Positions 1 to 64,000 of a stretch of 64,000 nucleotides of DNA are shown in pieces. The stretch is from Leeuwenhoekiella nanhaiensis (lineage in GTDB: Bacteria; Bacteroidota; Bacteroidia; Flavobacteriales; Flavobacteriaceae): positions 124,001 through 188,000 of the forward strand of contig NZ_KZ319293.1 of assembly GCF_002744755.1 (NCBI RefSeq). Reading direction: 5' to 3'. The position numbers and the translations under genes were made by a program. Every line of letters starts with the position of its first letter. Positions within the stretch are counted from its first letter, which is position 1. Under the pieces are notes generated by a model. That model did not search any database and had not been told where the DNA came from. It saw only the letters and a program-made list of their open reading frames with translations.

Positions 1-962
1 ACATCTGCCATCAAAAAGGTAGGGTCATTTTTTGCATTTTGTATTCGCTTGTTAAGATCGTTACCTGTAACTCCTATCTTGTGGAATACCTCCCTATTTT
101 TAATGATCAAAGGATTCTTAGAATTAGATCGAAGCACGTAAATAGTACCACTCTCTAAATCATCATCCTCAAGTTTATCTGAAAATAAGGGACCCAAACC
201 AGGTTGAGTAACAAAACGACTTGTTTCATCTTTATACATTGCTCTAATTAGCGAACGTTGCAATAAGTCATTCTCAGTACCATTATCGTAAATAACTCGT
301 AAACGAGCATCTTCTTCGCCATTTGGAGCCTTAAATATCTCCCCCTTCTCAGCTATATAGGCCATTTGTCCCTTTACGATAACAAAAAGATTTTCTTGAA
401 TAATAGTTTTAGTAAAACCGGCATCTTTCCTAAAACGAACAGTTTCTCTATAACCATTTTCTATTTCCTTCTTAGTCCTATCAAAAAGCGGTTTAAAGTT
501 TTCAAAATCTTCGCAAACAGTTCTATTTGCAAATTCCTCATTGGCTCGCTTTTCAGCTCTTGTTCTTACATATTTGAGATTAGTAATAGAATATTCATCC
601 TCCTCTACTCCCAATAGTTCTAATAACTCATCGTCATCTACGTCATCTGAAACAGCAACTGGTTCATTTATTTCTCCAGATAAGATACCCTGATAATCAA
701 GTTCCGTTAATAGATCAATGAACTCTTTTTTCCCTTTAATTTTCTCTAGTCTGACAGCATATAATCTTTCAAAAATGTCATTCCCTTCACCGTGAATCGG
801 TAGTCGCTTTTGTTCCTCTACAAATTTTTGTATTTCTTCAAAACCAGCAATAACACGCTCTTCTAAAGCAGTATATGTAACTTCCTTTTTTTTCTCAACA
901 TCGACACCAAGAGCTGCCAATAAAGCTTCATCCTCAGATGTAAATTTCTCCTTCTTAGCCAT
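1..962 (-). CDS. GIY-YIG (T5orf172) nuclease family protein, partial (3' end outside window)
   Basis: This reading frame is open from an ATG at 960-962 to the window edge, giving about 320 residues with no stop, so the C-terminus is missing. The last visible residues (GTIYVLRS, then KIGVT, KRIQNA, DPTFLMADV) match the start of the T5orf172 branch of GIY-YIG endonucleases, which cut DNA. The N-terminal 250 residues are acidic and helical, with an opening rich in Lys and Glu. Its start overlaps the stop of the helicase gene by 8 bp, so it is the third gene of the methyltransferase-helicase operon. I infer it is the nuclease of a restriction-like defence set. The catalytic Glu and Asn would lie beyond the window, so activity cannot be judged. 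Confidence 0.75.
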   Translation of the reverse strand, partial: MAKKEKFTSEDEALLAALGVDVEKKKEVTYTALEERVIAGFEEIQKFVEEQKRLPIHGEGNDIFERLYAVRLEKIKGKKEFIDLLTELDYQGILSGEINEPVAVSDDVDDDELLELLGVEEDEYSITNLKYVRTRAEKRANEEFANRTVCEDFENFKPLFDRTKKEIENGYRETVRFRKDAGFTKTIIQENLFVIVKGQMAYIAEKGEIFKAPNGEEDARLRVIYDNGTENDLLQRSLIRAMYKDETSRFVTQPGLGPLFSDKLEDDDLESGTIYVLRSNSKNPLIIKNREVFHKIGVTGNDLNKRIQNAKNDPTFLMAD

Positions 963-3006
963 TTTGTTCTTCTGATTTTTTTCTTGCTAAATAAGCAATT
1001 CCCTGGGCCATACGCTGTTCCCAAGGGTCCGCAGAATTAATATCTGGCAATCTTCCTCGCTCGTTTTTAAATTTTAAAGCTCGTTTGGCCAGATCTCTTG
1101 CTTCATCAAGAGTAATATTTGGTTTTCTACTTGAAATAACCTCCGCCATAGCTTTTAAGCTCTTTTCAGTCATTGCTTTAGAAAGTATGGAATAAGCTTC
1201 GCTGAATGGATTTATACTATCTATCCAATCCACATCTAGATCTCTAACATCCATAGTAAATTTCCTAATACCATCTATTAGGGCCGTATTAGCTTTCAAA
1301 ATTTCCCCTCCGTCATTGTTTATAGATTTTTTAGCCATTTGAGTTATATTAAGAGCAGCGATAGCGTGTTGTCTAATGGCCTCAATATCTTCATCATCTA
1401 TATCTGGATATTTGTCTTTTATGATTTTCCCTAGTCTTACTTGCGTTAATTCCTGAGGAACCAACTCTTCATCGAACAAGCCGCGACCAATTGAATCTTT
1501 ATCCTGTGCAAAAGCTGCAATTACCTCATTCAAGTCCTCTTTACAAATACGCTTTGCATCTTCGCTTTCAGGCATTGCTAAACCTTTAATTTCTATCTGA
1601 TATTCTCCTTTCTCTTCATTCCAGCCAACATTTTCTTTCTCAGGATCGTAGCCTCCCGCACCGTAATCGTAACCTTCCTTCTCTTTACTTTGAGAGTTTT
1701 TAGGTGTGAAGTTGAACTTTGGAGCCAAAACTTGTTCCATTAATAAACTGGCTGAAATAGCCTTTAATGTATCATTTACAGCATCGGTAACAGAATCTTC
1801 TGAAGCATCTACTTCTGCTATTAGATTTGTAAATCTAGCTTGTGTTTTATTTGGAGCATCTCTTGTTGCTCGTCCTATAATTTGTACAATTTCAGTTAAA
1901 CTGGAACGGTACCCAATAGTTAAAGCGTGTTCACACCATATCCAATCAAAACCCTCTTTTGCCATTCCCAGGGCGATGATAATGTCCACGTAATCGGGGT
2001 TTGTTTTTATTTCTGGCATCTTAAGTGCAGCCTGTACTAACGGTCGCTTTGAAGGGTCATCGTCCACCAGATCTGCAACTTTTATTACTTTACCCGATTC
2101 TGTTTTGACTTGATGAAAACCAGTAGCAGTATCTACTCCTAGCCATTCTCCAAGCTCTTCAATAATATGCTCAACCTCTTTAATTTTATCACCCATACTT
2201 TCCCTAGAATTGACGTTAGGGATATGAATGATTGTCTTTTCATTCGGGCTAAGTACTTTCAGCAGATCATCAGCATAAGCTCCACTATAAAAATAGTAAC
2301 CAATATTCAGCGTTTTTAAATGCTCATACCCACTTAATTGTTCATAGTAGGTATAAGTGACTGGTTGAAATTTCAACTCATCATCAGGCATTAGAACCGG
2401 ATTTGCATCACCTCTAAAATAAGAGCCCGTCATAGCTACAATATGAACCTTATCTCTCTCAATGAACTCTTTTAGCTGCGAACCTAGTACATTGTTTTCA
2501 TTTGAACTTACATGGTGAAATTCATCTATAGCTATTAATGTATTATCAAAAGCTTCAATACCAAAACGCTCTACCGCACGACGAAATAGAGCGTGTGTAC
2601 AAACCAGAACTTTATCTTCACTCTCAAAAAAAGCTTTTACAGAATTTACCTTACTTCCATCTTCTCCTGGCGAATTACATAAATTCCATTTTGGTGTAAC
2701 TTCCCAATCAAAATAATATCCATATTTAGATAATGGTTCATCATTAAAACTGGAACCTATAGATTGTTCAGGCACAGCAATTATAGCTTGCTTAACACCT
2801 TGATTATTTAATTTATCTAAAGCTATAAACATCAAAGCACGGCTTTTACCAGATGCAGGAGGTGATTTGATCAACAAATATTGCTCCCCTCGCTTTTCAT
2901 AGGCAAGCTCTTGCATAGCACGCATTCCTAATTCATTAGACTTAACAGAACTGCCATTAGTATTATAATTAACAGTTATAGTAGGTATATTTTTTTTCGT
3001 ACTCAT
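955..3006 (-). CDS. DEAD/DEAH-type superfamily 2 helicase
   Basis: This 683-residue protein carries the ordered motifs of an SF2 DNA helicase or translocase. Walker A is PPASGKS at residues 49-55, the Walker B variant is DEFH at 161-164, motif III is TGSYF at 193-197, and motif VI is IGRATR at 377-382. The C-terminal 280 residues are helical and specific to this group. Its start is 2 bp from the methyltransferase stop, and its own stop overlaps the start of the GIY-YIG gene, so the three genes should be co-translated. By analogy with type I and III restriction enzymes, it probably supplies ATP-driven translocation to the nuclease. DEFH in place of DEAH/DECH is an acceptable variant. Confidence 0.85.
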   Translation of the reverse strand: MSTKKNIPTITVNYNTNGSSVKSNELGMRAMQELAYEKRGEQYLLIKSPPASGKSRALMFIALDKLNNQGVKQAIIAVPEQSIGSSFNDEPLSKYGYYFDWEVTPKWNLCNSPGEDGSKVNSVKAFFESEDKVLVCTHALFRRAVERFGIEAFDNTLIAIDEFHHVSSNENNVLGSQLKEFIERDKVHIVAMTGSYFRGDANPVLMPDDELKFQPVTYTYYEQLSGYEHLKTLNIGYYFYSGAYADDLLKVLSPNEKTIIHIPNVNSRESMGDKIKEVEHIIEELGEWLGVDTATGFHQVKTESGKVIKVADLVDDDPSKRPLVQAALKMPEIKTNPDYVDIIIALGMAKEGFDWIWCEHALTIGYRSSLTEIVQIIGRATRDAPNKTQARFTNLIAEVDASEDSVTDAVNDTLKAISASLLMEQVLAPKFNFTPKNSQSKEKEGYDYGAGGYDPEKENVGWNEEKGEYQIEIKGLAMPESEDAKRICKEDLNEVIAAFAQDKDSIGRGLFDEELVPQELTQVRLGKIIKDKYPDIDDEDIEAIRQHAIAALNITQMAKKSINNDGGEILKANTALIDGIRKFTMDVRDLDVDWIDSINPFSEAYSILSKAMTEKSLKAMAEVISSRKPNITLDEARDLAKRALKFKNERGRLPDINSADPWEQRMAQGIAYLARKKSEEQNG

Positions 3007-3008
3007 TT

Positions 3009-5756
3009 TTAGTTTTTGGAAGTCATTTTGGTATACAGTTCAAACAATTTTTCTAAACGCTCTGTGTCATTTTTAAATTTACGGCCTATGTATATTCGCT
3101 CTAAAACCTCATCATTACGTTCGTGTGCTAGTTTTAAATCTTTAGGCATTTTCTCAGGGTCGTATAAAACAGCAATAGTTGCCGGGAAATGTCGTTCTCT
3201 TGCTATTAAAATTTCTTCTGCACAAGCTGATAAATCCTCTTTATTCTTTTGGGTTAAAGATGGCAAGGGAAATGTATTCCAGCCCAAAGTATTTGAATAT
3301 CTTAGTCGCGTTTCCAACTGTCCACAAATAGTTTTGATCCAAATCAAATGAATTTGTGAAGAGAGTATAGAAAAATTCCACATTGGAGCATCATATAAAC
3401 CAAATGCAGCATTAGTTAAAACTGAATTTTCAATTGCAGGAATTACTGTTAGGTAATCTCTTTTCTCTGAAGATACACTTGGCACGATAAATATTCTTTT
3501 CCCTTTATAAAAGCGGACCTCAGAGAATTTATAAGGATACAGAGCTAAATCCTTAGTAGTTTTCTTTTTACTTTTTAATCTATAGCTTTTAACTTGATCA
3601 ACCCTCTTTTTTATTAATGGAATATTGTCAATTGTTTTCAAATCTTTCTCTTCAATCCAAAGGCAATATCTTTTCTTACCCTTTATTGCATCTTCTGCAC
3701 TCAAATAAGGGTAAATAAATTTAGCAGAGCGAGAGTCTAATTTTATTATTTTTCTCTTTTCCTGTGAATCAAAATTTAGAAATTTTCCATCAGCTGCCTT
3801 ACTTCCGTAGTGCATTTCGGTTAAATCAGAAGATAGAACTTTAGACTTTTTTTGAACAATTACTTTAAAATCAGGGATTAAATAAGGATTAATATATTCC
3901 GTGATTTTTTCTTGAACGTTTCCATCATCATTTTGAGTATAAATCTTTAATCTATCATCTTTTGCATTAGAAATTCCAACAATTACTACCGTAACACCTG
4001 CATTATGAGCTGCGAGATTTTTCCATTTGAATGATACATGCGCAAAAGAAATATGATACCCTAAATTAAAAATGTAAGGCCAAAGAATTGGTATATGTAG
4101 CCCTTGATTAATAGAATTAGTAGATACGAAAGCACTTTTAGAAGGTGTGATCAAACCATATTCTGCAGCCTTAATAAACCAACCACTTACATAGTCAAGA
4201 GATTTATAGTTCTTAATTTTAGAAGATAAAAGATCTCTTAAGTCTCTTTTCATTTCTATAGTTTGCTCTGATGAGCCTTTATATGGGGGATTACCACAGA
4301 TATAAGTTTCACCACCTTCATTTTCAAAATCAATCTCTGCCTGTTTTAGGGGTGTCGAGAATAGATCATCTCCTAGTAATTTCACTCCAATTCCAGTTGG
4401 AGGACAAACAGACAGCCAATCAATTTTTAATGCATTTCCTTTGGTTATCCAATTTTCAGCATCTAATGGCAGAAACTCAGCAAGTGCCAAGCGCTGACCC
4501 CTATACAAAACATCACATTGATATTCAGCAATAATTAACGCTAGACGTGCTACTTCTGCTGAAAAATCCTTAAGCTCAATACCTCTGTAATTGGTTAAAG
4601 GTATTTCACTCGCTTTGTTAGTTTCTCCTCTTTTAATGTTAATCTCGTTTTCAATTTTCCGCATTTCTTTATATGCGATTACCAAGAAATTACCGGAACC
4701 ACAAGCTGGATCAAAAACACGTATATGAGCCATACGGTTACGAAGATTTAATAGTTTGCGATTGTTATCGCCGGCCGTTTCTAATTGATCTCTTAGATCA
4801 TCTAAAAACAGTGGATTTAAAACCTTTAAAATATTTGGTACAGACGTGTAATGCATACCTAGTGAACCGCGTTCATCTTCGTCTGCAACCGCTTGTATCA
4901 TTGAACCAAAAATGTCTGGATTAATCTGCTTCCAATCCAGACTACCTACGTGTAATAAATAGGATCGTGCGATTTTAGTGAACTTTGGTACTTCTATAGA
5001 ACCTGAAAAGAGTTCACCGTTTACATACGGGAAATCTTTGGCCCAGACTTTTATATTTTCATTTTCCCGATTCCGCTTCTTGGTGTCCATTGCTCTGAAC
5101 ATCTCACTTATTACTATGTGTGTATCTGAAGCATCTGATGCACTAAATTTTTGAACTGTATTTGTAAAAAGATTGTCTTGAAAAATATCTGTATCCTCAG
5201 CAAAAAAGCAAAAAATTAACCTTGCTAAAAAGTGATTCATATCTGGGCGACGCTCCATTGTTGCCCATTCTGGATTATGTTGTAATAACTCTATATAGAG
5301 TTTATTTAAACGACTAGTCGCCTTAATATCAAATGCACTTTCACGAATTTGCTTTACCGTTGTAATATTTGCTAGTGAAAGAAAAAAGCCAAAATAGTTG
5401 TGAAAATCCTTATAATCACAGACTACTGTTTCCCCAGTAAGCATATTCTCAGCCTGAAAATCTTTACCGTCTGTAGCTAATATGAATTCCGCCTTATTTT
5501 TTTTAGTTGCCGGGCTATTACGAAGTGCTTCTAATGATTGTATTACCTTTCCCTCTTTACTTGCAAGGATGTGTATATTATTTCGCTGTAAAACAGCTCC
5601 TTCTACATCGGTTTTATTCGAAGTTCCACTTTTTATTTTTTTTATCGTTGTACTTTTATTACCGAACGCTTCTAAAAAAGAAAAAGGAAATTCCTCTGCC
5701 TCAAAAGGTTGTTGTGCAAGATCTGATACTGCCTCTTCTATTTCTACTGGATTCAT
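3009..5756 (-). CDS. MmeI/YeeA-like N6-adenine DNA methyltransferase
   Basis: This 915-residue class I SAM-dependent methyltransferase has SAM-binding motif I DPACGSG at residues 349-355 and catalytic motif IV NPPY at 489-492, which together indicate adenine-N6 methylation. A helical spacer (about 170-340) precedes the catalytic domain, and the C-terminal 350 residues should hold target recognition. That order is the MmeI layout. The MmeI N-terminal nuclease motif (D...ExK) is not evident in residues 1-165, so cleavage is probably done in trans by the helicase and GIY-YIG proteins downstream. It is the first gene of the leftward operon, divergent from an HTH gene 72 bp away. I infer self-protection and target choice for a restriction-modification system. 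Confidence 0.88.
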   Translation of the reverse strand: MNPVEIEEAVSDLAQQPFEAEEFPFSFLEAFGNKSTTIKKIKSGTSNKTDVEGAVLQRNNIHILASKEGKVIQSLEALRNSPATKKNKAEFILATDGKDFQAENMLTGETVVCDYKDFHNYFGFFLSLANITTVKQIRESAFDIKATSRLNKLYIELLQHNPEWATMERRPDMNHFLARLIFCFFAEDTDIFQDNLFTNTVQKFSASDASDTHIVISEMFRAMDTKKRNRENENIKVWAKDFPYVNGELFSGSIEVPKFTKIARSYLLHVGSLDWKQINPDIFGSMIQAVADEDERGSLGMHYTSVPNILKVLNPLFLDDLRDQLETAGDNNRKLLNLRNRMAHIRVFDPACGSGNFLVIAYKEMRKIENEINIKRGETNKASEIPLTNYRGIELKDFSAEVARLALIIAEYQCDVLYRGQRLALAEFLPLDAENWITKGNALKIDWLSVCPPTGIGVKLLGDDLFSTPLKQAEIDFENEGGETYICGNPPYKGSSEQTIEMKRDLRDLLSSKIKNYKSLDYVSGWFIKAAEYGLITPSKSAFVSTNSINQGLHIPILWPYIFNLGYHISFAHVSFKWKNLAAHNAGVTVVIVGISNAKDDRLKIYTQNDDGNVQEKITEYINPYLIPDFKVIVQKKSKVLSSDLTEMHYGSKAADGKFLNFDSQEKRKIIKLDSRSAKFIYPYLSAEDAIKGKKRYCLWIEEKDLKTIDNIPLIKKRVDQVKSYRLKSKKKTTKDLALYPYKFSEVRFYKGKRIFIVPSVSSEKRDYLTVIPAIENSVLTNAAFGLYDAPMWNFSILSSQIHLIWIKTICGQLETRLRYSNTLGWNTFPLPSLTQKNKEDLSACAEEILIARERHFPATIAVLYDPEKMPKDLKLAHERNDEVLERIYIGRKFKNDTERLEKLFELYTKMTSKN

Positions 5757-5827
5757 TCTAGATTTTAAATGGCGACTTGATTATTGAATAACGGTGTGAT
5801 AAAATAAAACTTTAAATGTAATTAATA
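5757..5827. promoter_or_regulatory. Divergent intergenic region of methyltransferase and HTH genes
   Basis: This 71-bp A+T-rich gap separates the start codons of the leftward methyltransferase gene and the rightward HTH gene, so it must hold the 5' signals of both. No clear flavobacterial promoter (TTG/TAnnTTTG) can be assigned with confidence. Confidence 0.4.
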
Positions 5828-6139
5828 ATGAAAACCACTACTATTGTTACTACTGAAATTTCTATCGATGAATTAATCGAACTAATTTCTGACAAGTTGA
5901 TTGATAAAATAGAGCATTACCTAAAAGATGTCAATAAATCTCAGAATGATTTGTTATTGACTAGAAAGGAAATTGCAAAATACCTTCGTGTCAGCATCAC
6001 TACAATTCATCACTGGATGGAATATGAAATACTAGATCCTATTAGAATAGGTAATAGGGTGTATTTTAAAAAGCAAGACATTCTTGATTTAGTTGAAGAA
6101 AGAAAACATTCAAACTTGACGAGACTAAAACGACCTTAA
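5828..6139 (+). CDS. Excisionase/MerR-type helix-turn-helix protein
   Basis: This 103-residue protein has an N-terminal helix (residues 10-40) followed by an HTH_17-type winged helix. The visible pattern is LTRKEIAKYL, then TTIHHWM, then IGNRVYFKKQDIL. Such proteins serve as excisionases or small DNA-binding regulators in Bacteroidota mobile elements. It is divergent from the methyltransferase operon and could control it. It resembles the HTH protein at 8581-8868 in size and in the IGNR wing, so two related DNA-binding proteins belong to this island. The choice between regulator and recombination directionality factor is open. Confidence 0.8.
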   Translation: MKTTTIVTTEISIDELIELISDKLIDKIEHYLKDVNKSQNDLLLTRKEIAKYLRVSITTIHHWMEYEILDPIRIGNRVYFKKQDILDLVEERKHSNLTRLKRP

Positions 6140-6352
6140 TATCGCGGTTAATCTAATAGTTGTAGCCAATAGCCAAGCGGCTGAAACCGGGAGCGGTAAA
6201 TGCGGTTATTTAAACTCCGGCGGCAACCTGCAATATCCCGTATATTTTTAAGCCGCGGTTTACACTATTCTTACGGCGGCCGCTAGCGGCGGTAGTTTGA
6301 TAAATTGCGGCATCAGGGCCGGCTTGTTTCCAGTTTTTAAGCGGTAGGCGGC

Positions 6353-6386
6353 GGTAATTATTTAAACTGCGGCTGACGACCTGCGG
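6353..6386 (+). repeat. Exact 34-bp direct repeat, copy 1
   Basis: This 34-bp stretch around TATTTAAACTGCGGCTGACG is identical to 6495-6528 and forms the best conserved core of the repeat units. Degenerate versions occur near 6204 and 6648. Confidence 0.9.
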
Positions 6387-6494
6387 CAGGCATTGTGCCG
6401 CAACTCCAAATTTTACTGGAACAGAGCAAGCCGCTAACTTCATAAAATAAGATTTAAAAGCGGCCATAGCCGCGGCTTGTCGGCGTCAGGCGGT

Positions 6495-6528
6495 GGTAAT
6501 TATTTAAACTGCGGCTGACGACCTGCGG
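6495..6528 (+). repeat. Exact 34-bp direct repeat, copy 2
   Basis: This is the second identical copy, 142 bp downstream of the first. The sequence on its 3' side diverges from copy 1, so the TGCGGCA/TGCCGCA hairpin that follows copy 1 is only partly kept here. Confidence 0.9.
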
Positions 6529-6933
6529 TAATAACTGTGCGACAATTCAATATTTTTCTGCGGCATTATATGCCGCTAGCTTGAAGTTAAATCAAATGCA
6601 AGCGGTAGAAGCGGCGGCTTGTTTGCTGTTTTTAAGCGACAGGCAGCGGTACGTATTTAAGTTGCGGTTAGTATTCACGGCAAGCACTATGCGGTTATTT
6701 TATAGTGTACCGCGGCTAAATTTACCGCTAGCCCCGTGCTAATTAAATATACAAGCGGCAATAACTGCGGCTGATCTAGGGTTAAGCCGCTGGTAATACG
6801 CCGCGTATCATAATCCGCGGCCAGTCTAAATGATAATCATGCGAAATTTACCCACAGTAGCTTTATAGTCTTTAAAGCACCATTCTTTTTCACACAAGTA
6901 AGCTTATTCTGAAGGCTTAGTATAGGGTTTAGC

Positions 6934-7030
6934 GTTGAATTGTTGAATTCTATCCTAAGGCATTGAATTCTCACATAAATACATTCAACAATAATCTCAA
7001 CAATTATTGAAATTTCTTGTTGAACATAAA
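6934..7030. other. A+T-rich segment with repeated TTGAAT/ATTCAA and TTGTTGAA motifs (possible origin or operator)
   Basis: TTGAAT occurs at 6935, 6943 and 6963, and its complement ATTCAA at 6983. TTCAACAA and TTGTTGAA follow up to 7026. The segment sits just beyond the 3' end of the primase-helicase-type gene and next to the GCGG array. Iteron-like clusters near a replication ATPase suggest an origin, but no experiment or homology supports this, and TTGAAT is not rare in A+T-rich DNA. Confidence 0.35.
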
Positions 7031-7061
7031 TACCCCACTAATACTAAGGCAGTAATCTAAA

Positions 7062-8270
7062 TCAACTTTTCAACAAGGAATTGACAAATTCTTTTTCAAA
7101 CGTAATGAACCTACCCTTCCTGGCCTCACTTTGTTTTATCCAAGGACTTTTTGATGATGGCGAATGCAGTTTAAAGTAAAAAAAGTAACTGCTATTTTTT
7201 GTAGAAAGCCCCCAGCTGCCTTCTATTATTCTTTTAAGATCACTTCTAGTGATTCGAATATTACTTTCTTTCAATTCAGTCAGTAAATCTCCATAGGTGA
7301 GCTTGATTTCTTCCTCTTCAAAATCATCAAATTTATCTTGTAACAAAATAATTAGCTCCTTCTCCAAAAGTTGCCTGGAGCCATTGATCAATTTATCTAG
7401 TGCTTCCGTCCAAAGCTGTGATGCCGTAAACCACATCCTACTAGACTTTTCGTGTTGAATAGATCTGGTATTAAGAAAAGACACAAAACCATCAACTTCA
7501 TTTTTTAAATCTCTAATAAAATTGGGGTTTGCATTTTTTAAAACCGGAATTTTTCTAACCCAGTATCGTACTTCTCCCCTATCTGTAACTACAAAGTCTG
7601 TTTCGTGATTTGAACAAAGCACCAATTTGCCGAAAAAATGGGATTCAACTTTATCTTTTCCTTTAGCTTCTGTTTTAAACGATACTGCGGTCGATAAATA
7701 TTTGATTTTTTCAGAATCCTCGCGGCTATTAAACATTACTTCCTCAATACCAATAATCAACTTTTCCGACCAGTCAGAATTAAATTTACTTCTAAGATCC
7801 TGGACCTTATTGATCGTCATATTTTCGTCAAACACTAATTTTAACCAATTTAAAAAAGTGGTTTTCCCTGTCTCTCGTTCGGTACTTACTAAGCATAAAA
7901 TGGGTAACACCTGGGTAGGATAGTGCCATAATATACTTAGGTAATCAAGACCGAGTAGTATTTGTTCTCCAAAAATATGATGTAGAAAGGAAATCGTATT
8001 GGGTATTTGTGTTTCGTCTACTCCGTCTTGTATAGTATGATTTAAAGCCTTGTATTTATTGTAAAAACCCTTGACCTCTTGCTTATAATCTACGTGTGAG
8101 GGTATATTAATAAAGCCTTCATATTTTTTTATAGATTTCAGAAAATCTCTATCGTGATCATCTATTATGGTCTGCTTATTCCAGGGTATAATGGTTTTGC
8201 TCAGTTCCTCATTCAAATCTGGCATCTGTACGACTTTGTAATATTCAGTTCCTATTCTCAAATATTTCAT
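7062..8270 (-). CDS. Primase-helicase-type P-loop ATPase of the mobile element
   Basis: This 402-residue protein has a P-loop with K136 in ERETGKTTF, a Walker B segment IGIEEVMF at 174-180, and a sensor-like strand LVLCSNHE. This arrangement is that of superfamily 3-like helicases (D5/DUF5906 type) found in phages, satellites and integrative elements of Bacteroidota. These unwind DNA at an origin during element replication. The C-terminal 120 residues resemble a winged-helix tail. It is the last gene of a tight operon, its ATG overlapping the preceding stop by 4 bp. No primase active site is visible, so helicase or packaging-type ATPase activity is the safer reading. Confidence 0.7.
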   Translation of the reverse strand: MKYLRIGTEYYKVVQMPDLNEELSKTIIPWNKQTIIDDHDRDFLKSIKKYEGFINIPSHVDYKQEVKGFYNKYKALNHTIQDGVDETQIPNTISFLHHIFGEQILLGLDYLSILWHYPTQVLPILCLVSTERETGKTTFLNWLKLVFDENMTINKVQDLRSKFNSDWSEKLIIGIEEVMFNSREDSEKIKYLSTAVSFKTEAKGKDKVESHFFGKLVLCSNHETDFVVTDRGEVRYWVRKIPVLKNANPNFIRDLKNEVDGFVSFLNTRSIQHEKSSRMWFTASQLWTEALDKLINGSRQLLEKELIILLQDKFDDFEEEEIKLTYGDLLTELKESNIRITRSDLKRIIEGSWGLSTKNSSYFFYFKLHSPSSKSPWIKQSEARKGRFITFEKEFVNSLLKS

Positions 8271-8584
8271 ACCATCAGTTTAAAATTTATAAAACCAAGC
8301 TTTGAAGAATCAAGTTTTTCCTTAAACTGAACCTGGATAATTACACCTGAAAGGCTATTGTCCATCTTGTATACTTCATTTACGGCCTGCTCAAAATTGA
8401 CGTTGCTAACACTCGGTTCTTTGCGAAGAACTAACTTCAAACCTTCAACTATTTGAAATAAATGCTCAAGAGAACTTAAAATACTTTTAGATGGATTTTT
8501 TAATTCAACGCATCTGTTGATTTCATACTCCATCTGGTCAAGATATTTCTCAAATAAAGGATATACTGTGACATATTGTTTCAT
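8267..8584 (-). CDS. Small hypothetical protein of the mobile element
   Basis: This protein has 105 residues and I do not recognise a family. The first 65 residues look helical (YLDQMEYEINRCVEL, SILSSLEHLFQIVEGLKLVL) and the rest looks like beta strands. There are no signal peptide, membrane segments or metal-binding motifs. It overlaps both its neighbours by 4 bp, between the HTH gene and the P-loop ATPase gene, so it is translated together with them. A role as a partner of the ATPase in replication or mobilization is inference from position only. Confidence 0.65.
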   Translation of the reverse strand: MKQYVTVYPLFEKYLDQMEYEINRCVELKNPSKSILSSLEHLFQIVEGLKLVLRKEPSVSNVNFEQAVNEVYKMDNSLSGVIIQVQFKEKLDSSKLGFINFKLMV

Positions 8585-8868
8585 CTTCGATATTTTAAAG
8601 ATTTCACTTCCTTTATAGAGTCTTCGAACTTTTCCCGGTTGATAATAATTCTATTACCAATACGGTCAGCTTTGATCAAGCCTTTCTTAATGTAGTTTCT
8701 AATGGTAAGCTCAGACACTTTTACAAGTTGCGCGGCTTCCTTAACAGAAAGGTTAGTAGATTGTTTTTCTGTTCTTGATTTCTGTTTGTAATACTGATCT
8801 AGTGATTGTACTACAGAGGTCTTTACTAATGCTTCCAGATCCTCCTGATTTGTTACTATAATTTTCAT
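8581..8868 (-). CDS. Excisionase-like helix-turn-helix protein
   Basis: This 95-residue protein has an HTH_17-type DNA-binding domain: LSVKEAAQLVKVSELTIRNYIKKGLI, then the wing IGNRIIINREKFED. It opens the operon that runs leftward through the 105-residue protein to the P-loop ATPase. In flavobacterial integrative elements such a protein near the integrase commonly acts as a directionality factor or controls the replication genes. A run of four TTGAAT motifs lies 110-135 bp upstream and could be its binding site. It is related in layout to the HTH protein at 5828-6139. Confidence 0.8.
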   Translation of the reverse strand: MKIIVTNQEDLEALVKTSVVQSLDQYYKQKSRTEKQSTNLSVKEAAQLVKVSELTIRNYIKKGLIKADRIGNRIIINREKFEDSIKEVKSLKYRR

Positions 8869-8978
8869 ATAGCAAGTTTATAGGAGGTGTAATTGAATAT
8901 AAAGTGAATCTAAATTTTAAAAAATTCACTGATAATCAATTATTTAATAAAAATAAGAGCGGTTAAAATGATATTATA

Positions 8979-9002
8979 TTGAATTTGAATTGAATCTTGA
9001 AT
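8979..9002 (-). promoter_or_regulatory. Cluster of four TTGAAT hexamers upstream of the HTH-ATPase operon
   Basis: TTGAAT occurs at 8979, 8985, 8990 and 8997, four copies in 24 bp, inside the 150-bp gap between the 222-residue protein gene and the HTH operon. The same hexamer recurs in the 6934-7030 segment. A binding site for an element-encoded DNA-binding protein is plausible. Confidence 0.4.
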
Positions 9003-9018
9003 AAAGAAAAAGTCACTT

Positions 9019-9684
9019 TTATATTATTTGACTAAAAAGCTTATCTATTTTCTCTTTCATTTGAGGTTTATTTATTGCGCTTTCATAATCTCTAATGTGT
9101 CTTTTAAATTGGGTAGTATCCATGTAGCCATTTTTCTCAACCTCTATAATCACCCGGTTTTTAAGCCATTTCTTATATTCTAAATATTTATATTCATAGA
9201 AATTCCCTAAACACGATAGGAAATAGCCTAAATCATCTCTTGAAAGTTTACTATTTATTAAACTAAAATTTAATTTTCTTTCAGATGAGTTGTTTTGGAT
9301 AGAATAACAAAAATCTCCAAATGTACTTTTGTATACATTATTACTTTTCAAAAAATCATAAACCTTTTTGAAAAACGGTAATCTATCTCCGAAAACATAT
9401 TCTTGGAATAAGGCTGCTTCAAAAAAGACATATTTACTTTGATAAAATTCTAAATTAGATACTGCTAATTGTTTGGCAATTTGCTCTTTTTCGATTTGGA
9501 TTTTTAAAGATGATATCTCTTCTTTCTGCCTTTCGATTTTTTTTCTAAGATTTATTAAGTCGGGAGTTTTATTACTTTTCAATTCCTCGTATTCACTTCG
9601 TAGAACTACGTGTTTCATTAGTTCTTGATAAATTCCTTGTTTAATAAGCGTCTCTTTAAATTGATCCTCTGTTAATCCTTCCAT
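9019..9684 (-). CDS. Coiled-coil protein of unknown function next to the integrase
   Basis: The start is placed at the ATG at 9682-9684, which gives 222 residues and falls 1 bp beyond the integrase stop. An upstream ATG would overlap the integrase by 32 bp. Residues 35-90 form a probable coiled coil (LINLRKKIERQKEEISSLKIQIEKEQ). The remainder is helical, rich in aromatic and basic residues, and has no motif I recognise. Because it follows the recombinase directly, it is presumably co-transcribed with it and may assist integration or excision, but that is context only. Confidence 0.65.
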   Translation of the reverse strand: MEGLTEDQFKETLIKQGIYQELMKHVVLRSEYEELKSNKTPDLINLRKKIERQKEEISSLKIQIEKEQIAKQLAVSNLEFYQSKYVFFEAALFQEYVFGDRLPFFKKVYDFLKSNNVYKSTFGDFCYSIQNNSSERKLNFSLINSKLSRDDLGYFLSCLGNFYEYKYLEYKKWLKNRVIIEVEKNGYMDTTQFKRHIRDYESAINKPQMKEKIDKLFSQII

Positions 9685-9685
9685 C

Positions 9686-10948
9686 TTAATTCCACGTATT
9701 TTGCATAGCACGTTCACGGCTACTTTGAGTTAACTTAATGTACTTTTTAAAACTACTATAGCTCTTGTGCCCTGTAATACTCATTACAATTTCAGGTCGC
9801 ATACCTTTATCAAGAGAGATCGTTATAAAAGTTCTTCTAGCGGTATGGGTACTAATACGCTTATACATTGGCATCCTTTCCTCTATTCGCTCATTACCGC
9901 GATATGTTGTTTTAATAGTGTCTTTATTGAAACCTGCGAGCTCACAGGCATCTTTTATATACTCTCTGAATTTTTGAGAGCTAATTTTTGGCAAAGCGTA
10001 ATTGTATTTCTCAAGAATGAATTTGGAATATTTATTCAGTGGAATACCTAAATTATTTTTTTGCTTTTGTGAGTTACGATAAATGTGATTATTACGAATA
10101 TTCTCACTGGTTATCTTTGAAAAATCAGAATAGCGCATACCGGTAGCACAACCAAAAATAAAAACATCACGCACCCGCTCAAGACTTGGCTTTTTTGATA
10201 AATCAAATTCAAATAATTGGTTTAATTCATCTATACTTAAGGCTATTTCATCCGTTTCACTCCTGGGTTTTTCAAAGCCTTTAAAGGTGTAATTATGATG
10301 AAAACCTTTGCCGCCAGCCCAATTCATAAAAGTTTGAATAAATCCAATATTTCTGCCTAGGGTATTATCCTTATGCTTTAGTGTCTTCCTACTATACTTC
10401 ACAAAAGCCACGTAAAAATCTTCATTAATAGAGGAGAATGTCAATTTATAATTTGAGGATTTCTCGAATTCCTGTAAAACCTCTTTAATGTTTTTATAAC
10501 GCTGTATTGTGCCGCCAGCTATTTTGGCCAGATCTACTTTCTCTTTTACAAAATCATCGAATACAGGAAAAAATGAATTTGGAGCAAGTGTATTTTTTTT
10601 AAACTCGTAATTGAGTTCCTTTTTTACAGCGGCCAGGCTTACTACATCACCTTGCATTTCTAGCCGCCCGCAGATCATTTGAAAAGTTTCTGAGTAACGG
10701 GATAATTGATTAATAATAGAATTAATTTGCACTGCAATATTGCTTCTACCAGGCAAACGATTAGGAAACTTACTTTCATTATTCCAGTATTTAGGATGAA
10801 TTGATTCACCCGTTGAATACTTTAAATACTTTCCTTCATTTTTAAAATATGCTCTTAAGTATATTAACGTAGGTCGGTTGCTTTTGGGTTCTTTAAGATT
10901 GAAAGTACAACTATAACTCATAATGTTGAGGGGCATAATTAGGGGCAT
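9686..10948 (-). CDS. Tyrosine recombinase (integrase)
   Basis: This 420-residue phage-type integrase has an arm-binding N-terminal domain (residues 10-60), a SAM-like core-binding domain (about 125-225) and a C-terminal catalytic domain. The catalytic set is R272 (ATGMRYSDF), H368 and R371 (STHTARR), H394 (ITGHKSY) and the nucleophile Y403. Two other in-frame ATGs exist. The one ten codons in (MSYSCTFNL) matches the usual family start, while the first has a better A-rich leader. The gene reads away from the tRNA-Ser fragment at 11,061, about 110 bp upstream, the usual layout of an integrase beside its attachment site. Confidence 0.93.
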   Translation of the reverse strand: MPLIMPLNIMSYSCTFNLKEPKSNRPTLIYLRAYFKNEGKYLKYSTGESIHPKYWNNESKFPNRLPGRSNIAVQINSIINQLSRYSETFQMICGRLEMQGDVVSLAAVKKELNYEFKKNTLAPNSFFPVFDDFVKEKVDLAKIAGGTIQRYKNIKEVLQEFEKSSNYKLTFSSINEDFYVAFVKYSRKTLKHKDNTLGRNIGFIQTFMNWAGGKGFHHNYTFKGFEKPRSETDEIALSIDELNQLFEFDLSKKPSLERVRDVFIFGCATGMRYSDFSKITSENIRNNHIYRNSQKQKNNLGIPLNKYSKFILEKYNYALPKISSQKFREYIKDACELAGFNKDTIKTTYRGNERIEERMPMYKRISTHTARRTFITISLDKGMRPEIVMSITGHKSYSSFKKYIKLTQSSRERAMQNTWN

Positions 10949-11060
10949 ATTTTTGTCATAACCCCTATCTTTTTACATATATAAGTAAATATATAAAATA
11001 AGTTATAACAAGGCTTAAGCACACTATTTATAGTTATTCACATCAAAATAATAGTAAAAA

Positions 11061-11082
11061 GTTCGAATCCCTCTTTCTCCGC
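11061..11082 (+). other. Attachment site: duplicated 3' end of a tRNA-Ser gene
   Basis: The segment starting GTTCGAATCCCTC has the T-loop, the 3' strand of the T-stem, the acceptor 3' strand TTTCTCC and a G discriminator, as expected for tRNA-Ser. The bases before it (AAAATAGTAAAAA) cannot form the other halves of these stems, so it is not a complete tRNA. This is what a site-specific element leaves at its far border after inserting at the 3' end of a tRNA gene. The tRNA's own terminator follows directly. Confidence 0.82.
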
Positions 11083-11083
11083 A

Positions 11084-11118
11084 AAAAGCCCCGTTATCGC
11101 AATGATGACGGGGCTTTT
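11084..11118 (+). terminator. Rho-independent terminator behind the tRNA-Ser fragment
   Basis: An 11-bp perfect stem, AAAAGCCCCGT (11,084-11,094) with ACGGGGCTTTT (11,108-11,118), encloses a 13-nt loop and runs into further T residues. It probably served the original tRNA-Ser gene before the island inserted. Confidence 0.85.
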
Positions 11119-11220
11119 CTTTTTTGGTTGTCAGCGTGACCAACACGATGTTGATTTTGTCCCGCCTTTCTCTTTCACTTTTAAATACTATTGGGGGAAA
11201 TACTGATAAAGAAAAGCCTC

Positions 11221-11237
11221 AAAAAGCCAGTTCTGGC
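11221..11237 (-). terminator. Possible terminator of the distal sulfatase gene
   Basis: On the minus strand a short inverted repeat GCCA/TGGC is followed by TTTTT just after the sulfatase stop. The stem is only 4-5 bp, so support is weak. Confidence 0.4.
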
Positions 11238-11244
11238 AACTGAA

Positions 11245-13356
11245 TTATCGTTTTCTGAATAAACCATCCAACCTTTGCACTTTGGGTTTAGTATTTAGGC
11301 TCCAGCTAAAATTAAAAGGCATTCCCGAACTGTGGTTAGTTTTAAAATAAATTCGAATGGGGTGTAATCCTTTTTTGAGTGCAATTTTGGTTTCAAGGGT
11401 TTCATTTGATTCATAATTAAAATCTCCGTCAAAAAGCAGTGCTTTATGAAGTCGTACTACTCCTTTACCCGCTACCTTGAAATTAAAAGTATAGCTACCC
11501 TCTTCCGGGATTTGAATATAGGCTTCTATAAGGTATAAACCGGCTTTCAAATTTTGCAAATCTGAAAAATCAGACACATTTTTTTGGTTAGCAGAATGCA
11601 TAAGATCGAGCTTGGGAAGCCAAGTGTATTCTCCTTCAAATTCTTTCAGCATAAAACCTCTGACTACCTCAAAATCCCTTAGAGCAGGTACTGGTATATC
11701 ATCATAAGGCCTGGGGGCTGACGTGTCTTTTATTCGCAACTGCAATACCTCCTCTTTCATCATCTGTTGTAGGGAAGCCAGAGTATCTAAGCCTGACAGA
11801 TCAAGTGTCTGCTGCTTATCTTTGGTCACATCATAAATCTCAAAATCAGCATCGGCAGCTTTCACATCATAACGCAGGCCCACGTAATTCCCCTTTCGCA
11901 ATAGTTGCATTTGGCCACGCTGCCTGTTTTGATTCTTTTGTGCAAATTCCCTGTATCCCGGGGTCTTACCATCCTGAAAGTATTCAACGTAAACCAAGCT
12001 CTCGGGCTGATCTCCCTTGCCGGTTAACGCCGGAAGCAGTGAAGTTCCATCTGTATTTGCTGGTGGCGTTAATCCTGCCGCTTCCGTAAATGTAGGTAAC
12101 CAGTCGTAAAAGATACTGGGTGATTCTACTACTTTATTTTTAGCAATCTGGGCCGGCCATCTTACAATTAAGGGTGTTCGCAGACCTCCTTCAAGCACAT
12201 CTCTTTTGATTCCGTCAAAAGGACCAAAACTGTTGAAGAAGTCCGGAGTATTTTCTACATATCCCTCGGGTAAATAGGATTCTCTGGACGGACCATTATC
12301 GGATGTAAAAACAACCAGGGTGTTTTCATCGATATCCAAATCTTTCAATAATTTAAAAATATCACCTAGTGCATCATCTATTCTGCGAACACTGGTAGCA
12401 TAGCGTTTATAGGTCTCAGGCCAGACTACTTCGGGCGTTTCTCGATTATTATCGTGATCGTAAGTGGCCTTCGCATAATCAGGATGTATATACGAGTCTG
12501 GTGTACCACTCGCCGTGTTGATCATTTTTCCCACTTTGCCCAGCCATTGTAATCCGCCATCAAGTCCACCCCCTTTCGGATATTCCTGAGTGGGCAATTC
12601 AAGTACCGCGTGCGGTGTATCGTAGGATAAAAACATAAAAAAAGGTTTGTCATCTTCCTTCACCTGTTCTGTAATCCATTTTTTAGCTCTTGCAGTCCAT
12701 AAATCAGCCGTGTAGGATTTGTCAAGACCGGTATTGATCGCTGTAGTATTTTCATATACGGTTTTAGGGCTTCTGTAAATACCTTCGTTGGGATAGTGCT
12801 CGTGACCATCGCCGTGGCGCATATACCCATAAAAATAATCAAAGCCTCTGTTTAAGGGCTGTGCAGGCCACGAATCTCCATTTTCAGACCATTTAGCGCT
12901 GCATTTCAACCCGTATTTCCCAATTAATGCAGTGGTATATCCCGCCTGCCGCAAGACGCTTCCCAAAGTATGATTATTGGCCAGTGCTTTATCAAATTGA
13001 TTATCCCTAACGTTAGCATGGCCCTGACTTAAACCACTAAGAAGAGAAGCACGGGAAGGCGCACAAACCGGTGCAGGCACGTAGTGATTGGTAAGCATCG
13101 CACCCTCGTAAGCCATTTGGTCTAAATGAGGTGTTGCCATCCAGGGTTCTGAATCGTCTCCTCTATTCCTTCGTTCATTTTGAAAAAATACGCCTACATC
13201 CCCATAGCCTAGATCATCAACAAGGATAAATAAGATATTTGGCTTTTCGGCCTTTTGCACCGGCTTTTGCTGGCCGCAAATTGTTTGGCTAAAAAGAATA
13301 ATCAAAACCAAAAAATACAGATTGGGAAGGTATTTCATCTGTACGTGTAAACTCAT
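11245..13356 (-). CDS. S1 family sulfatase with C-terminal PA14-like domain
   Basis: This 703-residue secreted sulfatase removes sulfate esters from glycans. The alpha/beta core starts with metal-binding VDDLGYGD near residue 47, and the C-A-P-S-R motif places the Cys to be converted to formylglycine at C98. Residues about 575-700 (YTWLPKL to the end) look like a PA14/jelly-roll carbohydrate-binding module, absent from the other five sulfatases here. A signal peptide is clear if translation starts at the seventh codon, also an ATG. The first ATG shares one base with the stop of the upstream sulfatase, suggesting coupled translation. It is the last gene of the leftward sulfatase run. Confidence 0.92.
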   Translation of the reverse strand: MSLHVQMKYLPNLYFLVLIILFSQTICGQQKPVQKAEKPNILFILVDDLGYGDVGVFFQNERRNRGDDSEPWMATPHLDQMAYEGAMLTNHYVPAPVCAPSRASLLSGLSQGHANVRDNQFDKALANNHTLGSVLRQAGYTTALIGKYGLKCSAKWSENGDSWPAQPLNRGFDYFYGYMRHGDGHEHYPNEGIYRSPKTVYENTTAINTGLDKSYTADLWTARAKKWITEQVKEDDKPFFMFLSYDTPHAVLELPTQEYPKGGGLDGGLQWLGKVGKMINTASGTPDSYIHPDYAKATYDHDNNRETPEVVWPETYKRYATSVRRIDDALGDIFKLLKDLDIDENTLVVFTSDNGPSRESYLPEGYVENTPDFFNSFGPFDGIKRDVLEGGLRTPLIVRWPAQIAKNKVVESPSIFYDWLPTFTEAAGLTPPANTDGTSLLPALTGKGDQPESLVYVEYFQDGKTPGYREFAQKNQNRQRGQMQLLRKGNYVGLRYDVKAADADFEIYDVTKDKQQTLDLSGLDTLASLQQMMKEEVLQLRIKDTSAPRPYDDIPVPALRDFEVVRGFMLKEFEGEYTWLPKLDLMHSANQKNVSDFSDLQNLKAGLYLIEAYIQIPEEGSYTFNFKVAGKGVVRLHKALLFDGDFNYESNETLETKIALKKGLHPIRIYFKTNHSSGMPFNFSWSLNTKPKVQRLDGLFRKR

Positions 13357-14930
13357 TATTTTAACTCCAGTTCTTGTACTTCAGTCGTCGTTTTACCGCG
13401 TATGCTCTCGTAAATCGCTTTCAACTCCTCCAGCTTTTCCGGATTGCTTTCAGCTAAATTCATTTGCTGTCCTAAATCTTCAGACAGATTATACAATTGA
13501 TTCTGTTTAGCATTACCCAACTCAATATTGACTTGCTCAGCAACCGCAACGCCATTGTAGGGAGGAATAAATATCCAATCACCTGATCTTAACGCGGTAC
13601 GGCCTGTGGCCTCCAGAATAAGATTGTCTCTGCCCTCCTGACTTTCGCCTAAAAAAGTCGTCAATAAATCCTGACTGTCTTCCCCGGTAATCGTACTGCC
13701 CACCAGATCTGCAAGCGAACTCAACAAATCTATCTGTGAAACCACCGCATCACTGGTTTGTGGCTTAATAGTCCCCTGCCAGTAAGTCGCAAAAGGTACA
13801 CGTGTACCGGCTTCAAACAGGCTGTATTTACCACCACGTAAATCACCTGCAGGTTTATGATCGCCTAATTTTTCTACCGCATCGTCGTAATACCCGTCGT
13901 TTAAAACAGGCCCGTTATCGCTGCTTAAAATGATGAGTGTATTTTCTAAAAGGCCTTCTTCTTCTAAAGTTTTGAGAAATTCGCCCACACACCAGTCGGC
14001 TTCCAGAATTACATCTCCACGGGGTCCCATACCAGACTTGCCTGCAAATTCAGGAGCCGGAGTCCTGGGTACGTGAGGTTGCTGTAGCGCGTAGTATAAG
14101 AAGAAGGGCTTGTCTTTATTAGATTTTACATAGTCCTGAGCTTTCGACAAGAAATTTTCGGCCATTTGCTCATCTACCCATTTTGCCTGCTCTCCGCCTT
14201 TCATAAAACCTATACGCGGAATGCCGTTTACGATGGAGCTGTTATGCCCGTGATGCCATTTCATCTTCAACAGTTCCGGATTGTCCAGACCTGTGGGTTC
14301 TCCCTCAAAGTTTTTATCATAATCAACCTGAATAGGATCATTTGGGTCGAGGTTTTCTACCCTTCCATTTTTGATATAAACCGTGGGAACCCGGTCCTGA
14401 GTCGCCGCCATAATATAGCTATACTCAAAACCTACCTCATTAGGCCCCGGGGTAATTTCTGCATTCCAATCAACGTTACCGTTACCCAATCCCAAATGCC
14501 ACTTTCCTACAATGCCGGTTTGATACCCCTGCTGCTTCAGCATTTTGGGCAGGGTCATTTGAGCGGTGTCAATAAGTAAAGGAGCAGTTCCCGGAAGAAT
14601 TTTAGCATTCTCATTCCGCCAGGGATACATTCCTGTCAACAGAGCAAAACGGCTTGGGGAGCAGGTTGCCGAAGACGCATAGCCATTAGTAAACTTAACT
14701 CCACCATTCACCAATCTATCCATATTGGGCGTCTGCAGCGCTGTGGCACCATAAGAAGTAAGATCGCCATAGCCTAAGTCATCAGCATAAATGATGATAA
14801 TATTGGGTTTGGCAACCGTTTCTGGCATTACTTCCTGCTTTTTCTCTTCGTTTTTACAACCGAAAAAAGTAAGCATTACGAAAAAGGCTGACAGATAAAA
14901 TAGATGTTTTTTTGGTATTCTCATAGTCAA
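13356..14930 (-). CDS. S1 family sulfatase, lipoprotein
   Basis: This 524-residue sulfatase has a lipoprotein signal (LTFFGC, C25), metal ligands in ADDLGYGD near residue 50, and active-site C90 in CSPSR. KWHLGLGNG and IGFMKGG segments are shared with the sulfatase at 26,806-28,386, and the two are close in length, so they are probably paralogues of one subfamily. It lies between two other sulfatases, 13 bp after the upstream one. The lipobox suggests membrane anchoring, so it may act in the periplasm or at the cell surface. The sulfate position it attacks cannot be assigned from sequence by eye. Confidence 0.92.
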   Translation of the reverse strand: MTMRIPKKHLFYLSAFFVMLTFFGCKNEEKKQEVMPETVAKPNIIIIYADDLGYGDLTSYGATALQTPNMDRLVNGGVKFTNGYASSATCSPSRFALLTGMYPWRNENAKILPGTAPLLIDTAQMTLPKMLKQQGYQTGIVGKWHLGLGNGNVDWNAEITPGPNEVGFEYSYIMAATQDRVPTVYIKNGRVENLDPNDPIQVDYDKNFEGEPTGLDNPELLKMKWHHGHNSSIVNGIPRIGFMKGGEQAKWVDEQMAENFLSKAQDYVKSNKDKPFFLYYALQQPHVPRTPAPEFAGKSGMGPRGDVILEADWCVGEFLKTLEEEGLLENTLIILSSDNGPVLNDGYYDDAVEKLGDHKPAGDLRGGKYSLFEAGTRVPFATYWQGTIKPQTSDAVVSQIDLLSSLADLVGSTITGEDSQDLLTTFLGESQEGRDNLILEATGRTALRSGDWIFIPPYNGVAVAEQVNIELGNAKQNQLYNLSEDLGQQMNLAESNPEKLEELKAIYESIRGKTTTEVQELELK

Positions 14931-14943
14931 TAAATATAGCTTA

Positions 14944-16389
14944 TTAATTCGTTGTGAACCGGTTAGGATTTTGCCTGCTGTACAGCTTATCCTGTAAAAG
15001 ACCCAAAAAAACAGGGTCTTTCATCTCCATATTCCAGATGCTGTACTGTTTTTTAAGGGAGCGGGAATCTTCGCTACGCTCCTTTAAAATCGAATTGGTT
15101 TCTCCCAAATCGTGTTGAAGATCGAAGAGATAGGATTGGTTTTTCTGAATCTCAAACTTCAAACCGTTAGCAGCCCGAACCGCATACTCTTCCTGATCAA
15201 ATTTTCTCCAAAATAAGTACGGGTGCGGATCTCCGGAGTTCGCTTCGGTCAAGTAAGGTATTAAATCTACTCCGTCAAGCGTATTTTTGGTTTGAATAGG
15301 TTCTGAGGTTTGATTTATGGCAGTCGCGAAAATATCCAGGGCACTTATAGCCTTTTCGTAGGTTTTTCCACCTTCAAGGCGAGCCGGCCAGCGCAAGGCA
15401 AAGGGTACGTGAATTCCACCTTCAAACAAATCGCCCTTTTCCCCTCTCAATAGGCCGTTATCTGAAGCATTAGCGTGCTCCGGGCCACCATTATCTGAAA
15501 GGAAAAAGACGAGGGTATTGTCTGCAAGTTTTAGCGAATCTAAGGTCTCTAAAACACGGCCCACGCCATCATCCATCGCGCTTACCATAGCCGCATAAAT
15601 TTTGCGTTTAGGATCTTTGATGTGATCAAAACGTTCCACGTACTCCGGAGTAGCCTGTAAGGGAGCGTGCGGTGCATTGTATGCGAGATACATAAAGAAT
15701 GGAGCATCCTTATAGTGCTGAATATAGTTAACCGCTTCGCGCGAAAGGGCATCAGTAAGATATTCGGTTTCTTCAACGCGGGTTTCGTTGCGCAACAGTT
15801 TGGTATTGTATCCATCATACTGCGTGCGGGCCTCGGTAAGATCATTAAGCGTCCACAACTCCGGAAGGTATTGATGTCCTCCGCTTAAAAACCCAAAAAA
15901 ATCAGTAAAGCCTCTTTTGCGAGGTACCAGTGATTCGTGTGCACCCATATGCCATTTTCCAAGCGCGACCGATTTGTAACCTACTCTACCGAGTGCATCG
16001 GCTAGAGTTTCTTCACTTAAAGGCAAACCCATTTTGGGATCATTAGGAGCTAATAATGGGTTTCTACTAAAGCCAAATCGATCCTGATACCTGCCGGTTA
16101 AAATACCGGCGCGACTGGGTCCACAAACCGCATAGCTTACATAGGCGTTGGTAAATTTTACACCTTCTCTGGCAATACGATCAATGTTTGGTGTGGGGAT
16201 ATCTGTACTGCCATTGAAACCCACGTCCGCATAACCCAGGTCATCTGCGAGAATGACGATTATATTAGGCTGCGTTTTTAAGGCCTGAGATTCAGCATCC
16301 TGAGCAATGAGTTTAGGTGTAAAAAGCAATACACCTAAAATAGTTAGACTTAAAAAATGGAATGATTTACGCATAAACGAATGAAGCAT
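14944..16389 (-). CDS. S1 family sulfatase, secreted
   Basis: This 481-residue sulfatase has an N-terminal signal peptide ending near LIAQ (residues 27-30), a metal site LADDLGYAD near 47, and active-site C89 in CGPSR, followed by AGILTGRYQDRFG. The same RYQ/KYQ-RFG context appears in the sulfatase at 35,906-37,342, so these two may belong to related subfamilies. An ATG five codons downstream gives a more typical signal peptide and may be the true start. It opens the three-sulfatase run, 54 bp after the Asl1-type glycosidase gene, with a terminator hairpin in between, so read-through or a very short promoter region must serve it. Confidence 0.92.
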   Translation of the reverse strand: MLHSFMRKSFHFLSLTILGVLLFTPKLIAQDAESQALKTQPNIIVILADDLGYADVGFNGSTDIPTPNIDRIAREGVKFTNAYVSYAVCGPSRAGILTGRYQDRFGFSRNPLLAPNDPKMGLPLSEETLADALGRVGYKSVALGKWHMGAHESLVPRKRGFTDFFGFLSGGHQYLPELWTLNDLTEARTQYDGYNTKLLRNETRVEETEYLTDALSREAVNYIQHYKDAPFFMYLAYNAPHAPLQATPEYVERFDHIKDPKRKIYAAMVSAMDDGVGRVLETLDSLKLADNTLVFFLSDNGGPEHANASDNGLLRGEKGDLFEGGIHVPFALRWPARLEGGKTYEKAISALDIFATAINQTSEPIQTKNTLDGVDLIPYLTEANSGDPHPYLFWRKFDQEEYAVRAANGLKFEIQKNQSYLFDLQHDLGETNSILKERSEDSRSLKKQYSIWNMEMKDPVFLGLLQDKLYSRQNPNRFTTN

Positions 16390-16405
16390 TTAAAACCGAT
16401 TAAAA

Positions 16406-16434
16406 AAAGCTTCTACCTTAAAGTAGAAGCCTTT
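16406..16434 (-). terminator. Terminator after the Asl1-type lipoprotein gene
   Basis: On the minus strand GGCTTCTAC pairs with GTAGAAGC across a TTTAAG-type loop and runs into TTTTTTT. It divides the SusC/SusD/glycosidase operon from the three sulfatase genes downstream and may set their relative expression. Confidence 0.75.
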
Positions 16435-16443
16435 ATATCTGAT

Positions 16444-17772
16444 TTATTCCTTTAGTTTAAAAGAAACGTCATCTAAAAATAAGGGTGGAAAGCCATTTGC
16501 CTTGTAAAACACAAATCTTAGTGTAGTGACTCCTTCGGGGACTGTAAACTCATACGAAGTCTCAGACCATTCAGTTGTTTTTGCAAGGTCAGGTGCCGAA
16601 AATAGCAAGGCATTGCCTGCATCGTTTCGTATTTTAGCAGAAATGGTATTTGCCGGTTCTGAAAGCCATTTGGTCCAAAAATTCAGGATATAGGTTTTAC
16701 CGGGTTCAGCAGCTGCAACATAAACCAAAGAACCGTCTCCATTTTCTATTCTACCTGCAAAATTACCGGTGCGTGGTCCCGCACCAGTGCCTACAACTCC
16801 GTTTTTGAAACCTGCCCAGGGAGCGATCTCACCACTTTCAAAGCCTCCATTAACCATTAATTCTTTATCGTCTACCGGTGGGGTGTACTCGGTATCCTGC
16901 CCCGGACCAATGTTTTCATTGCGATTGATGGCTGCATAAACCTCTCCAACGGTTGTGATATTTGAATCTTCGTCAAAAAGCGATGAAGTATAAAGCGGAG
17001 CCTGTCTTCCATCAAACCAGGCATAGCGATGCACCCATTCAATGTTGTTCATTGCCTGTGTGGCTTGTTGCATAAATGATATGACTTCTTCCTGACTGTA
17101 ACGGTTTGTTTCAGGTGAAGTAGCATTCCAGTCGGCCACGGCAAATTCGGTGACCCAAATAGGTCGCTTACCATATGCGTTGTAAGTATTTTTCAGTTTA
17201 TTGATAAAGTTCAGGACATTAGAACCCCCATAGGAATGAACGGTAATGAAATCTACCCTTAAATTTGAAGCTTCAGCCTTTTGCATAAACTCGACCATCC
17301 AAGCATTTTCAGGATTTACTGTGGCCGGTGAACCGATGGGGACTCCTAATTCTTCAATTTTAGGCCATAAGGCGATGGCTTCATCAACGCTCATATTTGC
17401 CTGATCTGCGCCATCAGGTTCGTTAAACCCTAATACATACTTCACTTTGCCTTCTGCGATCAAGCCTTTAATACGGGATATATTGTCATCAGTTACGGAG
17501 CCTTTCCCCCAAAACATAGGTACATACTCTACATTATCAGGTATTTCCTCGCGCAACTCATTACCCCAGCTATACATCCAGTGCGCTCCTAACTCACTGG
17601 TTCTATGCGACCAGGCTTTAGCCCGATTGGTATAAGCTACTCCTTTTTTGGTAACTAAAGCCGCATCGGTTTCCTGAGGTGTTGTCGCGGTATCCTCGAA
17701 GTCACCAATGACATTAGGTTCACAACTTACTAGTAAAACGGTTGCTATTACTATTGCTAAATAATTTTTCAT
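16444..17772 (-). CDS. Asl1-like (GH128-type) glycoside hydrolase lipoprotein with C-terminal CBM
   Basis: This 442-residue lipoprotein (lipobox LLVSC, C17) has a TIM-barrel catalytic domain of the Asl1/glycosyl hydrolase catalytic core family at about residues 42-285. Candidate catalytic acids are E118 in GFNEPDG and E209 in WVTEF. Residues about 307-442 (NGGFESG to FLDDVSF) form a CBM4/9-type jelly roll. Characterised GH128 members cleave beta-1,3-glucan, but this sulfatase-rich setting suggests a different, sulfated target. It follows SusD by 17 bp in the SusC-SusD operon, the usual place of a surface endo-enzyme that feeds the transporter. Specificity is unknown. Confidence 0.85.
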   Translation of the reverse strand: MKNYLAIVIATVLLVSCEPNVIGDFEDTATTPQETDAALVTKKGVAYTNRAKAWSHRTSELGAHWMYSWGNELREEIPDNVEYVPMFWGKGSVTDDNISRIKGLIAEGKVKYVLGFNEPDGADQANMSVDEAIALWPKIEELGVPIGSPATVNPENAWMVEFMQKAEASNLRVDFITVHSYGGSNVLNFINKLKNTYNAYGKRPIWVTEFAVADWNATSPETNRYSQEEVISFMQQATQAMNNIEWVHRYAWFDGRQAPLYTSSLFDEDSNITTVGEVYAAINRNENIGPGQDTEYTPPVDDKELMVNGGFESGEIAPWAGFKNGVVGTGAGPRTGNFAGRIENGDGSLVYVAAAEPGKTYILNFWTKWLSEPANTISAKIRNDAGNALLFSAPDLAKTTEWSETSYEFTVPEGVTTLRFVFYKANGFPPLFLDDVSFKLKE

Positions 17773-17789
17773 AACTCTTTGATTTTATG

Positions 17790-19337
17790 TTATTGCCATG
17801 CAGGATTCTGCACTAAGTTTTTATTTACATCTACTTCAGATTGTGGTATGGGGAATACCTCCGATCGTCTTCCCAAATATTGCGGCGCATAAGGCCCTAC
17901 GGGATCTGAACTGGCCCGCTGAATACCCCCTTCAATATCTCCCCAGCGTTTAAGATCCATAAAACGCAGTCCTTCAAGAGCTAATTCTACTCTGCGCTCG
18001 TGTCTTACAATAGCTCTCATTTGCGCCTGATTAACAGTTCCTTCGGCTTCTGCCACACTGGGCATATTTACACGTGCCCGTACCCGGTCAACCAGTGCTG
18101 CTGCCCCGTCTATATTTCCGGTTTCAGTTAAAGCTTCTGCTCTCATAAGCAGTACATCAGCAAAGCGAATGACGTAAAAATCCTGTGAACCATCGCCAAA
18201 AACGGCGTTACCTTCGGCATCAGGTCCACGTCTTATGTATTTACGCATGCCAAAGCCCGTAGGACTGTTACCGGTGAATGTGCGCGCAGGCTCAACAAGA
18301 TATTGGTCGCCTCTAAAATAAATAGTCGCCAAAGCTCTGGGATCTCTATTATTTCTAGGATTAGCAGCGCTGTACAAGGGTGAAGTTGATATAGGCTGAC
18401 CATCTGTGCAATAGTAGTCATTAACTAAATTTGGCATAGGCCGTTGATCAACCTTAGGAGTACCTAAGAAAGTAGCACTAAAATTCTCTCCATTTGCGGT
18501 GTCATCTCCTCTCAAAAACCGCACAGCGAAAACAACTTCCTGAGACAATTCATTTTCAGGGGTGAAAAGCGCTCCGTAATCCGGGTGCAAGTCGTAATTA
18601 AGACCTAAAAGTTGGTTAGTCAACTCAATCACACCCTCAGGACCTTCATATACTTTATTATATAATTGCACTCGTGCAAATAGGCCTAATGCCGCACCTT
18701 TAGTCGCGTAACCCTCTAGTCCCGAAGGCTGAGCCTCCGGAAGATATTCAACCGCCAGTTTAAGATCTTCAACGATTTGTGCCGTTACCTCTTCAAAGGT
18801 GTTCTTTGATACATACGCTTCCTCTAAAGTTTGTGGAGCAGTAATCAAAGGAACATCTTCAAAATAGACTGAAAGGTTAAAGTAAAACAAGGCTCTTAGA
18901 AAATAGGCCTGTCCTAATAAACCCTCTTTCGTTTCTGCTGAAACCAGATCTTCAGAAATGATTTCTACATTTTGTATTACAGAGTTTACACGGGCAATTC
19001 CCTGATAGCTGTTATTCCACAGGTTGAGAATCATTCCGTGAGTAGGATCCATAGTTCCTTCCATAAATAGGGCCGGACCTTCATATTCAAATTGGGTGTA
19101 GGCATTATCTCCTATACCGTCGTAGCCGGGGATACCTTGAAAACCATTTAAATTACCACCGTATAACGATCGGGACTGAAGTGTTGAATAAACAGCATTG
19201 AGTGCAAGAAAAGCATCGGCTTCAGATTGCCAGAAGTTACCTTCTGCTATTTGTGTTAGGGACTCGCGCTGCAGGTAATCCTGACTACAATTTGTAGTGG
19301 TGAGAACTATGATAAATGCTATAAGTATCTTTTTCAT
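17790..19337 (-). CDS. SusD/RagB-like glycan-binding lipoprotein
   Basis: This 515-residue lipoprotein has the short lipobox TTNC (C17), followed by the SusD N-terminal pattern of TPR-like helices (FWQSEADAFLALNAVYSTLQ) and the C-terminal RagB signature (RHERRVELALEGLRFMDLKRWG). SusD proteins sit on the outer membrane above the SusC channel and bind the oligosaccharide. It starts 5 bp after the SusC stop, forming a standard pair. It precedes the Asl1-type glycosidase gene in one operon. The ligand is unknown, but the context points to sulfated oligosaccharides. Confidence 0.95.
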   Translation of the reverse strand: MKKILIAFIIVLTTTNCSQDYLQRESLTQIAEGNFWQSEADAFLALNAVYSTLQSRSLYGGNLNGFQGIPGYDGIGDNAYTQFEYEGPALFMEGTMDPTHGMILNLWNNSYQGIARVNSVIQNVEIISEDLVSAETKEGLLGQAYFLRALFYFNLSVYFEDVPLITAPQTLEEAYVSKNTFEEVTAQIVEDLKLAVEYLPEAQPSGLEGYATKGAALGLFARVQLYNKVYEGPEGVIELTNQLLGLNYDLHPDYGALFTPENELSQEVVFAVRFLRGDDTANGENFSATFLGTPKVDQRPMPNLVNDYYCTDGQPISTSPLYSAANPRNNRDPRALATIYFRGDQYLVEPARTFTGNSPTGFGMRKYIRRGPDAEGNAVFGDGSQDFYVIRFADVLLMRAEALTETGNIDGAAALVDRVRARVNMPSVAEAEGTVNQAQMRAIVRHERRVELALEGLRFMDLKRWGDIEGGIQRASSDPVGPYAPQYLGRRSEVFPIPQSEVDVNKNLVQNPAWQ

Positions 19338-19342
19338 CTCTG

Positions 19343-22300
19343 TTATAATTTTAAATTAACGCCGAATGTGAATGTCTTGTAAAGAGGCGCATTTCTATTG
19401 CTTTGAGCACCATTTGCCCCTTCTGGATCAAAATACTCAAGACCGGTAAAGGTTAGGAGGTTTTGTCCGCCTACAAAGAAGCGTAAATCATCTACCAGTA
19501 TTCTTTCGGTTAAAGATCTGGGTAATGAATATCCCAATTCGATATTCTTCAATCTCAAGTAAGAAACATCCTGAATATAAAATGAAGATACGATGCCGTT
19601 ATTCTGACCTCCCACACGTGGTAAATTAGCGCTGGGATTTTCAGGAGTCCATCTTCCTAACCAATAAGTCAAAACATTACTTCGATTGTCCTCTATTGGT
19701 AAGTTACCATTACCCTGTAAAAGCCTGTCAACACCACTCACTCCCTGAAAAAGGAAATTAAAATCGAAGCCACCAAATTCTACAGAACCATTAAAATTGA
19801 TGAGTAAATCAGGGTTGGGATTTCCTATAATAGTACGGTCATTAGCATCTACTACCCCATCAGGAACTCCATCGGGTCCTGATATATCTGCGTAACGTAG
19901 ATCACCAGGCCCAGTAAGCGCATTGTTGAACTGAACCGGAGCATCAGCTATTTCTTCAAGACTCTGAAAAACGCCAATCGCCTGATAACCATAATAGGCT
20001 CTAAAGGGCTCTCCTACGCGAATGATATTGATGTTAGTAATGGTTTCTTCTCCGCCGTCACCCAGACCGGTTACTTCATTATTTAAAAACTTGGTCAGGT
20101 TTCCACCTACACTAAACTTAACACCACCTATATTGTTTCTGTAGTTAAGATTTAATTCAATCCCCTCACTTACCATCGAAGCGGCATTTTGAGCGGCTAG
20201 GTTTGTAATTCCCAGGGTGTTTGGTATGGGAAAATTACCATAGAGGATATCTGTACTATTTCGTTTAAAATAATCAGAGACAATCTCAAGTCTGTTATTA
20301 AATAGACCTAAATCTATACCTATATCATATTGCTCGGTTTCTTCCCATCTAATGGACGGGTTTGCCAGGCTGGTTATAGCTACCCCAACTACCGTATTAT
20401 CGTTACCCAGAACATAATCTATCCCCGGATTGTAGGTCTGAGAAAAGATGTAATTACCAATGCGGTCATTACCACTTATACCCCAACTTCCTCTTAGTTT
20501 CAGGTTTGAAATGAAGTCAACATCTTCCATAAATGCTTCTTCAGATACCCTCCAGCCGACTGATCCTGAGGGAAAAGTTCCGTAACGGTAATCTCGCCCA
20601 AATTTTGAAGAGGCATCCCTTCTCAGGTTAAATTCTGCAAGATATTTTCCTTTGTAGTTGTAGTTCACTCTTCCAAAGAAAGATTGATACACTTCCTCAA
20701 GAGCACTACCGGATACTGCGGGGTCAACCACACCTCCAGCATTAAATTCCTCCAGATTATCAGTAGGAAAACCACTTAACTGGCCTGAGAAGCCATCATC
20801 TTTATAATAAGAAACTGAATGACCGAGTAAGGCTCCGAAGTTATGTACTTCATTAAAGGTCTTCTCATACCGTAAAATATTCTCGTTAAGGAGACGGTAT
20901 TCAAAGTTTGTAGAATTATTCAAATTGTTCAATTCATTATTGATGACTACATTTCCTTCCCAATCATTTACGATTTGTCTTGGAGCGAAATCTGATGATA
21001 AACCATAAATAATATTGGCACTTCCGCTGGTTTCAAAAGATAGATTTTCTGTAAATTGAAAGGTCAGCCCAATACGTTCACTGATATTTATATTATCACT
21101 TTCGTTATTTCCTAAAAATCCTCTTCGTAATGGGTTTTGGGTTAAGAAGGAGTTATTTGTATTCAGGTAAGCTCCGTCAACAACACCATACTCCCCGTTG
21201 CTGTAATATAATGGAATGGTGGGTGCGCTGCGCTGAAAGGAATAGATGATCCCATTATCCCCATCAAAGGCATTCTGACCTCCTGTAGGACCTTCATTAT
21301 GTCTCCAAAAAGCATTTGTAACACTACTGATGCTAAACCACTCCTTCATCTTGGAGTTGATATTCAAACTGAGGTTGTAGCGGTCACTGCGAAATTTACT
21401 GCGTACTATAGCTTCCTGCCCCAGATATCCAAATGAAACCCGGTATGTGGTTTTTTCACTACCTCCTGAAAATGAGAAATTGTGATTCATTACCGGTGCC
21501 GAGGTTAAAACCACATCTGCCCAGTTGGTCTCCGAAAACTGATCAGGTAAAGACCTTGTTCTAATGGCTTCTAGTTGTTCATCAGTATAGCGCGGTAAAA
21601 AACCGGGGCCATCCTGATTTCTATATTTCTCGTTCATTAGGGTGGCATAATCTAATGAACCTAAAAATTCTGGTTTAACAGTGGCTTCCTGTATTCCATA
21701 ATATCCATTATACCTTATCTCAAAGGTATCGGCTTTACCTCGCTTTGTAGTTACTAAAATAACCCCATTAGCACCTCGCGCACCATAAATAGCAGCAGCA
21801 GAGGCATCTTTTAAAACTGTTACACTTGCAATGTCTGATGGATTAAGGTTATTGAAAGCTGCAAGATTGTCATATTGAATATTATCTATCACTATTAAAG
21901 GAGTATTATTACCAAAAGTTCCTATACCCCTGATATTTATAGAAGAAGCATCTGCACCCGGGTTACCCGAGGTTTGCGTAAGTTGCACCCCCGAAAATCT
22001 TCCGTAAAGCAACTGGCCCGATTGGGTTACCGGTTGGTTTACCGCCTCATCAAAGGTAACGGTCTCTACGGCACCGGTTAGGTTTACTTTTTTCTGTGTA
22101 CCGTAACCCACAACGACAACCTCATCTAATGCGGCTACATCTGTAGATAAAGTCACATTAATCACGTTACGCCCGGACACCTTAATCGTTTTCGTTTGAA
22201 ATCCCACATAACTTATAGTAAGGGAGGTGTTTGAGGGTACCGTGATTTCATAATTTCCATCAAAATCTGTACTGACACCATTAGTTGTATTATTAGTGTC

Positions 22301-22504
22301 AATAATTGTAACGCCAGGCAGAGGCATCCCATCTTCTTCCGAAGTAATGGTACCGGTCACACGCAATTGCTCCTGTGCAATCGCCTGACTTAGGTTGGGG
22401 ACTCCTAAAAAACCCAGCAAAATCAAAAACAGAAATTTGGTGCTGACCACTCTGTCTTTAGTAATTTTTCGTGACTTCATAAGCATAGATTTGAATCTTA
22501 TCAA
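19343..22504 (-). CDS. SusC/RagA-like TonB-dependent outer-membrane transporter
   Basis: This 1,053-residue protein begins with a signal peptide (to about residue 44), then a carboxypeptidase-regulatory-like fold (VTGTITSEEDGMPLPGVTI) and the TonB box/plug (LDEVVVVGYGTQKK). The rest is a 22-strand-type beta barrel ending in the aromatic-rich FTFGVNLKL. ATGs at codons 7 and 9 are alternative starts. It imports oligosaccharides with its SusD partner, using TonB energy. The candidate regulator site TACCC-N5-TGAATGATA lies about 70 bp upstream, between it and the sensor-regulator gene, so this operon is the likely main target of that regulator. Confidence 0.96.
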   Translation of the reverse strand: MIRFKSMLMKSRKITKDRVVSTKFLFLILLGFLGVPNLSQAIAQEQLRVTGTITSEEDGMPLPGVTIIDTNNTTNGVSTDFDGNYEITVPSNTSLTISYVGFQTKTIKVSGRNVINVTLSTDVAALDEVVVVGYGTQKKVNLTGAVETVTFDEAVNQPVTQSGQLLYGRFSGVQLTQTSGNPGADASSINIRGIGTFGNNTPLIVIDNIQYDNLAAFNNLNPSDIASVTVLKDASAAAIYGARGANGVILVTTKRGKADTFEIRYNGYYGIQEATVKPEFLGSLDYATLMNEKYRNQDGPGFLPRYTDEQLEAIRTRSLPDQFSETNWADVVLTSAPVMNHNFSFSGGSEKTTYRVSFGYLGQEAIVRSKFRSDRYNLSLNINSKMKEWFSISSVTNAFWRHNEGPTGGQNAFDGDNGIIYSFQRSAPTIPLYYSNGEYGVVDGAYLNTNNSFLTQNPLRRGFLGNNESDNINISERIGLTFQFTENLSFETSGSANIIYGLSSDFAPRQIVNDWEGNVVINNELNNLNNSTNFEYRLLNENILRYEKTFNEVHNFGALLGHSVSYYKDDGFSGQLSGFPTDNLEEFNAGGVVDPAVSGSALEEVYQSFFGRVNYNYKGKYLAEFNLRRDASSKFGRDYRYGTFPSGSVGWRVSEEAFMEDVDFISNLKLRGSWGISGNDRIGNYIFSQTYNPGIDYVLGNDNTVVGVAITSLANPSIRWEETEQYDIGIDLGLFNNRLEIVSDYFKRNSTDILYGNFPIPNTLGITNLAAQNAASMVSEGIELNLNYRNNIGGVKFSVGGNLTKFLNNEVTGLGDGGEETITNINIIRVGEPFRAYYGYQAIGVFQSLEEIADAPVQFNNALTGPGDLRYADISGPDGVPDGVVDANDRTIIGNPNPDLLINFNGSVEFGGFDFNFLFQGVSGVDRLLQGNGNLPIEDNRSNVLTYWLGRWTPENPSANLPRVGGQNNGIVSSFYIQDVSYLRLKNIELGYSLPRSLTERILVDDLRFFVGGQNLLTFTGLEYFDPEGANGAQSNRNAPLYKTFTFGVNLKL

Positions 22505-22573
22505 TTTGTTAAAAATCTTAAGAGTTAGTTATGACATCAAAACTCATAAATACATTATTTTGAAGGCAGGGCA

Positions 22574-22592
22574 TATCATTCAAGAGAGGGTA
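22574..22592 (-). promoter_or_regulatory. Candidate regulator site TACCC-N5-TGAATGATA upstream of susC
   Basis: On the minus strand this 19-bp element begins about 88 bp and ends about 70 bp before the transporter start. All fourteen fixed bases match the site at 28,551-28,569. It is not seen before the second SusC/SusD pair. Confidence 0.6.
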
Positions 22593-22630
22593 CAAATCAA
22601 TCAATATCAGTAAAATCAACGCTTTACAGG

Positions 22631-25600
22631 CTATACCTGCTTTATTTTTGACTTTTTAATATCCCGGTATTCTGAAGGAAGGCAATCAAACTGATCTACA
22701 AAAGATTTCTTAAAATATTTATAATCATTAAATCCTACCTCGTAGGCAATATGACTCAGTTTGGTGTTTGAAGTAAGAATAATTTGAGCTGCTTTTTTGA
22801 GTCGTATAGACCGAATAAAAGCGGTAAGGGATAAGCCGGTGAGTGATTTGATTTTTCGATACAGTGTAGATTGACTCATATAGAGTTCATCTACCATATT
22901 TTCAATTCCGAAATCCGGATTTTGAAGGTTATCTTCAACCAGTAGGATGGCCTTTTCAATAAAATCATCTTCAGGATCTTTTATCGTGGCATTTACATCT
23001 GCCTTTGTAGGTTCAAAGCGTACTTTATTGAGCAGATGTTCCTGAAGTTTTCTTCGGTTTTCCAAAAGGCTGTTTATACGGGCCTTAACAACATTGGCAT
23101 TAAAGGGTTTGGTTATATAATCATCAGCCCCTGTGTTTAAGCCGTTGATTTCAAAAACAGTAGAACTGCGTGCTGTAAGTAAAATGACCGGGATGTGTGA
23201 GGTGCTGATTTGTGATTTTAATTCCTTACAAAGGGAAATCCCATCCTTTTCGGGCATCATCACGTCGCTTACAATAAGATCTGGCACTTGTTTGGTTGCG
23301 ATGTCAAGCCCCTCTACTCCGTTACGCGCTTCCAAAATGGTATAGCTTTCAGAAAGCAGGGATTTTAAATATTCGCGTATTTCCGCATTATCGTCAATGA
23401 TTAACAGGGTGTATTCCTGGCTGTTAACCTGCAGGGTATCTACATAGGTTTTTGAAAGGTCTGAAGAATAGGCGCCTATATCGTCAGTCTTCATAAACTG
23501 CGTATCTATATCATTTTGCAGCATTCGGTTTTCTAGCGGAAGTTTTACAGTAAAAACAGTTCCCTCATTCAACTTACTGGCTACCGAAATCTCCCCGTGA
23601 TGCAGGTTTACGATGTTTTTTGAAAAGGACAATCCCAGACCGCTGCCTACAACTTTGGCCGTTTGTGCAGTCTGAATCTGGTAAAATTTATCGAAGATGT
23701 TATTGAGTTCCCGGGCATCCATACCCATCCCGGTATCTTTGACCTGAATAACACAAAAGCCATCATTCTTACTGATTTTAAGGGTAAGCTTGTCTTTGGG
23801 CTCACAGTATTTTATCGCGTTAGAAAGCAGATTGCACAAGACGATTTCCATCTTGTTTCGGTCAAAAAGAAATTCTATTTCTTCAGGCTCTGCTTTAAAC
23901 GTATAGGTAATGTCTTTTCGCTCTGCGGAATCTTTAAAATACAGAAAAACCTCACTGGCAAATCGTACAAAATTACCCTGCGCCACCCGCAGTTTTAAAA
24001 GTCCGTGGTCTGCTTTTCTAAAATCAAGCAGTTGATTAATTAGATTGAGCAGGCGTTTCGCATTTTTTTCAATTGCGTTTAACTGATACGAAACTTTTGG
24101 TGTAAAATCGTTGGCCTCAAGCAATTCGGTAAGCGGACTTAGAATGAGGGTTAGCGGAGTGCGTAGCTCGTGGGAGATGTTTGTGAAGAAACTAATTTTT
24201 GCCTCATTAAGTTCCTGTTGTTTTTCTTTCTCAATGCGGATAATCTCCAGATTATTTTTCAACCGGTTTTGTCTTCGGAAAAAATCAATCAGAATTATAG
24301 CTATTACGAGAATCACTAAAAAATAGGCTATAAAAGCCCAGATACTAAACCAGGGAGCCGGAAGAATTTTAATAGCTATGGTTTTAGCCTCGCTCCAGTT
24401 GATATTATTGCGCGTTGCCTGAACTTTAAGTATATAACTACCCGCATCAAGCCCTGTAAAAAATAACTCATTGGTGCTTTGCAGATCTATCCAGTCTGAT
24501 TGAAATCCCTCTAACTTATACCGATACTTAATATTGGATTTCCCCAGGTAATCATTGCTTGCAAAACCTATGGAAAACAGCTTGTCCTTATGAGTTAATT
24601 CAATCTTATCTACATAACTGAAGTCTTTTTCAAGTATGACCTCTCCATTCACAACATCTCCGGCAGTTACTATCTTGTTATTTACCTTGAGATTAGTAAG
24701 AATAACCTCACTGGTAGTCTGCATTTTTCCAATGCTTTCGGGATTGAAAAAAACCACGTTATCGCTTCCTCCAAAATAAATGGTCTCATTATTAAAATTA
24801 AAGCACGAGCGTAGGTTAAAGGAGGTCGTCACAACCCCATTCAGTTCTCCGAAAGAAACGATTTCTCCATTTGGACTTAAGCGTACAATCTCCCGCTGAT
24901 TGGTGAACCACAGGTTATCCTGGGCATCAAGGGTCATTGCATTTATAAAATCATTACCTAATCCCCTATCGGATGTAAATTCCTCTATGATCTGCAGTTT
25001 TTTATCCCGGTATTTGGTCTTAATCAAACCTCCCGGGGTTCCCAGCCACAAATAATCGGTATCCGGCAACAGATTATTTATAATTACGCTGGGCAACTGT
25101 CCCTCAAGAAATTGAGATTGATGGTAAAAAATTTCCTTTCGGGGATCAAAAAGGTGAACACCATTATAAGTACCTACCCAAATATTGCCCTGATTGTCTT
25201 CCACAATACCGGTTATGCGGTCGCTTTCTAATTTGTGCTGCTTGTCTTCTGAATCCCTATAATAGGTATAGGCAGTCTTATCTCTGAACTTTCCGCCTTT
25301 TACGATCATCAAACCTCGTTGCTGGGTTCCCAGTATAAGATTATTATGAGAATCTATATAGATGGCCGATATTTTGTTCAGGTTTTCATCTGCAAAAATG
25401 CGTTTTCGGGTATTTCTATCGTAAATGTGTAATCCTTTTTGTGTGCCTACGTAAATAAGATTGTTTTTACGGTAGATGGTATTGATTTTTAAGTCTGATA
25501 ATTCGGTAATGTTTGTCAAATTATCGCCGCTATCTCCCACATACAGACCATTGCTTAAAGTGCCCAACCAGAACGACGAGTCATCTGCATACAAACTGTG

Positions 25601-26659
25601 TATGTTCAAATTGGCCTTAATAGCACCAAGGGAGGCAATTCTTCCCATACTCTGAAAGCCTTCGTTTTCAATCAACTTCACAACTCCTCCGTAGGCAGTG
25701 GTTACCCAGGTTATGTCGTTTTCATCCCTATGTAAATCAAGTATAGTGGCATAATTAATTGCCTTTTTGTTTAAATCCTGATTGACGAGATCTACTTTTT
25801 CAAAGCGTGTAAGCTCGGGATTGCTCACATAAAGACCATGACCCCAGGTCCCAATCCAGATTCGATGATAGTTATCTAAAAGCAGTGTTTTAGAAAAGTC
25901 GCTGGTCACATTAGTTTCAATAGAATCCAGTTTTTGATTCTTAGTGTCCAGAAAATAAAGCTTTGTATTTTTTGTCATGGGTACGGTCACCCAAATTTTA
26001 TTACGCCGTTCATCGGGAAGAATATCAAAAACACTTTTGTTGAAATTAAACTTTACGATTTTTTTCTCTGTAGCATCGTATTTTGACAAAACCCGATTGT
26101 TTGTAAACCAGACATTGTCGTATGCGTCTTTTTTAATAGCATAAACGGCTCCCTGAAGTGGATAATGCTCCACAAGTTCATTGGTTTCAGAATTGATAAC
26201 AAACAGCCCATTTTCCCAGGTACCTACCCAGATTTCATCCTTTTTTCCTTCGGCAATAGCAGTAATACGCAGGTCACCCTGATTATTCAGATCTATAATA
26301 TCATTGTAAGAGACGATTTCGTCCGTCTCAATAATAAGTTTAGAAAGTCCGCCACTTTTTGTACCTATCCAGAGATTATTAGCACTGTCTATGAACAGGG
26401 TTTCTATATTTTCATTTTTAAATTCAGGATAGGTATCTCCCGGTTTCAAAACATTAAAATCGTAACCGTTGTATTTTGTAATTCCGTTTTCGGTGCCAAA
26501 CCATTTTAAATTCAGACTATCGCTAACCACTGAGGTTACGTAATTATTGGATAAGCCCTCTTTGGTAGTTATATATTCTAAAATATACTCGCGTTCATCT
26601 AATTGGCTATAGATTACAAAACATTTGAAAAGAATAACCAATGTGAATAGAGTACGCAT
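22631..26659 (-). CDS. Hybrid two-component system sensor-regulator (HTCS)
   Basis: This 1,342-residue one-protein signalling system has a signal peptide, then a periplasmic double beta-propeller of regulator-propeller repeats and a Y_Y_Y domain (to about 765), then a membrane span at about 770-793. The cytoplasmic part has a histidine kinase with phospho-acceptor H830 (NISHELRTPL), an ATPase domain (GSGLGLSF near 1030), a receiver domain with D1132 (VSDVMMPEKDG), and a C-terminal AraC HTH (about 1240-1335). HTCS proteins bind an oligosaccharide and switch on their locus. It lies directly upstream of susC and probably recognises the TACCC-N5-TGAATGATA sites in this locus. Confidence 0.97.
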   Translation of the reverse strand: MRTLFTLVILFKCFVIYSQLDEREYILEYITTKEGLSNNYVTSVVSDSLNLKWFGTENGITKYNGYDFNVLKPGDTYPEFKNENIETLFIDSANNLWIGTKSGGLSKLIIETDEIVSYNDIIDLNNQGDLRITAIAEGKKDEIWVGTWENGLFVINSETNELVEHYPLQGAVYAIKKDAYDNVWFTNNRVLSKYDATEKKIVKFNFNKSVFDILPDERRNKIWVTVPMTKNTKLYFLDTKNQKLDSIETNVTSDFSKTLLLDNYHRIWIGTWGHGLYVSNPELTRFEKVDLVNQDLNKKAINYATILDLHRDENDITWVTTAYGGVVKLIENEGFQSMGRIASLGAIKANLNIHSLYADDSSFWLGTLSNGLYVGDSGDNLTNITELSDLKINTIYRKNNLIYVGTQKGLHIYDRNTRKRIFADENLNKISAIYIDSHNNLILGTQQRGLMIVKGGKFRDKTAYTYYRDSEDKQHKLESDRITGIVEDNQGNIWVGTYNGVHLFDPRKEIFYHQSQFLEGQLPSVIINNLLPDTDYLWLGTPGGLIKTKYRDKKLQIIEEFTSDRGLGNDFINAMTLDAQDNLWFTNQREIVRLSPNGEIVSFGELNGVVTTSFNLRSCFNFNNETIYFGGSDNVVFFNPESIGKMQTTSEVILTNLKVNNKIVTAGDVVNGEVILEKDFSYVDKIELTHKDKLFSIGFASNDYLGKSNIKYRYKLEGFQSDWIDLQSTNELFFTGLDAGSYILKVQATRNNINWSEAKTIAIKILPAPWFSIWAFIAYFLVILVIAIILIDFFRRQNRLKNNLEIIRIEKEKQQELNEAKISFFTNISHELRTPLTLILSPLTELLEANDFTPKVSYQLNAIEKNAKRLLNLINQLLDFRKADHGLLKLRVAQGNFVRFASEVFLYFKDSAERKDITYTFKAEPEEIEFLFDRNKMEIVLCNLLSNAIKYCEPKDKLTLKISKNDGFCVIQVKDTGMGMDARELNNIFDKFYQIQTAQTAKVVGSGLGLSFSKNIVNLHHGEISVASKLNEGTVFTVKLPLENRMLQNDIDTQFMKTDDIGAYSSDLSKTYVDTLQVNSQEYTLLIIDDNAEIREYLKSLLSESYTILEARNGVEGLDIATKQVPDLIVSDVMMPEKDGISLCKELKSQISTSHIPVILLTARSSTVFEINGLNTGADDYITKPFNANVVKARINSLLENRRKLQEHLLNKVRFEPTKADVNATIKDPEDDFIEKAILLVEDNLQNPDFGIENMVDELYMSQSTLYRKIKSLTGLSLTAFIRSIRLKKAAQIILTSNTKLSHIAYEVGFNDYKYFKKSFVDQFDCLPSEYRDIKKSKIKQV

Positions 26660-26805
26660 AGTTGTTTTTTAAATCGAATGAAAAACGGAATGAAAACGTT
26701 GTAGTAAAAATAATGTTAAATCAATCCTAACAAAAAAATGCTTCTGTATTTTTTATCTAGTATTTTAAAATTGGATCGTTAGGGCCGAAAGGCAAAATCT
26801 CGAAA

Positions 26806-28386
26806 TCAATTACCCAGTACTACGCGCTCCGCTACAATTGGTTTCACCGCTTTGATGGAATCCAATTGACTTTTGAGCGTTTTGACTAGCTCGGGATGCA
26901 CTTGAGCCACATTAATCTGTTCTGAAGGATCGAGACTCAGATTGTACAGTTGCATCTCATAACTCGCCCCATCTTCGATACCTTTTCGGGCTATAAAGGT
27001 TGGAAGGCCCTTTTTTCTGGGTAGAGCATCAATAAATTTCCAATGCTTATTTCGAAGCGCCAATGTAAAAGACTCCTCAACCATAACAGACCTTCCGGAG
27101 TTTGATTTCCCCAGTAAAACATCAGAAAGATCCTTGCTGTCAATAGCCTCCCCTTTTTGTAACGGAGATGCAGTAAGGTTTGCCAACGAGGCATAAATAT
27201 CTACCTGACTAATAAGTGCCTCATTTACGCCGGCAATAGCCTTTCCTTCCCAATAAACAATTGTGGGTACGCGCGTACCGGCCTCAAAGGCACTGTATTT
27301 ACCACCTCTGTATATGCCGCCCGGCTTATGCTTACCCAACAGTTCAACAGCCTGGTCATCATAACCATCATTTAAAACAGGACCGTTATCACTGGTGAAA
27401 ATGATCAGGGTATTTTCAAGAAGATTTTTCTGCTTTAAACTTTCAATGACTTTTCCGGTGATCCAGTCCATTTGTACAATAGCATCTCCTCTGGGGCCCA
27501 TAGTACTTTTCCCTTGAAACCGCGGATGCGGTAGACGCGGAACGTGAATGTCATGAAAGGAGAAATATAAAAAGAAAGGCTGCTCTGCTTTTTTGCTTAT
27601 AAAAGTGTCTGCTTTTGCCGTAAGAACATCTGCAAAATCTTCATCGTTCCAATATGCACTATCTCCCCCGGTCATAAACCCAATGCGGCTTATTCCATTT
27701 ACAACGGTATTGCTGTGTTCGGGATCGGCCGGTTGCCTCAATAGTTCAGGGTTTTGTATACCATCCGGAAGATTTCCTATTTTCCTGGAATAATTTACCT
27801 CAAGAGGCGCTTCCCTTTTACTCAGCCCTACTACCCTGTCATTCTCTACATATACTGAAGGAACCCGGTCACCGGTTGCGGGAATTAGAAAACTATAGTC
27901 AAAACCGGTTTCAAAGGGGCCCGGTTTGATCGTCGTGTTCCAATCTACATCCCCGTTACCCAGACCTAAATGCCATTTACCCACTACTCCCGTACGATAA
28001 CCGGACCGCTTCAGCATTTTTGGTAAAGTTTCCAGATCGGGATCAATTATTAAAGGAGCATCACCCGGTAAAACCGAAGCATTATTTCTAAAAGCATACT
28101 GCCCGGTAAGTAAAGAATATCGCGAAGGCGTACAAGTAGCCGAAGTACTGTGCGCATCGGTAAACACCACCCCATTTGCGGCAAGCTTATCTACGTTAGG
28201 AGTACTAACGCCCTGAGCACCGTATACGCCTAAATCACCATAACCCAAATCATCAACATAAAAAATGACAATGTTGGGCAGGGCATCTGGAGAGGCATTA
28301 GTTCGGGTAGTACTGGGTTCCTGGACATGTTTACAGGAAAGCTGAAACAGCATAAAACCTAAAAGGCCGATACAATACTTTGACAT
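26806..28386 (-). CDS. S1 family sulfatase, lipoprotein
   Basis: This 526-residue lipoprotein (FQLSC, C18) has the sulfatase metal site VDDLGYGD near residue 45 and active-site C85 in CTPSR. It shares long similar stretches (KWHLGLGNGDVDWN, IGFMTGG, SDNGPVLNDGY) with the sulfatase at 13,356-14,930. It is divergent from the beta-helix gene, and the 258-bp gap between them carries two copies of the candidate regulator site. The HTCS gene follows about 146 bp downstream on the same strand. Its target sulfate position is unknown. Confidence 0.92.
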   Translation of the reverse strand: MSKYCIGLLGFMLFQLSCKHVQEPSTTRTNASPDALPNIVIFYVDDLGYGDLGVYGAQGVSTPNVDKLAANGVVFTDAHSTSATCTPSRYSLLTGQYAFRNNASVLPGDAPLIIDPDLETLPKMLKRSGYRTGVVGKWHLGLGNGDVDWNTTIKPGPFETGFDYSFLIPATGDRVPSVYVENDRVVGLSKREAPLEVNYSRKIGNLPDGIQNPELLRQPADPEHSNTVVNGISRIGFMTGGDSAYWNDEDFADVLTAKADTFISKKAEQPFFLYFSFHDIHVPRLPHPRFQGKSTMGPRGDAIVQMDWITGKVIESLKQKNLLENTLIIFTSDNGPVLNDGYDDQAVELLGKHKPGGIYRGGKYSAFEAGTRVPTIVYWEGKAIAGVNEALISQVDIYASLANLTASPLQKGEAIDSKDLSDVLLGKSNSGRSVMVEESFTLALRNKHWKFIDALPRKKGLPTFIARKGIEDGASYEMQLYNLSLDPSEQINVAQVHPELVKTLKSQLDSIKAVKPIVAERVVLGN

Positions 28387-28443
28387 AATCTGATTTTTTG
28401 GATCTGGTAATCAAATTTAGTTTAGCCATTCAGGCTTGAGGGG

Positions 28444-28468
28444 TATCATTAATTCAGCAGAGGGGGTA
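28444..28468 (-). promoter_or_regulatory. Variant regulator site upstream of the divergent sulfatase
   Basis: On the minus strand this reads TACCC, seven bases, TGAAT, then TAATGATA, an expanded form of the 19-bp site. It lies 58-82 bp before the sulfatase start. Confidence 0.45.
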
Positions 28469-28550
28469 AAAAGGGCGTTTTAGTCATTTGTACTATCAGA
28501 TAACTGATTACGGGCTTATTTTTTGAAAAATACAGCTATTGAACGTTTTA

Positions 28551-28569
28551 TACCCGCAACTGAATGATA
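28551..28569 (+). promoter_or_regulatory. Candidate regulator site TACCC-N5-TGAATGATA upstream of the beta-helix gene
   Basis: This 19-bp element ends 76 bp before the start codon and has the same orientation relative to its gene as the copy before susC, with all fixed bases identical. Confidence 0.6.
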
Positions 28570-28645
28570 CAGCTAGTTCAAAGCCTGCGTAAATTCTTAA
28601 TTTCCTTGAAGCGCTATCAAGTAATTTTTATTCCCCTTTTCAACT

Positions 28646-30283
28646 ATGAATCTTCCGTTTAACCAAAAGTTTTTGTTTTCTTTCGCAGTCCTGATTTTTT
28701 TCAAGACCTATTCTCATTCCTATTACGTACACCCCATTCTGGGTGATGATACGCATACCGGTTTAAGTAAGGCAGAAGCCTTTAAAAGTCTGGAAAAAAT
28801 CAATCAACTAAATCTCAAAGCAGGTGACTCAGTCTTTCTGGCAAAAGGTGAAGTGTTTTACGGAAGCCTGATTCTAAATAATTTAATTGGTGAGGAGCAA
28901 AACCCCATTTACATCGGCTCAAAAAATTGGGACGCTAATTTGCTAGATGCTCCTGCGCTAATCGACTTTAAGAATTACAGCTACGGTATTCAAATTCAAA
29001 ATTGCTCTTATTTACAACTTGATGACCTGAATATCACCGGCGAGGGTTATACCGGCTCAAAACCCAATGAAAATATGACCTGCGGGGTCTTGATTCATAC
29101 GCAGGGCGCGGTTAGCACCAGTAATATTATATTGAAAAATTTGACGTTGAAAGGAATTTTTCACGAAAACAAAGGCTTTACGCGTGGCGCTGATGAAGTA
29201 AACACTGCAAATGGCACGCAGGCCTACGGCTGGGGTATACGCCTCATTAGCGATAATCCAAGAGCAAGCATCAGCAGGGTGCGTATAACCGGCTGCAGTG
29301 TTATCGATGTAAGTCATACCGGTATTAAGCTTACCGGCAACAATCAGAATATTAGCGATGTAGAAATCTTAAACAATCTGGTTTACAAAACCGGCGGGCC
29401 CGGCATTCAGATGTCTGAAGTCGCATCGGTTTACGTTGCTGACAATTTTGTTTCCCATTCGGGAAGCGATGACGACAGCCGTAAATGGGGTCGCGGCAGC
29501 GGTCTGTGGACCTGGGGATCGTCAAACGTACTCATCGAAAAAAACAAATTTTTACACGCTAACGGTCCAGGCGACTCGGCCGGTGCGCATATTGACTTCA
29601 ATTGTGATAACATTGTTTTGCAGTACAACATCTCGGCATACAACGCCGGCGGATTTTGTGAGATTTTGGGTAATAACTACAACTGTTCCTACCGTTTTAA
29701 CCTCAGCATTAATGACGGTAATCGTACCAAAGGTAAAGACGGCGCTTTTCAGGAAGGTAAGATCTTTTGGCTGAGTGGTTATCAAGGAACCAGCAAAAAA
29801 CGAAAAGGCCCGGTTAACACCTACTTCTACAACAATACGATTTACAGCGATGGCTCCTACGAGCCCAAAGTGGCGATCGAAAGAACAAGCAGTGGAATTC
29901 TGATTGCCAATAATATTTTCTGCATCAATGGCGAAACCAAACTGGTTCTCGGGGATCAATACCGTCCTGAGATTGAAGATTCACAAATCGCATCTAATGT
30001 AGTTTTTGAAAACAACCTGTTCTGGAATTCCAAAAGCTGGCCTGCAGAACTAAGCCTTCAGGATACCAACCCGAAATATGGCGATCCGGTTTTTAAAAAT
30101 CCGGGTGGGCTGAATGCCTCAGATTATATCCCTTTAGACTCAAGCCTGATTAATACAGGAATTAACATACCTCAGCTCCCCGAAGATACTCAAAGTTTGC
30201 CAGGAGGTCTTCAAATGTCTCAAGATCTTTTAGGAAAAACCAGCAAAGACGCTGTATTTCTGGGAGCTATCAAACCCGAATAG
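28646..30283 (+). CDS. Secreted right-handed parallel beta-helix protein, possible lyase or glycosidase
   Basis: This 545-residue protein has a signal peptide (about 1-24) and the start typical of parallel beta-helix enzymes (YYVHPILGDDTHTG, AGDSVFLAKG). Residues 100-480 show many repeated short strands with Asn-rich turns (NNLVYKTGGPGIQM, NILVEKNKF-type rungs). This fold is shared by polysaccharide lyases and several glycoside hydrolase families, and I cannot place it in one. It is the first gene of the only rightward operon in the locus, 46 bp before the acetylesterase, with a candidate regulator site 76 bp upstream. A backbone- or side-chain-cleaving role on the sulfated glycan is inferred. 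Confidence 0.82.
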   Translation: MNLPFNQKFLFSFAVLIFFKTYSHSYYVHPILGDDTHTGLSKAEAFKSLEKINQLNLKAGDSVFLAKGEVFYGSLILNNLIGEEQNPIYIGSKNWDANLLDAPALIDFKNYSYGIQIQNCSYLQLDDLNITGEGYTGSKPNENMTCGVLIHTQGAVSTSNIILKNLTLKGIFHENKGFTRGADEVNTANGTQAYGWGIRLISDNPRASISRVRITGCSVIDVSHTGIKLTGNNQNISDVEILNNLVYKTGGPGIQMSEVASVYVADNFVSHSGSDDDSRKWGRGSGLWTWGSSNVLIEKNKFLHANGPGDSAGAHIDFNCDNIVLQYNISAYNAGGFCEILGNNYNCSYRFNLSINDGNRTKGKDGAFQEGKIFWLSGYQGTSKKRKGPVNTYFYNNTIYSDGSYEPKVAIERTSSGILIANNIFCINGETKLVLGDQYRPEIEDSQIASNVVFENNLFWNSKSWPAELSLQDTNPKYGDPVFKNPGGLNASDYIPLDSSLINTGINIPQLPEDTQSLPGGLQMSQDLLGKTSKDAVFLGAIKPE

Positions 30284-30329
30284 TTTCGGCCAACCTATAA
30301 ATCACCCCTGCTTTTAATGACAAGTACTT

Positions 30330-31748
30330 ATGAAAAAACTAGTTCTCCTCACATTTGTTTTACTACTGAAAAGCTCCTTCTGTTTTTCCAAAATCATCCT
30401 GCCTCAGGTGCTTTCAGATCATATGGTGTTACAGCAAGATACGGAAGTGAAAATTTGGGGCTGGACGACCAATACTTCCGAGAAAATTGAAGTCTGGGGT
30501 TCCTGGAATACGGATACGGTAAGCACACTTGCAGACAAAGGCCGCTGGATGGTAAGACTTAAAACACCCGCGTACGGTGGGCCCTTCACACTTCACATCA
30601 GGGGTCATGAAAAACTGCAAATTAATGATGTTTATATTGGGGAGGTCTGGCTTGCTTCGGGCCAAAGCAATATGCAAATGCCACTTGATTCGGTTTCTAA
30701 GGGCTATCGTGGAGTAACGCATTTTCGCAACGAACTGCAAAAAGCAAATTACCCGAAGATTCGGTTTTTTGATGTATATCGAAAAATGGCGGAAACCCCT
30801 CAGGACGATACCCCGGGAGTCTGGATTGTATGTACACCTGAAAATGCCCGAAATTTTTCCGCAGTGGCTTACTTTTTTGCGGAACAATTGCATCTGAATT
30901 TAGAGGTACCTATTGGGATTTTGCACAGCAGCTGGGGCGGCACCAATGCCGAAACCTGGGTTCGTAAAGACTTTATAATCAGCGATTCGATCCTGAATAC
31001 CCATAAGCTGCAGCGCGAAGGAAGAGCCCGGCCTACAGAGCCAGGACTGGCTTTTAACGCGATGATTGCACCACTGCAGAATTACAGCATTCAGGGAGTG
31101 ATTTGGTATCAGGGCGAGGCCAATATTGAAAATTACCAGATCTATCATCCTTTGATGCAAAAACTGATCAACAGCTGGCGTAACCAGTGGGAAATCGATT
31201 TTCCATTTTATTTTACCCAAATTGCTCCCTTTTCTTACAGAAAACGCACAAAACCTCCCTATTTACGGGAAGCACAACTTCAGGCTTTAGACATTTCACT
31301 TACCGGTATGGCTATAACCAATGATGTGGGTGAAGCCGGTGATATACACCCCCGAAACAAACGCCCGGTAGGAGAACGTCTTGCCAAACTGGCCTTGTCG
31401 CGAACCTACAACAGAACTGCGGTAAATGACATGGGTCCCGTTCCGGATACCGTAATCTTTAAAAAAGGAAAGGCTTATGTTTCATTTAAATATGCTTCAG
31501 GCGGTCTTACAGGCAGGGTCAACGAGACCAGTTCTATCAAACTGGCAGGAGCTGATCGCAAATTCTACCCGGCTCAGGCACAAATCAAAGATTCCATTTT
31601 AATTGTGCAAAGCGAAAAGGTTCAGGAACCGGTTGCTTTACGGGTGGGTTTTGATAATCTGGGAGAAGTTAAAATAATTAATACCGAAGGCATTCCCGCC
31701 TCGCCTTTTAGAACCGATGACTGGCCTTTAATTGAGGTGGAAGATTAA
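30330..31748 (+). CDS. SGNH-type carbohydrate acetylesterase (sialate O-acetylesterase-like)
   Basis: This 472-residue secreted esterase opens with LPQVLSDHMVLQQ and carries the nucleophile block GQSNMQM (Ser near residue 116). The Asp/His block DIHPRNKRPVGERLA near 340 completes the triad. Members of this family remove acetyl groups from sialic acid or from plant and algal polysaccharides. No sialic acid genes accompany it, so deacetylation of the sulfated polysaccharide is the likelier job. It is the second gene of the rightward operon and ends at a strong bidirectional terminator facing the T9SS enzyme gene. Confidence 0.88.
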   Translation: MKKLVLLTFVLLLKSSFCFSKIILPQVLSDHMVLQQDTEVKIWGWTTNTSEKIEVWGSWNTDTVSTLADKGRWMVRLKTPAYGGPFTLHIRGHEKLQINDVYIGEVWLASGQSNMQMPLDSVSKGYRGVTHFRNELQKANYPKIRFFDVYRKMAETPQDDTPGVWIVCTPENARNFSAVAYFFAEQLHLNLEVPIGILHSSWGGTNAETWVRKDFIISDSILNTHKLQREGRARPTEPGLAFNAMIAPLQNYSIQGVIWYQGEANIENYQIYHPLMQKLINSWRNQWEIDFPFYFTQIAPFSYRKRTKPPYLREAQLQALDISLTGMAITNDVGEAGDIHPRNKRPVGERLAKLALSRTYNRTAVNDMGPVPDTVIFKKGKAYVSFKYASGGLTGRVNETSSIKLAGADRKFYPAQAQIKDSILIVQSEKVQEPVALRVGFDNLGEVKIINTEGIPASPFRTDDWPLIEVED

Positions 31749-31806
31749 CTAAATGAGCTTAACTAAAAAGGTTAAAAGTTTTCTATAGGCTACCCTTCTA
31801 AAAACT

Positions 31807-31845
31807 AAAAACCGGTTCTAAAACTTATGTTTAGAACCGGTTTTT
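31807..31845. terminator. Strong bidirectional terminator between convergent genes
   Basis: A perfect 16-bp stem, 31,807-31,822 paired with 31,830-31,845 around ACCGGTTCT, has a 7-nt loop and A/T runs on both sides. It can therefore stop transcripts from both the esterase gene and the T9SS enzyme gene. Confidence 0.9.
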
Positions 31846-31866
31846 GCTTTGATAATAAGCTAAGAC

Positions 31867-34800
31867 TTACTGAATCACAAATCGCTTAACGAGTTGATCT
31901 TTTTCAGTAGATACCCTTAACAAATACATTCCCGAGGCAAACTGAGATGCCTGTAAGCCCAAATTGTTAGCACTCTTGTTCTCTTCCTTATACAGCAGCC
32001 TTCCGGAAACGTCTAAAACCTCCAGTTTTACAGCCGAATCCCAGGTTACCGGCAACTGAATACGAAGTAAAGCACCACTTCTCAACGGATTGGGATATAT
32101 TCTGAACTCTGAATTGAGTATCGCTGCTTCAGGAGTTTCGAAAGTTGATGCAACGGCTGGTGCAGTGGTTTTCCCTGCCTTTGATTTGGATATCGCCGAA
32201 GCACTTGCCTCTATCAGCCTGATGCTTATTTTATCAATTAATGGAGCTACAACACCTGCATTTACGAGACTTATACGATTAACACCGGCATTAAGGCTTA
32301 CACGATGCACCAGTTGGCTAGGCTGCCCGCCATTAAAGCACCATTCTCCGGAATCTGCAAAATCAAGCGATTCAACCTGACCGTCATTGAGTTTAAGGCC
32401 CATAGATCTGGGCACAGCACTTACGTAATCGATTTTCAAATCATACTCCCCGGCCTGTGTAGTGGTTATGTTTTCAAAAACGATAGCGTTTCCATTAAAT
32501 TCACGCGTATTTACATAAGCTCCCTGCGAAGCGGCATCGCAATATTGTACAAAACTGCCTCCGGTAAGTCTCGCGTCTTCGGCTTCCAGCTCATAAATCA
32601 GTTCTTTTACTACAACAATTTTATCGAAGAAGGGAGCATCACCTGAAGCACCGGTTAGCTCAATACTATTTTCACCGGCTACAAGATTAATTTCCACCTC
32701 ATAAACAGCGGGCACTCCACTTTCAAAGCACCATAAGCCTGATGACGGGATGGGGCGGTTACCCAAATTTTCTTCATTGACCCGCAGTCCAAAATTGCGG
32801 ATGTTTTTACTCATATAATGTACCTTGAGTGTATAGGTCCCTCCCTGAGCCACGGCAATGCCTTCAAAACGAATGCGGTTAGAATTGAATGCAGCCGGGC
32901 GTACCTGCTGCCCATTTGATGAACTTTCACAATTCTGAAACGCTGCATTCCCAATGATAATCGCATCTTCTGCCTCAAATTCTAATGCCGTATTTGGAAA
33001 CAAAACATCGGGATCAACGGTAGCGGGATTCTGATTGAAACCGGCAAGTGCGATACGGTCTAATTTGGTTCCCGCTTCGGCATAAGCAACACTTATCTGA
33101 TGATTCCCCGCGGTTAAGAAATAGCTCAAAGCCTGTTCTTCATCTGCTATCGCATTGTAAACCTTACTCCATTTCCACATAAACGCACTGGCTTTGAGTC
33201 CGTCCCATTTTAAGAAGGGACCGTTGTCTACGCTTACCCAGAATGCGTCAGAAGCTTCGGTGAGCGCCTGTACCTTACCCCAAAGATTAAAACGACCTGC
33301 TTCGGTCACATCGATCTCAAAAACAGCCAATCCCGTTCCTGCCGGAGGAGTACTCGCTGCATTCAAATTACTTTCTATATATGCCTGGTTTATTGCTGTG
33401 GTGCTGGTTTTAACAGTCCAGTCGCTTCCCAAACTGGCCTGTTCGGCTTCCGCAAAATACATGGCTGTGGTTTCGGTAGCTCCCCAACGCTCTTCAGCAG
33501 GTACACAGGTATCTGCTGCTGCACCAGCAAAATCAATAGTCTCACTGCCCGTAGTAAGTGCGATTCCATCAATAAGCATACGCTCATTAGCCGGTTCCAG
33601 GGTAATTCTGTGTGTGCCCGCAGTGAGATCAACAAAACGGGGAAGTTGTTCCCAGTCAAAGTGCGCATTGCGTAAACCGCTTATATTTTCGGCTACTTCG
33701 GCCTCATCAATGTACATACGCACGCCGGTATTTGCAGCATTTGAAGACTTATATCGCAACCAGATCCGGTAGCTTTGTGCCTCGGGGATGCTGATGTCAA
33801 AATGCAGCTGTTTAGCCAATACTGTAGCACCTTCGCGACCGGAATCTAACTTAAGATAATATCCGTTTGAGGCATTGGTATCTTCAACAACTACTAATTG
33901 ATTGCCGATGTACGAGGTGCATTCGGCTTCATAAACCAAAATGACCGGCTCCTGCTCCTCAAAATTAAGATCTAGACCCTCAAGATTATTTGGTGCTGCA
34001 TAGGTAGCAACTGCGATTGACGGGCTCGAAATATGATCCCGGTAGAGCAATCCTATATTGGTTAAATTACCAGCCTCATCCTGATAATTTGCAGATTCTA
34101 CAGGATTGCTAGACAGGTTTGAATTGGGTTGAAAGTAGGCGTAGCGCTCTACATAATCAAGACTTTCGAGATAGGGCAAAGCCAAACGTAAAAATGCATC
34201 CTGAATCGAATTGGTTCGGTTGGGATTGGCATTAAACTCGGTGATCCAGATGGGTAATTGATACGCATCGTGAACCCGTTTTAAGTAAGCTTTAAATCGG
34301 TTAAAAATATCCTGAGCTGAAGCGTTTGGCGTGTTTTGGGGATTGCTGGCCCAGTCATACCAATGCACAGCAACATAGTCAAAACGAATGTTTTGGGCAG
34401 TAGCAAGCTCGCTGAATTCAGCCAGCCAGCCAAACGGACCGTTCTCACGAGGTGCAGGCGTGCCTATACGCAAGCCGGTTTTCATCAGGTTTTCAAAATA
34501 CGCCACTGCAACTTCTGGCTCGCAGAGGTTATTAAATTGCCCCGATTGATCCTCGCAGTTGTCAGACTCGTTAAAACCAAGAATGTGGTTCACTTCGGCC
34601 TTGGCGGTCATACGTTTAACCGCATCTGCCGTAGCGCCACTCGCTCCCCAGGCCATTGGGACGTACTTATAATTTGTTTGGGTTTCCTGATTGTTATTCC
34701 AGTTGTAAAACCAGCCTGCATTTACAACTGCTATATTACCGCCGGTACCTTTCTTAACAATCCACTCCCAGGGAAGTACCCGAATAAAACTTACCGTATT

Positions 34801-35739
34801 ATTAAGAGCAGCAGGCAACTCTTCAACGATTAAATCTTCTTCGGAAGCGATATACACTTTACTCATACTCGTACCATTTTCCTGAACCGCTATGGTAACC
34901 TGATAACCTCTTTTAAGCACAAAAGAAGAAATACTGTTATCCAGACCACCGGGAATTGCCGCGCCCGAATGTATTTGGAACGGTTTTACGGTAGCCGAAT
35001 TACCACTAAGACCCGAACCCTCAAAAATCTCGAGCGGCTCATAAGCATCATCCTGCTGACGCAATAAAGTACCCTGCTGATAGTATTGATCTAATCTGAA
35101 ATTGGCTTTATAAACACCCGGAAGATCGGCTACATAAATCTGATTTAGCGCTTCAGCCTCCAGCATTATCGGATCATTTTTAATAAAATATACCCAGCTT
35201 TCCGAATCAAGCAGGTTAAAGCGCGACTGAAGTAAAGACTCCTGCTTTACGTTGAATTTTACAGTGCTTCGGTTATCAAGACTTAGTACCCCGTTTGACC
35301 ACTGCCCGTTAACATTTAAATCGCTTTGCGATACCGTCAAGCCTTTGGTATCACAGCTAAAATGAATAGCTCCGCTTACCTGAATCTGAGCCCCTGAGGC
35401 ATACAGATTGTAAGCGATGGGAAGACCGGGCTCGATCGTTCCGGCAGCGGGGTGTTTATCAGAACCCGGATCATGATCTCCCAGACAGATTTGATAATCC
35501 TCTTTGTTGGCCCCAGGTAAACAACGGTGATTTTCAATAGGATCTGACGGGTTAATGGGTTTCTGTTTTGCTATTCTCCAGTTATTTTCATTGAAAAAGT
35601 CCTGATTTTCCTCACCTGTCCAGTACAGGTACTGCGCAGTTTGATTGCAGTTGTAATCGTCTGCAGGAGGTGCGCCTGCAAATAGGAATTGCCCTAAAAA
35701 GCAATTCAGGCAAAATAAGAGAAGGTAATTTTTTTTCAT
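31867..35739 (-). CDS. T9SS-secreted multidomain Asl1-like glycoside hydrolase with four CBM-like modules
   Basis: This 1,290-residue protein has a signal peptide, then a beta-rich N-terminal region (about 25-310) that I do not recognise. An Asl1/GH128-type catalytic barrel follows at about 325-580, with candidate acids E391 (GFNESDN) and E501 (WITEF). Four CBM6/35-like jelly rolls sit at about 625-750, 770-915, 935-1055 and 1060-1185. The last two begin with FEAEDA/LEAEDA and carry paired Cys. The C-terminal 85 residues (FRIYPNPL to LVKRFVIQ) are a type A sorting domain of the type IX system, so it is exported to the surface or medium. It is probably the main polymer-attacking enzyme of the locus. 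Confidence 0.88.
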   Translation of the reverse strand: MKKNYLLLFCLNCFLGQFLFAGAPPADDYNCNQTAQYLYWTGEENQDFFNENNWRIAKQKPINPSDPIENHRCLPGANKEDYQICLGDHDPGSDKHPAAGTIEPGLPIAYNLYASGAQIQVSGAIHFSCDTKGLTVSQSDLNVNGQWSNGVLSLDNRSTVKFNVKQESLLQSRFNLLDSESWVYFIKNDPIMLEAEALNQIYVADLPGVYKANFRLDQYYQQGTLLRQQDDAYEPLEIFEGSGLSGNSATVKPFQIHSGAAIPGGLDNSISSFVLKRGYQVTIAVQENGTSMSKVYIASEEDLIVEELPAALNNTVSFIRVLPWEWIVKKGTGGNIAVVNAGWFYNWNNNQETQTNYKYVPMAWGASGATADAVKRMTAKAEVNHILGFNESDNCEDQSGQFNNLCEPEVAVAYFENLMKTGLRIGTPAPRENGPFGWLAEFSELATAQNIRFDYVAVHWYDWASNPQNTPNASAQDIFNRFKAYLKRVHDAYQLPIWITEFNANPNRTNSIQDAFLRLALPYLESLDYVERYAYFQPNSNLSSNPVESANYQDEAGNLTNIGLLYRDHISSPSIAVATYAAPNNLEGLDLNFEEQEPVILVYEAECTSYIGNQLVVVEDTNASNGYYLKLDSGREGATVLAKQLHFDISIPEAQSYRIWLRYKSSNAANTGVRMYIDEAEVAENISGLRNAHFDWEQLPRFVDLTAGTHRITLEPANERMLIDGIALTTGSETIDFAGAAADTCVPAEERWGATETTAMYFAEAEQASLGSDWTVKTSTTAINQAYIESNLNAASTPPAGTGLAVFEIDVTEAGRFNLWGKVQALTEASDAFWVSVDNGPFLKWDGLKASAFMWKWSKVYNAIADEEQALSYFLTAGNHQISVAYAEAGTKLDRIALAGFNQNPATVDPDVLFPNTALEFEAEDAIIIGNAAFQNCESSSNGQQVRPAAFNSNRIRFEGIAVAQGGTYTLKVHYMSKNIRNFGLRVNEENLGNRPIPSSGLWCFESGVPAVYEVEINLVAGENSIELTGASGDAPFFDKIVVVKELIYELEAEDARLTGGSFVQYCDAASQGAYVNTREFNGNAIVFENITTTQAGEYDLKIDYVSAVPRSMGLKLNDGQVESLDFADSGEWCFNGGQPSQLVHRVSLNAGVNRISLVNAGVVAPLIDKISIRLIEASASAISKSKAGKTTAPAVASTFETPEAAILNSEFRIYPNPLRSGALLRIQLPVTWDSAVKLEVLDVSGRLLYKEENKSANNLGLQASQFASGMYLLRVSTEKDQLVKRFVIQ

Positions 35740-35805
35740 CTTCGGAATTATTTAGGATTAGTGTTGGTGAAATTGCCCCGATTTTGTCTCTAGTTCCTAA
35801 AAACA

Positions 35806-35839
35806 AAATCTGCCTAAAACTAGGGTTTCAGGCAGATTT
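35806..35839 (-). terminator. Terminator between a sulfatase and the T9SS enzyme gene
   Basis: AAATCTGCCT at 35,806-35,815 pairs perfectly with AGGCAGATTT at 35,830-35,839 around a 14-nt loop. On the minus strand the stem runs into TTTTG. It ends the upstream sulfatase transcript yet lies downstream of the candidate regulator half-sites for the next gene. Confidence 0.7.
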
Positions 35840-35851
35840 GTTCTGGTTTAA

Positions 35852-35880
35852 ATCATTCAACACGAGGGATATATCATTCA
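35852..35880 (-). promoter_or_regulatory. Duplicated TGAATGAT half-site upstream of the T9SS enzyme gene
   Basis: TGAATGAT occurs twice on the minus strand, ending at 35,852 and 35,872, exactly 20 bp apart; the second copy extends to TGAATGATA. The TACCC half is missing. The spacing of two helical turns fits a dimeric AraC-type binding site. Confidence 0.45.
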
Positions 35881-35905
35881 TTCCCCAATCATTGCTGAAA
35901 AATTC

Positions 35906-37342
35906 CTAATCCTGATTTATGCGAATCCGATTTTTCTTGAAGGCATCACTGTGAATGTCCTCGTAAAGCGGTTGTTTATTTTCCATGAGACTTTTCTGAA
36001 TTTCATACGTGACATCCATCCACTCATCTCCTTCGTCCCAAAGCGGAGCAACAAGGGTTTCTTCCCAGTTGTGGTAGGCCTCTTCCAGTTCATTGAGCAT
36101 TGCCAAATTAGAACCAGCCAGATTCTCTGTTTCCTGAATGTTTTCGTCAAGATTATACAGCACCGTCTCTACACCTTCAAGCCTCACGGTTTTGAATGCG
36201 CCCACACGTGCCGCAGACTCCTCCAGTTTTCGCCAGAATAATTGCTGATGTGGGTCTCCCTGTAGTTCCCCGGTTAGATAGGGCAATAGATCAACTCCGT
36301 CAAGCTGAAGGTCTTTCGGTATTTTAAGAGATGCAGCAGCTGCCGAGGTTTTAAAAATATCGAGCGAAGAGCTGAGTCCGTCAAAAGTTTTACCCGGCTC
36401 TATCTTTGAGGGATAACTCAGAATAAAAGGAACCCGGTGCCCACCTTCAAAGTGATTGCCTTTCCATCCTTTGAGCACACCGTTTTCAGACTGGTTGTTA
36501 TTAGCCCCACCATTATCGCTTAAAAAGTAAATCAGCGTATTTTGACGCAGTCCTAAAGCCTCTAATTTATCGAGAAGCTTACCTACATTTTGATCTAATG
36601 ACCAGGTCATAGCGGCTAAATCCTGACGGGGATGGTTCCTGTATTTTTCCAGATCTTCCGGTTTCGCTTCCATTGGAGTATGCACCGCGTTGTAGGCCAA
36701 GTACATAAAAAACGACGTCTCTTTTGACTCTTCAACAAATCGTACACTTTGGTCCCCTAAAACATCGGTGAGATAGCCTTCAAAAACCACCCGCTCCCCG
36801 TTGTGCTGAAGCATATTTTTTTCGCCCGGATCTTTAAGCGGAAAATACGACCTGCTTCCGCTTAAAAAACCATAGAATTCATCAAAGCCTCTTTGATTGG
36901 GATGATCTGATTCTTCTTCACCTAAATGCCACTTGCCCAACGCGTAGGTCGTATAACCATTGTCCTGAAAAACATCAGCCATAGTAAATACCTCATCACT
37001 GAGGCCAATGCCACCGGTATTATTAGCCTCAAAACCAAAGCGTTGCTGGTATTTACCCGTCATAAGCCCGGCACGGGATGGTGCGCATACGGTAGCGCTC
37101 ACGTGGGCATCGGTAAACACAGCGCCACTTGCCGCCAGCTCATCAATACGCGGAGTTTCTAAATCTTCAGAACCCATAAATCCGAAATCGGCATAACCTG
37201 CATCATCAATGAGGATGACAATGACATTAGGTGGAGCAGGGCTTTCGGTGATAGGTGTATTTTGCTGCTTTTCGGTTTGTGTTTTGCAGGAAGTATGAAA
37301 CACGCAAATAGCCAAAAAACAGGTAATCGAAAGGGTTTTCAT
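35906..37342 (-). CDS. S1 family sulfatase, lipoprotein
   Basis: This 478-residue lipoprotein (FHTSC, C19) has a metal site IDDAGYADFG near residue 45 and active-site C86 in CAPSR, followed by AGLMTGKYQQRFGF. That context resembles the sulfatase at 14,944-16,389. DDAGYAD replaces the more common DDLGYGD but keeps both Asp metal ligands. It lies downstream of another sulfatase gene, 121 bp away, and ends in a terminator. Membrane anchoring is likely. The sulfate position it removes is not known. Confidence 0.92.
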   Translation of the reverse strand: MKTLSITCFLAICVFHTSCKTQTEKQQNTPITESPAPPNVIVILIDDAGYADFGFMGSEDLETPRIDELAASGAVFTDAHVSATVCAPSRAGLMTGKYQQRFGFEANNTGGIGLSDEVFTMADVFQDNGYTTYALGKWHLGEEESDHPNQRGFDEFYGFLSGSRSYFPLKDPGEKNMLQHNGERVVFEGYLTDVLGDQSVRFVEESKETSFFMYLAYNAVHTPMEAKPEDLEKYRNHPRQDLAAMTWSLDQNVGKLLDKLEALGLRQNTLIYFLSDNGGANNNQSENGVLKGWKGNHFEGGHRVPFILSYPSKIEPGKTFDGLSSSLDIFKTSAAAASLKIPKDLQLDGVDLLPYLTGELQGDPHQQLFWRKLEESAARVGAFKTVRLEGVETVLYNLDENIQETENLAGSNLAMLNELEEAYHNWEETLVAPLWDEGDEWMDVTYEIQKSLMENKQPLYEDIHSDAFKKNRIRINQD

Positions 37343-37463
37343 AATAGTTTGAGATACGTTTGGTGTCTAAGTAAGTATTTAAAAGAATCAGAGTAAAAAC
37401 GGTTTACTTTCCAATTTCAGAACGGGAAAGCTTAGGGAACCCTCCCGAATTACCTGAAAAAAA

Positions 37464-39044
37464 TTAATCACGCGTTATTTTACTTCCCCACCAGGTTGGA
37501 TTAGGAGTATAGGTTTTAGATAACATCTGAAGACGTTGCTCTTCCAGTTTTGGCAGCAGCACTTCTAATCGCTCCCGATCAAGTTCATTGCGTTTATGTT
37601 GATCAAACTGCGGGTCTTTCTGAGGCCGAAGCGCGTTGGTTTCTTCGAGAAAAGCCATCAATTCTTCCTTTAGTTCACGAGTCCGTTCAGGTTCAACTGC
37701 GGAAAGATCCCGTTGTTCACGGGAATCATCTTCCAGATTATACAATTCGTCGTGATCATCTTCCCAATAGTGAATAAGCTTGTACGCTCCTCTTCGAATT
37801 ATAGATGAAGGCAGACCTCCCTGATTACCGTAATGCGGATAGTGCCAAAACAGCGCTCGCTCCTCAAAATTCTCGCCTTCTATGAGCGGTCTCAAACTTT
37901 TACCATCAACTGCCTGCTGTGGGATTTGAGGTATGCCTGCATAATCGAGCAGCGTAGGATAAAAGTCAGTCCCCGTAACCGGAACATCAGAACTTTTTAC
38001 GGCGTTATAGTTCCTGGGCAATTTGATGAAAAATGGCTCTCTGATACCTCCCTCCCATTGATAGCCTTTACCACCCCGCAAGGGAAGATTTGAAGTTGAA
38101 AAAGCATCGCCGGAAGCCACACCTCCATTATCTGAGGTAAATATGATAATGGTATTTTCATATAATCCGCTTTGCTTCAGCTGCTCGATAACCAAACAAA
38201 CCGCATCGTCCATTTGCTCTACGAGGCCTGCATAAACCGGATTATCCTGTTCTGTACGAATGGGCAGCATTTGCTCCATTACAAAAGCGCTTTGAGAAAT
38301 CCCCAGCGAATCTGCCTTATTTCGATATTTAGCCCATTTTTGCTCTGTGGTTTGAATTGGTCCGTGCACGGCATAAAAGGAAAGCATGGCAAAAAAAGGA
38401 GTGTCAGTATGCCCGGCAATAAATTGCGAAGTTTCTTTAGCCAGACGCAGGGAAAGATTCTCTCCCGGTTCTGTATTCGGGAGTTTGGGATTATCCCAGG
38501 GAGAAAAATATCCTCCTTTGGGGCTGCCTACTTCCCAGCCTCCTTGGTTAATATCGTATCCATTTGTTTCAGGGGAAGAATCACCATCGCCCAGGTGCCA
38601 TTTACCGGCAAAAAAAGTAGCATAGCCACCGGCCTTTAAAGCTTCAGGTAGTGTGATTGCCTGCTGCGGCAACTGATGCCTGTAAGTTGGAGGAAGTGTT
38701 TTGTCATATCGGTTTAAATCACGCCAGGCTTCGCCTTCAGGTGCTCCTATCCAATCTGTAATTCCGTGACGGGCGGTAAACTGCCCCAGCATAATACTGG
38801 CCCGCGATGGACTGCAAACCCGACTGGCGGCATAACCCTGAGTAAAAACGGTTCCTTCGTTAGCAATGCGGTCAATATTGGGGGTCTCATAATACCGGCT
38901 ACCCGTAATGCTCAGGTCGTGATAGCCCAAATCATCTGCAAGAATGAAAAGAATGTTGGGACGCGAAGAAGAATCAGGGGTTTGGCCTTCCAGAAAATTT
39001 GAAAAACCCAGAAGGAATATCCAAAATAATAGTGGTCTAAACAT
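37464..39044 (-). CDS. S1 family sulfatase, secreted
   Basis: This 526-residue sulfatase has a signal peptide (about 1-20), a metal site ADDLGYHD near residue 36, and active-site C77 in CSPSR. KWHLGDG and SDNGG blocks support an intact core. The C-terminal 90 residues are basic and end in WWGSKITRD, as in several arylsulfatase A-like marine sulfatases. It is the first gene of the leftward stretch. A TACCC half-site lies about 35 bp upstream (39,079-39,083), but without a clear TGAATGATA partner, so regulation by the same protein is uncertain. Confidence 0.92.
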   Translation of the reverse strand: MFRPLLFWIFLLGFSNFLEGQTPDSSSRPNILFILADDLGYHDLSITGSRYYETPNIDRIANEGTVFTQGYAASRVCSPSRASIMLGQFTARHGITDWIGAPEGEAWRDLNRYDKTLPPTYRHQLPQQAITLPEALKAGGYATFFAGKWHLGDGDSSPETNGYDINQGGWEVGSPKGGYFSPWDNPKLPNTEPGENLSLRLAKETSQFIAGHTDTPFFAMLSFYAVHGPIQTTEQKWAKYRNKADSLGISQSAFVMEQMLPIRTEQDNPVYAGLVEQMDDAVCLVIEQLKQSGLYENTIIIFTSDNGGVASGDAFSTSNLPLRGGKGYQWEGGIREPFFIKLPRNYNAVKSSDVPVTGTDFYPTLLDYAGIPQIPQQAVDGKSLRPLIEGENFEERALFWHYPHYGNQGGLPSSIIRRGAYKLIHYWEDDHDELYNLEDDSREQRDLSAVEPERTRELKEELMAFLEETNALRPQKDPQFDQHKRNELDRERLEVLLPKLEEQRLQMLSKTYTPNPTWWGSKITRD

Positions 39045-39248
39045 AGTCCCAAATTAACTTAGATCTATTGTGCACAGGGGGTACTTCAAATTCAAACAAC
39101 AGGTTAAATGAGTCAGAAGACGCTATCACCCACCGAAAATATATAAACTATCGGAATTCGTTTTTTAGAATAAAGATCAGAAAGGCATCTTCCACAAAAA
39201 ACACACTCTTGATCCTGACCGTTCAGCTACCGCGCGATGCAGTAAAAC

Positions 39249-39584
39249 TTAATACAAAATATTGTCAAGTACCGACTGTAAACGCTGCTCGCTAAGTTTA
39301 TAGCGTTTGTCTGAGAGAAAAATTTCCTGAATCTCTTTACGGAAAGCTGCAAGCTCCATCTGGCTGTAGTCATTAGCCTGAACTGCTTTCTGAATACGTT
39401 TAATTTGCTTTTTTTCTGAATCGTTTCTAAACTGGGCATAAAGCTCTGCAAAGGTTTTTAAAGAAACCTTTGACCGAATCATCTCGAGTTCTTCTTCCGT
39501 TTCTTCTTTGTCAACATTGGCGCATAACAACAATACATAGGTCTGCAATTCTTCTTTAGACCATTTTCCCTCTTTATCTTTCAT
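39249..39584 (-). CDS. Small hypothetical helical protein
   Basis: This protein has 111 residues, no signal peptide, and a high Lys/Glu/Gln content. The composition suggests an all-helical cytoplasmic protein, with segments such as WSKEELQTYVLLLCANVDKEET and ELEMIRSKVS. A distant likeness to TerB-type helical bundles is possible but not shown. It stands alone between the last sulfatase gene and the thioredoxin-fold gene, with gaps of about 200 and 140 bp, and has no visible link to glycan use. It marks the boundary between the two carbohydrate regions. Confidence 0.65.
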   Translation of the reverse strand: MKDKEGKWSKEELQTYVLLLCANVDKEETEEELEMIRSKVSLKTFAELYAQFRNDSEKKQIKRIQKAVQANDYSQMELAAFRKEIQEIFLSDKRYKLSEQRLQSVLDNILY

Positions 39585-39727
39585 GAATTTTGAATTTTGG
39601 TTAGCCGCCTGGTCAAAATTGAAACCTATGGATTGAAATCTCTGGCGAATCTTAAAGATATGAAAATTAGTCGCTTGCTGAGTCAGTTAGAACTATGCCT
39701 GTTATAACCTATATAGAAGAATACCGA

Positions 39728-41734
39728 TTATTGAGGCGTTTCGAGCTGTTTTAAAGCTTCCGAAACTGTGGTTGTGGGAAGCTTGCAGAAAGTCTCCTGA
39801 CAGACATAGATATACGTTTCTTCCGGATCGTAGCGGTTTTCAAATAAAGGTCCGTCTTTTCCGGTTTTCGAAAAAGCAATCAAAACATTCGGTAGATAGG
39901 TATTCCAAATCTCCTTTGTTCGGGTTTCAGCCTCATTTCCCACCACCACGCATTCATAATACGGGTACACATAACCCAACTGAACATGAAGCGCTGAAGT
40001 GTAGTTTGCGGGATATTGAAATGCTTTGGGCTTTATGATTTTGAGCATATCTTCCGCTCTATTCCGGTAGTGTTCCTGACCGGTTATTTTGCTTAATTCA
40101 AAAGCGCTTAATGCCATTAATCCATTGGGAGAAGGCATTACATCATCGTCGGTTTTATAGATTGGAGTTAATAGATTTTGGCTCTGACCAAAACGAAATA
40201 ACCCTATCGAAGGTTCAAAAAATAAATCCTGAGCCTGGTTATACAATTCCGCTGCTTTTTCTGAATAAAGCATTTTTCCACTCGTCAAATACACGTCTAA
40301 AGCTGCACGTATGAGGTAGGCATAATCTTCCAGATAGACTCCGTTTTGCTGAGACGCGGGAATATGGCTTAATTCTTTTGTATCAGACGGGGCTAAAAAA
40401 GTAAATAGCTGCTCCGCTTTCGTCAAATAGTGATCTTCCTGAAAGGCCTTGTAAGCTTCGGTATAGGCTGTAATCAGTAAGGCGTTCCACGAAGTGATAA
40501 TTTTGTCATCTGTCAGCGGTCTGGATCTTTCTGCACGAGTCTTATAGAGTTTAGAAAGCTTGTTCTGAAGTTGAGTCCCGGGAGCAGATGATTTTATACC
40601 CAATACGTGGCTTTCCGCAGTAAAGGGATACAATTCAAAATAGTCTTCCGTTTCCGCAAAACTTCCCAATACACTTTCAAGTTCATTTTTGGTCCAGGTA
40701 TAAAATGCACCTTCGCCCTCATCAGTATCTGCGCGAATTGAAGATTTGAATCCGCCGGATTCACTTTTCAGTTCGTTTTCCATAAACTGAAGGGTCTGGA
40801 CAGCAACGTTTTTGTATGCTTCCTTTTTAAAAAGGCGGTATGCCCTGGCATACACACTTACCAGCTGTGCATTGTCATAGAGCATTTTTTCAAAGTGCGG
40901 AATTTGCCATTTTCGATCTGTAGCATATCTAAAGAAACCGCCTCCCACGTGATCGTAAACCCCACCTGAAGCCGTTGCATCTAAGGTACGTTCTAAATGC
41001 CGTAAAGCCTCAGCATCATTGGAGAGCACTGCATAATCCATTAAAAAAGATAGGGAGGCCGGGAGCATAAATTTCTGATCGCCCGTGTTCCCGCCGTATT
41101 CGGAATCCCATTGCTTTTTCCACGTATCAAGAGCTTGCGCTATATCAGATTTTACAAAAGATGTGGATTCTATATCAGGTTCAATTAAAGCCGCCCGCCG
41201 CACACCTTTGGTAATATTATCAGCAAAAGCAATGGCTTTTTCAGGGTGATTTTTGTAGAGTTGGTTCAATTTGTCGAGCACCTGAATCCATTGGGATTTG
41301 CTGTGGTAAGTACCGGCATAGAGTGGACGACCATCAGGCAAAGCAATCACGTTCAATGGCCAGCCACCCTCACCTTTAATTAATTGCAGGGCAGTCATAT
41401 AGACCTGATCAATATCGGGGCGTTCTTCCCGGTCTACTTTAATGCTTACAAAGTTGGCATTCATGACCTGTGCCACCTCTTCGTCCTCAAAAGACTCTTT
41501 AGCCATAACATGACACCAGTGGCATGATGCGTATCCTATACTAATTACTACCAGTTTTGATTCTTCCTGAGCCTGTTTAAAGGCCGCTTCACTCCAGGCT
41601 TGCCAGTTAATAGGATTATGTGCGTGATCCAGTAAATACGCGCTCTCCTCTTCAATTAAAGAATTGGTATACTTAAACTGTTGCTCCTGAGCAAAATTGA
41701 CCAGTGTAAAAAGCAGGAAGAACCAGCGCATCAT
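39728..41734 (-). CDS. YyaL/SSP411-type thioredoxin-domain protein (DUF255)
   Basis: This 668-residue protein begins with a signal-like segment (1-17). A thioredoxin-like domain follows with C71-H-W-C74 in ASCHWCHVM and the family signature VDREERPDIDQVYM. The remaining 500 residues form an alpha/alpha-toroid like that of N-acylglucosamine epimerases, with HFEKMLYDNAQL near 280. The biochemical role of this widespread family is not settled. Its start lies 3 bp from the stop of the FG-GAP protein gene, so the two are co-expressed. An exported form suggests periplasmic redox or sugar-related work, which is inference. Confidence 0.88.
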   Translation of the reverse strand: MMRWFFLLFTLVNFAQEQQFKYTNSLIEEESAYLLDHAHNPINWQAWSEAAFKQAQEESKLVVISIGYASCHWCHVMAKESFEDEEVAQVMNANFVSIKVDREERPDIDQVYMTALQLIKGEGGWPLNVIALPDGRPLYAGTYHSKSQWIQVLDKLNQLYKNHPEKAIAFADNITKGVRRAALIEPDIESTSFVKSDIAQALDTWKKQWDSEYGGNTGDQKFMLPASLSFLMDYAVLSNDAEALRHLERTLDATASGGVYDHVGGGFFRYATDRKWQIPHFEKMLYDNAQLVSVYARAYRLFKKEAYKNVAVQTLQFMENELKSESGGFKSSIRADTDEGEGAFYTWTKNELESVLGSFAETEDYFELYPFTAESHVLGIKSSAPGTQLQNKLSKLYKTRAERSRPLTDDKIITSWNALLITAYTEAYKAFQEDHYLTKAEQLFTFLAPSDTKELSHIPASQQNGVYLEDYAYLIRAALDVYLTSGKMLYSEKAAELYNQAQDLFFEPSIGLFRFGQSQNLLTPIYKTDDDVMPSPNGLMALSAFELSKITGQEHYRNRAEDMLKIIKPKAFQYPANYTSALHVQLGYVYPYYECVVVGNEAETRTKEIWNTYLPNVLIAFSKTGKDGPLFENRYDPEETYIYVCQETFCKLPTTTVSEALKQLETPQ

Positions 41735-41737
41735 CAG

Positions 41738-44700
41738 TTATCGGTTAGTTAAAGACTTTTGAGTCTGGTTGTTTTTCACTTTAAACCATTGTACCGCAGC
41801 GTTGTTGTTAGCGACAAGAATGTAACGCTCTTTACCTATTTGCATCTCCGTGATTTTCTTGGCGTCCCGGTTTGCAAAAAAGCCGGAGTCTAAAACCGAA
41901 ACGGGCTCAAAACCGCCTGCGCCATCACCTAAAAGCATCAGCCCCGTACCGGCATCATTACGTGGCGTTTCTATCTCTGAGACAAAAAGGTTACCCACTG
42001 CTAAAACATCGAGATTACCATCGCTGTCGAAATCTTCAACCAGCAAATCATTAATGCTTGAAAGCTGTGCCATTCTTGGTAATTCATGCATTTCAAAGCT
42101 CCCATCACCGGTATTCTCAAGATAAACCGAAGCAAACGTATCTGCCACGTAATGCAGAGATTTATCGAGCTTCTTCTCGCCATAAATTGCGTCGAGTTCC
42201 AGAGAAGCAAAAATATCGTACTGCTTTATTTCAGCCTTGAGCCCGGGAATCTGTTGAGAAGAGCACGAAAAACCTCTTAGCGGAAAGTGTTTATCATCAT
42301 CGTGATAGCTGAGTACAATATCGTAAGAACCATTCCCATCAAAATCGTTATAGTAAATATCGAAGGGCTCTTGCGGAGAGGTCTGGTATTTATAGTTTAA
42401 ACCTAGATTTCCAACTATAAAATCCATATCACCATCCCGGTCAAAATCTCCTGATTCCATAGCAAACCACCATCCGGTAGATTTCTCTAAACCTGACATA
42501 TCTGTTCGCTCCAAGGTACCGTTTCTGTTTATAAAGACCGTTATCGGCATCCATTCCCCTACCAGCATCAAATCTGAATCGCTGTCCCCGTCGATGTCAG
42601 ACCAAACTGCATCGGTAACCATCCCGATATTTTCTAATTCGGGTGCCAGTTCTTTGGTTTTATTGACCAAACGATTATTCTCATTAACTAGTAACATACT
42701 GCTTGCCGGAAGCGGGTACTGATGTGGCCAGTGCCTTCCGCCCACAAACAAGTCGATATCCCCGTCATTGTCATAGTCCATCGCCTTTACTGCAGAACCG
42801 CTATCGCGACCAATATCCTGAATAGCGCCTTTTTTAAAATTTCCTGTTCCGTCATTGAGATATATTCGATCTACATAATGAAAATCGTTTACGGGATATT
42901 CATTTCCGCCACTTACCACGTACAAATCCTGAAAACCATCGCCATCTACATCAAAAAACAGGGCATCTACATCTTCAAAAGCGTTTTCCTTATCCCAGAA
43001 ATCAGCATTTACTGATTCGAACTTTCCTTCTTCATCCTGAATAAAAAGTCGGGGAGCGTAACCGCTTGCACCTCCAAAAAACATGTCTTCGAGTCCGTCG
43101 TTATTGACATCTCCCTTAGCCAGTGCCGGACCAAACTGTGACATTTTGTGTGGAAGCAGTACCTGATTGATGTAATCGTCGTAGTCATTCTCAGTATGAA
43201 CCAATTGAATGGGAGCGCCCTCGATTTTCTCGAATAATGTCGAATCCTTTAGATCTGCCACCGGCTCTAAAACACCATCTGCTTCTTCCATTACCAAAGT
43301 GAGTTGCTGATTTGCAGGAAGATTTCTAAGAGTTGTCTTTTGACTGTTTGGCCAAATAACCACAAGACTGTCTAAACCGCTCGCTGCTCCTAATCCGAAA
43401 TGAGCGGTTTGCTCACTGGTGCTGTAGATTCCTCTTACGTTAGTTGTTTCCAACAATTGAGATTGACCTGGATTGTAAGCTACTATTCGCGAACCCAAAA
43501 CCGGCTTATGAGCGTTGCTGGTAAGCTTTACTCTCAGATAATTGGTATTTTTAAGTTGCTCTGCATTATTTCGATATACGAATGCTTCGGCATTGATGTT
43601 ATTCACAACAAGATCCAGATCGCCATCGTTATCGAGATCGGCATAGGCCGCTCCGTTAGAAAAAGATTCCTCATCAAGCCCCCAGGCTTCCGTAACTTTA
43701 TCAAACTTAAGATCGCCTTTGTTTTTATAGGCGTAATTTTTCAAAGGTTGAGATGGAATGAGTTCTAAAATATGGTCGAGTTCTACAACGTCCCAAACAC
43801 TAACTTCAGAGTTGTCGTCAGGATGTTCTGCGGCATAATTCTGCAAGGCTTCGGCTACATACTTAGCTACTTTTTTATCTGCATCGGTATTCCGGATATC
43901 GCGCAAAAGACCATTTGAGATATAAGTATCTTTTAAACCATCATTATCAAAATCTGCAATAAGGTTACTCCAGCTCCAGTCAGTCTTGGCCATTCCAAAA
44001 AGTTGGGCGACATCGCTGTAGGTTCCGTTTCCGTTAGAAAGCTGAAACGTATTGTACATATATTGATAATGCCCGCCGTCGTTTACCACTTTCCAAAATG
44101 CATCCGGATTCATTCCGCTCATATTGGCTTTGGAGCGGTAATTGTCTTCCGCCGCCATATCAACGGTAAAAATATCGAGCTCGCCATCATTATTCACATC
44201 GGCGACATCAACGCCCATACTGTAAAAGGATATGTGATTCATGGCCTCATCAATCACATTACTAAAGGTGCCATCCTGGTTATTGATGAACAGGAAATCT
44301 GGCGCATCAAAATCATTAGCCACGTAAATATCTGTCCAGCCATCGTTGTTAAAATCGCTGGTAGATACCGCATTGGGATAACCTGATTTAGCCACTCCTG
44401 CAAGAGATGAAACCTCAACAAAAGAATTTCCACCCCGATTTTTATAGAGTTTAATATGATATTCAGGCCTTAACAGGTTAGTGCCGGAATACTTGGAATA
44501 GCTCCCGGGATTGGGTGGCTGGGTGAGCAAGATCAAATCGAGAAAACCATCTTTGTTATAATCAAAAAAGGAAGCGTGACGCGTGCGCTGTTGATCAGCC
44601 ACACCATACTGCTCTGCAGATTCTGTAAACGTCGCATCGCCGTTGTTGATATACAATAAATTACGTCGCAGTTCAGGTTTCTCATCATACAACTCGCGGC

Positions 44701-45112
44701 TTAGGTAAATATCTGGCCAGCCATCGTTATTTACATCTGCAACGGTTACGCCTGTAGTCCAGCCGCCATCGTGTACCAGACCAGAATTTGCGGAAGCATC
44801 TTCAAACTTCAAATTCCCGGTATTGAGATACAACTTACCATTTACGAGGTTTCCTGCGAAATAGATATCCTGCAAACCATCCTGATTAAAATCACCAACA
44901 CCTACTCCTGCCCCGCCGTAAAAATTGTCGTAAAGCAAAATATTACGTTCGGTATTTTCATCCAGAAGATTATTAAAATGAATCCCTGTTTTTGAAGATT
45001 CAAGTAGGGTGAATTGCTTGACCTGCTCAGTTAATGTTTGCGCATGTATGCCATTAAAAATCAGAGCAATGCAGTAGAAACTAAGGGTACAAAATCTGTT
45101 CATAAGAAGCAT
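41738..45112 (-). CDS. FG-GAP/VCBS repeat protein with ASPIC/UnbV domain
   Basis: This 1,124-residue secreted protein has a signal peptide (about 1-24) and many Ca-binding FG-GAP/VCBS motifs of the type DFNQDGLQDIYF, DVNNDGWPDIYL and DFDNDGLKDTYI. These indicate two beta-propellers at about 60-500 and 660-1090. Between them, at about 525-620, is an ASPIC/UnbV domain (NYLRVKLTSNAHKPVLGSRI). Such proteins often accompany SusC/SusD pairs in marine Bacteroidota and are thought to act in surface binding, but the function is unproven. It follows the second SusD gene after a terminator and precedes the YyaL-type gene by 3 bp. Confidence 0.9.
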   Translation of the reverse strand: MLLMNRFCTLSFYCIALIFNGIHAQTLTEQVKQFTLLESSKTGIHFNNLLDENTERNILLYDNFYGGAGVGVGDFNQDGLQDIYFAGNLVNGKLYLNTGNLKFEDASANSGLVHDGGWTTGVTVADVNNDGWPDIYLSRELYDEKPELRRNLLYINNGDATFTESAEQYGVADQQRTRHASFFDYNKDGFLDLILLTQPPNPGSYSKYSGTNLLRPEYHIKLYKNRGGNSFVEVSSLAGVAKSGYPNAVSTSDFNNDGWTDIYVANDFDAPDFLFINNQDGTFSNVIDEAMNHISFYSMGVDVADVNNDGELDIFTVDMAAEDNYRSKANMSGMNPDAFWKVVNDGGHYQYMYNTFQLSNGNGTYSDVAQLFGMAKTDWSWSNLIADFDNDGLKDTYISNGLLRDIRNTDADKKVAKYVAEALQNYAAEHPDDNSEVSVWDVVELDHILELIPSQPLKNYAYKNKGDLKFDKVTEAWGLDEESFSNGAAYADLDNDGDLDLVVNNINAEAFVYRNNAEQLKNTNYLRVKLTSNAHKPVLGSRIVAYNPGQSQLLETTNVRGIYSTSEQTAHFGLGAASGLDSLVVIWPNSQKTTLRNLPANQQLTLVMEEADGVLEPVADLKDSTLFEKIEGAPIQLVHTENDYDDYINQVLLPHKMSQFGPALAKGDVNNDGLEDMFFGGASGYAPRLFIQDEEGKFESVNADFWDKENAFEDVDALFFDVDGDGFQDLYVVSGGNEYPVNDFHYVDRIYLNDGTGNFKKGAIQDIGRDSGSAVKAMDYDNDGDIDLFVGGRHWPHQYPLPASSMLLVNENNRLVNKTKELAPELENIGMVTDAVWSDIDGDSDSDLMLVGEWMPITVFINRNGTLERTDMSGLEKSTGWWFAMESGDFDRDGDMDFIVGNLGLNYKYQTSPQEPFDIYYNDFDGNGSYDIVLSYHDDDKHFPLRGFSCSSQQIPGLKAEIKQYDIFASLELDAIYGEKKLDKSLHYVADTFASVYLENTGDGSFEMHELPRMAQLSSINDLLVEDFDSDGNLDVLAVGNLFVSEIETPRNDAGTGLMLLGDGAGGFEPVSVLDSGFFANRDAKKITEMQIGKERYILVANNNAAVQWFKVKNNQTQKSLTNR

Positions 45113-45133
45113 CTGTAGATTTAAAAATATACA

Positions 45134-45163
45134 AAAAAAGGGAGAGTCTCCTCTCCCTTTTTT
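45134..45163 (-). terminator. Terminator after the second SusD gene
   Basis: AAAAAAGGGAGAG (45,134-45,146) and CTCTCCCTTTTTT (45,151-45,163) form a perfect 13-bp stem with a 4-nt loop. It separates the SusC/SusD operon from the FG-GAP gene. Confidence 0.88.
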
Positions 45164-45187
45164 ATAAGGCTAGATCAAAAAATAAGC

Positions 45188-46714
45188 TTATTCAGCATCC
45201 CACCACATACGCGTGGTAAGCAAATCAGGACCCTGATCTGAAATCACGGCATTGTAGTTCTCAGCATTGAGAACCGCTTCATTAGTTGGATAAACCAAAC
45301 GACGCGGAATGGTTCCCCCAGTTGCATTACCGTCGTAATTCACTGGAGTAAGTGCCGGAATTCCGGTACGTCTCCAGTTTGCATAGGCTTCATATTCATT
45401 CAAGAAAATGGCCAGGTAATATTGCGTATTAATCTGCTCTAAAGCATTTGCTGCATTAAAGGGATTAGCTACCAGATAATCTGCAATTGCAGCATCTGAA
45501 ATAGCTGCTCCGGGAGCATACATTTCCAGATATTTCATTGCAGCAGTTACCCCATCTGCATAATGCGTTGCAGCCGCAGCAGTACCACCGGCAAGACCCC
45601 ATCTAACGGCAGCCTCAGCAAGCATAAATTCAACCTCGGCGTAGGTTTGCCAGAACATTGGTGCCCCTTCACTCATCAGGTATTTTGAGTTTGGCTCTGA
45701 ATAGGTACTCAGGTCATCTCCCCCACTATACGATTGAATCGTAGTCCCATCAAGACCATTAGGTAATCCCTTTTGGCTGGCAGGGTCGTCATCTACAAAA
45801 CCAGATTCAGTTGGCGGAAGGGCTGCATAAACACGGATTCTTGGATCGTCACGCTCTTCAAGCATATCAAGGAAGGTTTTACTGATACGAGCTGAGCGGT
45901 CAGCCGTAAATACTTCGCCATTACCGTTTCTAATAATACCATTACCACCGGTTTGATGCGTGATATAGGCAATATCATCATTAGACTCCATAACTCCGCC
46001 CGAAATCGCCTTACCGGCCCACTCCTGAGCTGCAGCAGGATCAACTTTTACCATACGCAAAGCCAAACGAAGCATTAGCGAGTTGCCCCATTTTTTCCAC
46101 TTAGACAGGTCGCCGTTGTAGATAATATCTGCAGCACCTAAACTTGAAGTTCCACTGCTCAATGCAGTTGTAGCTTCTTCCAGTTCTCTTAGCATATCTG
46201 CATAAATGTCTTCCTGCTTATCGTAAACCGGTCTGGTTAAACCTTCTATAAATGCACGTCCTGCTTCAGAATACGGAACATCTCCATATAAGTCTGTGAT
46301 TCGGCTGTAAGCAAAAACGCGTAGTATTCTCACCATCGCATATTCAGGTGAAGCCGTTAGCTCTTCAGCTTCCAGCTGAAACTTCATGTCTTCAATTGAC
46401 TTAATCGTCTGTGGATACTGTGCATCCCAGTATGCTGAAGAATAAGCTGCATTGTAAAAATACTTATCTCCGCTCCAGTAACCCTGCGTATTGGCAAGAT
46501 GCTGTATCATAGTAGAGCAGTAGATTAAATTACCCCTCCAGGACTCATAACGCTGCCCTGAGGTATATAAAATTGCCTTGGGAAACTTATACTGAAGATC
46601 GAGTTCATTGGATTTAGTGGGATCAACGTTTAGTTCTTCAAATCCCTTGTCGCAGGATACTCCCGCAATTAATACGAGGAATAAAACCGTCGCTTTTATT
46701 AGTAGACTTTTCAT
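45188..46714 (-). CDS. SusD/RagB-like lipoprotein (SusD-like group 2), second pair
   Basis: The start is set at the ATG at 46,712-46,714, which gives 508 residues with the signal MKSLLIKATVLFLVLIAGVSC and leaves 10 bp after the SusC stop. An ATG eight codons earlier would overlap it. The pattern GFEELNVDPTKSNELDLQYKFPKAIL is typical of the second SusD-like group, which binds oligosaccharides at the outer membrane. It is the distal gene of the SusC/SusD operon and is followed by a strong terminator. The likely ligand is a fucosylated, N-acetylhexosamine-containing oligosaccharide, judged from the enzymes upstream. Confidence 0.93.
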   Translation of the reverse strand: MKSLLIKATVLFLVLIAGVSCDKGFEELNVDPTKSNELDLQYKFPKAILYTSGQRYESWRGNLIYCSTMIQHLANTQGYWSGDKYFYNAAYSSAYWDAQYPQTIKSIEDMKFQLEAEELTASPEYAMVRILRVFAYSRITDLYGDVPYSEAGRAFIEGLTRPVYDKQEDIYADMLRELEEATTALSSGTSSLGAADIIYNGDLSKWKKWGNSLMLRLALRMVKVDPAAAQEWAGKAISGGVMESNDDIAYITHQTGGNGIIRNGNGEVFTADRSARISKTFLDMLEERDDPRIRVYAALPPTESGFVDDDPASQKGLPNGLDGTTIQSYSGGDDLSTYSEPNSKYLMSEGAPMFWQTYAEVEFMLAEAAVRWGLAGGTAAAATHYADGVTAAMKYLEMYAPGAAISDAAIADYLVANPFNAANALEQINTQYYLAIFLNEYEAYANWRRTGIPALTPVNYDGNATGGTIPRRLVYPTNEAVLNAENYNAVISDQGPDLLTTRMWWDAE

Positions 46715-46724
46715 ATTTATTTTT

Positions 46725-49700
46725 TTAAAACTTAACATCTAAACTTAATCCATAACTTCTGGTAGAAGGCAGTCCAAATCGCTCAATACCATTTGCGAAC
46801 GTATTATTATACGCAGACTCTGGATCTATATTTTCGGTATTTCTCATCAGGAAGAATAAATTTCGCCCTATGAAAGAAACTCGTGCACTTCTTATAAATG
46901 TACTCTCCAGCAAACTTGAGGGTAACGAATATCCCAGACTTACCTGACGGAATTTAATAAAATCTGCATCCTGAACGTTTGCTTCGGCTATATCATAGAG
47001 TCTCTGGTAGTAGAGGCTCAAATTTTCGGGTGCGATTGTCGTACTGAAATCAGCTCCTGCAGCATTCACACCGCTTACAGTAAGTCCGTTTTCACGACCT
47101 ACAAGGGTATTATTACTCGCTCCATAAAAATTAGCAAACGCACTGGTTCCTGAGAAAATATCAGCTCCGAATTTTCCATCTATCAGGAATGAAAATTCAA
47201 AGTTTTTATAATTAAAGGTATTGGTTATACCCATAGTCCACGGTGCAACACCCTGACCAATCACCGCATTTGGACCTATAGAAGGTGCACCATTGCTGTC
47301 GTACTGAATATTACCATCTGCATCTCTTACGAATGTAGTTCCGTAAAGTGTAGCTGCAGGATATCCTACGAGGTAACCTGACTGTGAGTTCACGCCATAA
47401 GCAGCATCTCCTGGAAAAATAGGATTACCATCATTATCCGTTTTGGTAACCTCGTTTTCGTTATAGGTAAGGTTATAGCTCACATTCCACTCAAAATTTG
47501 GGTTCTTAACCGGACTACCGCTTAATAACATCTCAACCCCTTTATTCTGTAATTCTCCAATATTTATACTGGCGCTGCTATAACCCGAAGCTGTAGACGT
47601 ATTGATATTTACGATATCATTCTCCGTTTTATTAGCATAATACGTTAGATCTAAATTTAAACGACTTCTTAAGAATCTTAGGTCAACACCTATTTCATAT
47701 TCTTTCTTAGAAAAAGGTTTCAAATTCTCATTAGGTAATGCTGAATTATTTATTCCTCCTAATGAAACGGTTGGTCCGGTAGCTGTATACGTGTCTGTAA
47801 TCGCATAGGTTAGAGCCAGTTGATACGGATCATTAGCACCACCACCTACATCAGAATAACCTGCTCTTAATTTCCCGAAGGTTAACCACTCAGGCATTTC
47901 AAAGGCATCTGAAAACACAAAACTGGTATTCACTGATGGGTAGAAATAGTTGTTTGGTGCAGTTTTACCGGCTTTTGATAGCGTGGAGAACCAGTCATTT
48001 CTTCCGGTTACAGTTAAGTACAAATAATCTCTAAATGAAAATTCAGAAGAGAAATAAAGTCCGTTTCTCTTAACCCGACCTAAATTATAACTGTAATTTC
48101 TATTGGCTACGTTTTCAATATTTACCAATGTTGGAATCACAAAATCATTACCAATTAAATTGATTTGTTCATTCTTAACATAATTGGAGTTAGCTCCAAT
48201 CAAGGTTGAAGTAGATATATCCTCAGTTATTTGCTTATCATACCCTAAAATCACATCGGCGTCAACAGTCTTTACGTTAAAGGTTTGCTCCTGCATGCCT
48301 CCACGTGGTTTGTAGGCAGTTCCAAATGGCTCTACAGAAGTGATGCGCGCGGTAAATTGATCTATACCTGCTCTCCCTAAGAGATAAAGACCCTCTGTGA
48401 ATTGATACTTCAGTGTGGTTGAACCTATGAATCTGTTTTTATCACTCTCATTTTTAAATCTAAAAGCAGTCCAGTATGGGTTTTGCTGATACACGTTTGA
48501 AGAAATTCTAAACTCAGTACCGTCTTCATTAAAACCAGGCTTATAGTTATTTACATCAATGTTAGGAGGTGAAAGGGCTACAGTAAAGTTTCCGTTACCC
48601 GGAGAGTCTGAAGTTCGGGGACGGTTATTTACTTCCTCAATAATGTATTTTCCGCTTACGTTTAATGTAAGCTTATCGGCAAGAACAGCACCTGCGTTTA
48701 AAGAGAATGATTTTCTATTCAAACCTGCATTTGGAGTAATATCGTCGTTTGATAAATCAGTTGCCGAAAAACGCAAATTATAATTTTCGCCGGCCTGACT
48801 GATAGCAACCGTATTAATAGCAGTAGTTCCTGTCTCATAATACTTGTCGATGTTATCACCGGTATAGCTATAAGGACGGCTCACTCCGTCAAACTGAACC
48901 GCCGAAGCTACACTACCCAATCTGGCTCCCCAGGATTGCATACCTGCGTCAAGTGCTTCCTGCTGTGTGGTAGGAGCTACTCCGTTAAGACCCTGACCGT
49001 ATTCCGTTTGAAACTCATACAGATCAGTCATTACCGTTTCTAACTGATAAGAACTTGAAATATCAACTCCTAATCCCTTTTGCCCCTTACCGGATTTTGT
49101 TGTGATCACAATAACACCGGCAGATGCTCGAGAACCATAGAGTGCAGCAGCAGCACCACCCTTTAGGACACTAATACTTTCAATATCATCCGGATTAATC
49201 CCAGAAATACCATCACCGTAGTCAGAACCACCCCATCTACTGGCAGATCCCAGGTTTTGGTTATTGATAGGAATTCCATCCACGATATATAAAGGCTGAG
49301 AAGTACCGCTTAAAGACGATACACCCCGTATCACCACTTTACTGGTACCTGCCGGTCCGGTGGCCGCTCCGGTAATATTAACACCCGCGATTTTACCTTG
49401 TAGGGCATTGATGGCGTTTACCTGAGGGACTTCGGCAACGGCCTCACCACTTACTTCAGTAAGCGAGTAACCCAAAGCTTTCTGCTCCTTTTTAATACCC
49501 AGTGCAGTCACCACAACCGCGTTAAGCTCTTCGGTACTTTCTTCCATACTTACATTAATGACAGATCCTGAAGAAGCAGATCTTTCTACAGTTACGAAGC
49601 CAAGGGCTGAATATTCAAGAATCGCATTAGAACCGGAAACATCAATAGAGTAATTACCGTCAAAATCTGTTGACGTTCCATTAGAAGTTCCTTTTTCAAT

Positions 49701-49823
49701 AACATTTACTCCCGGCACAGGGTTTCCCGAAGAATCGGTAACTGTACCTGTAACGGTTTGGGCTAGAATTCCGGAGAAACTCAAAAGACCAAAAACCAAG
49801 AGGTATATAGTTTTCAACTTCAT
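46725..49823 (-). CDS. SusC/RagA-like TonB-dependent transporter, second pair
   Basis: This 1,032-residue outer-membrane transporter has a signal peptide (1-21), a carboxypeptidase-regulatory-like domain (VTGTVTDSSGNPVPGVNVIEKGTSNG), a plug beginning near LNAVVVTALGIKKE, and a barrel ending in SYGLSLDVKF. It forms a unit with the SusD gene. It lies 405 bp downstream of the GH3-GH29-GH29-GH20-CutC-Asp-box operon. The gap carries a hairpin and a perfect palindrome, so it may have its own promoter and control. No HTCS or ECF sigma/anti-sigma pair is next to it, so its regulator is not obvious. Confidence 0.95.
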   Translation of the reverse strand: MKLKTIYLLVFGLLSFSGILAQTVTGTVTDSSGNPVPGVNVIEKGTSNGTSTDFDGNYSIDVSGSNAILEYSALGFVTVERSASSGSVINVSMEESTEELNAVVVTALGIKKEQKALGYSLTEVSGEAVAEVPQVNAINALQGKIAGVNITGAATGPAGTSKVVIRGVSSLSGTSQPLYIVDGIPINNQNLGSASRWGGSDYGDGISGINPDDIESISVLKGGAAAALYGSRASAGVIVITTKSGKGQKGLGVDISSSYQLETVMTDLYEFQTEYGQGLNGVAPTTQQEALDAGMQSWGARLGSVASAVQFDGVSRPYSYTGDNIDKYYETGTTAINTVAISQAGENYNLRFSATDLSNDDITPNAGLNRKSFSLNAGAVLADKLTLNVSGKYIIEEVNNRPRTSDSPGNGNFTVALSPPNIDVNNYKPGFNEDGTEFRISSNVYQQNPYWTAFRFKNESDKNRFIGSTTLKYQFTEGLYLLGRAGIDQFTARITSVEPFGTAYKPRGGMQEQTFNVKTVDADVILGYDKQITEDISTSTLIGANSNYVKNEQINLIGNDFVIPTLVNIENVANRNYSYNLGRVKRNGLYFSSEFSFRDYLYLTVTGRNDWFSTLSKAGKTAPNNYFYPSVNTSFVFSDAFEMPEWLTFGKLRAGYSDVGGGANDPYQLALTYAITDTYTATGPTVSLGGINNSALPNENLKPFSKKEYEIGVDLRFLRSRLNLDLTYYANKTENDIVNINTSTASGYSSASINIGELQNKGVEMLLSGSPVKNPNFEWNVSYNLTYNENEVTKTDNDGNPIFPGDAAYGVNSQSGYLVGYPAATLYGTTFVRDADGNIQYDSNGAPSIGPNAVIGQGVAPWTMGITNTFNYKNFEFSFLIDGKFGADIFSGTSAFANFYGASNNTLVGRENGLTVSGVNAAGADFSTTIAPENLSLYYQRLYDIAEANVQDADFIKFRQVSLGYSLPSSLLESTFIRSARVSFIGRNLFFLMRNTENIDPESAYNNTFANGIERFGLPSTRSYGLSLDVKF

Positions 49824-49929
49824 TTTAGATAGGTTTTTAGATGATTTAATTGTTTAGAAATTGTTTGCATTCGTAGTTAACTGCAGAGAACCATAGCGTA
49901 GTATCTAAATTCACTGCTGCTAAAAGTTT

Positions 49930-49978
49930 CAGGACCTAGTTATGTCCTGTTTTTAGTGGGTTTACCGTATCTGATACG
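49930..49978 (-). promoter_or_regulatory. Hairpin and 13-bp palindrome in the 405-bp leader of the second susC
   Basis: The gap 49,824-50,228 has no gene. It holds CAGGAC/GTCCTG (49,930-49,935 and 49,944-49,949), able to form a 6-bp hairpin, and the perfect palindrome CGTATC-T-GATACG at 49,966-49,978. An operator or leader attenuator is possible. I see nothing else of note in the gap. Confidence 0.4.
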
Positions 49979-50228
49979 TAATATTTCGTCATAGAATAGT
50001 GGTTTTGATTAGGTTATGCTTTTGTTAGCTAAAGCTTAAATCTTTCTTAAAGATGTTTATAAATTCATGTTAAAAGAAACTATTTCGACAGATAACACCT
50101 CTCAGGAGTTAAGCAACAAAATAGGCTATGTAGACAACCTTAAGTAAATGACGAATAACAGGTTTTAGATGCTAAACAGTGAAAGATCAATTTTTACAGC
50201 ACTCAACTATTGACTAAACCTTATAAAA

Positions 50229-51374
50229 TTATAACTGGAGCTGAGGATTCTCAATTACCAAGACCTCAAAAAGAGGATAGTCTGCTTTCATGATATTGAA
50301 CAGACCAATGAACGAATTAGTGCAGATCAATTTTTTGAGCTGAAGCTTCACATACCTGATTTTGTTGCGGTTGTGGGTATAGGAGATGTGCACAAAACCC
50401 TGATCGTCCTGAATAATTGCCGGATAACTAAACTCACCTTCGGTTGCATTTTCCAGGACTAAAATATCTTCCCAGTTTTCACCGTCTGCGCTGTAGGCCA
50501 GATTGAGTTTGTTGCGACCGTCTGCCCAGTCTGCACCGGCCTCAGTGGGATTATAAACCAATAAGAAAGTACCATCCTTTAAAGTCACGGCATCTACCCC
50601 GCTATTAGGATTAAGTACCGAGCTTGTTACCGTCTCAGACCAGGTTTTACCCTCGTCATTGCTCGTACTTTCCATCAAATAATTCTGATTGCTGCGCATT
50701 AAGGCCTTTAAACTTCCGTCCTTAAGCTGAAGAAGGGTAGGCTGAATCACCTTTACCGTATCTGCGGAAGGAATGGCTACTTTTTCCCAGGTATTTCCCT
50801 GATCATAGGACAGTTCAATATGCGATTTCCACACCTCGCCCCCTTCGCTTTCCACACTTGACGGACTCACAATCACGCCAGATCCTAATTGGATGGGCTT
50901 ATTTTTTACAGGACCGAGGATTCCGTCGGGTAGTCGTTTTGCTTCAGACCAGGTTTTACCGGCATCTCCTGAAACTTTCAACATTCCCCACCAGGTTGAG
51001 GGTGACGGACCTTCCTTATAAAAAAGGAGTACTTTATTTTCGGCATTCTTAACTAAAACCGGATTCCAGGTAGGATAGCTTATGCTGTCAATCGCAGTCT
51101 GACCGTCAGCCACTTTTTCAGGAACAGACCAGGCGTCCTGAGTTAACCGACTAGTGTAGATACTTACCTGAGGATGCCGCTCGTATTCCCCGCCGAACCA
51201 GGCCGCGAGAATCTCACCGTCCTGGGTTTCTACAAGCGTTGAGGCATGACATTGTTTAAAAGGAGCCTCTGTAAAAATAAATTCATCGGCTACTATCTGT
51301 ACTTGCGGGGTCTTATCTTGATTACAGGAAGTTAAAAAGTTTACAAAAAACAGGAGGAGGAAAAAACGGTGCAT
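50229..51374 (-). CDS. Asp-box beta-propeller lipoprotein (sialidase superfamily, BNR_2)
   Basis: This 381-residue lipoprotein (LTSC, C17) has four Asp-box motifs (SGDAGKTWSE, SYDQGNTWEK, SNDEGKTWSE, SADGENWED), as expected for a six-bladed sialidase fold. The family is often labelled exo-alpha-sialidase, but members include enzymes acting on other sugars. No sialic acid transporter or catabolic gene is in the window, so a true sialidase is doubtful. It is the last gene of the GH operon, 6 bp after cutC. The final 35 residues after the usual end RNKIRYVKL are hydrophobic and unlike the family, perhaps through loss of an earlier stop. Confidence 0.8.
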   Translation of the reverse strand: MHRFFLLLFFVNFLTSCNQDKTPQVQIVADEFIFTEAPFKQCHASTLVETQDGEILAAWFGGEYERHPQVSIYTSRLTQDAWSVPEKVADGQTAIDSISYPTWNPVLVKNAENKVLLFYKEGPSPSTWWGMLKVSGDAGKTWSEAKRLPDGILGPVKNKPIQLGSGVIVSPSSVESEGGEVWKSHIELSYDQGNTWEKVAIPSADTVKVIQPTLLQLKDGSLKALMRSNQNYLMESTSNDEGKTWSETVTSSVLNPNSGVDAVTLKDGTFLLVYNPTEAGADWADGRNKLNLAYSADGENWEDILVLENATEGEFSYPAIIQDDQGFVHISYTHNRNKIRYVKLQLKKLICTNSFIGLFNIMKADYPLFEVLVIENPQLQL

Positions 51375-51380
51375 AATTTT

Positions 51381-52016
51381 TTAATTTAATTCACCAACGA
51401 TGCGGCTTCCGTGATAGGCTTTGGCTCCCAAAGACGCGTGAAGCTCCTGGAGATTAAACTGGGTTATTTTTCCGGCAGGCATAACCTCAATCTGATCACC
51501 CGCTAACTCGAGCATGGCTTTCAACGTCTCCGCTCCATCAAAAGCATTTGACTTTCCGCCCGAAGTAAGCACGGTATCTATTCCTTTAAGCTCCAATAAC
51601 TGCTGTAAAGCTTCCAACGGATCTGGAGTCGCATCAATGGCTTTATGAATCACCACTTTTAAAGGTTTTGCCGCCTTGGCCAATTGCTTTATGGCTTCAA
51701 TATTTAAAGTATTGTCGGGATTCAGGACTCCGAAAACAACACCCTCAGCACCCAACTTTTTACACAACTCAATTCCGCTTTGCATATGATTGAGCTCCTC
51801 TTCGTTGTATTTAAAATCCCCATTGCGTGGTCTGATGATCACCCGAACCGGAATCTTTACCTGCCCGATGACTTTTTTGATCAAATCGGGCGCGGGGGTG
51901 AGTCCGTCAAAAGCCAGGTAGGCACAAAGCTCCAGACGGTCTGCTCCCTTTACCTCGGCTGCCAGGGCCTGTTCTAACGATTCTACACAAGCTTCTTTTA
52001 AATAGGGTGATGCCAT
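51381..52016 (-). CDS. cutC: CutC family protein
   Basis: This 211-residue cytoplasmic TIM-barrel protein has the CutC signature: KEACVESLEQALAAEVKGADRLELC at the start, VRVIIRPRNGDF near 60, and VLTSGGKSNAFDG near 150. CutC was first linked to copper tolerance, but that role is disputed. The family is often found inside polysaccharide utilization loci, where an unknown sugar-related step has been suspected. Here it is translated between the GH20 gene (5 bp) and the Asp-box gene (6 bp), which supports involvement in glycan use over copper handling. Confidence 0.93.
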   Translation of the reverse strand: MASPYLKEACVESLEQALAAEVKGADRLELCAYLAFDGLTPAPDLIKKVIGQVKIPVRVIIRPRNGDFKYNEEELNHMQSGIELCKKLGAEGVVFGVLNPDNTLNIEAIKQLAKAAKPLKVVIHKAIDATPDPLEALQQLLELKGIDTVLTSGGKSNAFDGAETLKAMLELAGDQIEVMPAGKITQFNLQELHASLGAKAYHGSRIVGELN

Positions 52017-52021
52017 AAAAA

Positions 52022-53899
52022 TTAGTTTTTCGGTTGTGGAGTTCGCATAGTTTCGGAAGTAATGCTTCCCTGTAACTCAGAATCTGCAAACAATCCGGCT
52101 TTTACCGTGGTTCCTGCTTTAAGCTTCTGTGGTTTCTCATACACGTTTGAAGACGCTGTGGGTGTGCTTCCGTCTAAGGTATAGCGTACGATTCCCTCCC
52201 ATTGAGGATGTAAAACCACCTCAAAATCTTTAGCTTTTTCATCGTATTCTGCCCGAATCTCCACATTGTAAATCGTATTGGAATAGTTGAGATCCTGCAA
52301 CTCATAGCGCTCCAACTGTTGCGGAATGCGTTTTTTAAAACTTTCCCAGTTTTTATGCTCTTCCCCGCTCCACACGACCTCAGCCAATGCACTGATACGC
52401 GGAAAAACCATATACTCCCTGCTGTCTGATGTGGGTAAATATTCTGTCCATAAGTTGGCCTGAGCGCCCATAATGTATTGCGCTTCTTCATCAGACAGGG
52501 CATCTGGTGTAGGCTTGTAGGAATAGACTTTTTTTAACGGCAGATAGCCACCAATGTTCAGGGGCTCTTGATCGGGATCGCCCTGCCCATGGTCAAAATA
52601 CAGATGCGAACCCGGCGACATCACCACATAATGTGCATCCTTCGCGGCAGCAATTCCGCCTTCTTCCCCGCGCCAGGACATAACCGCAGCGTTTGGTGCC
52701 AGCCCCCCTTCCAGAATTTCATCCCAACCGATGATTTGACGGCCTTTTGAATTCAGGAATTTTTCTATACGGGTGATGAAATAACTCTGCAACTCGTGTT
52801 CGTCTTTCAGACCCAGAGAATCAATTTTAAACTGAATACGCTCCGAAGCTTCCCACTGGTCTTTTGGTGCCTCATCCCCACCAATGTGGATGTATTTGGA
52901 AGGAAAAATATCCATCACTTCAACCAAAACATCTTCCAGAAAATCAAAGGTGGATTCTTCCACATTAAAAATATCGGGAAAAACGCCCCAGGTGGTTACC
53001 GTTTTAACCGGCTTATCTGTATTTCCCAATTGGGGATACGATGCAACTGCAGCCGTAGCATGGCCGGGCATTTCGATCTCAGGTACCACGGTGATGTAGC
53101 GTTCTTTGGCGTAAGCAACAATTTCGCGGGCTTCCTCTTGTGTGTAATATCCGCCATAGCGCTTGCCGTCGTATTTGCCGGTTCCGTAATGGCCCACTAG
53201 GGTCGAATCGCGATACGCGCCCACTTCAGTCAGCAACGGATATTTTTTGATCTGTAAGCGCCATCCCTGATCTTCAGTTAAATGCCAGTGAAAGGTATTC
53301 AACTTATGCGCCGCCATCTGATCGAGGTATTTTTTGATAAACGCTACCGAACTGATGTGTCGCCCGGTGTCCAGGTGCAAACCGCGCCATTTGTAGGCCG
53401 GAACATCGGTAATCATTACTGCAGGAACCGTCCAGTCTACCGCACGCGCCACTTCATTTTTCACCACCTCGGGCGGAAGCAATTGATACAGGGTCTGCAT
53501 GGCGTAAAAAAGTCCGGCCGGTTGGTTTGCCCGGGCTAAAATATGATTTGGAGTTACTTCCAAGTGATATCCTTCAGCGCCCAATTCTTCATCGGGCTCA
53601 AGCTGAAAAACCACCGCGTGTTGCTGATCTTCAAAATCGGCAAGTGGCAGTATGGGCAGCAGCATTCCGCTAACGGTTCTCAATTGTTTTTGAAACATTT
53701 CGGCGATGTGCATAACTTCGGTTTGAGCAGGATCTGCGTACAAAACCGTATGCTTATCGATCACAAAATTGCCCTCCCCCAACTCGTATTCCGTAGGAAT
53801 GGGAATTACCGAAAGCTCAGATTTTTGAGCGCTCAGATTTCCGCAAAGCGAAAAGATTACAAGCGCAAGGCTGATGCGTAACATAACCGAATTTTTCAT
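52022..53899 (-). CDS. GH20 beta-N-acetylhexosaminidase
   Basis: This 625-residue secreted enzyme (signal peptide about 1-24) has the GH20b domain at about 27-165 and the catalytic TIM barrel at about 168-510. Catalytic residues are D342 and E343 in HIGGDEA. WHLTEDQGWRLQIKKYP at about 205-221 is the conserved substrate-binding block. The C-terminal 80 residues form a small beta-sandwich common in this family. It releases terminal beta-linked GlcNAc or GalNAc by substrate-assisted catalysis. It is 12 bp downstream of a fucosidase gene, and fits with the NagB-type deaminase at the window end as its catabolic outlet. Confidence 0.95.
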   Translation of the reverse strand: MKNSVMLRISLALVIFSLCGNLSAQKSELSVIPIPTEYELGEGNFVIDKHTVLYADPAQTEVMHIAEMFQKQLRTVSGMLLPILPLADFEDQQHAVVFQLEPDEELGAEGYHLEVTPNHILARANQPAGLFYAMQTLYQLLPPEVVKNEVARAVDWTVPAVMITDVPAYKWRGLHLDTGRHISSVAFIKKYLDQMAAHKLNTFHWHLTEDQGWRLQIKKYPLLTEVGAYRDSTLVGHYGTGKYDGKRYGGYYTQEEAREIVAYAKERYITVVPEIEMPGHATAAVASYPQLGNTDKPVKTVTTWGVFPDIFNVEESTFDFLEDVLVEVMDIFPSKYIHIGGDEAPKDQWEASERIQFKIDSLGLKDEHELQSYFITRIEKFLNSKGRQIIGWDEILEGGLAPNAAVMSWRGEEGGIAAAKDAHYVVMSPGSHLYFDHGQGDPDQEPLNIGGYLPLKKVYSYKPTPDALSDEEAQYIMGAQANLWTEYLPTSDSREYMVFPRISALAEVVWSGEEHKNWESFKKRIPQQLERYELQDLNYSNTIYNVEIRAEYDEKAKDFEVVLHPQWEGIVRYTLDGSTPTASSNVYEKPQKLKAGTTVKAGLFADSELQGSITSETMRTPQPKN

Positions 53900-53911
53900 G
53901 GGATTGGATTT

Positions 53912-55366
53912 TTAATATACTTCTACATTTGAAATCAACGGACAAGCCAAAGCTTCTGTTATTTCCAGTTTCAATTTTGAGGTTTGCACCCCGTTTAGTT
54001 TTAAAATGCGTTTGTGACCAATGGTTGTCTCGCTGGCGATTTCCTTCCAGGCGTTATTTTCCCAAACCAAAACTTTAAAAGCCGCAACCCGCTGCCCCAG
54101 TTTGATGTATTCCTGAAGCACCAGATAATTCAGTTTTTGCGGTGCATCCCAGGTTAGTTCCAGGCTTCCTGTAGTCACGCCGTCATCAGTGGTCCAGTAG
54201 GTTTCGGCATCGCCATCTAATACTTTTGCTGCATCAAAAGCTTCCGCCTTACCGCGATGGCTGCTTGCCGTAGCGGTTGCTTTTTCCGCCAGGTTTGTAG
54301 CAAAAACGCTGTCTAATATCTTTCGGAATCCCTGCAGGGCAGCCACATCATTTTCGTGAAACAGACCACGACGATCAGGTGGAATATTGAGCAACAAGGT
54401 AGAACCGCGCCCTACCGAAGTGAGGTACAATTCAAATAAATTTTCGGGTGTGCGCACAAGCGAATCTTCTGAAGCATGGTAAAACCAACCCGGACGTATA
54501 GATGTATTTACTTCGGCCGGCACCCAGCTGGTTCCATCAGGCGAACCGGTTTGCAAAATGTCGCCAATGTCGGACTTACCCGCGTAAAGCGTATCGGTAT
54601 TAATCGTGTTCCAATGGGTCTTTCCTCCTATTCCGCCTTCGTTGCCCACCCAGCGTAAATCGGGTCCTGCATCGCTAAAAAACAAGACCTGCGGCTGCAT
54701 TTCTTTAGCCATTGCAATAGATTTAGGCCAGTCGTAGTACGTCTCGCGGTCTATTTTGCGCTCTTCATTGGCTCCGCCGTAATAGCCATCGCCACCGTTA
54801 GCGCCGTCAAACCACATCTCAAACACCGGCCCATAACCGGTAAACAATTCTTTGACCTGATTGCGATAGTAATCTACATACGAGGGCTCTCCATAATCAG
54901 CACGGTTACGGTCCCAGGGAGACAGATAGACCCCAAAATCGAGGTCGTATTTCCTGGCAGATTCAGAAACTTCTTTAACCAGATCGCCCTTGCCTTCTTT
55001 ATAAGGACTCGCGGCAATATCGTGCTCGGTATATTCAGAAGGCCACAGGGCAAAACCATCGTGGTGTTTTGCGGTTAAAATCGCACCGCTAAATCCCGCA
55101 TCTTTAAGGGTTGACATCCACTGGTCGGTGTCAAGCTCGGTGGGATTGAAAAGTTCCGGAGACTCATCACCATAACCCCATTCCTTATCGGTAAAGGTGT
55201 TGATGGTAAAATGAATAAAGGCATTCATTTCCATATCATACCAGGCCAATTGTTCGGCGCTGGGCAATGGCCCATAAGGTTCCGGTGCTTCGATATTTGT
55301 ATCCTGCTCGCACGAACTAAAGAGGAATATGGAAAGAATGGCGGTAAAACCGAATATCTGTTTCAT
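53912..55366 (-). CDS. GH29 alpha-L-fucosidase with C-terminal discoidin-like domain, lipoprotein
   Basis: This 484-residue lipoprotein (FSSC, C19) has a GH29 barrel at about 30-355, with the nucleophile D187 in MWFDGANGG and the conserved TAKHHDGFALWPS block at 98-110. Residues about 358-484 look like an F5/8 type C carbohydrate-binding domain (HRGKAEAFDAAKVLDGDAETYW). The WFDGANG context resembles the GH29-B group, which prefers branched alpha-1,3/1,4-fucose, but this needs a phylogeny. It differs clearly from the neighbouring GH29 enzyme, so the two probably split the work by linkage. Confidence 0.93.
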   Translation of the reverse strand: MKQIFGFTAILSIFLFSSCEQDTNIEAPEPYGPLPSAEQLAWYDMEMNAFIHFTINTFTDKEWGYGDESPELFNPTELDTDQWMSTLKDAGFSGAILTAKHHDGFALWPSEYTEHDIAASPYKEGKGDLVKEVSESARKYDLDFGVYLSPWDRNRADYGEPSYVDYYRNQVKELFTGYGPVFEMWFDGANGGDGYYGGANEERKIDRETYYDWPKSIAMAKEMQPQVLFFSDAGPDLRWVGNEGGIGGKTHWNTINTDTLYAGKSDIGDILQTGSPDGTSWVPAEVNTSIRPGWFYHASEDSLVRTPENLFELYLTSVGRGSTLLLNIPPDRRGLFHENDVAALQGFRKILDSVFATNLAEKATATASSHRGKAEAFDAAKVLDGDAETYWTTDDGVTTGSLELTWDAPQKLNYLVLQEYIKLGQRVAAFKVLVWENNAWKEIASETTIGHKRILKLNGVQTSKLKLEITEALACPLISNVEVY

Positions 55367-55372
55367 AAAGTT

Positions 55373-56821
55373 TTAGTTTTTAAATGAAAATGCTAAAGCG
55401 GCTTTAGCGCTTTTTCGCACTTCGGAAGGAATCTGAACGCTAAGGGTATTTCCATTAAGGGTATAGCCTAATTTTTGACCCGTACTTACCAATCGCAGGG
55501 TGCTTCCCTTTTTGGGAAGATTACCAGACCAGCTGATACTTTTAGGCACATCTTTTCCGTCTTCAAGCAGGCTGATGGCGAAGGTTTCCTTATCATTTGC
55601 TGTAAACCAGGTGTTGTTATCCTGATAGGCATCAATCGCGTGTGTGCCGTAGATGGCTTCTGCATTTTGATCAAGCCAGTCACCTATTTCGGCCAAAATG
55701 GGAAGCGCATCGGGAGGAAGCAAACCATCGGGTTGTGGGCCAACGCCCAGCAACATATTTCCGCCTTTGGCAACCACTTCAACCAAGCTATGAATGACTT
55801 CTGCCGAAGTTTTAAAATTATCATTAGGCACATAACCCCAGTTGTTACCCAGCGTCATACAGGTTTCCCAGGGATGATCGAGTTTGGTATCGGGAATTTT
55901 ACGCTCGGGAGTCTGGTAATTTTCATAGGGACCGTGAACGGTGCGGTCGGCAAAAATGATTCCCGGCTGGGCCTCACGGGCCATTGCTGCAATGCGCGGT
56001 ATATTTACTTCCTGACTAAACTCAGGAATCGGTGCTCCCCAGGCGCGCACTTCGTCGGTTACGGTTTCCCGTGGGCGCACCCAGCCGCCGTCTAACCACA
56101 AAATATCGATAGCTCCATAATCATGCATCAGTTCGCTGATCTGATTGTAGGTGAAATCCTGATAGCTCTTCCATTTTTCGGGGTATTTGCGAATGTCGTA
56201 GTTCACATTTCGGTCTGGCGTTGCGTATTTATCCCACCAAAAGTCCTGATTGTGCCAGTCTGGCTTTGAATAATACGCCCCAATCATAAAATCCTTATTG
56301 CGGAAGGCTTCAAACACATACTTGGCCACATTGGCTTTGGGGTGATTTTTAAAGGGTCCGTTTGTGATTTTATAGTCGGTTTGCTGCGTGTCAAACATAT
56401 TAAAACCGTCGTGATGCTTGGTGGTAAACACCACGTACTTCATCCCTGCATCTGCGGCAGCTTCCGCCCAACTGTCGGGATCGAAATTGACCGGGTTAAA
56501 AACCGAGCTCAAATTCCAGTACCATTTTTTATAGTCGTTATACGAAATCCCTTCGGGTCGCTCCAGCCAGGGCTCAGAGCACAATTGCCAGGATTCAATA
56601 ATTCCGGGAACCGCATAAACACCCCAATGAATGAGCATCCCAAACTTTTGATCGCCCCAGGTTTTTAGCTTTTGCTGAACCAAAGGATCTGTAGGTGCCA
56701 CATAGACTTCAGACTGCTCGTGCAGGTTACCGCCCTGAGCGAAAAGGGCCGTGCTGCCGGTTAGGGTGCCGTACAGCACAGTCCAAATTATCAACCTATT
56801 TAGGGATAAAAGGGTTTTCAT
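55373..56821 (-). CDS. GH29 alpha-L-fucosidase, secreted
   Basis: This 482-residue enzyme has a signal peptide (about 1-29) and a GH29 barrel with MLIHWGVYAVPG at 62-73, FTTKHHDGFNMFD at 132-144 and the nucleophile D244 in ILWLDGGW. A small C-terminal beta-sandwich (about 395-482) completes it. The WLDGGW context is that of the broad-specificity GH29-A type. It sits between the GH3 and the second GH29 gene with gaps of 10 and 6 bp, so it belongs to the same transcript. It removes alpha-linked L-fucose from oligosaccharides, probably in the periplasm. Confidence 0.94.
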   Translation of the reverse strand: MKTLLSLNRLIIWTVLYGTLTGSTALFAQGGNLHEQSEVYVAPTDPLVQQKLKTWGDQKFGMLIHWGVYAVPGIIESWQLCSEPWLERPEGISYNDYKKWYWNLSSVFNPVNFDPDSWAEAAADAGMKYVVFTTKHHDGFNMFDTQQTDYKITNGPFKNHPKANVAKYVFEAFRNKDFMIGAYYSKPDWHNQDFWWDKYATPDRNVNYDIRKYPEKWKSYQDFTYNQISELMHDYGAIDILWLDGGWVRPRETVTDEVRAWGAPIPEFSQEVNIPRIAAMAREAQPGIIFADRTVHGPYENYQTPERKIPDTKLDHPWETCMTLGNNWGYVPNDNFKTSAEVIHSLVEVVAKGGNMLLGVGPQPDGLLPPDALPILAEIGDWLDQNAEAIYGTHAIDAYQDNNTWFTANDKETFAISLLEDGKDVPKSISWSGNLPKKGSTLRLVSTGQKLGYTLNGNTLSVQIPSEVRKSAKAALAFSFKN

Positions 56822-56831
56822 AAATTCGTTT

Positions 56832-59264
56832 TTAGTTTTTTATACGTATCGTTTCAGTAAGCGTCAATGTATCGGTAAGCCGGATGTCCTGTGAAGATGC
56901 ACCAAGCTGTATTTCAAAGCTTCCGGCTTCGGCTACAAAATCCATATCTACATTGTAGAGGGCTAAATCTTCAGGCGTAATTTTAAAGGAAAGTGTTTTG
57001 CTTTCGCCTTTGGCTAAATGAATACGCTTAAAGCCGCGTAATTGCTTAACCGGCGTCACCACACTGCTCACCTCATCGCGCAGGTAGAGCTGCACCACCT
57101 CATCCCCATCGTGGTCACCCGTATTTTCTACAGTAACCGAAACATCAAATGCAGTGTCCTTTCCGTTTCCGCTTTGCGAAATAGTCAAACCCGAATATTC
57201 AAACTTTGTATAGCTCAGACCGTGACCAAAGGCATAAAGCGCAGCGGCCGACTCCTCCACATAATCGCGGCGTTTGGGCCACCAGTGATTGTAATAAACC
57301 GGCGTTTGGCCTACCGACCTCGGGATGGAGATGGGTAAACGACCCGCCGGATTATAATCACCAATCAAAACCTCTGCCAGCGCATGGCCGCCCTGTGAAC
57401 CCGGGTACCAGGCGTCCAGAATAGCAGGAATGTGTTTGGCAGGCCAGTTGATTAATAAAGGTCTGCCGGTAATCAACACTAATACGGTTGGGGTGCCGGT
57501 TGCGGCTACAGCCTGCAGGAGTTCGAGCTGTTTTCCCATCAGGTCAAGGGTAGAACGGTCGTAACCCTCCCCGCTTTCCATATCGCTTAAAAGTTCATCT
57601 TCCTTGGAAGAAACGCTTGCAGCACCCGTCTCCAGGTATTCGGTTTTGAAGTCACGGGCGCTGGAACCTCCGAGTACCACGATTGCTACTTCGGCCTCTT
57701 TTGCCGCCGCTACTGCCGCAGGAATATCGGTCTGGGTGGTATCGCGGATGGCAGTCCCTTTTACATAAGTAACCTGAGCATTAGGCCATTTTGCCCGAAT
57801 ACCTTCAAGTGGCGTGATGATATACTCAGGATCCTGAGGTGCCGTGTAATCGCCCAATTGATTGTACATCGTATCGGCGTTTGGCCCAATCACTGCAATT
57901 TTCTTAAGGTCTTTGGAAAGCGGAAGCAGATTGCCTTCATTTTTGAGCAGGGTGATGCCTTCAAGAGCTACTTCTTTGGCCAGGGCAGTGTGTTCGCGGT
58001 TGCGCACCACTTTCGCCGGAAGCTTTTCATCTACATAGGGATTTTCAAAAAGCCCCATTTCAAACTTCAGCCGAAGCACGTTTTTAACCGCTTCGTTTAA
58101 TCTCTCCTCACTGACGTCACCCGCCTTAAAGGCTGAAAATAATGCGTCGTCAAAACCCTTTCCGCCCAGATCGACATCTACACCGGCATTCATCGCAAGG
58201 GCCGCAGCCTCTTCTAAAGTCGCGGCTGCGTGATGGTCGTTCTTTATACCTTCTATACTCCCCAGATCAGAAACCACAAAGCCTTTAAAACCCCATTGCT
58301 CCCGAAGCAATCCGGTAAGCAGTTTTTTATGTGCGGTACTGGGAATCCCGTCTACCGAACTGTAGGCGGTCATTACCGACAGGGCACCGTTGTCAATCGC
58401 CTTTTTAAACGGATACATATACGCCTGCATGAGTTCGCGCTCCCCCACGTGAACCGCGCCACCGTTGTGTCCGCCCTCAGAAACGCCGTAAGCCGCAAAA
58501 TGCTTCAAGGTTGAAATAACCCGGTCTTTTTGATCGATGCCTGATCCCTGAAATCCTTGAATAAGGCCCAAACCCATTTCTGCAATGAGATAGGGATCTT
58601 CCCCAAAGGTTTCCTCTACTCGTGACCAGCGGGGCTCGCGTGCCAAATCAAGGATGGGGCCGTAACCGATGTGCGCTCCCTGAGCGCGTAATTCGGCAGC
58701 GATGGCAGCGCCCATTTTTTGGTTGAGATCGGGGTTAAAGGTGCTGGCCTGAGCGATAGCTGCGGGAAAATCGGTTGTGCCAATGGCCATATGCCCGTGC
58801 ATGGCTTCTTCGGCTAAAAATAAGGGAATGCCCAGCCTGCTTTCTTCAACTGCAATCTTCTGAATGGCATTGGTAGCCTTCGCTGCCAATTGTGGATTCA
58901 GGCCGGTTTGTAAGGTTTTTTGAGTCCAGGGATCGGCGCGCAAGGTACCCCAAAGCGCCCCGATGTTTTGAGTGGCTACTGCGGTTTTTAGCACTTCGCT
59001 GGCCACTACCCCATTTTTAGTTTTGGTATACATAGGCCAACCCAGCAAGGTTGAAAGCTGACCTACTTTTTCTTCGGGCGTCATACGCATCAGGAGATCG
59101 TCAACGCGCTGTTCTATGGAGAGACCCGGATTTTTATAAGGGGAATTAGCTGGGATTTGCTCCTGCGCACGAACTGACAAAATCCCCGAAAGGATAAAAC
59201 TTAGCACGATGCAGCTGCATTTAGCAAAACCGGAATACGATGTCTTTTGTGTAGTTTTTTGCAT
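56832..59264 (-). CDS. GH3 beta-glycosidase (BglX-like)
   Basis: This 810-residue enzyme has a signal peptide (about 1-33), the GH3 N-terminal barrel with nucleophile D333 in VVSDLGS, the second alpha/beta domain (about 430-670), and a C-terminal Fn3-like domain (about 700-800). KHFAAYG and RELMQAYMYPFKKAI are standard substrate-site blocks. Its layout matches periplasmic beta-glucosidases and beta-xylosidases, not NagZ-type hexosaminidases, which lack the Fn3 part. The exact sugar is open. It is the first gene of the six-gene operon GH3-GH29-GH29-GH20-cutC-Asp-box, and the roughly 170 bp before it should hold the promoter. Confidence 0.94.
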   Translation of the reverse strand: MQKTTQKTSYSGFAKCSCIVLSFILSGILSVRAQEQIPANSPYKNPGLSIEQRVDDLLMRMTPEEKVGQLSTLLGWPMYTKTKNGVVASEVLKTAVATQNIGALWGTLRADPWTQKTLQTGLNPQLAAKATNAIQKIAVEESRLGIPLFLAEEAMHGHMAIGTTDFPAAIAQASTFNPDLNQKMGAAIAAELRAQGAHIGYGPILDLAREPRWSRVEETFGEDPYLIAEMGLGLIQGFQGSGIDQKDRVISTLKHFAAYGVSEGGHNGGAVHVGERELMQAYMYPFKKAIDNGALSVMTAYSSVDGIPSTAHKKLLTGLLREQWGFKGFVVSDLGSIEGIKNDHHAAATLEEAAALAMNAGVDVDLGGKGFDDALFSAFKAGDVSEERLNEAVKNVLRLKFEMGLFENPYVDEKLPAKVVRNREHTALAKEVALEGITLLKNEGNLLPLSKDLKKIAVIGPNADTMYNQLGDYTAPQDPEYIITPLEGIRAKWPNAQVTYVKGTAIRDTTQTDIPAAVAAAKEAEVAIVVLGGSSARDFKTEYLETGAASVSSKEDELLSDMESGEGYDRSTLDLMGKQLELLQAVAATGTPTVLVLITGRPLLINWPAKHIPAILDAWYPGSQGGHALAEVLIGDYNPAGRLPISIPRSVGQTPVYYNHWWPKRRDYVEESAAALYAFGHGLSYTKFEYSGLTISQSGNGKDTAFDVSVTVENTGDHDGDEVVQLYLRDEVSSVVTPVKQLRGFKRIHLAKGESKTLSFKITPEDLALYNVDMDFVAEAGSFEIQLGASSQDIRLTDTLTLTETIRIKN

Positions 59265-59431
59265 AAAATGGTATCAGGTATTCAAGCTTTGGGTGTAAAT
59301 ACCACTAATTTATTCCTTAAAGCTAAAAGAAGTACCGCTTTACCTGAAAAATAATCGCTGAATGACGGCTCTGCGTAGCTTAGTGACGCCAAGGTGTTAG
59401 GAGTTCTTTATGAAATCAGAATGCTCAAGCC

Positions 59432-59956
59432 TTAATTGTGCCTGGATTCTTTACCTGTAAAACGCAATAACACCGAATCCTTTTGGCTTTGCCCAAAAAG
59501 CCTACCGGTTTTATATGCAGTTACTGCCAATACAATTATCAAAGCCAACTGAATACCTAAACCCATCCAAAAACCAAAATTCCATACGTTGCCTTGAGTT
59601 GTGGCTATTCCTTCAGTTGAAGATGAATAACCGGAAGAAGTACTCTCCCAAAGCCTAAAAAGACAAATTAAAAAGGTAAAGATTAGTATTAAGGTCATAG
59701 TAGATACAATCAAGATCAAATTTGCAATCTTATTTCTGAACTTCTGTAGTAGAGCCCGAAACAGGTAAATACTAAAAATAATAAATACGATATAAACACA
59801 AATTGCAGAAAGAGTTGGAATTATAAAGTATGAATCGTGAATATTGACATCTATTTGAGACTCGGGGTGCAATGCTTCCCAGCCTATACTATACATAGGT
59901 AAAACCAGTAAAGACACAATTAGTATAAGCAAAAAAATCAACTCTTTATTCTTCAT
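59432..59956 (-). CDS. Hypothetical four-helix membrane protein
   Basis: This 174-residue protein has four hydrophobic spans (about 5-23, 40-65, 80-103 and 128-152). Short loops connect them, and the motif DVNIHDSYFIIP near residue 37 recurs in small membrane proteins of Bacteroidota. I do not recognise a function. Its start is 3 bp from the stop of the DUF2459 gene, so it is the distal member of that transcript. There is no direct tie to glycan use, and the pair may be an insertion in the locus. Confidence 0.75.
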   Translation of the reverse strand: MKNKELIFLLILIVSLLVLPMYSIGWEALHPESQIDVNIHDSYFIIPTLSAICVYIVFIIFSIYLFRALLQKFRNKIANLILIVSTMTLILIFTFLICLFRLWESTSSGYSSSTEGIATTQGNVWNFGFWMGLGIQLALIIVLAVTAYKTGRLFGQSQKDSVLLRFTGKESRHN

Positions 59957-59959
59957 ATT

Positions 59960-60607
59960 CTAATCGTATTTCCCCATCAATCCAAAATCAAAGGGTGTCC
60001 ATAAACAGGCTTTTAAACCACTTTCTTTAAATGCCGTATTTACCCAGGTATTGCAGGTTTTAATACACGAATAACTTCCGTTAGCCTTATAAAAATCATC
60101 GCGGGAACCATAGCCGGCATCCTTCAACATTTCCTTAATACCATTAGCATCCGGTTTGAAGCTGTTTACCAAGTAGGTGTTGATTTTTTCTAATTCTTCC
60201 ACACTCAGACGCACTTCTACCCAGTCCTCCTGCTTGTTGCGGTAACGGGTTAAATGCATCAGCGTGGTACTTTCTAAAAACAAGGCTCTAAAGGCATTTG
60301 CAAAAGTCAGATCTCCCCAGGTAGGCGTATTGATGTAGAAATTTTCATCTCCCCAGCCAAAAGACATATAGGCGTCTGCATCAGTCCTTTTCAAATCTTT
60401 ACTCAAATCGGCAGTCATAGCCGCTCTGGGCAGAACAATATCTAAATGCACCCCATTGGTTTTGAGATAGATTACCTGATCTGCGGGTTGATCTTTAGCC
60501 TCGCGTGGAACGGTTATCGCTGTCAGAACCAAAGAAACAACCAGATAAACTACCGGGATCAACAGGACATAGAATAGAAATCTGAGCAGTTTGCGAAACA
60601 GTTTCAT
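59960..60607 (-). CDS. DUF2459/TIGR02117 family protein
   Basis: This 215-residue protein has one N-terminal membrane span (about 8-30) and the family pattern TNGVHLDIVLP, FGWGDENFYINTPTW and YRNKQEDWVEV. The Cys-containing block YSCIKTCNTWVN near residue 183 and His54 could form a cysteine-peptidase-like active site, as in related NlpC-like families, but activity is not established. It lies 10 bp after the antitoxin gene and 3 bp before a membrane protein gene. The C-terminal domain should face the periplasm. Confidence 0.85.
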   Translation of the reverse strand: MKLFRKLLRFLFYVLLIPVVYLVVSLVLTAITVPREAKDQPADQVIYLKTNGVHLDIVLPRAAMTADLSKDLKRTDADAYMSFGWGDENFYINTPTWGDLTFANAFRALFLESTTLMHLTRYRNKQEDWVEVRLSVEELEKINTYLVNSFKPDANGIKEMLKDAGYGSRDDFYKANGSYSCIKTCNTWVNTAFKESGLKACLWTPFDFGLMGKYD

Positions 60608-60617
60608 TTTTTATATT

Positions 60618-60980
60618 TCAATATTCCTGAACCAGAACTTCGGTAGGAATGTGAAGCTTTATGTTGAGTTTTCTGATCATATCGAGAGTTAGCTTTCGCT
60701 TTTTATTCAGTATCTCGCTCACCCTGCTTTCAAAACCTACTATTTCGGCTAAATCCCTCTGTTTCAAACCCATTTGTTCCATTCTGAATTTAATGGCTTC
60801 AATAGGATCTGGCATACCTATCGGAAAATTTTCACTTTCGTACTGCTCAATTAAAATCGAACGAATTTCAAGTTCATCTCCCTCTTCAGTACCTTTTTTG
60901 GCATCAAAAATGTCTTCTAGGCGTTCTAGCGCATCCTGATAATCCTGTTCATTTCGTATAGGTGTTATTTTCATGATCAA
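60618..60980 (-). CDS. higA: HigA-type antitoxin (XRE helix-turn-helix)
   Basis: This 120-residue protein has an N-terminal toxin-binding region (ITPIRNEQDYQDALERLEDIF) and a C-terminal HTH (MGLKQRDLAEIVGFESRVSEILNKKRKLTLDMIRKL), the usual HigA order for this subfamily. It neutralises the toxin and represses the operon. Its start overlaps the toxin stop by 4 bp, with the toxin gene first, the order typical of higBA. Flanking genes are metabolic, so this is a lone pair. Confidence 0.9.
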   Translation of the reverse strand: MIMKITPIRNEQDYQDALERLEDIFDAKKGTEEGDELEIRSILIEQYESENFPIGMPDPIEAIKFRMEQMGLKQRDLAEIVGFESRVSEILNKKRKLTLDMIRKLNIKLHIPTEVLVQEY

Positions 60981-61300
60981 ATGGTATTTGCATCTATTTT
61001 GTCATATTCTGCGTGTGTGCCCATAAAGCGAATCCAGCAAATCTGAAACTCAAAATTAATTTTTACAATAAGGCGGTATTTATTGCCCTTGATGTTGAAA
61101 ACAATTCGATTTTCCCGAAGAACACTGGCTGTTGGATATTCATCCTTAAGCGCGTGGATAGTTTCAAAAGACGACCGCTCCAATTCCCGATACCAGGACT
61201 TTAGCTGCTCTTCACAGTCGGAATGCTTTATCCAAAAATCCCGTAATGTTCGCTTTGCAATAACTCTCACTTTAGACCAGGGTTTTATCAAAGATATCAA
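60977..61300 (-). CDS. higB: HigB-type toxin (RelE-like mRNA interferase)
   Basis: This 107-residue protein fits the HigB_toxin family: AKRTLRDFWIKHSDCEEQLKSWY at the start, then RIVFNIKGNKYRLIVKINFEFQICWIRFMGTHAEYDKID. Such toxins cut mRNA on the ribosome. The family usually starts directly at VIAKRTL, so a GTG at codon 11 is an alternative start. It overlaps higA by 4 bp. No Lys or Arg of the usual active region looks missing, so the toxin is probably functional. Confidence 0.9.
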   Translation of the reverse strand: MISLIKPWSKVRVIAKRTLRDFWIKHSDCEEQLKSWYRELERSSFETIHALKDEYPTASVLRENRIVFNIKGNKYRLIVKINFEFQICWIRFMGTHAEYDKIDANTI

Positions 61301-61332
61301 AACTTACCAAATTGGTAACTATCCGTTTAAAA

Positions 61333-61367
61333 CAAAAAAAAACGCCCCGAATTAACGGGACGCCTTT
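61333..61367 (-). terminator. Terminator after the symporter gene
   Basis: On the minus strand a stem of GGCG-T-CCCG with CGGG-GCG, with one unpaired base, runs into a long T tract. It ends the nagB-symporter transcript before the toxin-antitoxin pair. Confidence 0.75.
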
Positions 61368-61388
61368 TCACCAGAAACAATTAAAAAC

Positions 61389-63209
61389 TCAAAAAACTCG
61401 CGTTTTTATACGCTGCCATAGTTTTACCAGAACTACAGTTGCGATCAGCGTGAGTACGGTTAAAATACCGGCCTGGGTATAGAACCCGTAAATCCAGTAT
61501 CCGGTGCTAAAAAGCGCACCGTATATGGTAACACAACCCACTAAAGTAGCCAGTATCCCTGCGGGTACAGACCATTTTTGGGTGTTGGTAACTAAATTTT
61601 TTCCCTGCAACTGTGCTTCCCCAAGTATGCGCTGCCAGCCGGGACCACCGGGCTGGGTGCGTTTGTAAAAGTCGAAAAGCGTGCGTTCGGTTTCAGGCGG
61701 AGTTAAGAAGGTAACACTAAGCCATACGATAGAAGTAAGCAACACGATCATAGGATAGGTTGACCAAAACGGTAAAATACCATCTGCTTCGGCAGTCCCA
61801 AAAAGCACCACTCCAAGAGAAGTAAAATTGAACAGAATGGAAATGATTCCGGAAGAAAACATCGCCGAGATTTCACTCCAGGCATTGATACGCCACCAAA
61901 ACCAGCGCAGGATAAAAATCAATCCGGTACCCGCACCAAACATCAATATGATATTAAACAACTGGTACGCATTGGTAAGGATTAAAGCCAAAGCCGAGCT
62001 GATTACCATCAGCAGTACAGTTGAGATACGACCGGCATTTACCAGTTCTTTTTGAGAAGCTTCGGGTTTGATGTAGCGTGCGTAAAAGTCATTAACTACA
62101 TACGAAGATCCCCAGTTTAAATGGGTTGAAATCGTAGACATATAAGCGGCGATCAGCGAAGCCATGACCAGACCCAAAAGACCCGCAGGCAGTTTGGTCA
62201 ACATTGCCGAATACGCCAAATCATCGCCCAGCTTACTTTCTACAATATTAGGAAAAGCCTCGTGAATACTGGCGATATCCGGATAAATCACAAGAGAAGA
62301 CAAAGCCACCAAAATCCAAGGCCAGGGACGTAAAGCATAATGCAGGGCATTAAAGAAAAAGGTGGCACCTATGGCGTGGTTTTCATCTTTGGCCGCAAGC
62401 ATACGCTGTGCGATATAGCCACCGCCACCGGGTTCGGCACCGGGATACCAGGCGCTCCACCACTGCACCGCAAGCGGAATAATGAGCAGGGTAATCAGGG
62501 TCGCTTTATCGTTAAAATCGGGCATGATGTTGATCTTATTCATCACTTCGGCATGGCTGAGCAGTCCGCTCATACCGCCTACTTCAGGCAGGTTTACACA
62601 ATAATATGCTGCTCCTATACCTCCGGCCATCGCTGCAAAAAACAGAATAAAATCGGTGTACACAACGCCTTTAAAACCACCCACGGTGCTGAAAATAACC
62701 GTTACCAGACCCGCGTAACCTATGGTTTCCAGCGGACTCAACCCCAGCATAATCTGACCGATTTTAATCGCTGCCAGAGTTACCGCACTCATCGCAAGTA
62801 CATTAAAGATCACCCCCAGATACACGGCACGGAAGCCGCGTAAAAAACGGGCCGGTTTTCCGCCGTAACGCAATTCATAAAACTCGATATCTGTGTTCAC
62901 CTCAGACTTACGCCAAAGCTTGGCATACACAAAAACAGTAAGTAAACCGGTGATCAAAAAGGCCCACCAAACCCAGTTGCCGCTTACCCCCTGATTCCGA
63001 ACAATATCGGTTACCAGGTTAGGCGTATCGGTTGAAAAGGTTGTGGCCACCATCGAAATACCCAAAAGCCACCAGGGCATATTTCGGCCCGATAGAAAAT
63101 ATTCGGCAGAACTCTTTCCTGATTTTTTGGCAACCATTAATCCGATGATCAGGGTGATTGCAAAAAAGCCAATGATAATGGCGTAATCGAGGGTTTCAAG
63201 AGCTACCAT
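61389..63209 (-). CDS. Sodium:solute symporter (SSS family)
   Basis: This 606-residue inner-membrane transporter has about 14 hydrophobic spans. SSS signatures include LSGRNMPWWLLGISMVAT at 40-57, VYTDFILFFAAM near 185 and LIAAYMSTISTHLNWGSS near 357, a stretch linked to sodium and sugar binding. Members near polysaccharide loci move mono- or disaccharides or uronic acids into the cytoplasm. Its start lies 58 bp from the stop of the NagB-type gene, so they share a transcript, which suggests an amino sugar or fucose as cargo. The specific sugar is not evident from sequence. Confidence 0.93.
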   Translation of the reverse strand: MVALETLDYAIIIGFFAITLIIGLMVAKKSGKSSAEYFLSGRNMPWWLLGISMVATTFSTDTPNLVTDIVRNQGVSGNWVWWAFLITGLLTVFVYAKLWRKSEVNTDIEFYELRYGGKPARFLRGFRAVYLGVIFNVLAMSAVTLAAIKIGQIMLGLSPLETIGYAGLVTVIFSTVGGFKGVVYTDFILFFAAMAGGIGAAYYCVNLPEVGGMSGLLSHAEVMNKINIMPDFNDKATLITLLIIPLAVQWWSAWYPGAEPGGGGYIAQRMLAAKDENHAIGATFFFNALHYALRPWPWILVALSSLVIYPDIASIHEAFPNIVESKLGDDLAYSAMLTKLPAGLLGLVMASLIAAYMSTISTHLNWGSSYVVNDFYARYIKPEASQKELVNAGRISTVLLMVISSALALILTNAYQLFNIILMFGAGTGLIFILRWFWWRINAWSEISAMFSSGIISILFNFTSLGVVLFGTAEADGILPFWSTYPMIVLLTSIVWLSVTFLTPPETERTLFDFYKRTQPGGPGWQRILGEAQLQGKNLVTNTQKWSVPAGILATLVGCVTIYGALFSTGYWIYGFYTQAGILTVLTLIATVVLVKLWQRIKTRVF

Positions 63210-63267
63210 GCTTTATTCTTATTTTTGTTACAATTACTAGTTAAGGGTAGAAAGGTACTTTTAATTT

Positions 63268-64000
63268 TTAAAAGTGGTAGCGCATAAAGGCTTCCATCGC
63301 CGCATATTCTGCCAGACCCAGGGCCCGGTATTTCTGCGCGGTCTCTTTGTTTCGGTCTTCGGCACGCACCCAAAACTCGCGTAAATCTTCTCCCTGAAAC
63401 ATCACACCGTCTTTTTGAGACTGATGATAGAAAATAGCCTGACGCTTTTTAAGCACCTGGTCCGGACTCATAGGCACGGCCATCTCGATCTCGTGCATTT
63501 CAAACTCGTGCCATGCGCCGCGGTATAACCAAACCCAGCAATCGTTCATATAGGCTTCACTCTTCAATTGAGCAAGCGATTCAAAAATGATATTGAGGCA
63601 TACTTTGTGCGTTCCGTGCGGATCTGCAAGATCCCCCGCAGCATAAATCTGATGCGGCTTTACGGTGCTGATCAATTCGTTTACAATAGCTACATCATCC
63701 TGAGACATCGGGTTTTTCTTGATCCCTCCGGTTTCGTAAAACGGAAGGTCTAAAAAGTGTACCTGCTCATCGGGAACGCCCTCAAAACGGGTTGCCCCAA
63801 GAGATTCGCAACGTCTGATCAAACCTTTTAACTGACGCACTTCAATCGGATCGACCTCGTTGCGCTGTTTGTTTTTTATCTGCTCTGCGATTTTACTGAA
63901 ACGCTCGCAGTCGTTGTTGCCCATAAGTGCTGCCACTTCAGCAAACTTCAAGGCTTCGGTATCGCTCACCGCGATATTTCCCGAAGTCTGATACGCGATA
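63268..64000 (-). CDS. nagB: Glucosamine-6-phosphate deaminase/PIG-L fusion, partial (5' end outside window)
   Basis: The frame is open to the window edge, giving about 244 residues of the C-terminal part. AYQTSGNIAV and TEALKFAEVAA belong to the linker after the deaminase domain. YAAGDLADPHGTHKVCLNIIFES carries the His pair typical of PIG-L-type LmbE deacetylases. The whole matches the roughly 640-residue NagB fusion common in Bacteroidota, which turns glucosamine 6-phosphate into fructose 6-phosphate and ammonia. An ATG at 63,967-63,969 is internal and not the start. It precedes the symporter and gives the GH20 product a route into glycolysis. Confidence 0.9.
   Translation of the reverse strand, partial: IAYQTSGNIAVSDTEALKFAEVAALMGNNDCERFSKIAEQIKNKQRNEVDPIEVRQLKGLIRRCESLGATRFEGVPDEQVHFLDLPFYETGGIKKNPMSQDDVAIVNELISTVKPHQIYAAGDLADPHGTHKVCLNIIFESLAQLKSEAYMNDCWVWLYRGAWHEFEMHEIEMAVPMSPDQVLKKRQAIFYHQSQKDGVMFQGEDLREFWVRAEDRNKETAQKYRALGLAEYAAMEAFMRYHF

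Follow-up and report, generated by a model that had tools for sequence, protein, structure and literature searches.

An array of GCGGY sites beside a putative replication origin in an integrative element of Leeuwenhoekiella nanhaiensis

Introduction

What is the role of a non-coding region in which one short word is repeated dozens of times, although the DNA around the copies is ordinary and A+T-rich? Such a region is present in Leeuwenhoekiella nanhaiensis. We analysed 64,000 nt of this genome (contig NZ_KZ319293.1, positions 124,001-188,000, forward strand), referred to here as the window, and all coordinates below are positions in the window unless stated otherwise. An initial annotation had described the region as a tandem array whose units keep two anchors in register while the sequence between them drifts, and had suggested that it might be a structured RNA, an origin of replication or transfer, or a recombination hot spot.

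Results

The array lies inside an integrative element at a tRNA gene

We found a 41-bp perfect direct repeat, matching the 3' part of tRNA-Ser(tga) and its tail, at 11061-11101 and again 1.3 kb to the left of the window (G000:C7:122664). Therefore, the array sits inside an integrative element of 12.4 kb at tRNA-Ser. The element begins with a tyrosine integrase (9686-10948, minus strand; Pfam PF00589, PF13102 and PF17293), followed on the same strand by a 232-aa protein (9019-9717; no Pfam match, similar proteins in loci L028 and L095), a 95-aa HTH_17 protein of the excisionase/AlpA type (8581-8868), a 105-aa protein (8267-8584; no Pfam match, similar proteins in L028, L103 and L108) and a DUF5906 or D5-type helicase (7062-8270; PF19263) that is the putative initiator. 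Next come an iteron region, the array, and a second HTH_17 protein of 103 aa (5828-6139, plus strand), whose gene ends 4 bp before the array. The cargo follows: an MmeI-like type IIG restriction-modification enzyme (3009-5756, minus strand), a DEAD/ResIII helicase (955-3006, minus strand) and, to the left of the window, a T5orf172 protein and then a putAbiC protein. The array is located, as annotated, between convergent genes, with the 103-aa HTH_17 gene ending at 6139 on the plus strand and the DUF5906 gene ending at 7062 on the minus strand. Directly outside the element, at 11245-16389, are three consecutive sulfatase genes.

The array adjoins, and is distinct from, a putative origin

Directly after the DUF5906 stop codon, GTTGA/TCAAC iterons are present in two sets (6934 and 6942; 6985, 6997 and 7019) that flank a stretch of 71% A+T. 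The origins of PICIs, in a passage of PMC6092414, lie immediately 3' of the initiator gene and have two iteron sets flanking an A+T-rich region. By this organisation, the iteron region at 6934-7023 is a putative replication origin of the element.

Similar regions are common after DUF5906 genes. Four or more GTTGA/TCAAC or TGATGA/TCATCA words were counted in the first 350 bp past the helicase stop at 48 of 58 loci (window included), compared to 25 of 2140 other 350-bp tiles from the same loci. Among the ten loci below four words, the L122 sequence breaks off at the stop, and the others carry fewer words, other words (such as CTACA in L115 and CAACAA in L118) or no clear word. The GTTGA and TGATGA words are each found in more than one branch of the helicase tree described below. 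The iteron regions after DUF5906 in L028-L042 and L094-L131 are probable replication origins.

The array is about 100 bp from the iteron-rich region. There is no GCGG or CCGC in 6831-7061 and no GTTGA or TCAAC in 6144-6830. That is, each word is absent from the region of the other, unlike in a simple duplication of the iterons. A replication origin is thus the closest of the roles first suggested: the array adjoins a putative origin, but is not itself that origin.

The array word is GCGGY and its decayed copies are not enriched

The initial annotation had estimated about 40 GCGG/CCGC tetramers. We counted 42 in the 687 bp from 6144 to 6830, with 31 GCGG on the plus strand and 11 on the minus strand (binomial P 0.003). 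The densest other 687-bp window in the 64 kb has 13, and dinucleotide shuffles of the segment (n=500) have 13.0 +/- 2.9, with a maximum of 23. The site is followed by C or T in 41 of 42 cases, compared to 184 of the 340 sites in the window outside the array, and so the array word is GCGGY. Most GCG triplets in the array (42 of 47, counting both strands) extend to GCGG, and GCGC is absent, compared to 13 expected from shuffles. The G+C content is 0.48 in the array and 0.33-0.34 in the adjoining DNA. With the tetramers removed, it is 0.326; that is, the rest of the array is ordinary A+T-rich DNA like its neighbours.

Decayed copies of GCGG are not enriched in the array. Neighbours that differ from GCGG by one mismatch number 66, compared to 89 +/- 7 and lower than in all 500 shuffles. 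Outside the sites there are 18 near-miss tetramers, compared to 20.4 +/- 3.6 in shuffles, a slightly loose comparison as the shuffled count takes in GCGG itself. The spacing of the sites is irregular (3 to 77 bp), and a test for helical phasing gave a peak at 10.9 bp that is just below the 95% level of random placement.

The repeat units keep their register by descent

Both anchors are present at the positions first noted. TATTTAA is found at 6207, 6359, 6501 and 6654, and CCGCTA at 6280, 6431, 6573 and 6725, giving distances of 73, 72, 72 and 71 bp. The four drifting units of about 145 bp are also real: cuts at 6177, 6329, 6471 and 6624 give plus-strand units of 152 bp (6177-6328), 142 bp (6329-6470) and 153 bp (6471-6623) and a longer last piece (unit 4, 6624-6776), from which the motif sites run on to about 6820. 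The units are 64-78% identical at aligned bases, and all six pairwise scores exceed every one of 100 mononucleotide shuffles each. TRF reported no tandem array anywhere in the 64-kb window, as expected for units so diverged.

In ordered comparisons of the aligned units, GCGG/CCGC was retained 42 times of 96 and other 4-mers 146 times of 966, the first figure being inflated because the alignment is pulled toward matching GCGG and ordered pairs are counted twice. Of 19 GCGG columns, 12 are present in one unit only. Together, these results indicate that the number and purity of the sites are held while their positions turn over. The annotation had read conserved spacing as a sign of selection. 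The spacing is as described, but it needs no selection because tandem duplication gives register by descent. Constraint is seen in how pure the short motif is, not in the register.

The array resembles neither a structured RNA nor a Chi array

The annotation had also reported that many of the sites form hairpins. There are 7 GCGG..CCGC pairs within 20 nt, compared to 1.05 (maximum 5) in dinucleotide shuffles. This excess is due to the excess of the tetramers themselves: when orientations were shuffled over the real sites, hairpin-forming pairs numbered 7 compared to 7.3, and 5 compared to 7.3. The hairpins thus exist, but not beyond what the density of sites gives. The only excess with shuffled orientations was of the palindrome CCGCGG (4 compared to 0.8).

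A structured non-coding RNA, or a region of transcription end between convergent genes, would suit the location of the array, and some features point that way. The plus strand folds at -241.6 kcal/mol and the minus strand at -206.1 kcal/mol, there is a single terminator-like stem (6460-6473), and 6 of 23 predicted pairs in a four-unit consensus have a two-sided change in at least one unit. However, the fold of the whole array is unremarkable on both strands (z -1.35 and -0.58, 20 shuffles each), as are the folds of single units (z -1.48 to +1.27). Terminator-like sites number 1, compared to 1.4 in shuffles, and covariation contributes a mere -0.44 of -15.46 kcal/mol. A search of Rfam found no family at gathering score, and all sub-threshold matches were outside the array. 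We regard an RNA role as very unlikely; a control region to which a protein binds is the more probable reading of the array. The suggested recombination hot spot fared no better. Chi of B. subtilis is AGCGG, and Chi sites are over-represented in the genomes of their own hosts. The GCGG core and the 31:11 strand bias could fit a Chi-like array read by host RecBCD/AddAB in recombination or protection, and GCGGY in the host is strand-biased in several stretches (up to 66 compared to 36 per 20 kb) where GC skew is positive. In a 400-kb sample of the host, however, GCGG is under-represented (2505 compared to 2718 expected, z -5.6, rank 202 of 256), AGCGG is at expectation (726 compared to 728), and TGCGG alone is mildly high (z 3.4, rank 191 of 1024). 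These word statistics largely refute a Chi array, which we consider extremely improbable.

Three further candidates were rejected. The array is not a dispersed repeat of the REP/BIME type, as it is single-copy in its own genome (other blastn matches are at most 39 bp, with E of at least 0.4). It is not a CRISPR array: there is no family of near-identical repeats with regular spacers, and the spacing of GCGG is irregular. The base that MmeI-family enzymes methylate within their site is an adenine. GCGGY contains no invariant A, and by this argument alone we dropped the notion that the array is the recognition site of the MmeI-type enzyme in the cargo.

No homologous array was found in related genomes

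We found no second copy of the array in its own genome (blastn), where the species is represented by a single genome and the comparison genomes are sampled one per species. Searches of 397 genomes of the same family (blastn, two first-look candidates scored per genome) found no homologue. Ten other genomes had matches of at most 49 bp, and the loci with these short matches contained at most 5 GCGG/CCGC per 400 bp. Nothing similar was found in 50,697 phage records, and 72,556 plasmid records gave one 35-bp match only (E 0.6). We also searched for TATTTARNYTNCGG present twice, 120-150 bp apart. There were no matches in viral contigs and four in genome contigs; we read these four as unrelated repeats. 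One of them, L088, is a repeat of 48% G+C with 15 GCGG/CCGC around it.

The array is not tied to either flanking gene. A search of 249 genomes with the HTH_17 gene matched 77 besides its own; the 29 relatives obtained as loci hold no more than 7 GCGG/CCGC per 400 bp, compared to 25 in the window, and the stretches beside 18 relatives of the helicase gene have at most 5 per 600 bp, compared to 37. Separately, L057-L066 and L070 have a conserved non-coding block, GGCTATAAAGGTCAAGCCCTACGGGTTTT...AAACCTTGACAGCC with variation, downstream of their relative of this HTH_17 gene. This block could be an origin of transfer or an RNA. A search of the literature, mostly by narrow combinations of terms that do not establish absence from print, turned up no account of such arrays.

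The helicase belongs to a clade of elements without a detected primase or relaxase

The predicted structure of the DUF5906 protein (mean pLDDT 82, pTM 0.64) matched the C-terminal region of NrS-1 first and poxvirus D5/E5 next; lower down came the SaPI5 primase-helicase (rank 22) and PriRep1 (rank 36). The helicase found no relative in viral contigs, and a sequence search against solved structures gave no match. In a DUF5906 tree of 51 rows, with the root drawn at the midpoint, the window helicase is in a group of 17 rows (support 100/99). We use a set of 18 clade members, comprising these 17 rows and L029, which was placed by identity and iteron word.

We searched stretches of about 5-20 kb around the elements with one set of primase, MobC and MobA queries (tblastn, E <= 1e-4); among these, the queries for primase and relaxase contain CHC2/Toprim and PF03432 domains. 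No homologue was found around any of the 17 rows of the clade. Outside the clade (34 rows), matches were obtained to a DnaG-like primase in 31, to MobA in 22 and to MobC in 18, and the primase match starts 180-308 bp after the helicase stop. The primase-less rows outside the clade are L122, truncated at the stop, together with L115 and L124, where 418 and 581 bp remain before the contig end. Thus, at least the latter two are without a primase at the usual place. DUF5906 integrative mobilizable elements with a DnaG-like primase, MobC and MobA, which we take to be NBU1-like, have the same helicase family as the window element and an iteron region at the same place. They differ in having their own relaxase and primase beside the origin; our searches of the window element and its clade gave neither.

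The members of the clade (the window element, L028, L029, L094-L105, L108, L113 and L114) are small integrative elements without a detected primase or relaxase. We compared the cargo behind the origin to restriction and defence families, using one or two of the larger ORFs there (not always the first) and leaving out L028, L097, L098 and L114. Matches were found in 13 of the 14 members tested: type I restriction in L029, L099, L100, L104 and L105; type IIG or Eco57I-like enzymes in the window element, L102, L103 and L108; McrBC in L094; Drt2 in L095; Avs2 in L101 (a partial match); and a type II methyltransferase in L113. L096 has an SRAP protein, followed by a protein without a PADLOC match.

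Some sister elements have arrays of other words at the same place

For each clade member we measured the stretch from the iterons to the next ORF of at least 100 aa, and called a word enriched at z >= 6 compared to shuffles, a cut-off that we set ourselves for words sought after looking. In ten of the 18 members this stretch is 300 bp or longer, and six of those ten hold an enriched word: AGCCGC/ACCGC in the window, GGTTAA in L103, a 12-mer in L105, TCAACA in L029, AGTTG in L096, and AATGAA within palindromes in L101. The array word of L029 is also its iteron word. The 12 other members have no clear array by the same measure, and therefore an array is not obligatory. In eight of these the next gene lies no more than about 150 bp from the iterons, and the other four, with long stretches (L094, L104, L097 and L098), have z < 5. 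Even so, a 10-bp period is visible by eye in L094, and in L104 a related word comes back some 2.8 kb beyond the stop. By the GTTGA/TGATGA count used above, L097, L098, L100 and L102 (4 of the 18) have fewer than four iteron words. L044, which has a helicase fragment, has a similar array about 2.7 kb away, beside another iteron-like stretch. Higher-order lags are present in several arrays: 142/153 bp in the window, 153/152 bp in L103, 118 bp in L044 and 125 bp in L096.

As a control, the same loci supplied 134 intergenic stretches no shorter than 300 bp. Their best z had a median of 4.0, and the window stretch came seventh (z 9.7). The six stretches above it are two TGATGA iteron regions, the iteron-plus-array stretch of L029, and three other repeat-rich stretches.

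By the terms of the initial annotation, the lack of a homologous array in related islands would count against its reading. By sequence none was found within the scope of our searches, but several islands have non-homologous short-motif arrays at the same place. Short asymmetric words can be read beside the origin in several elements (GCGGY in the window, GGTTWA in L103, TTGGYAA in L094, GTGGTG in L105 and CGGTT in L104). Post hoc and by eye, several may share a GG-pyrimidine core, which does not fit L029 and L096.

Two other repeats were seen. In L105, about 200-630 bp after the DUF5906 stop and beside the iterons, there are about 35 near-perfect copies of the 12-bp CACCACACTTAG. In L028 (4345-4990), about 3.5 copies of a tandem repeat of about 188 bp, with CGAAGC words, precede the integrase.

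Discussion

The best explanation, which we put forward tentatively, is that the array may be an iteron-like, element-specific set of binding sites that acts in cis on the element's own replication. It is favoured because of the purity of the motif, its place in the element, the adjoining iterons and the non-homologous arrays of sister elements. We infer that a protein, from the element or the host, would bind many GCGGY sites, in either strand, next to the origin near DUF5906, and that binding would affect replication of the excised element, helping or restraining it by initiator loading, titration or copy control. This action would be in the manner of the crr region of satellite phage P4. In P4, crr has direct repeats of 100-150 bp with many short sites, adjoins a replicon with a D5-family helicase, and repeats the same iteron as the P4 ori. 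The sequence layout here is alike in having long direct repeats (four units of 142-153 bp) and many short sites (42) near a putative origin (about 100 bp away). It differs in having four diverged units where crr has two, and in that the array and iteron words are not shared. Because the shared word was looked for and not found, we do not classify the array as a crr.

The chief rival is non-functional, minisatellite-like DNA, expanded next to an active origin through slippage or unequal exchange and tolerated at the boundary between replicon and cargo. The words are mostly different among elements that have an array, 8 of the 18 members have no room for one (a gene is right behind the iterons), and slippage can make arrays such as the near-perfect 12-bp tandem of L105 and those with lags of 118-153 bp. 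In the window, however, the units have diverged considerably and yet near-misses are not enriched, and the DNA between the sites is ordinary A+T-rich DNA, although neutral decay should leave many copies one letter off GCGG. The purity of GCGGY speaks against a minisatellite in the window element, and less so in the others, and we regard this account as somewhat unlikely. It is also conceivable, but unlikely, that the array is a recognition site for movement, either an oriT for a helper relaxase or a packaging site for a helper phage, with a word that follows the helper. As the searches around the window element and the other 17 members gave no homologue of primase, MobC or MobA, any transfer would need a helper. 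Element-specific words would suit different helpers, and elements without a relaxase that are mobilised by oriT alone do exist, as a passage of PMC5704250 describes. The phage and plasmid searches argue against such a site, and oriTs are not known to consist of 42 short sites in an array. A decidedly improbable reading is that the clade has lost its primase and relaxase and that, in some members, a rapidly changing array of a short asymmetric word makes up for the loss. Host or helper enzymes might, for instance, use its copies for priming or to load a helicase, and the array would also serve as an element-specific compatibility code.

The region as a whole has likenesses to known satellites. 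The likeness to PICI/SaPI origins (two iteron sets flanking A+T-rich DNA 3' of an initiator-helicase gene, in the same passage of PMC6092414) covers 6934-7023 and not the array, and the element here has no known helper phage. That source, in the part concerned, also names the P4 alpha protein and its cognate ori site. Integrase, HTH_17 and DUF5906, all present in the window element, are among the families that excerpts of PMC10803314 and PMC10111431 give for detecting PICMIs and for sorting genes of gram-negative PICIs, respectively. Those elements, in the same excerpts, are from Vibrionaceae and Enterobacterales, not from Flavobacteriaceae, and have another gene order and other cargo.

If a binding array acting on replication is the right reading, then the array would mark where replication is controlled in a group of mobile anti-phage elements, and both the origin (6934-7023) and the array (6144-6830) would become testable. 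The word bound on the origin side would change from element to element, so that the evolution of replicon identity could be followed directly. What looks like conserved spacing with drifting sequence can conceal a strictly kept five-letter word.
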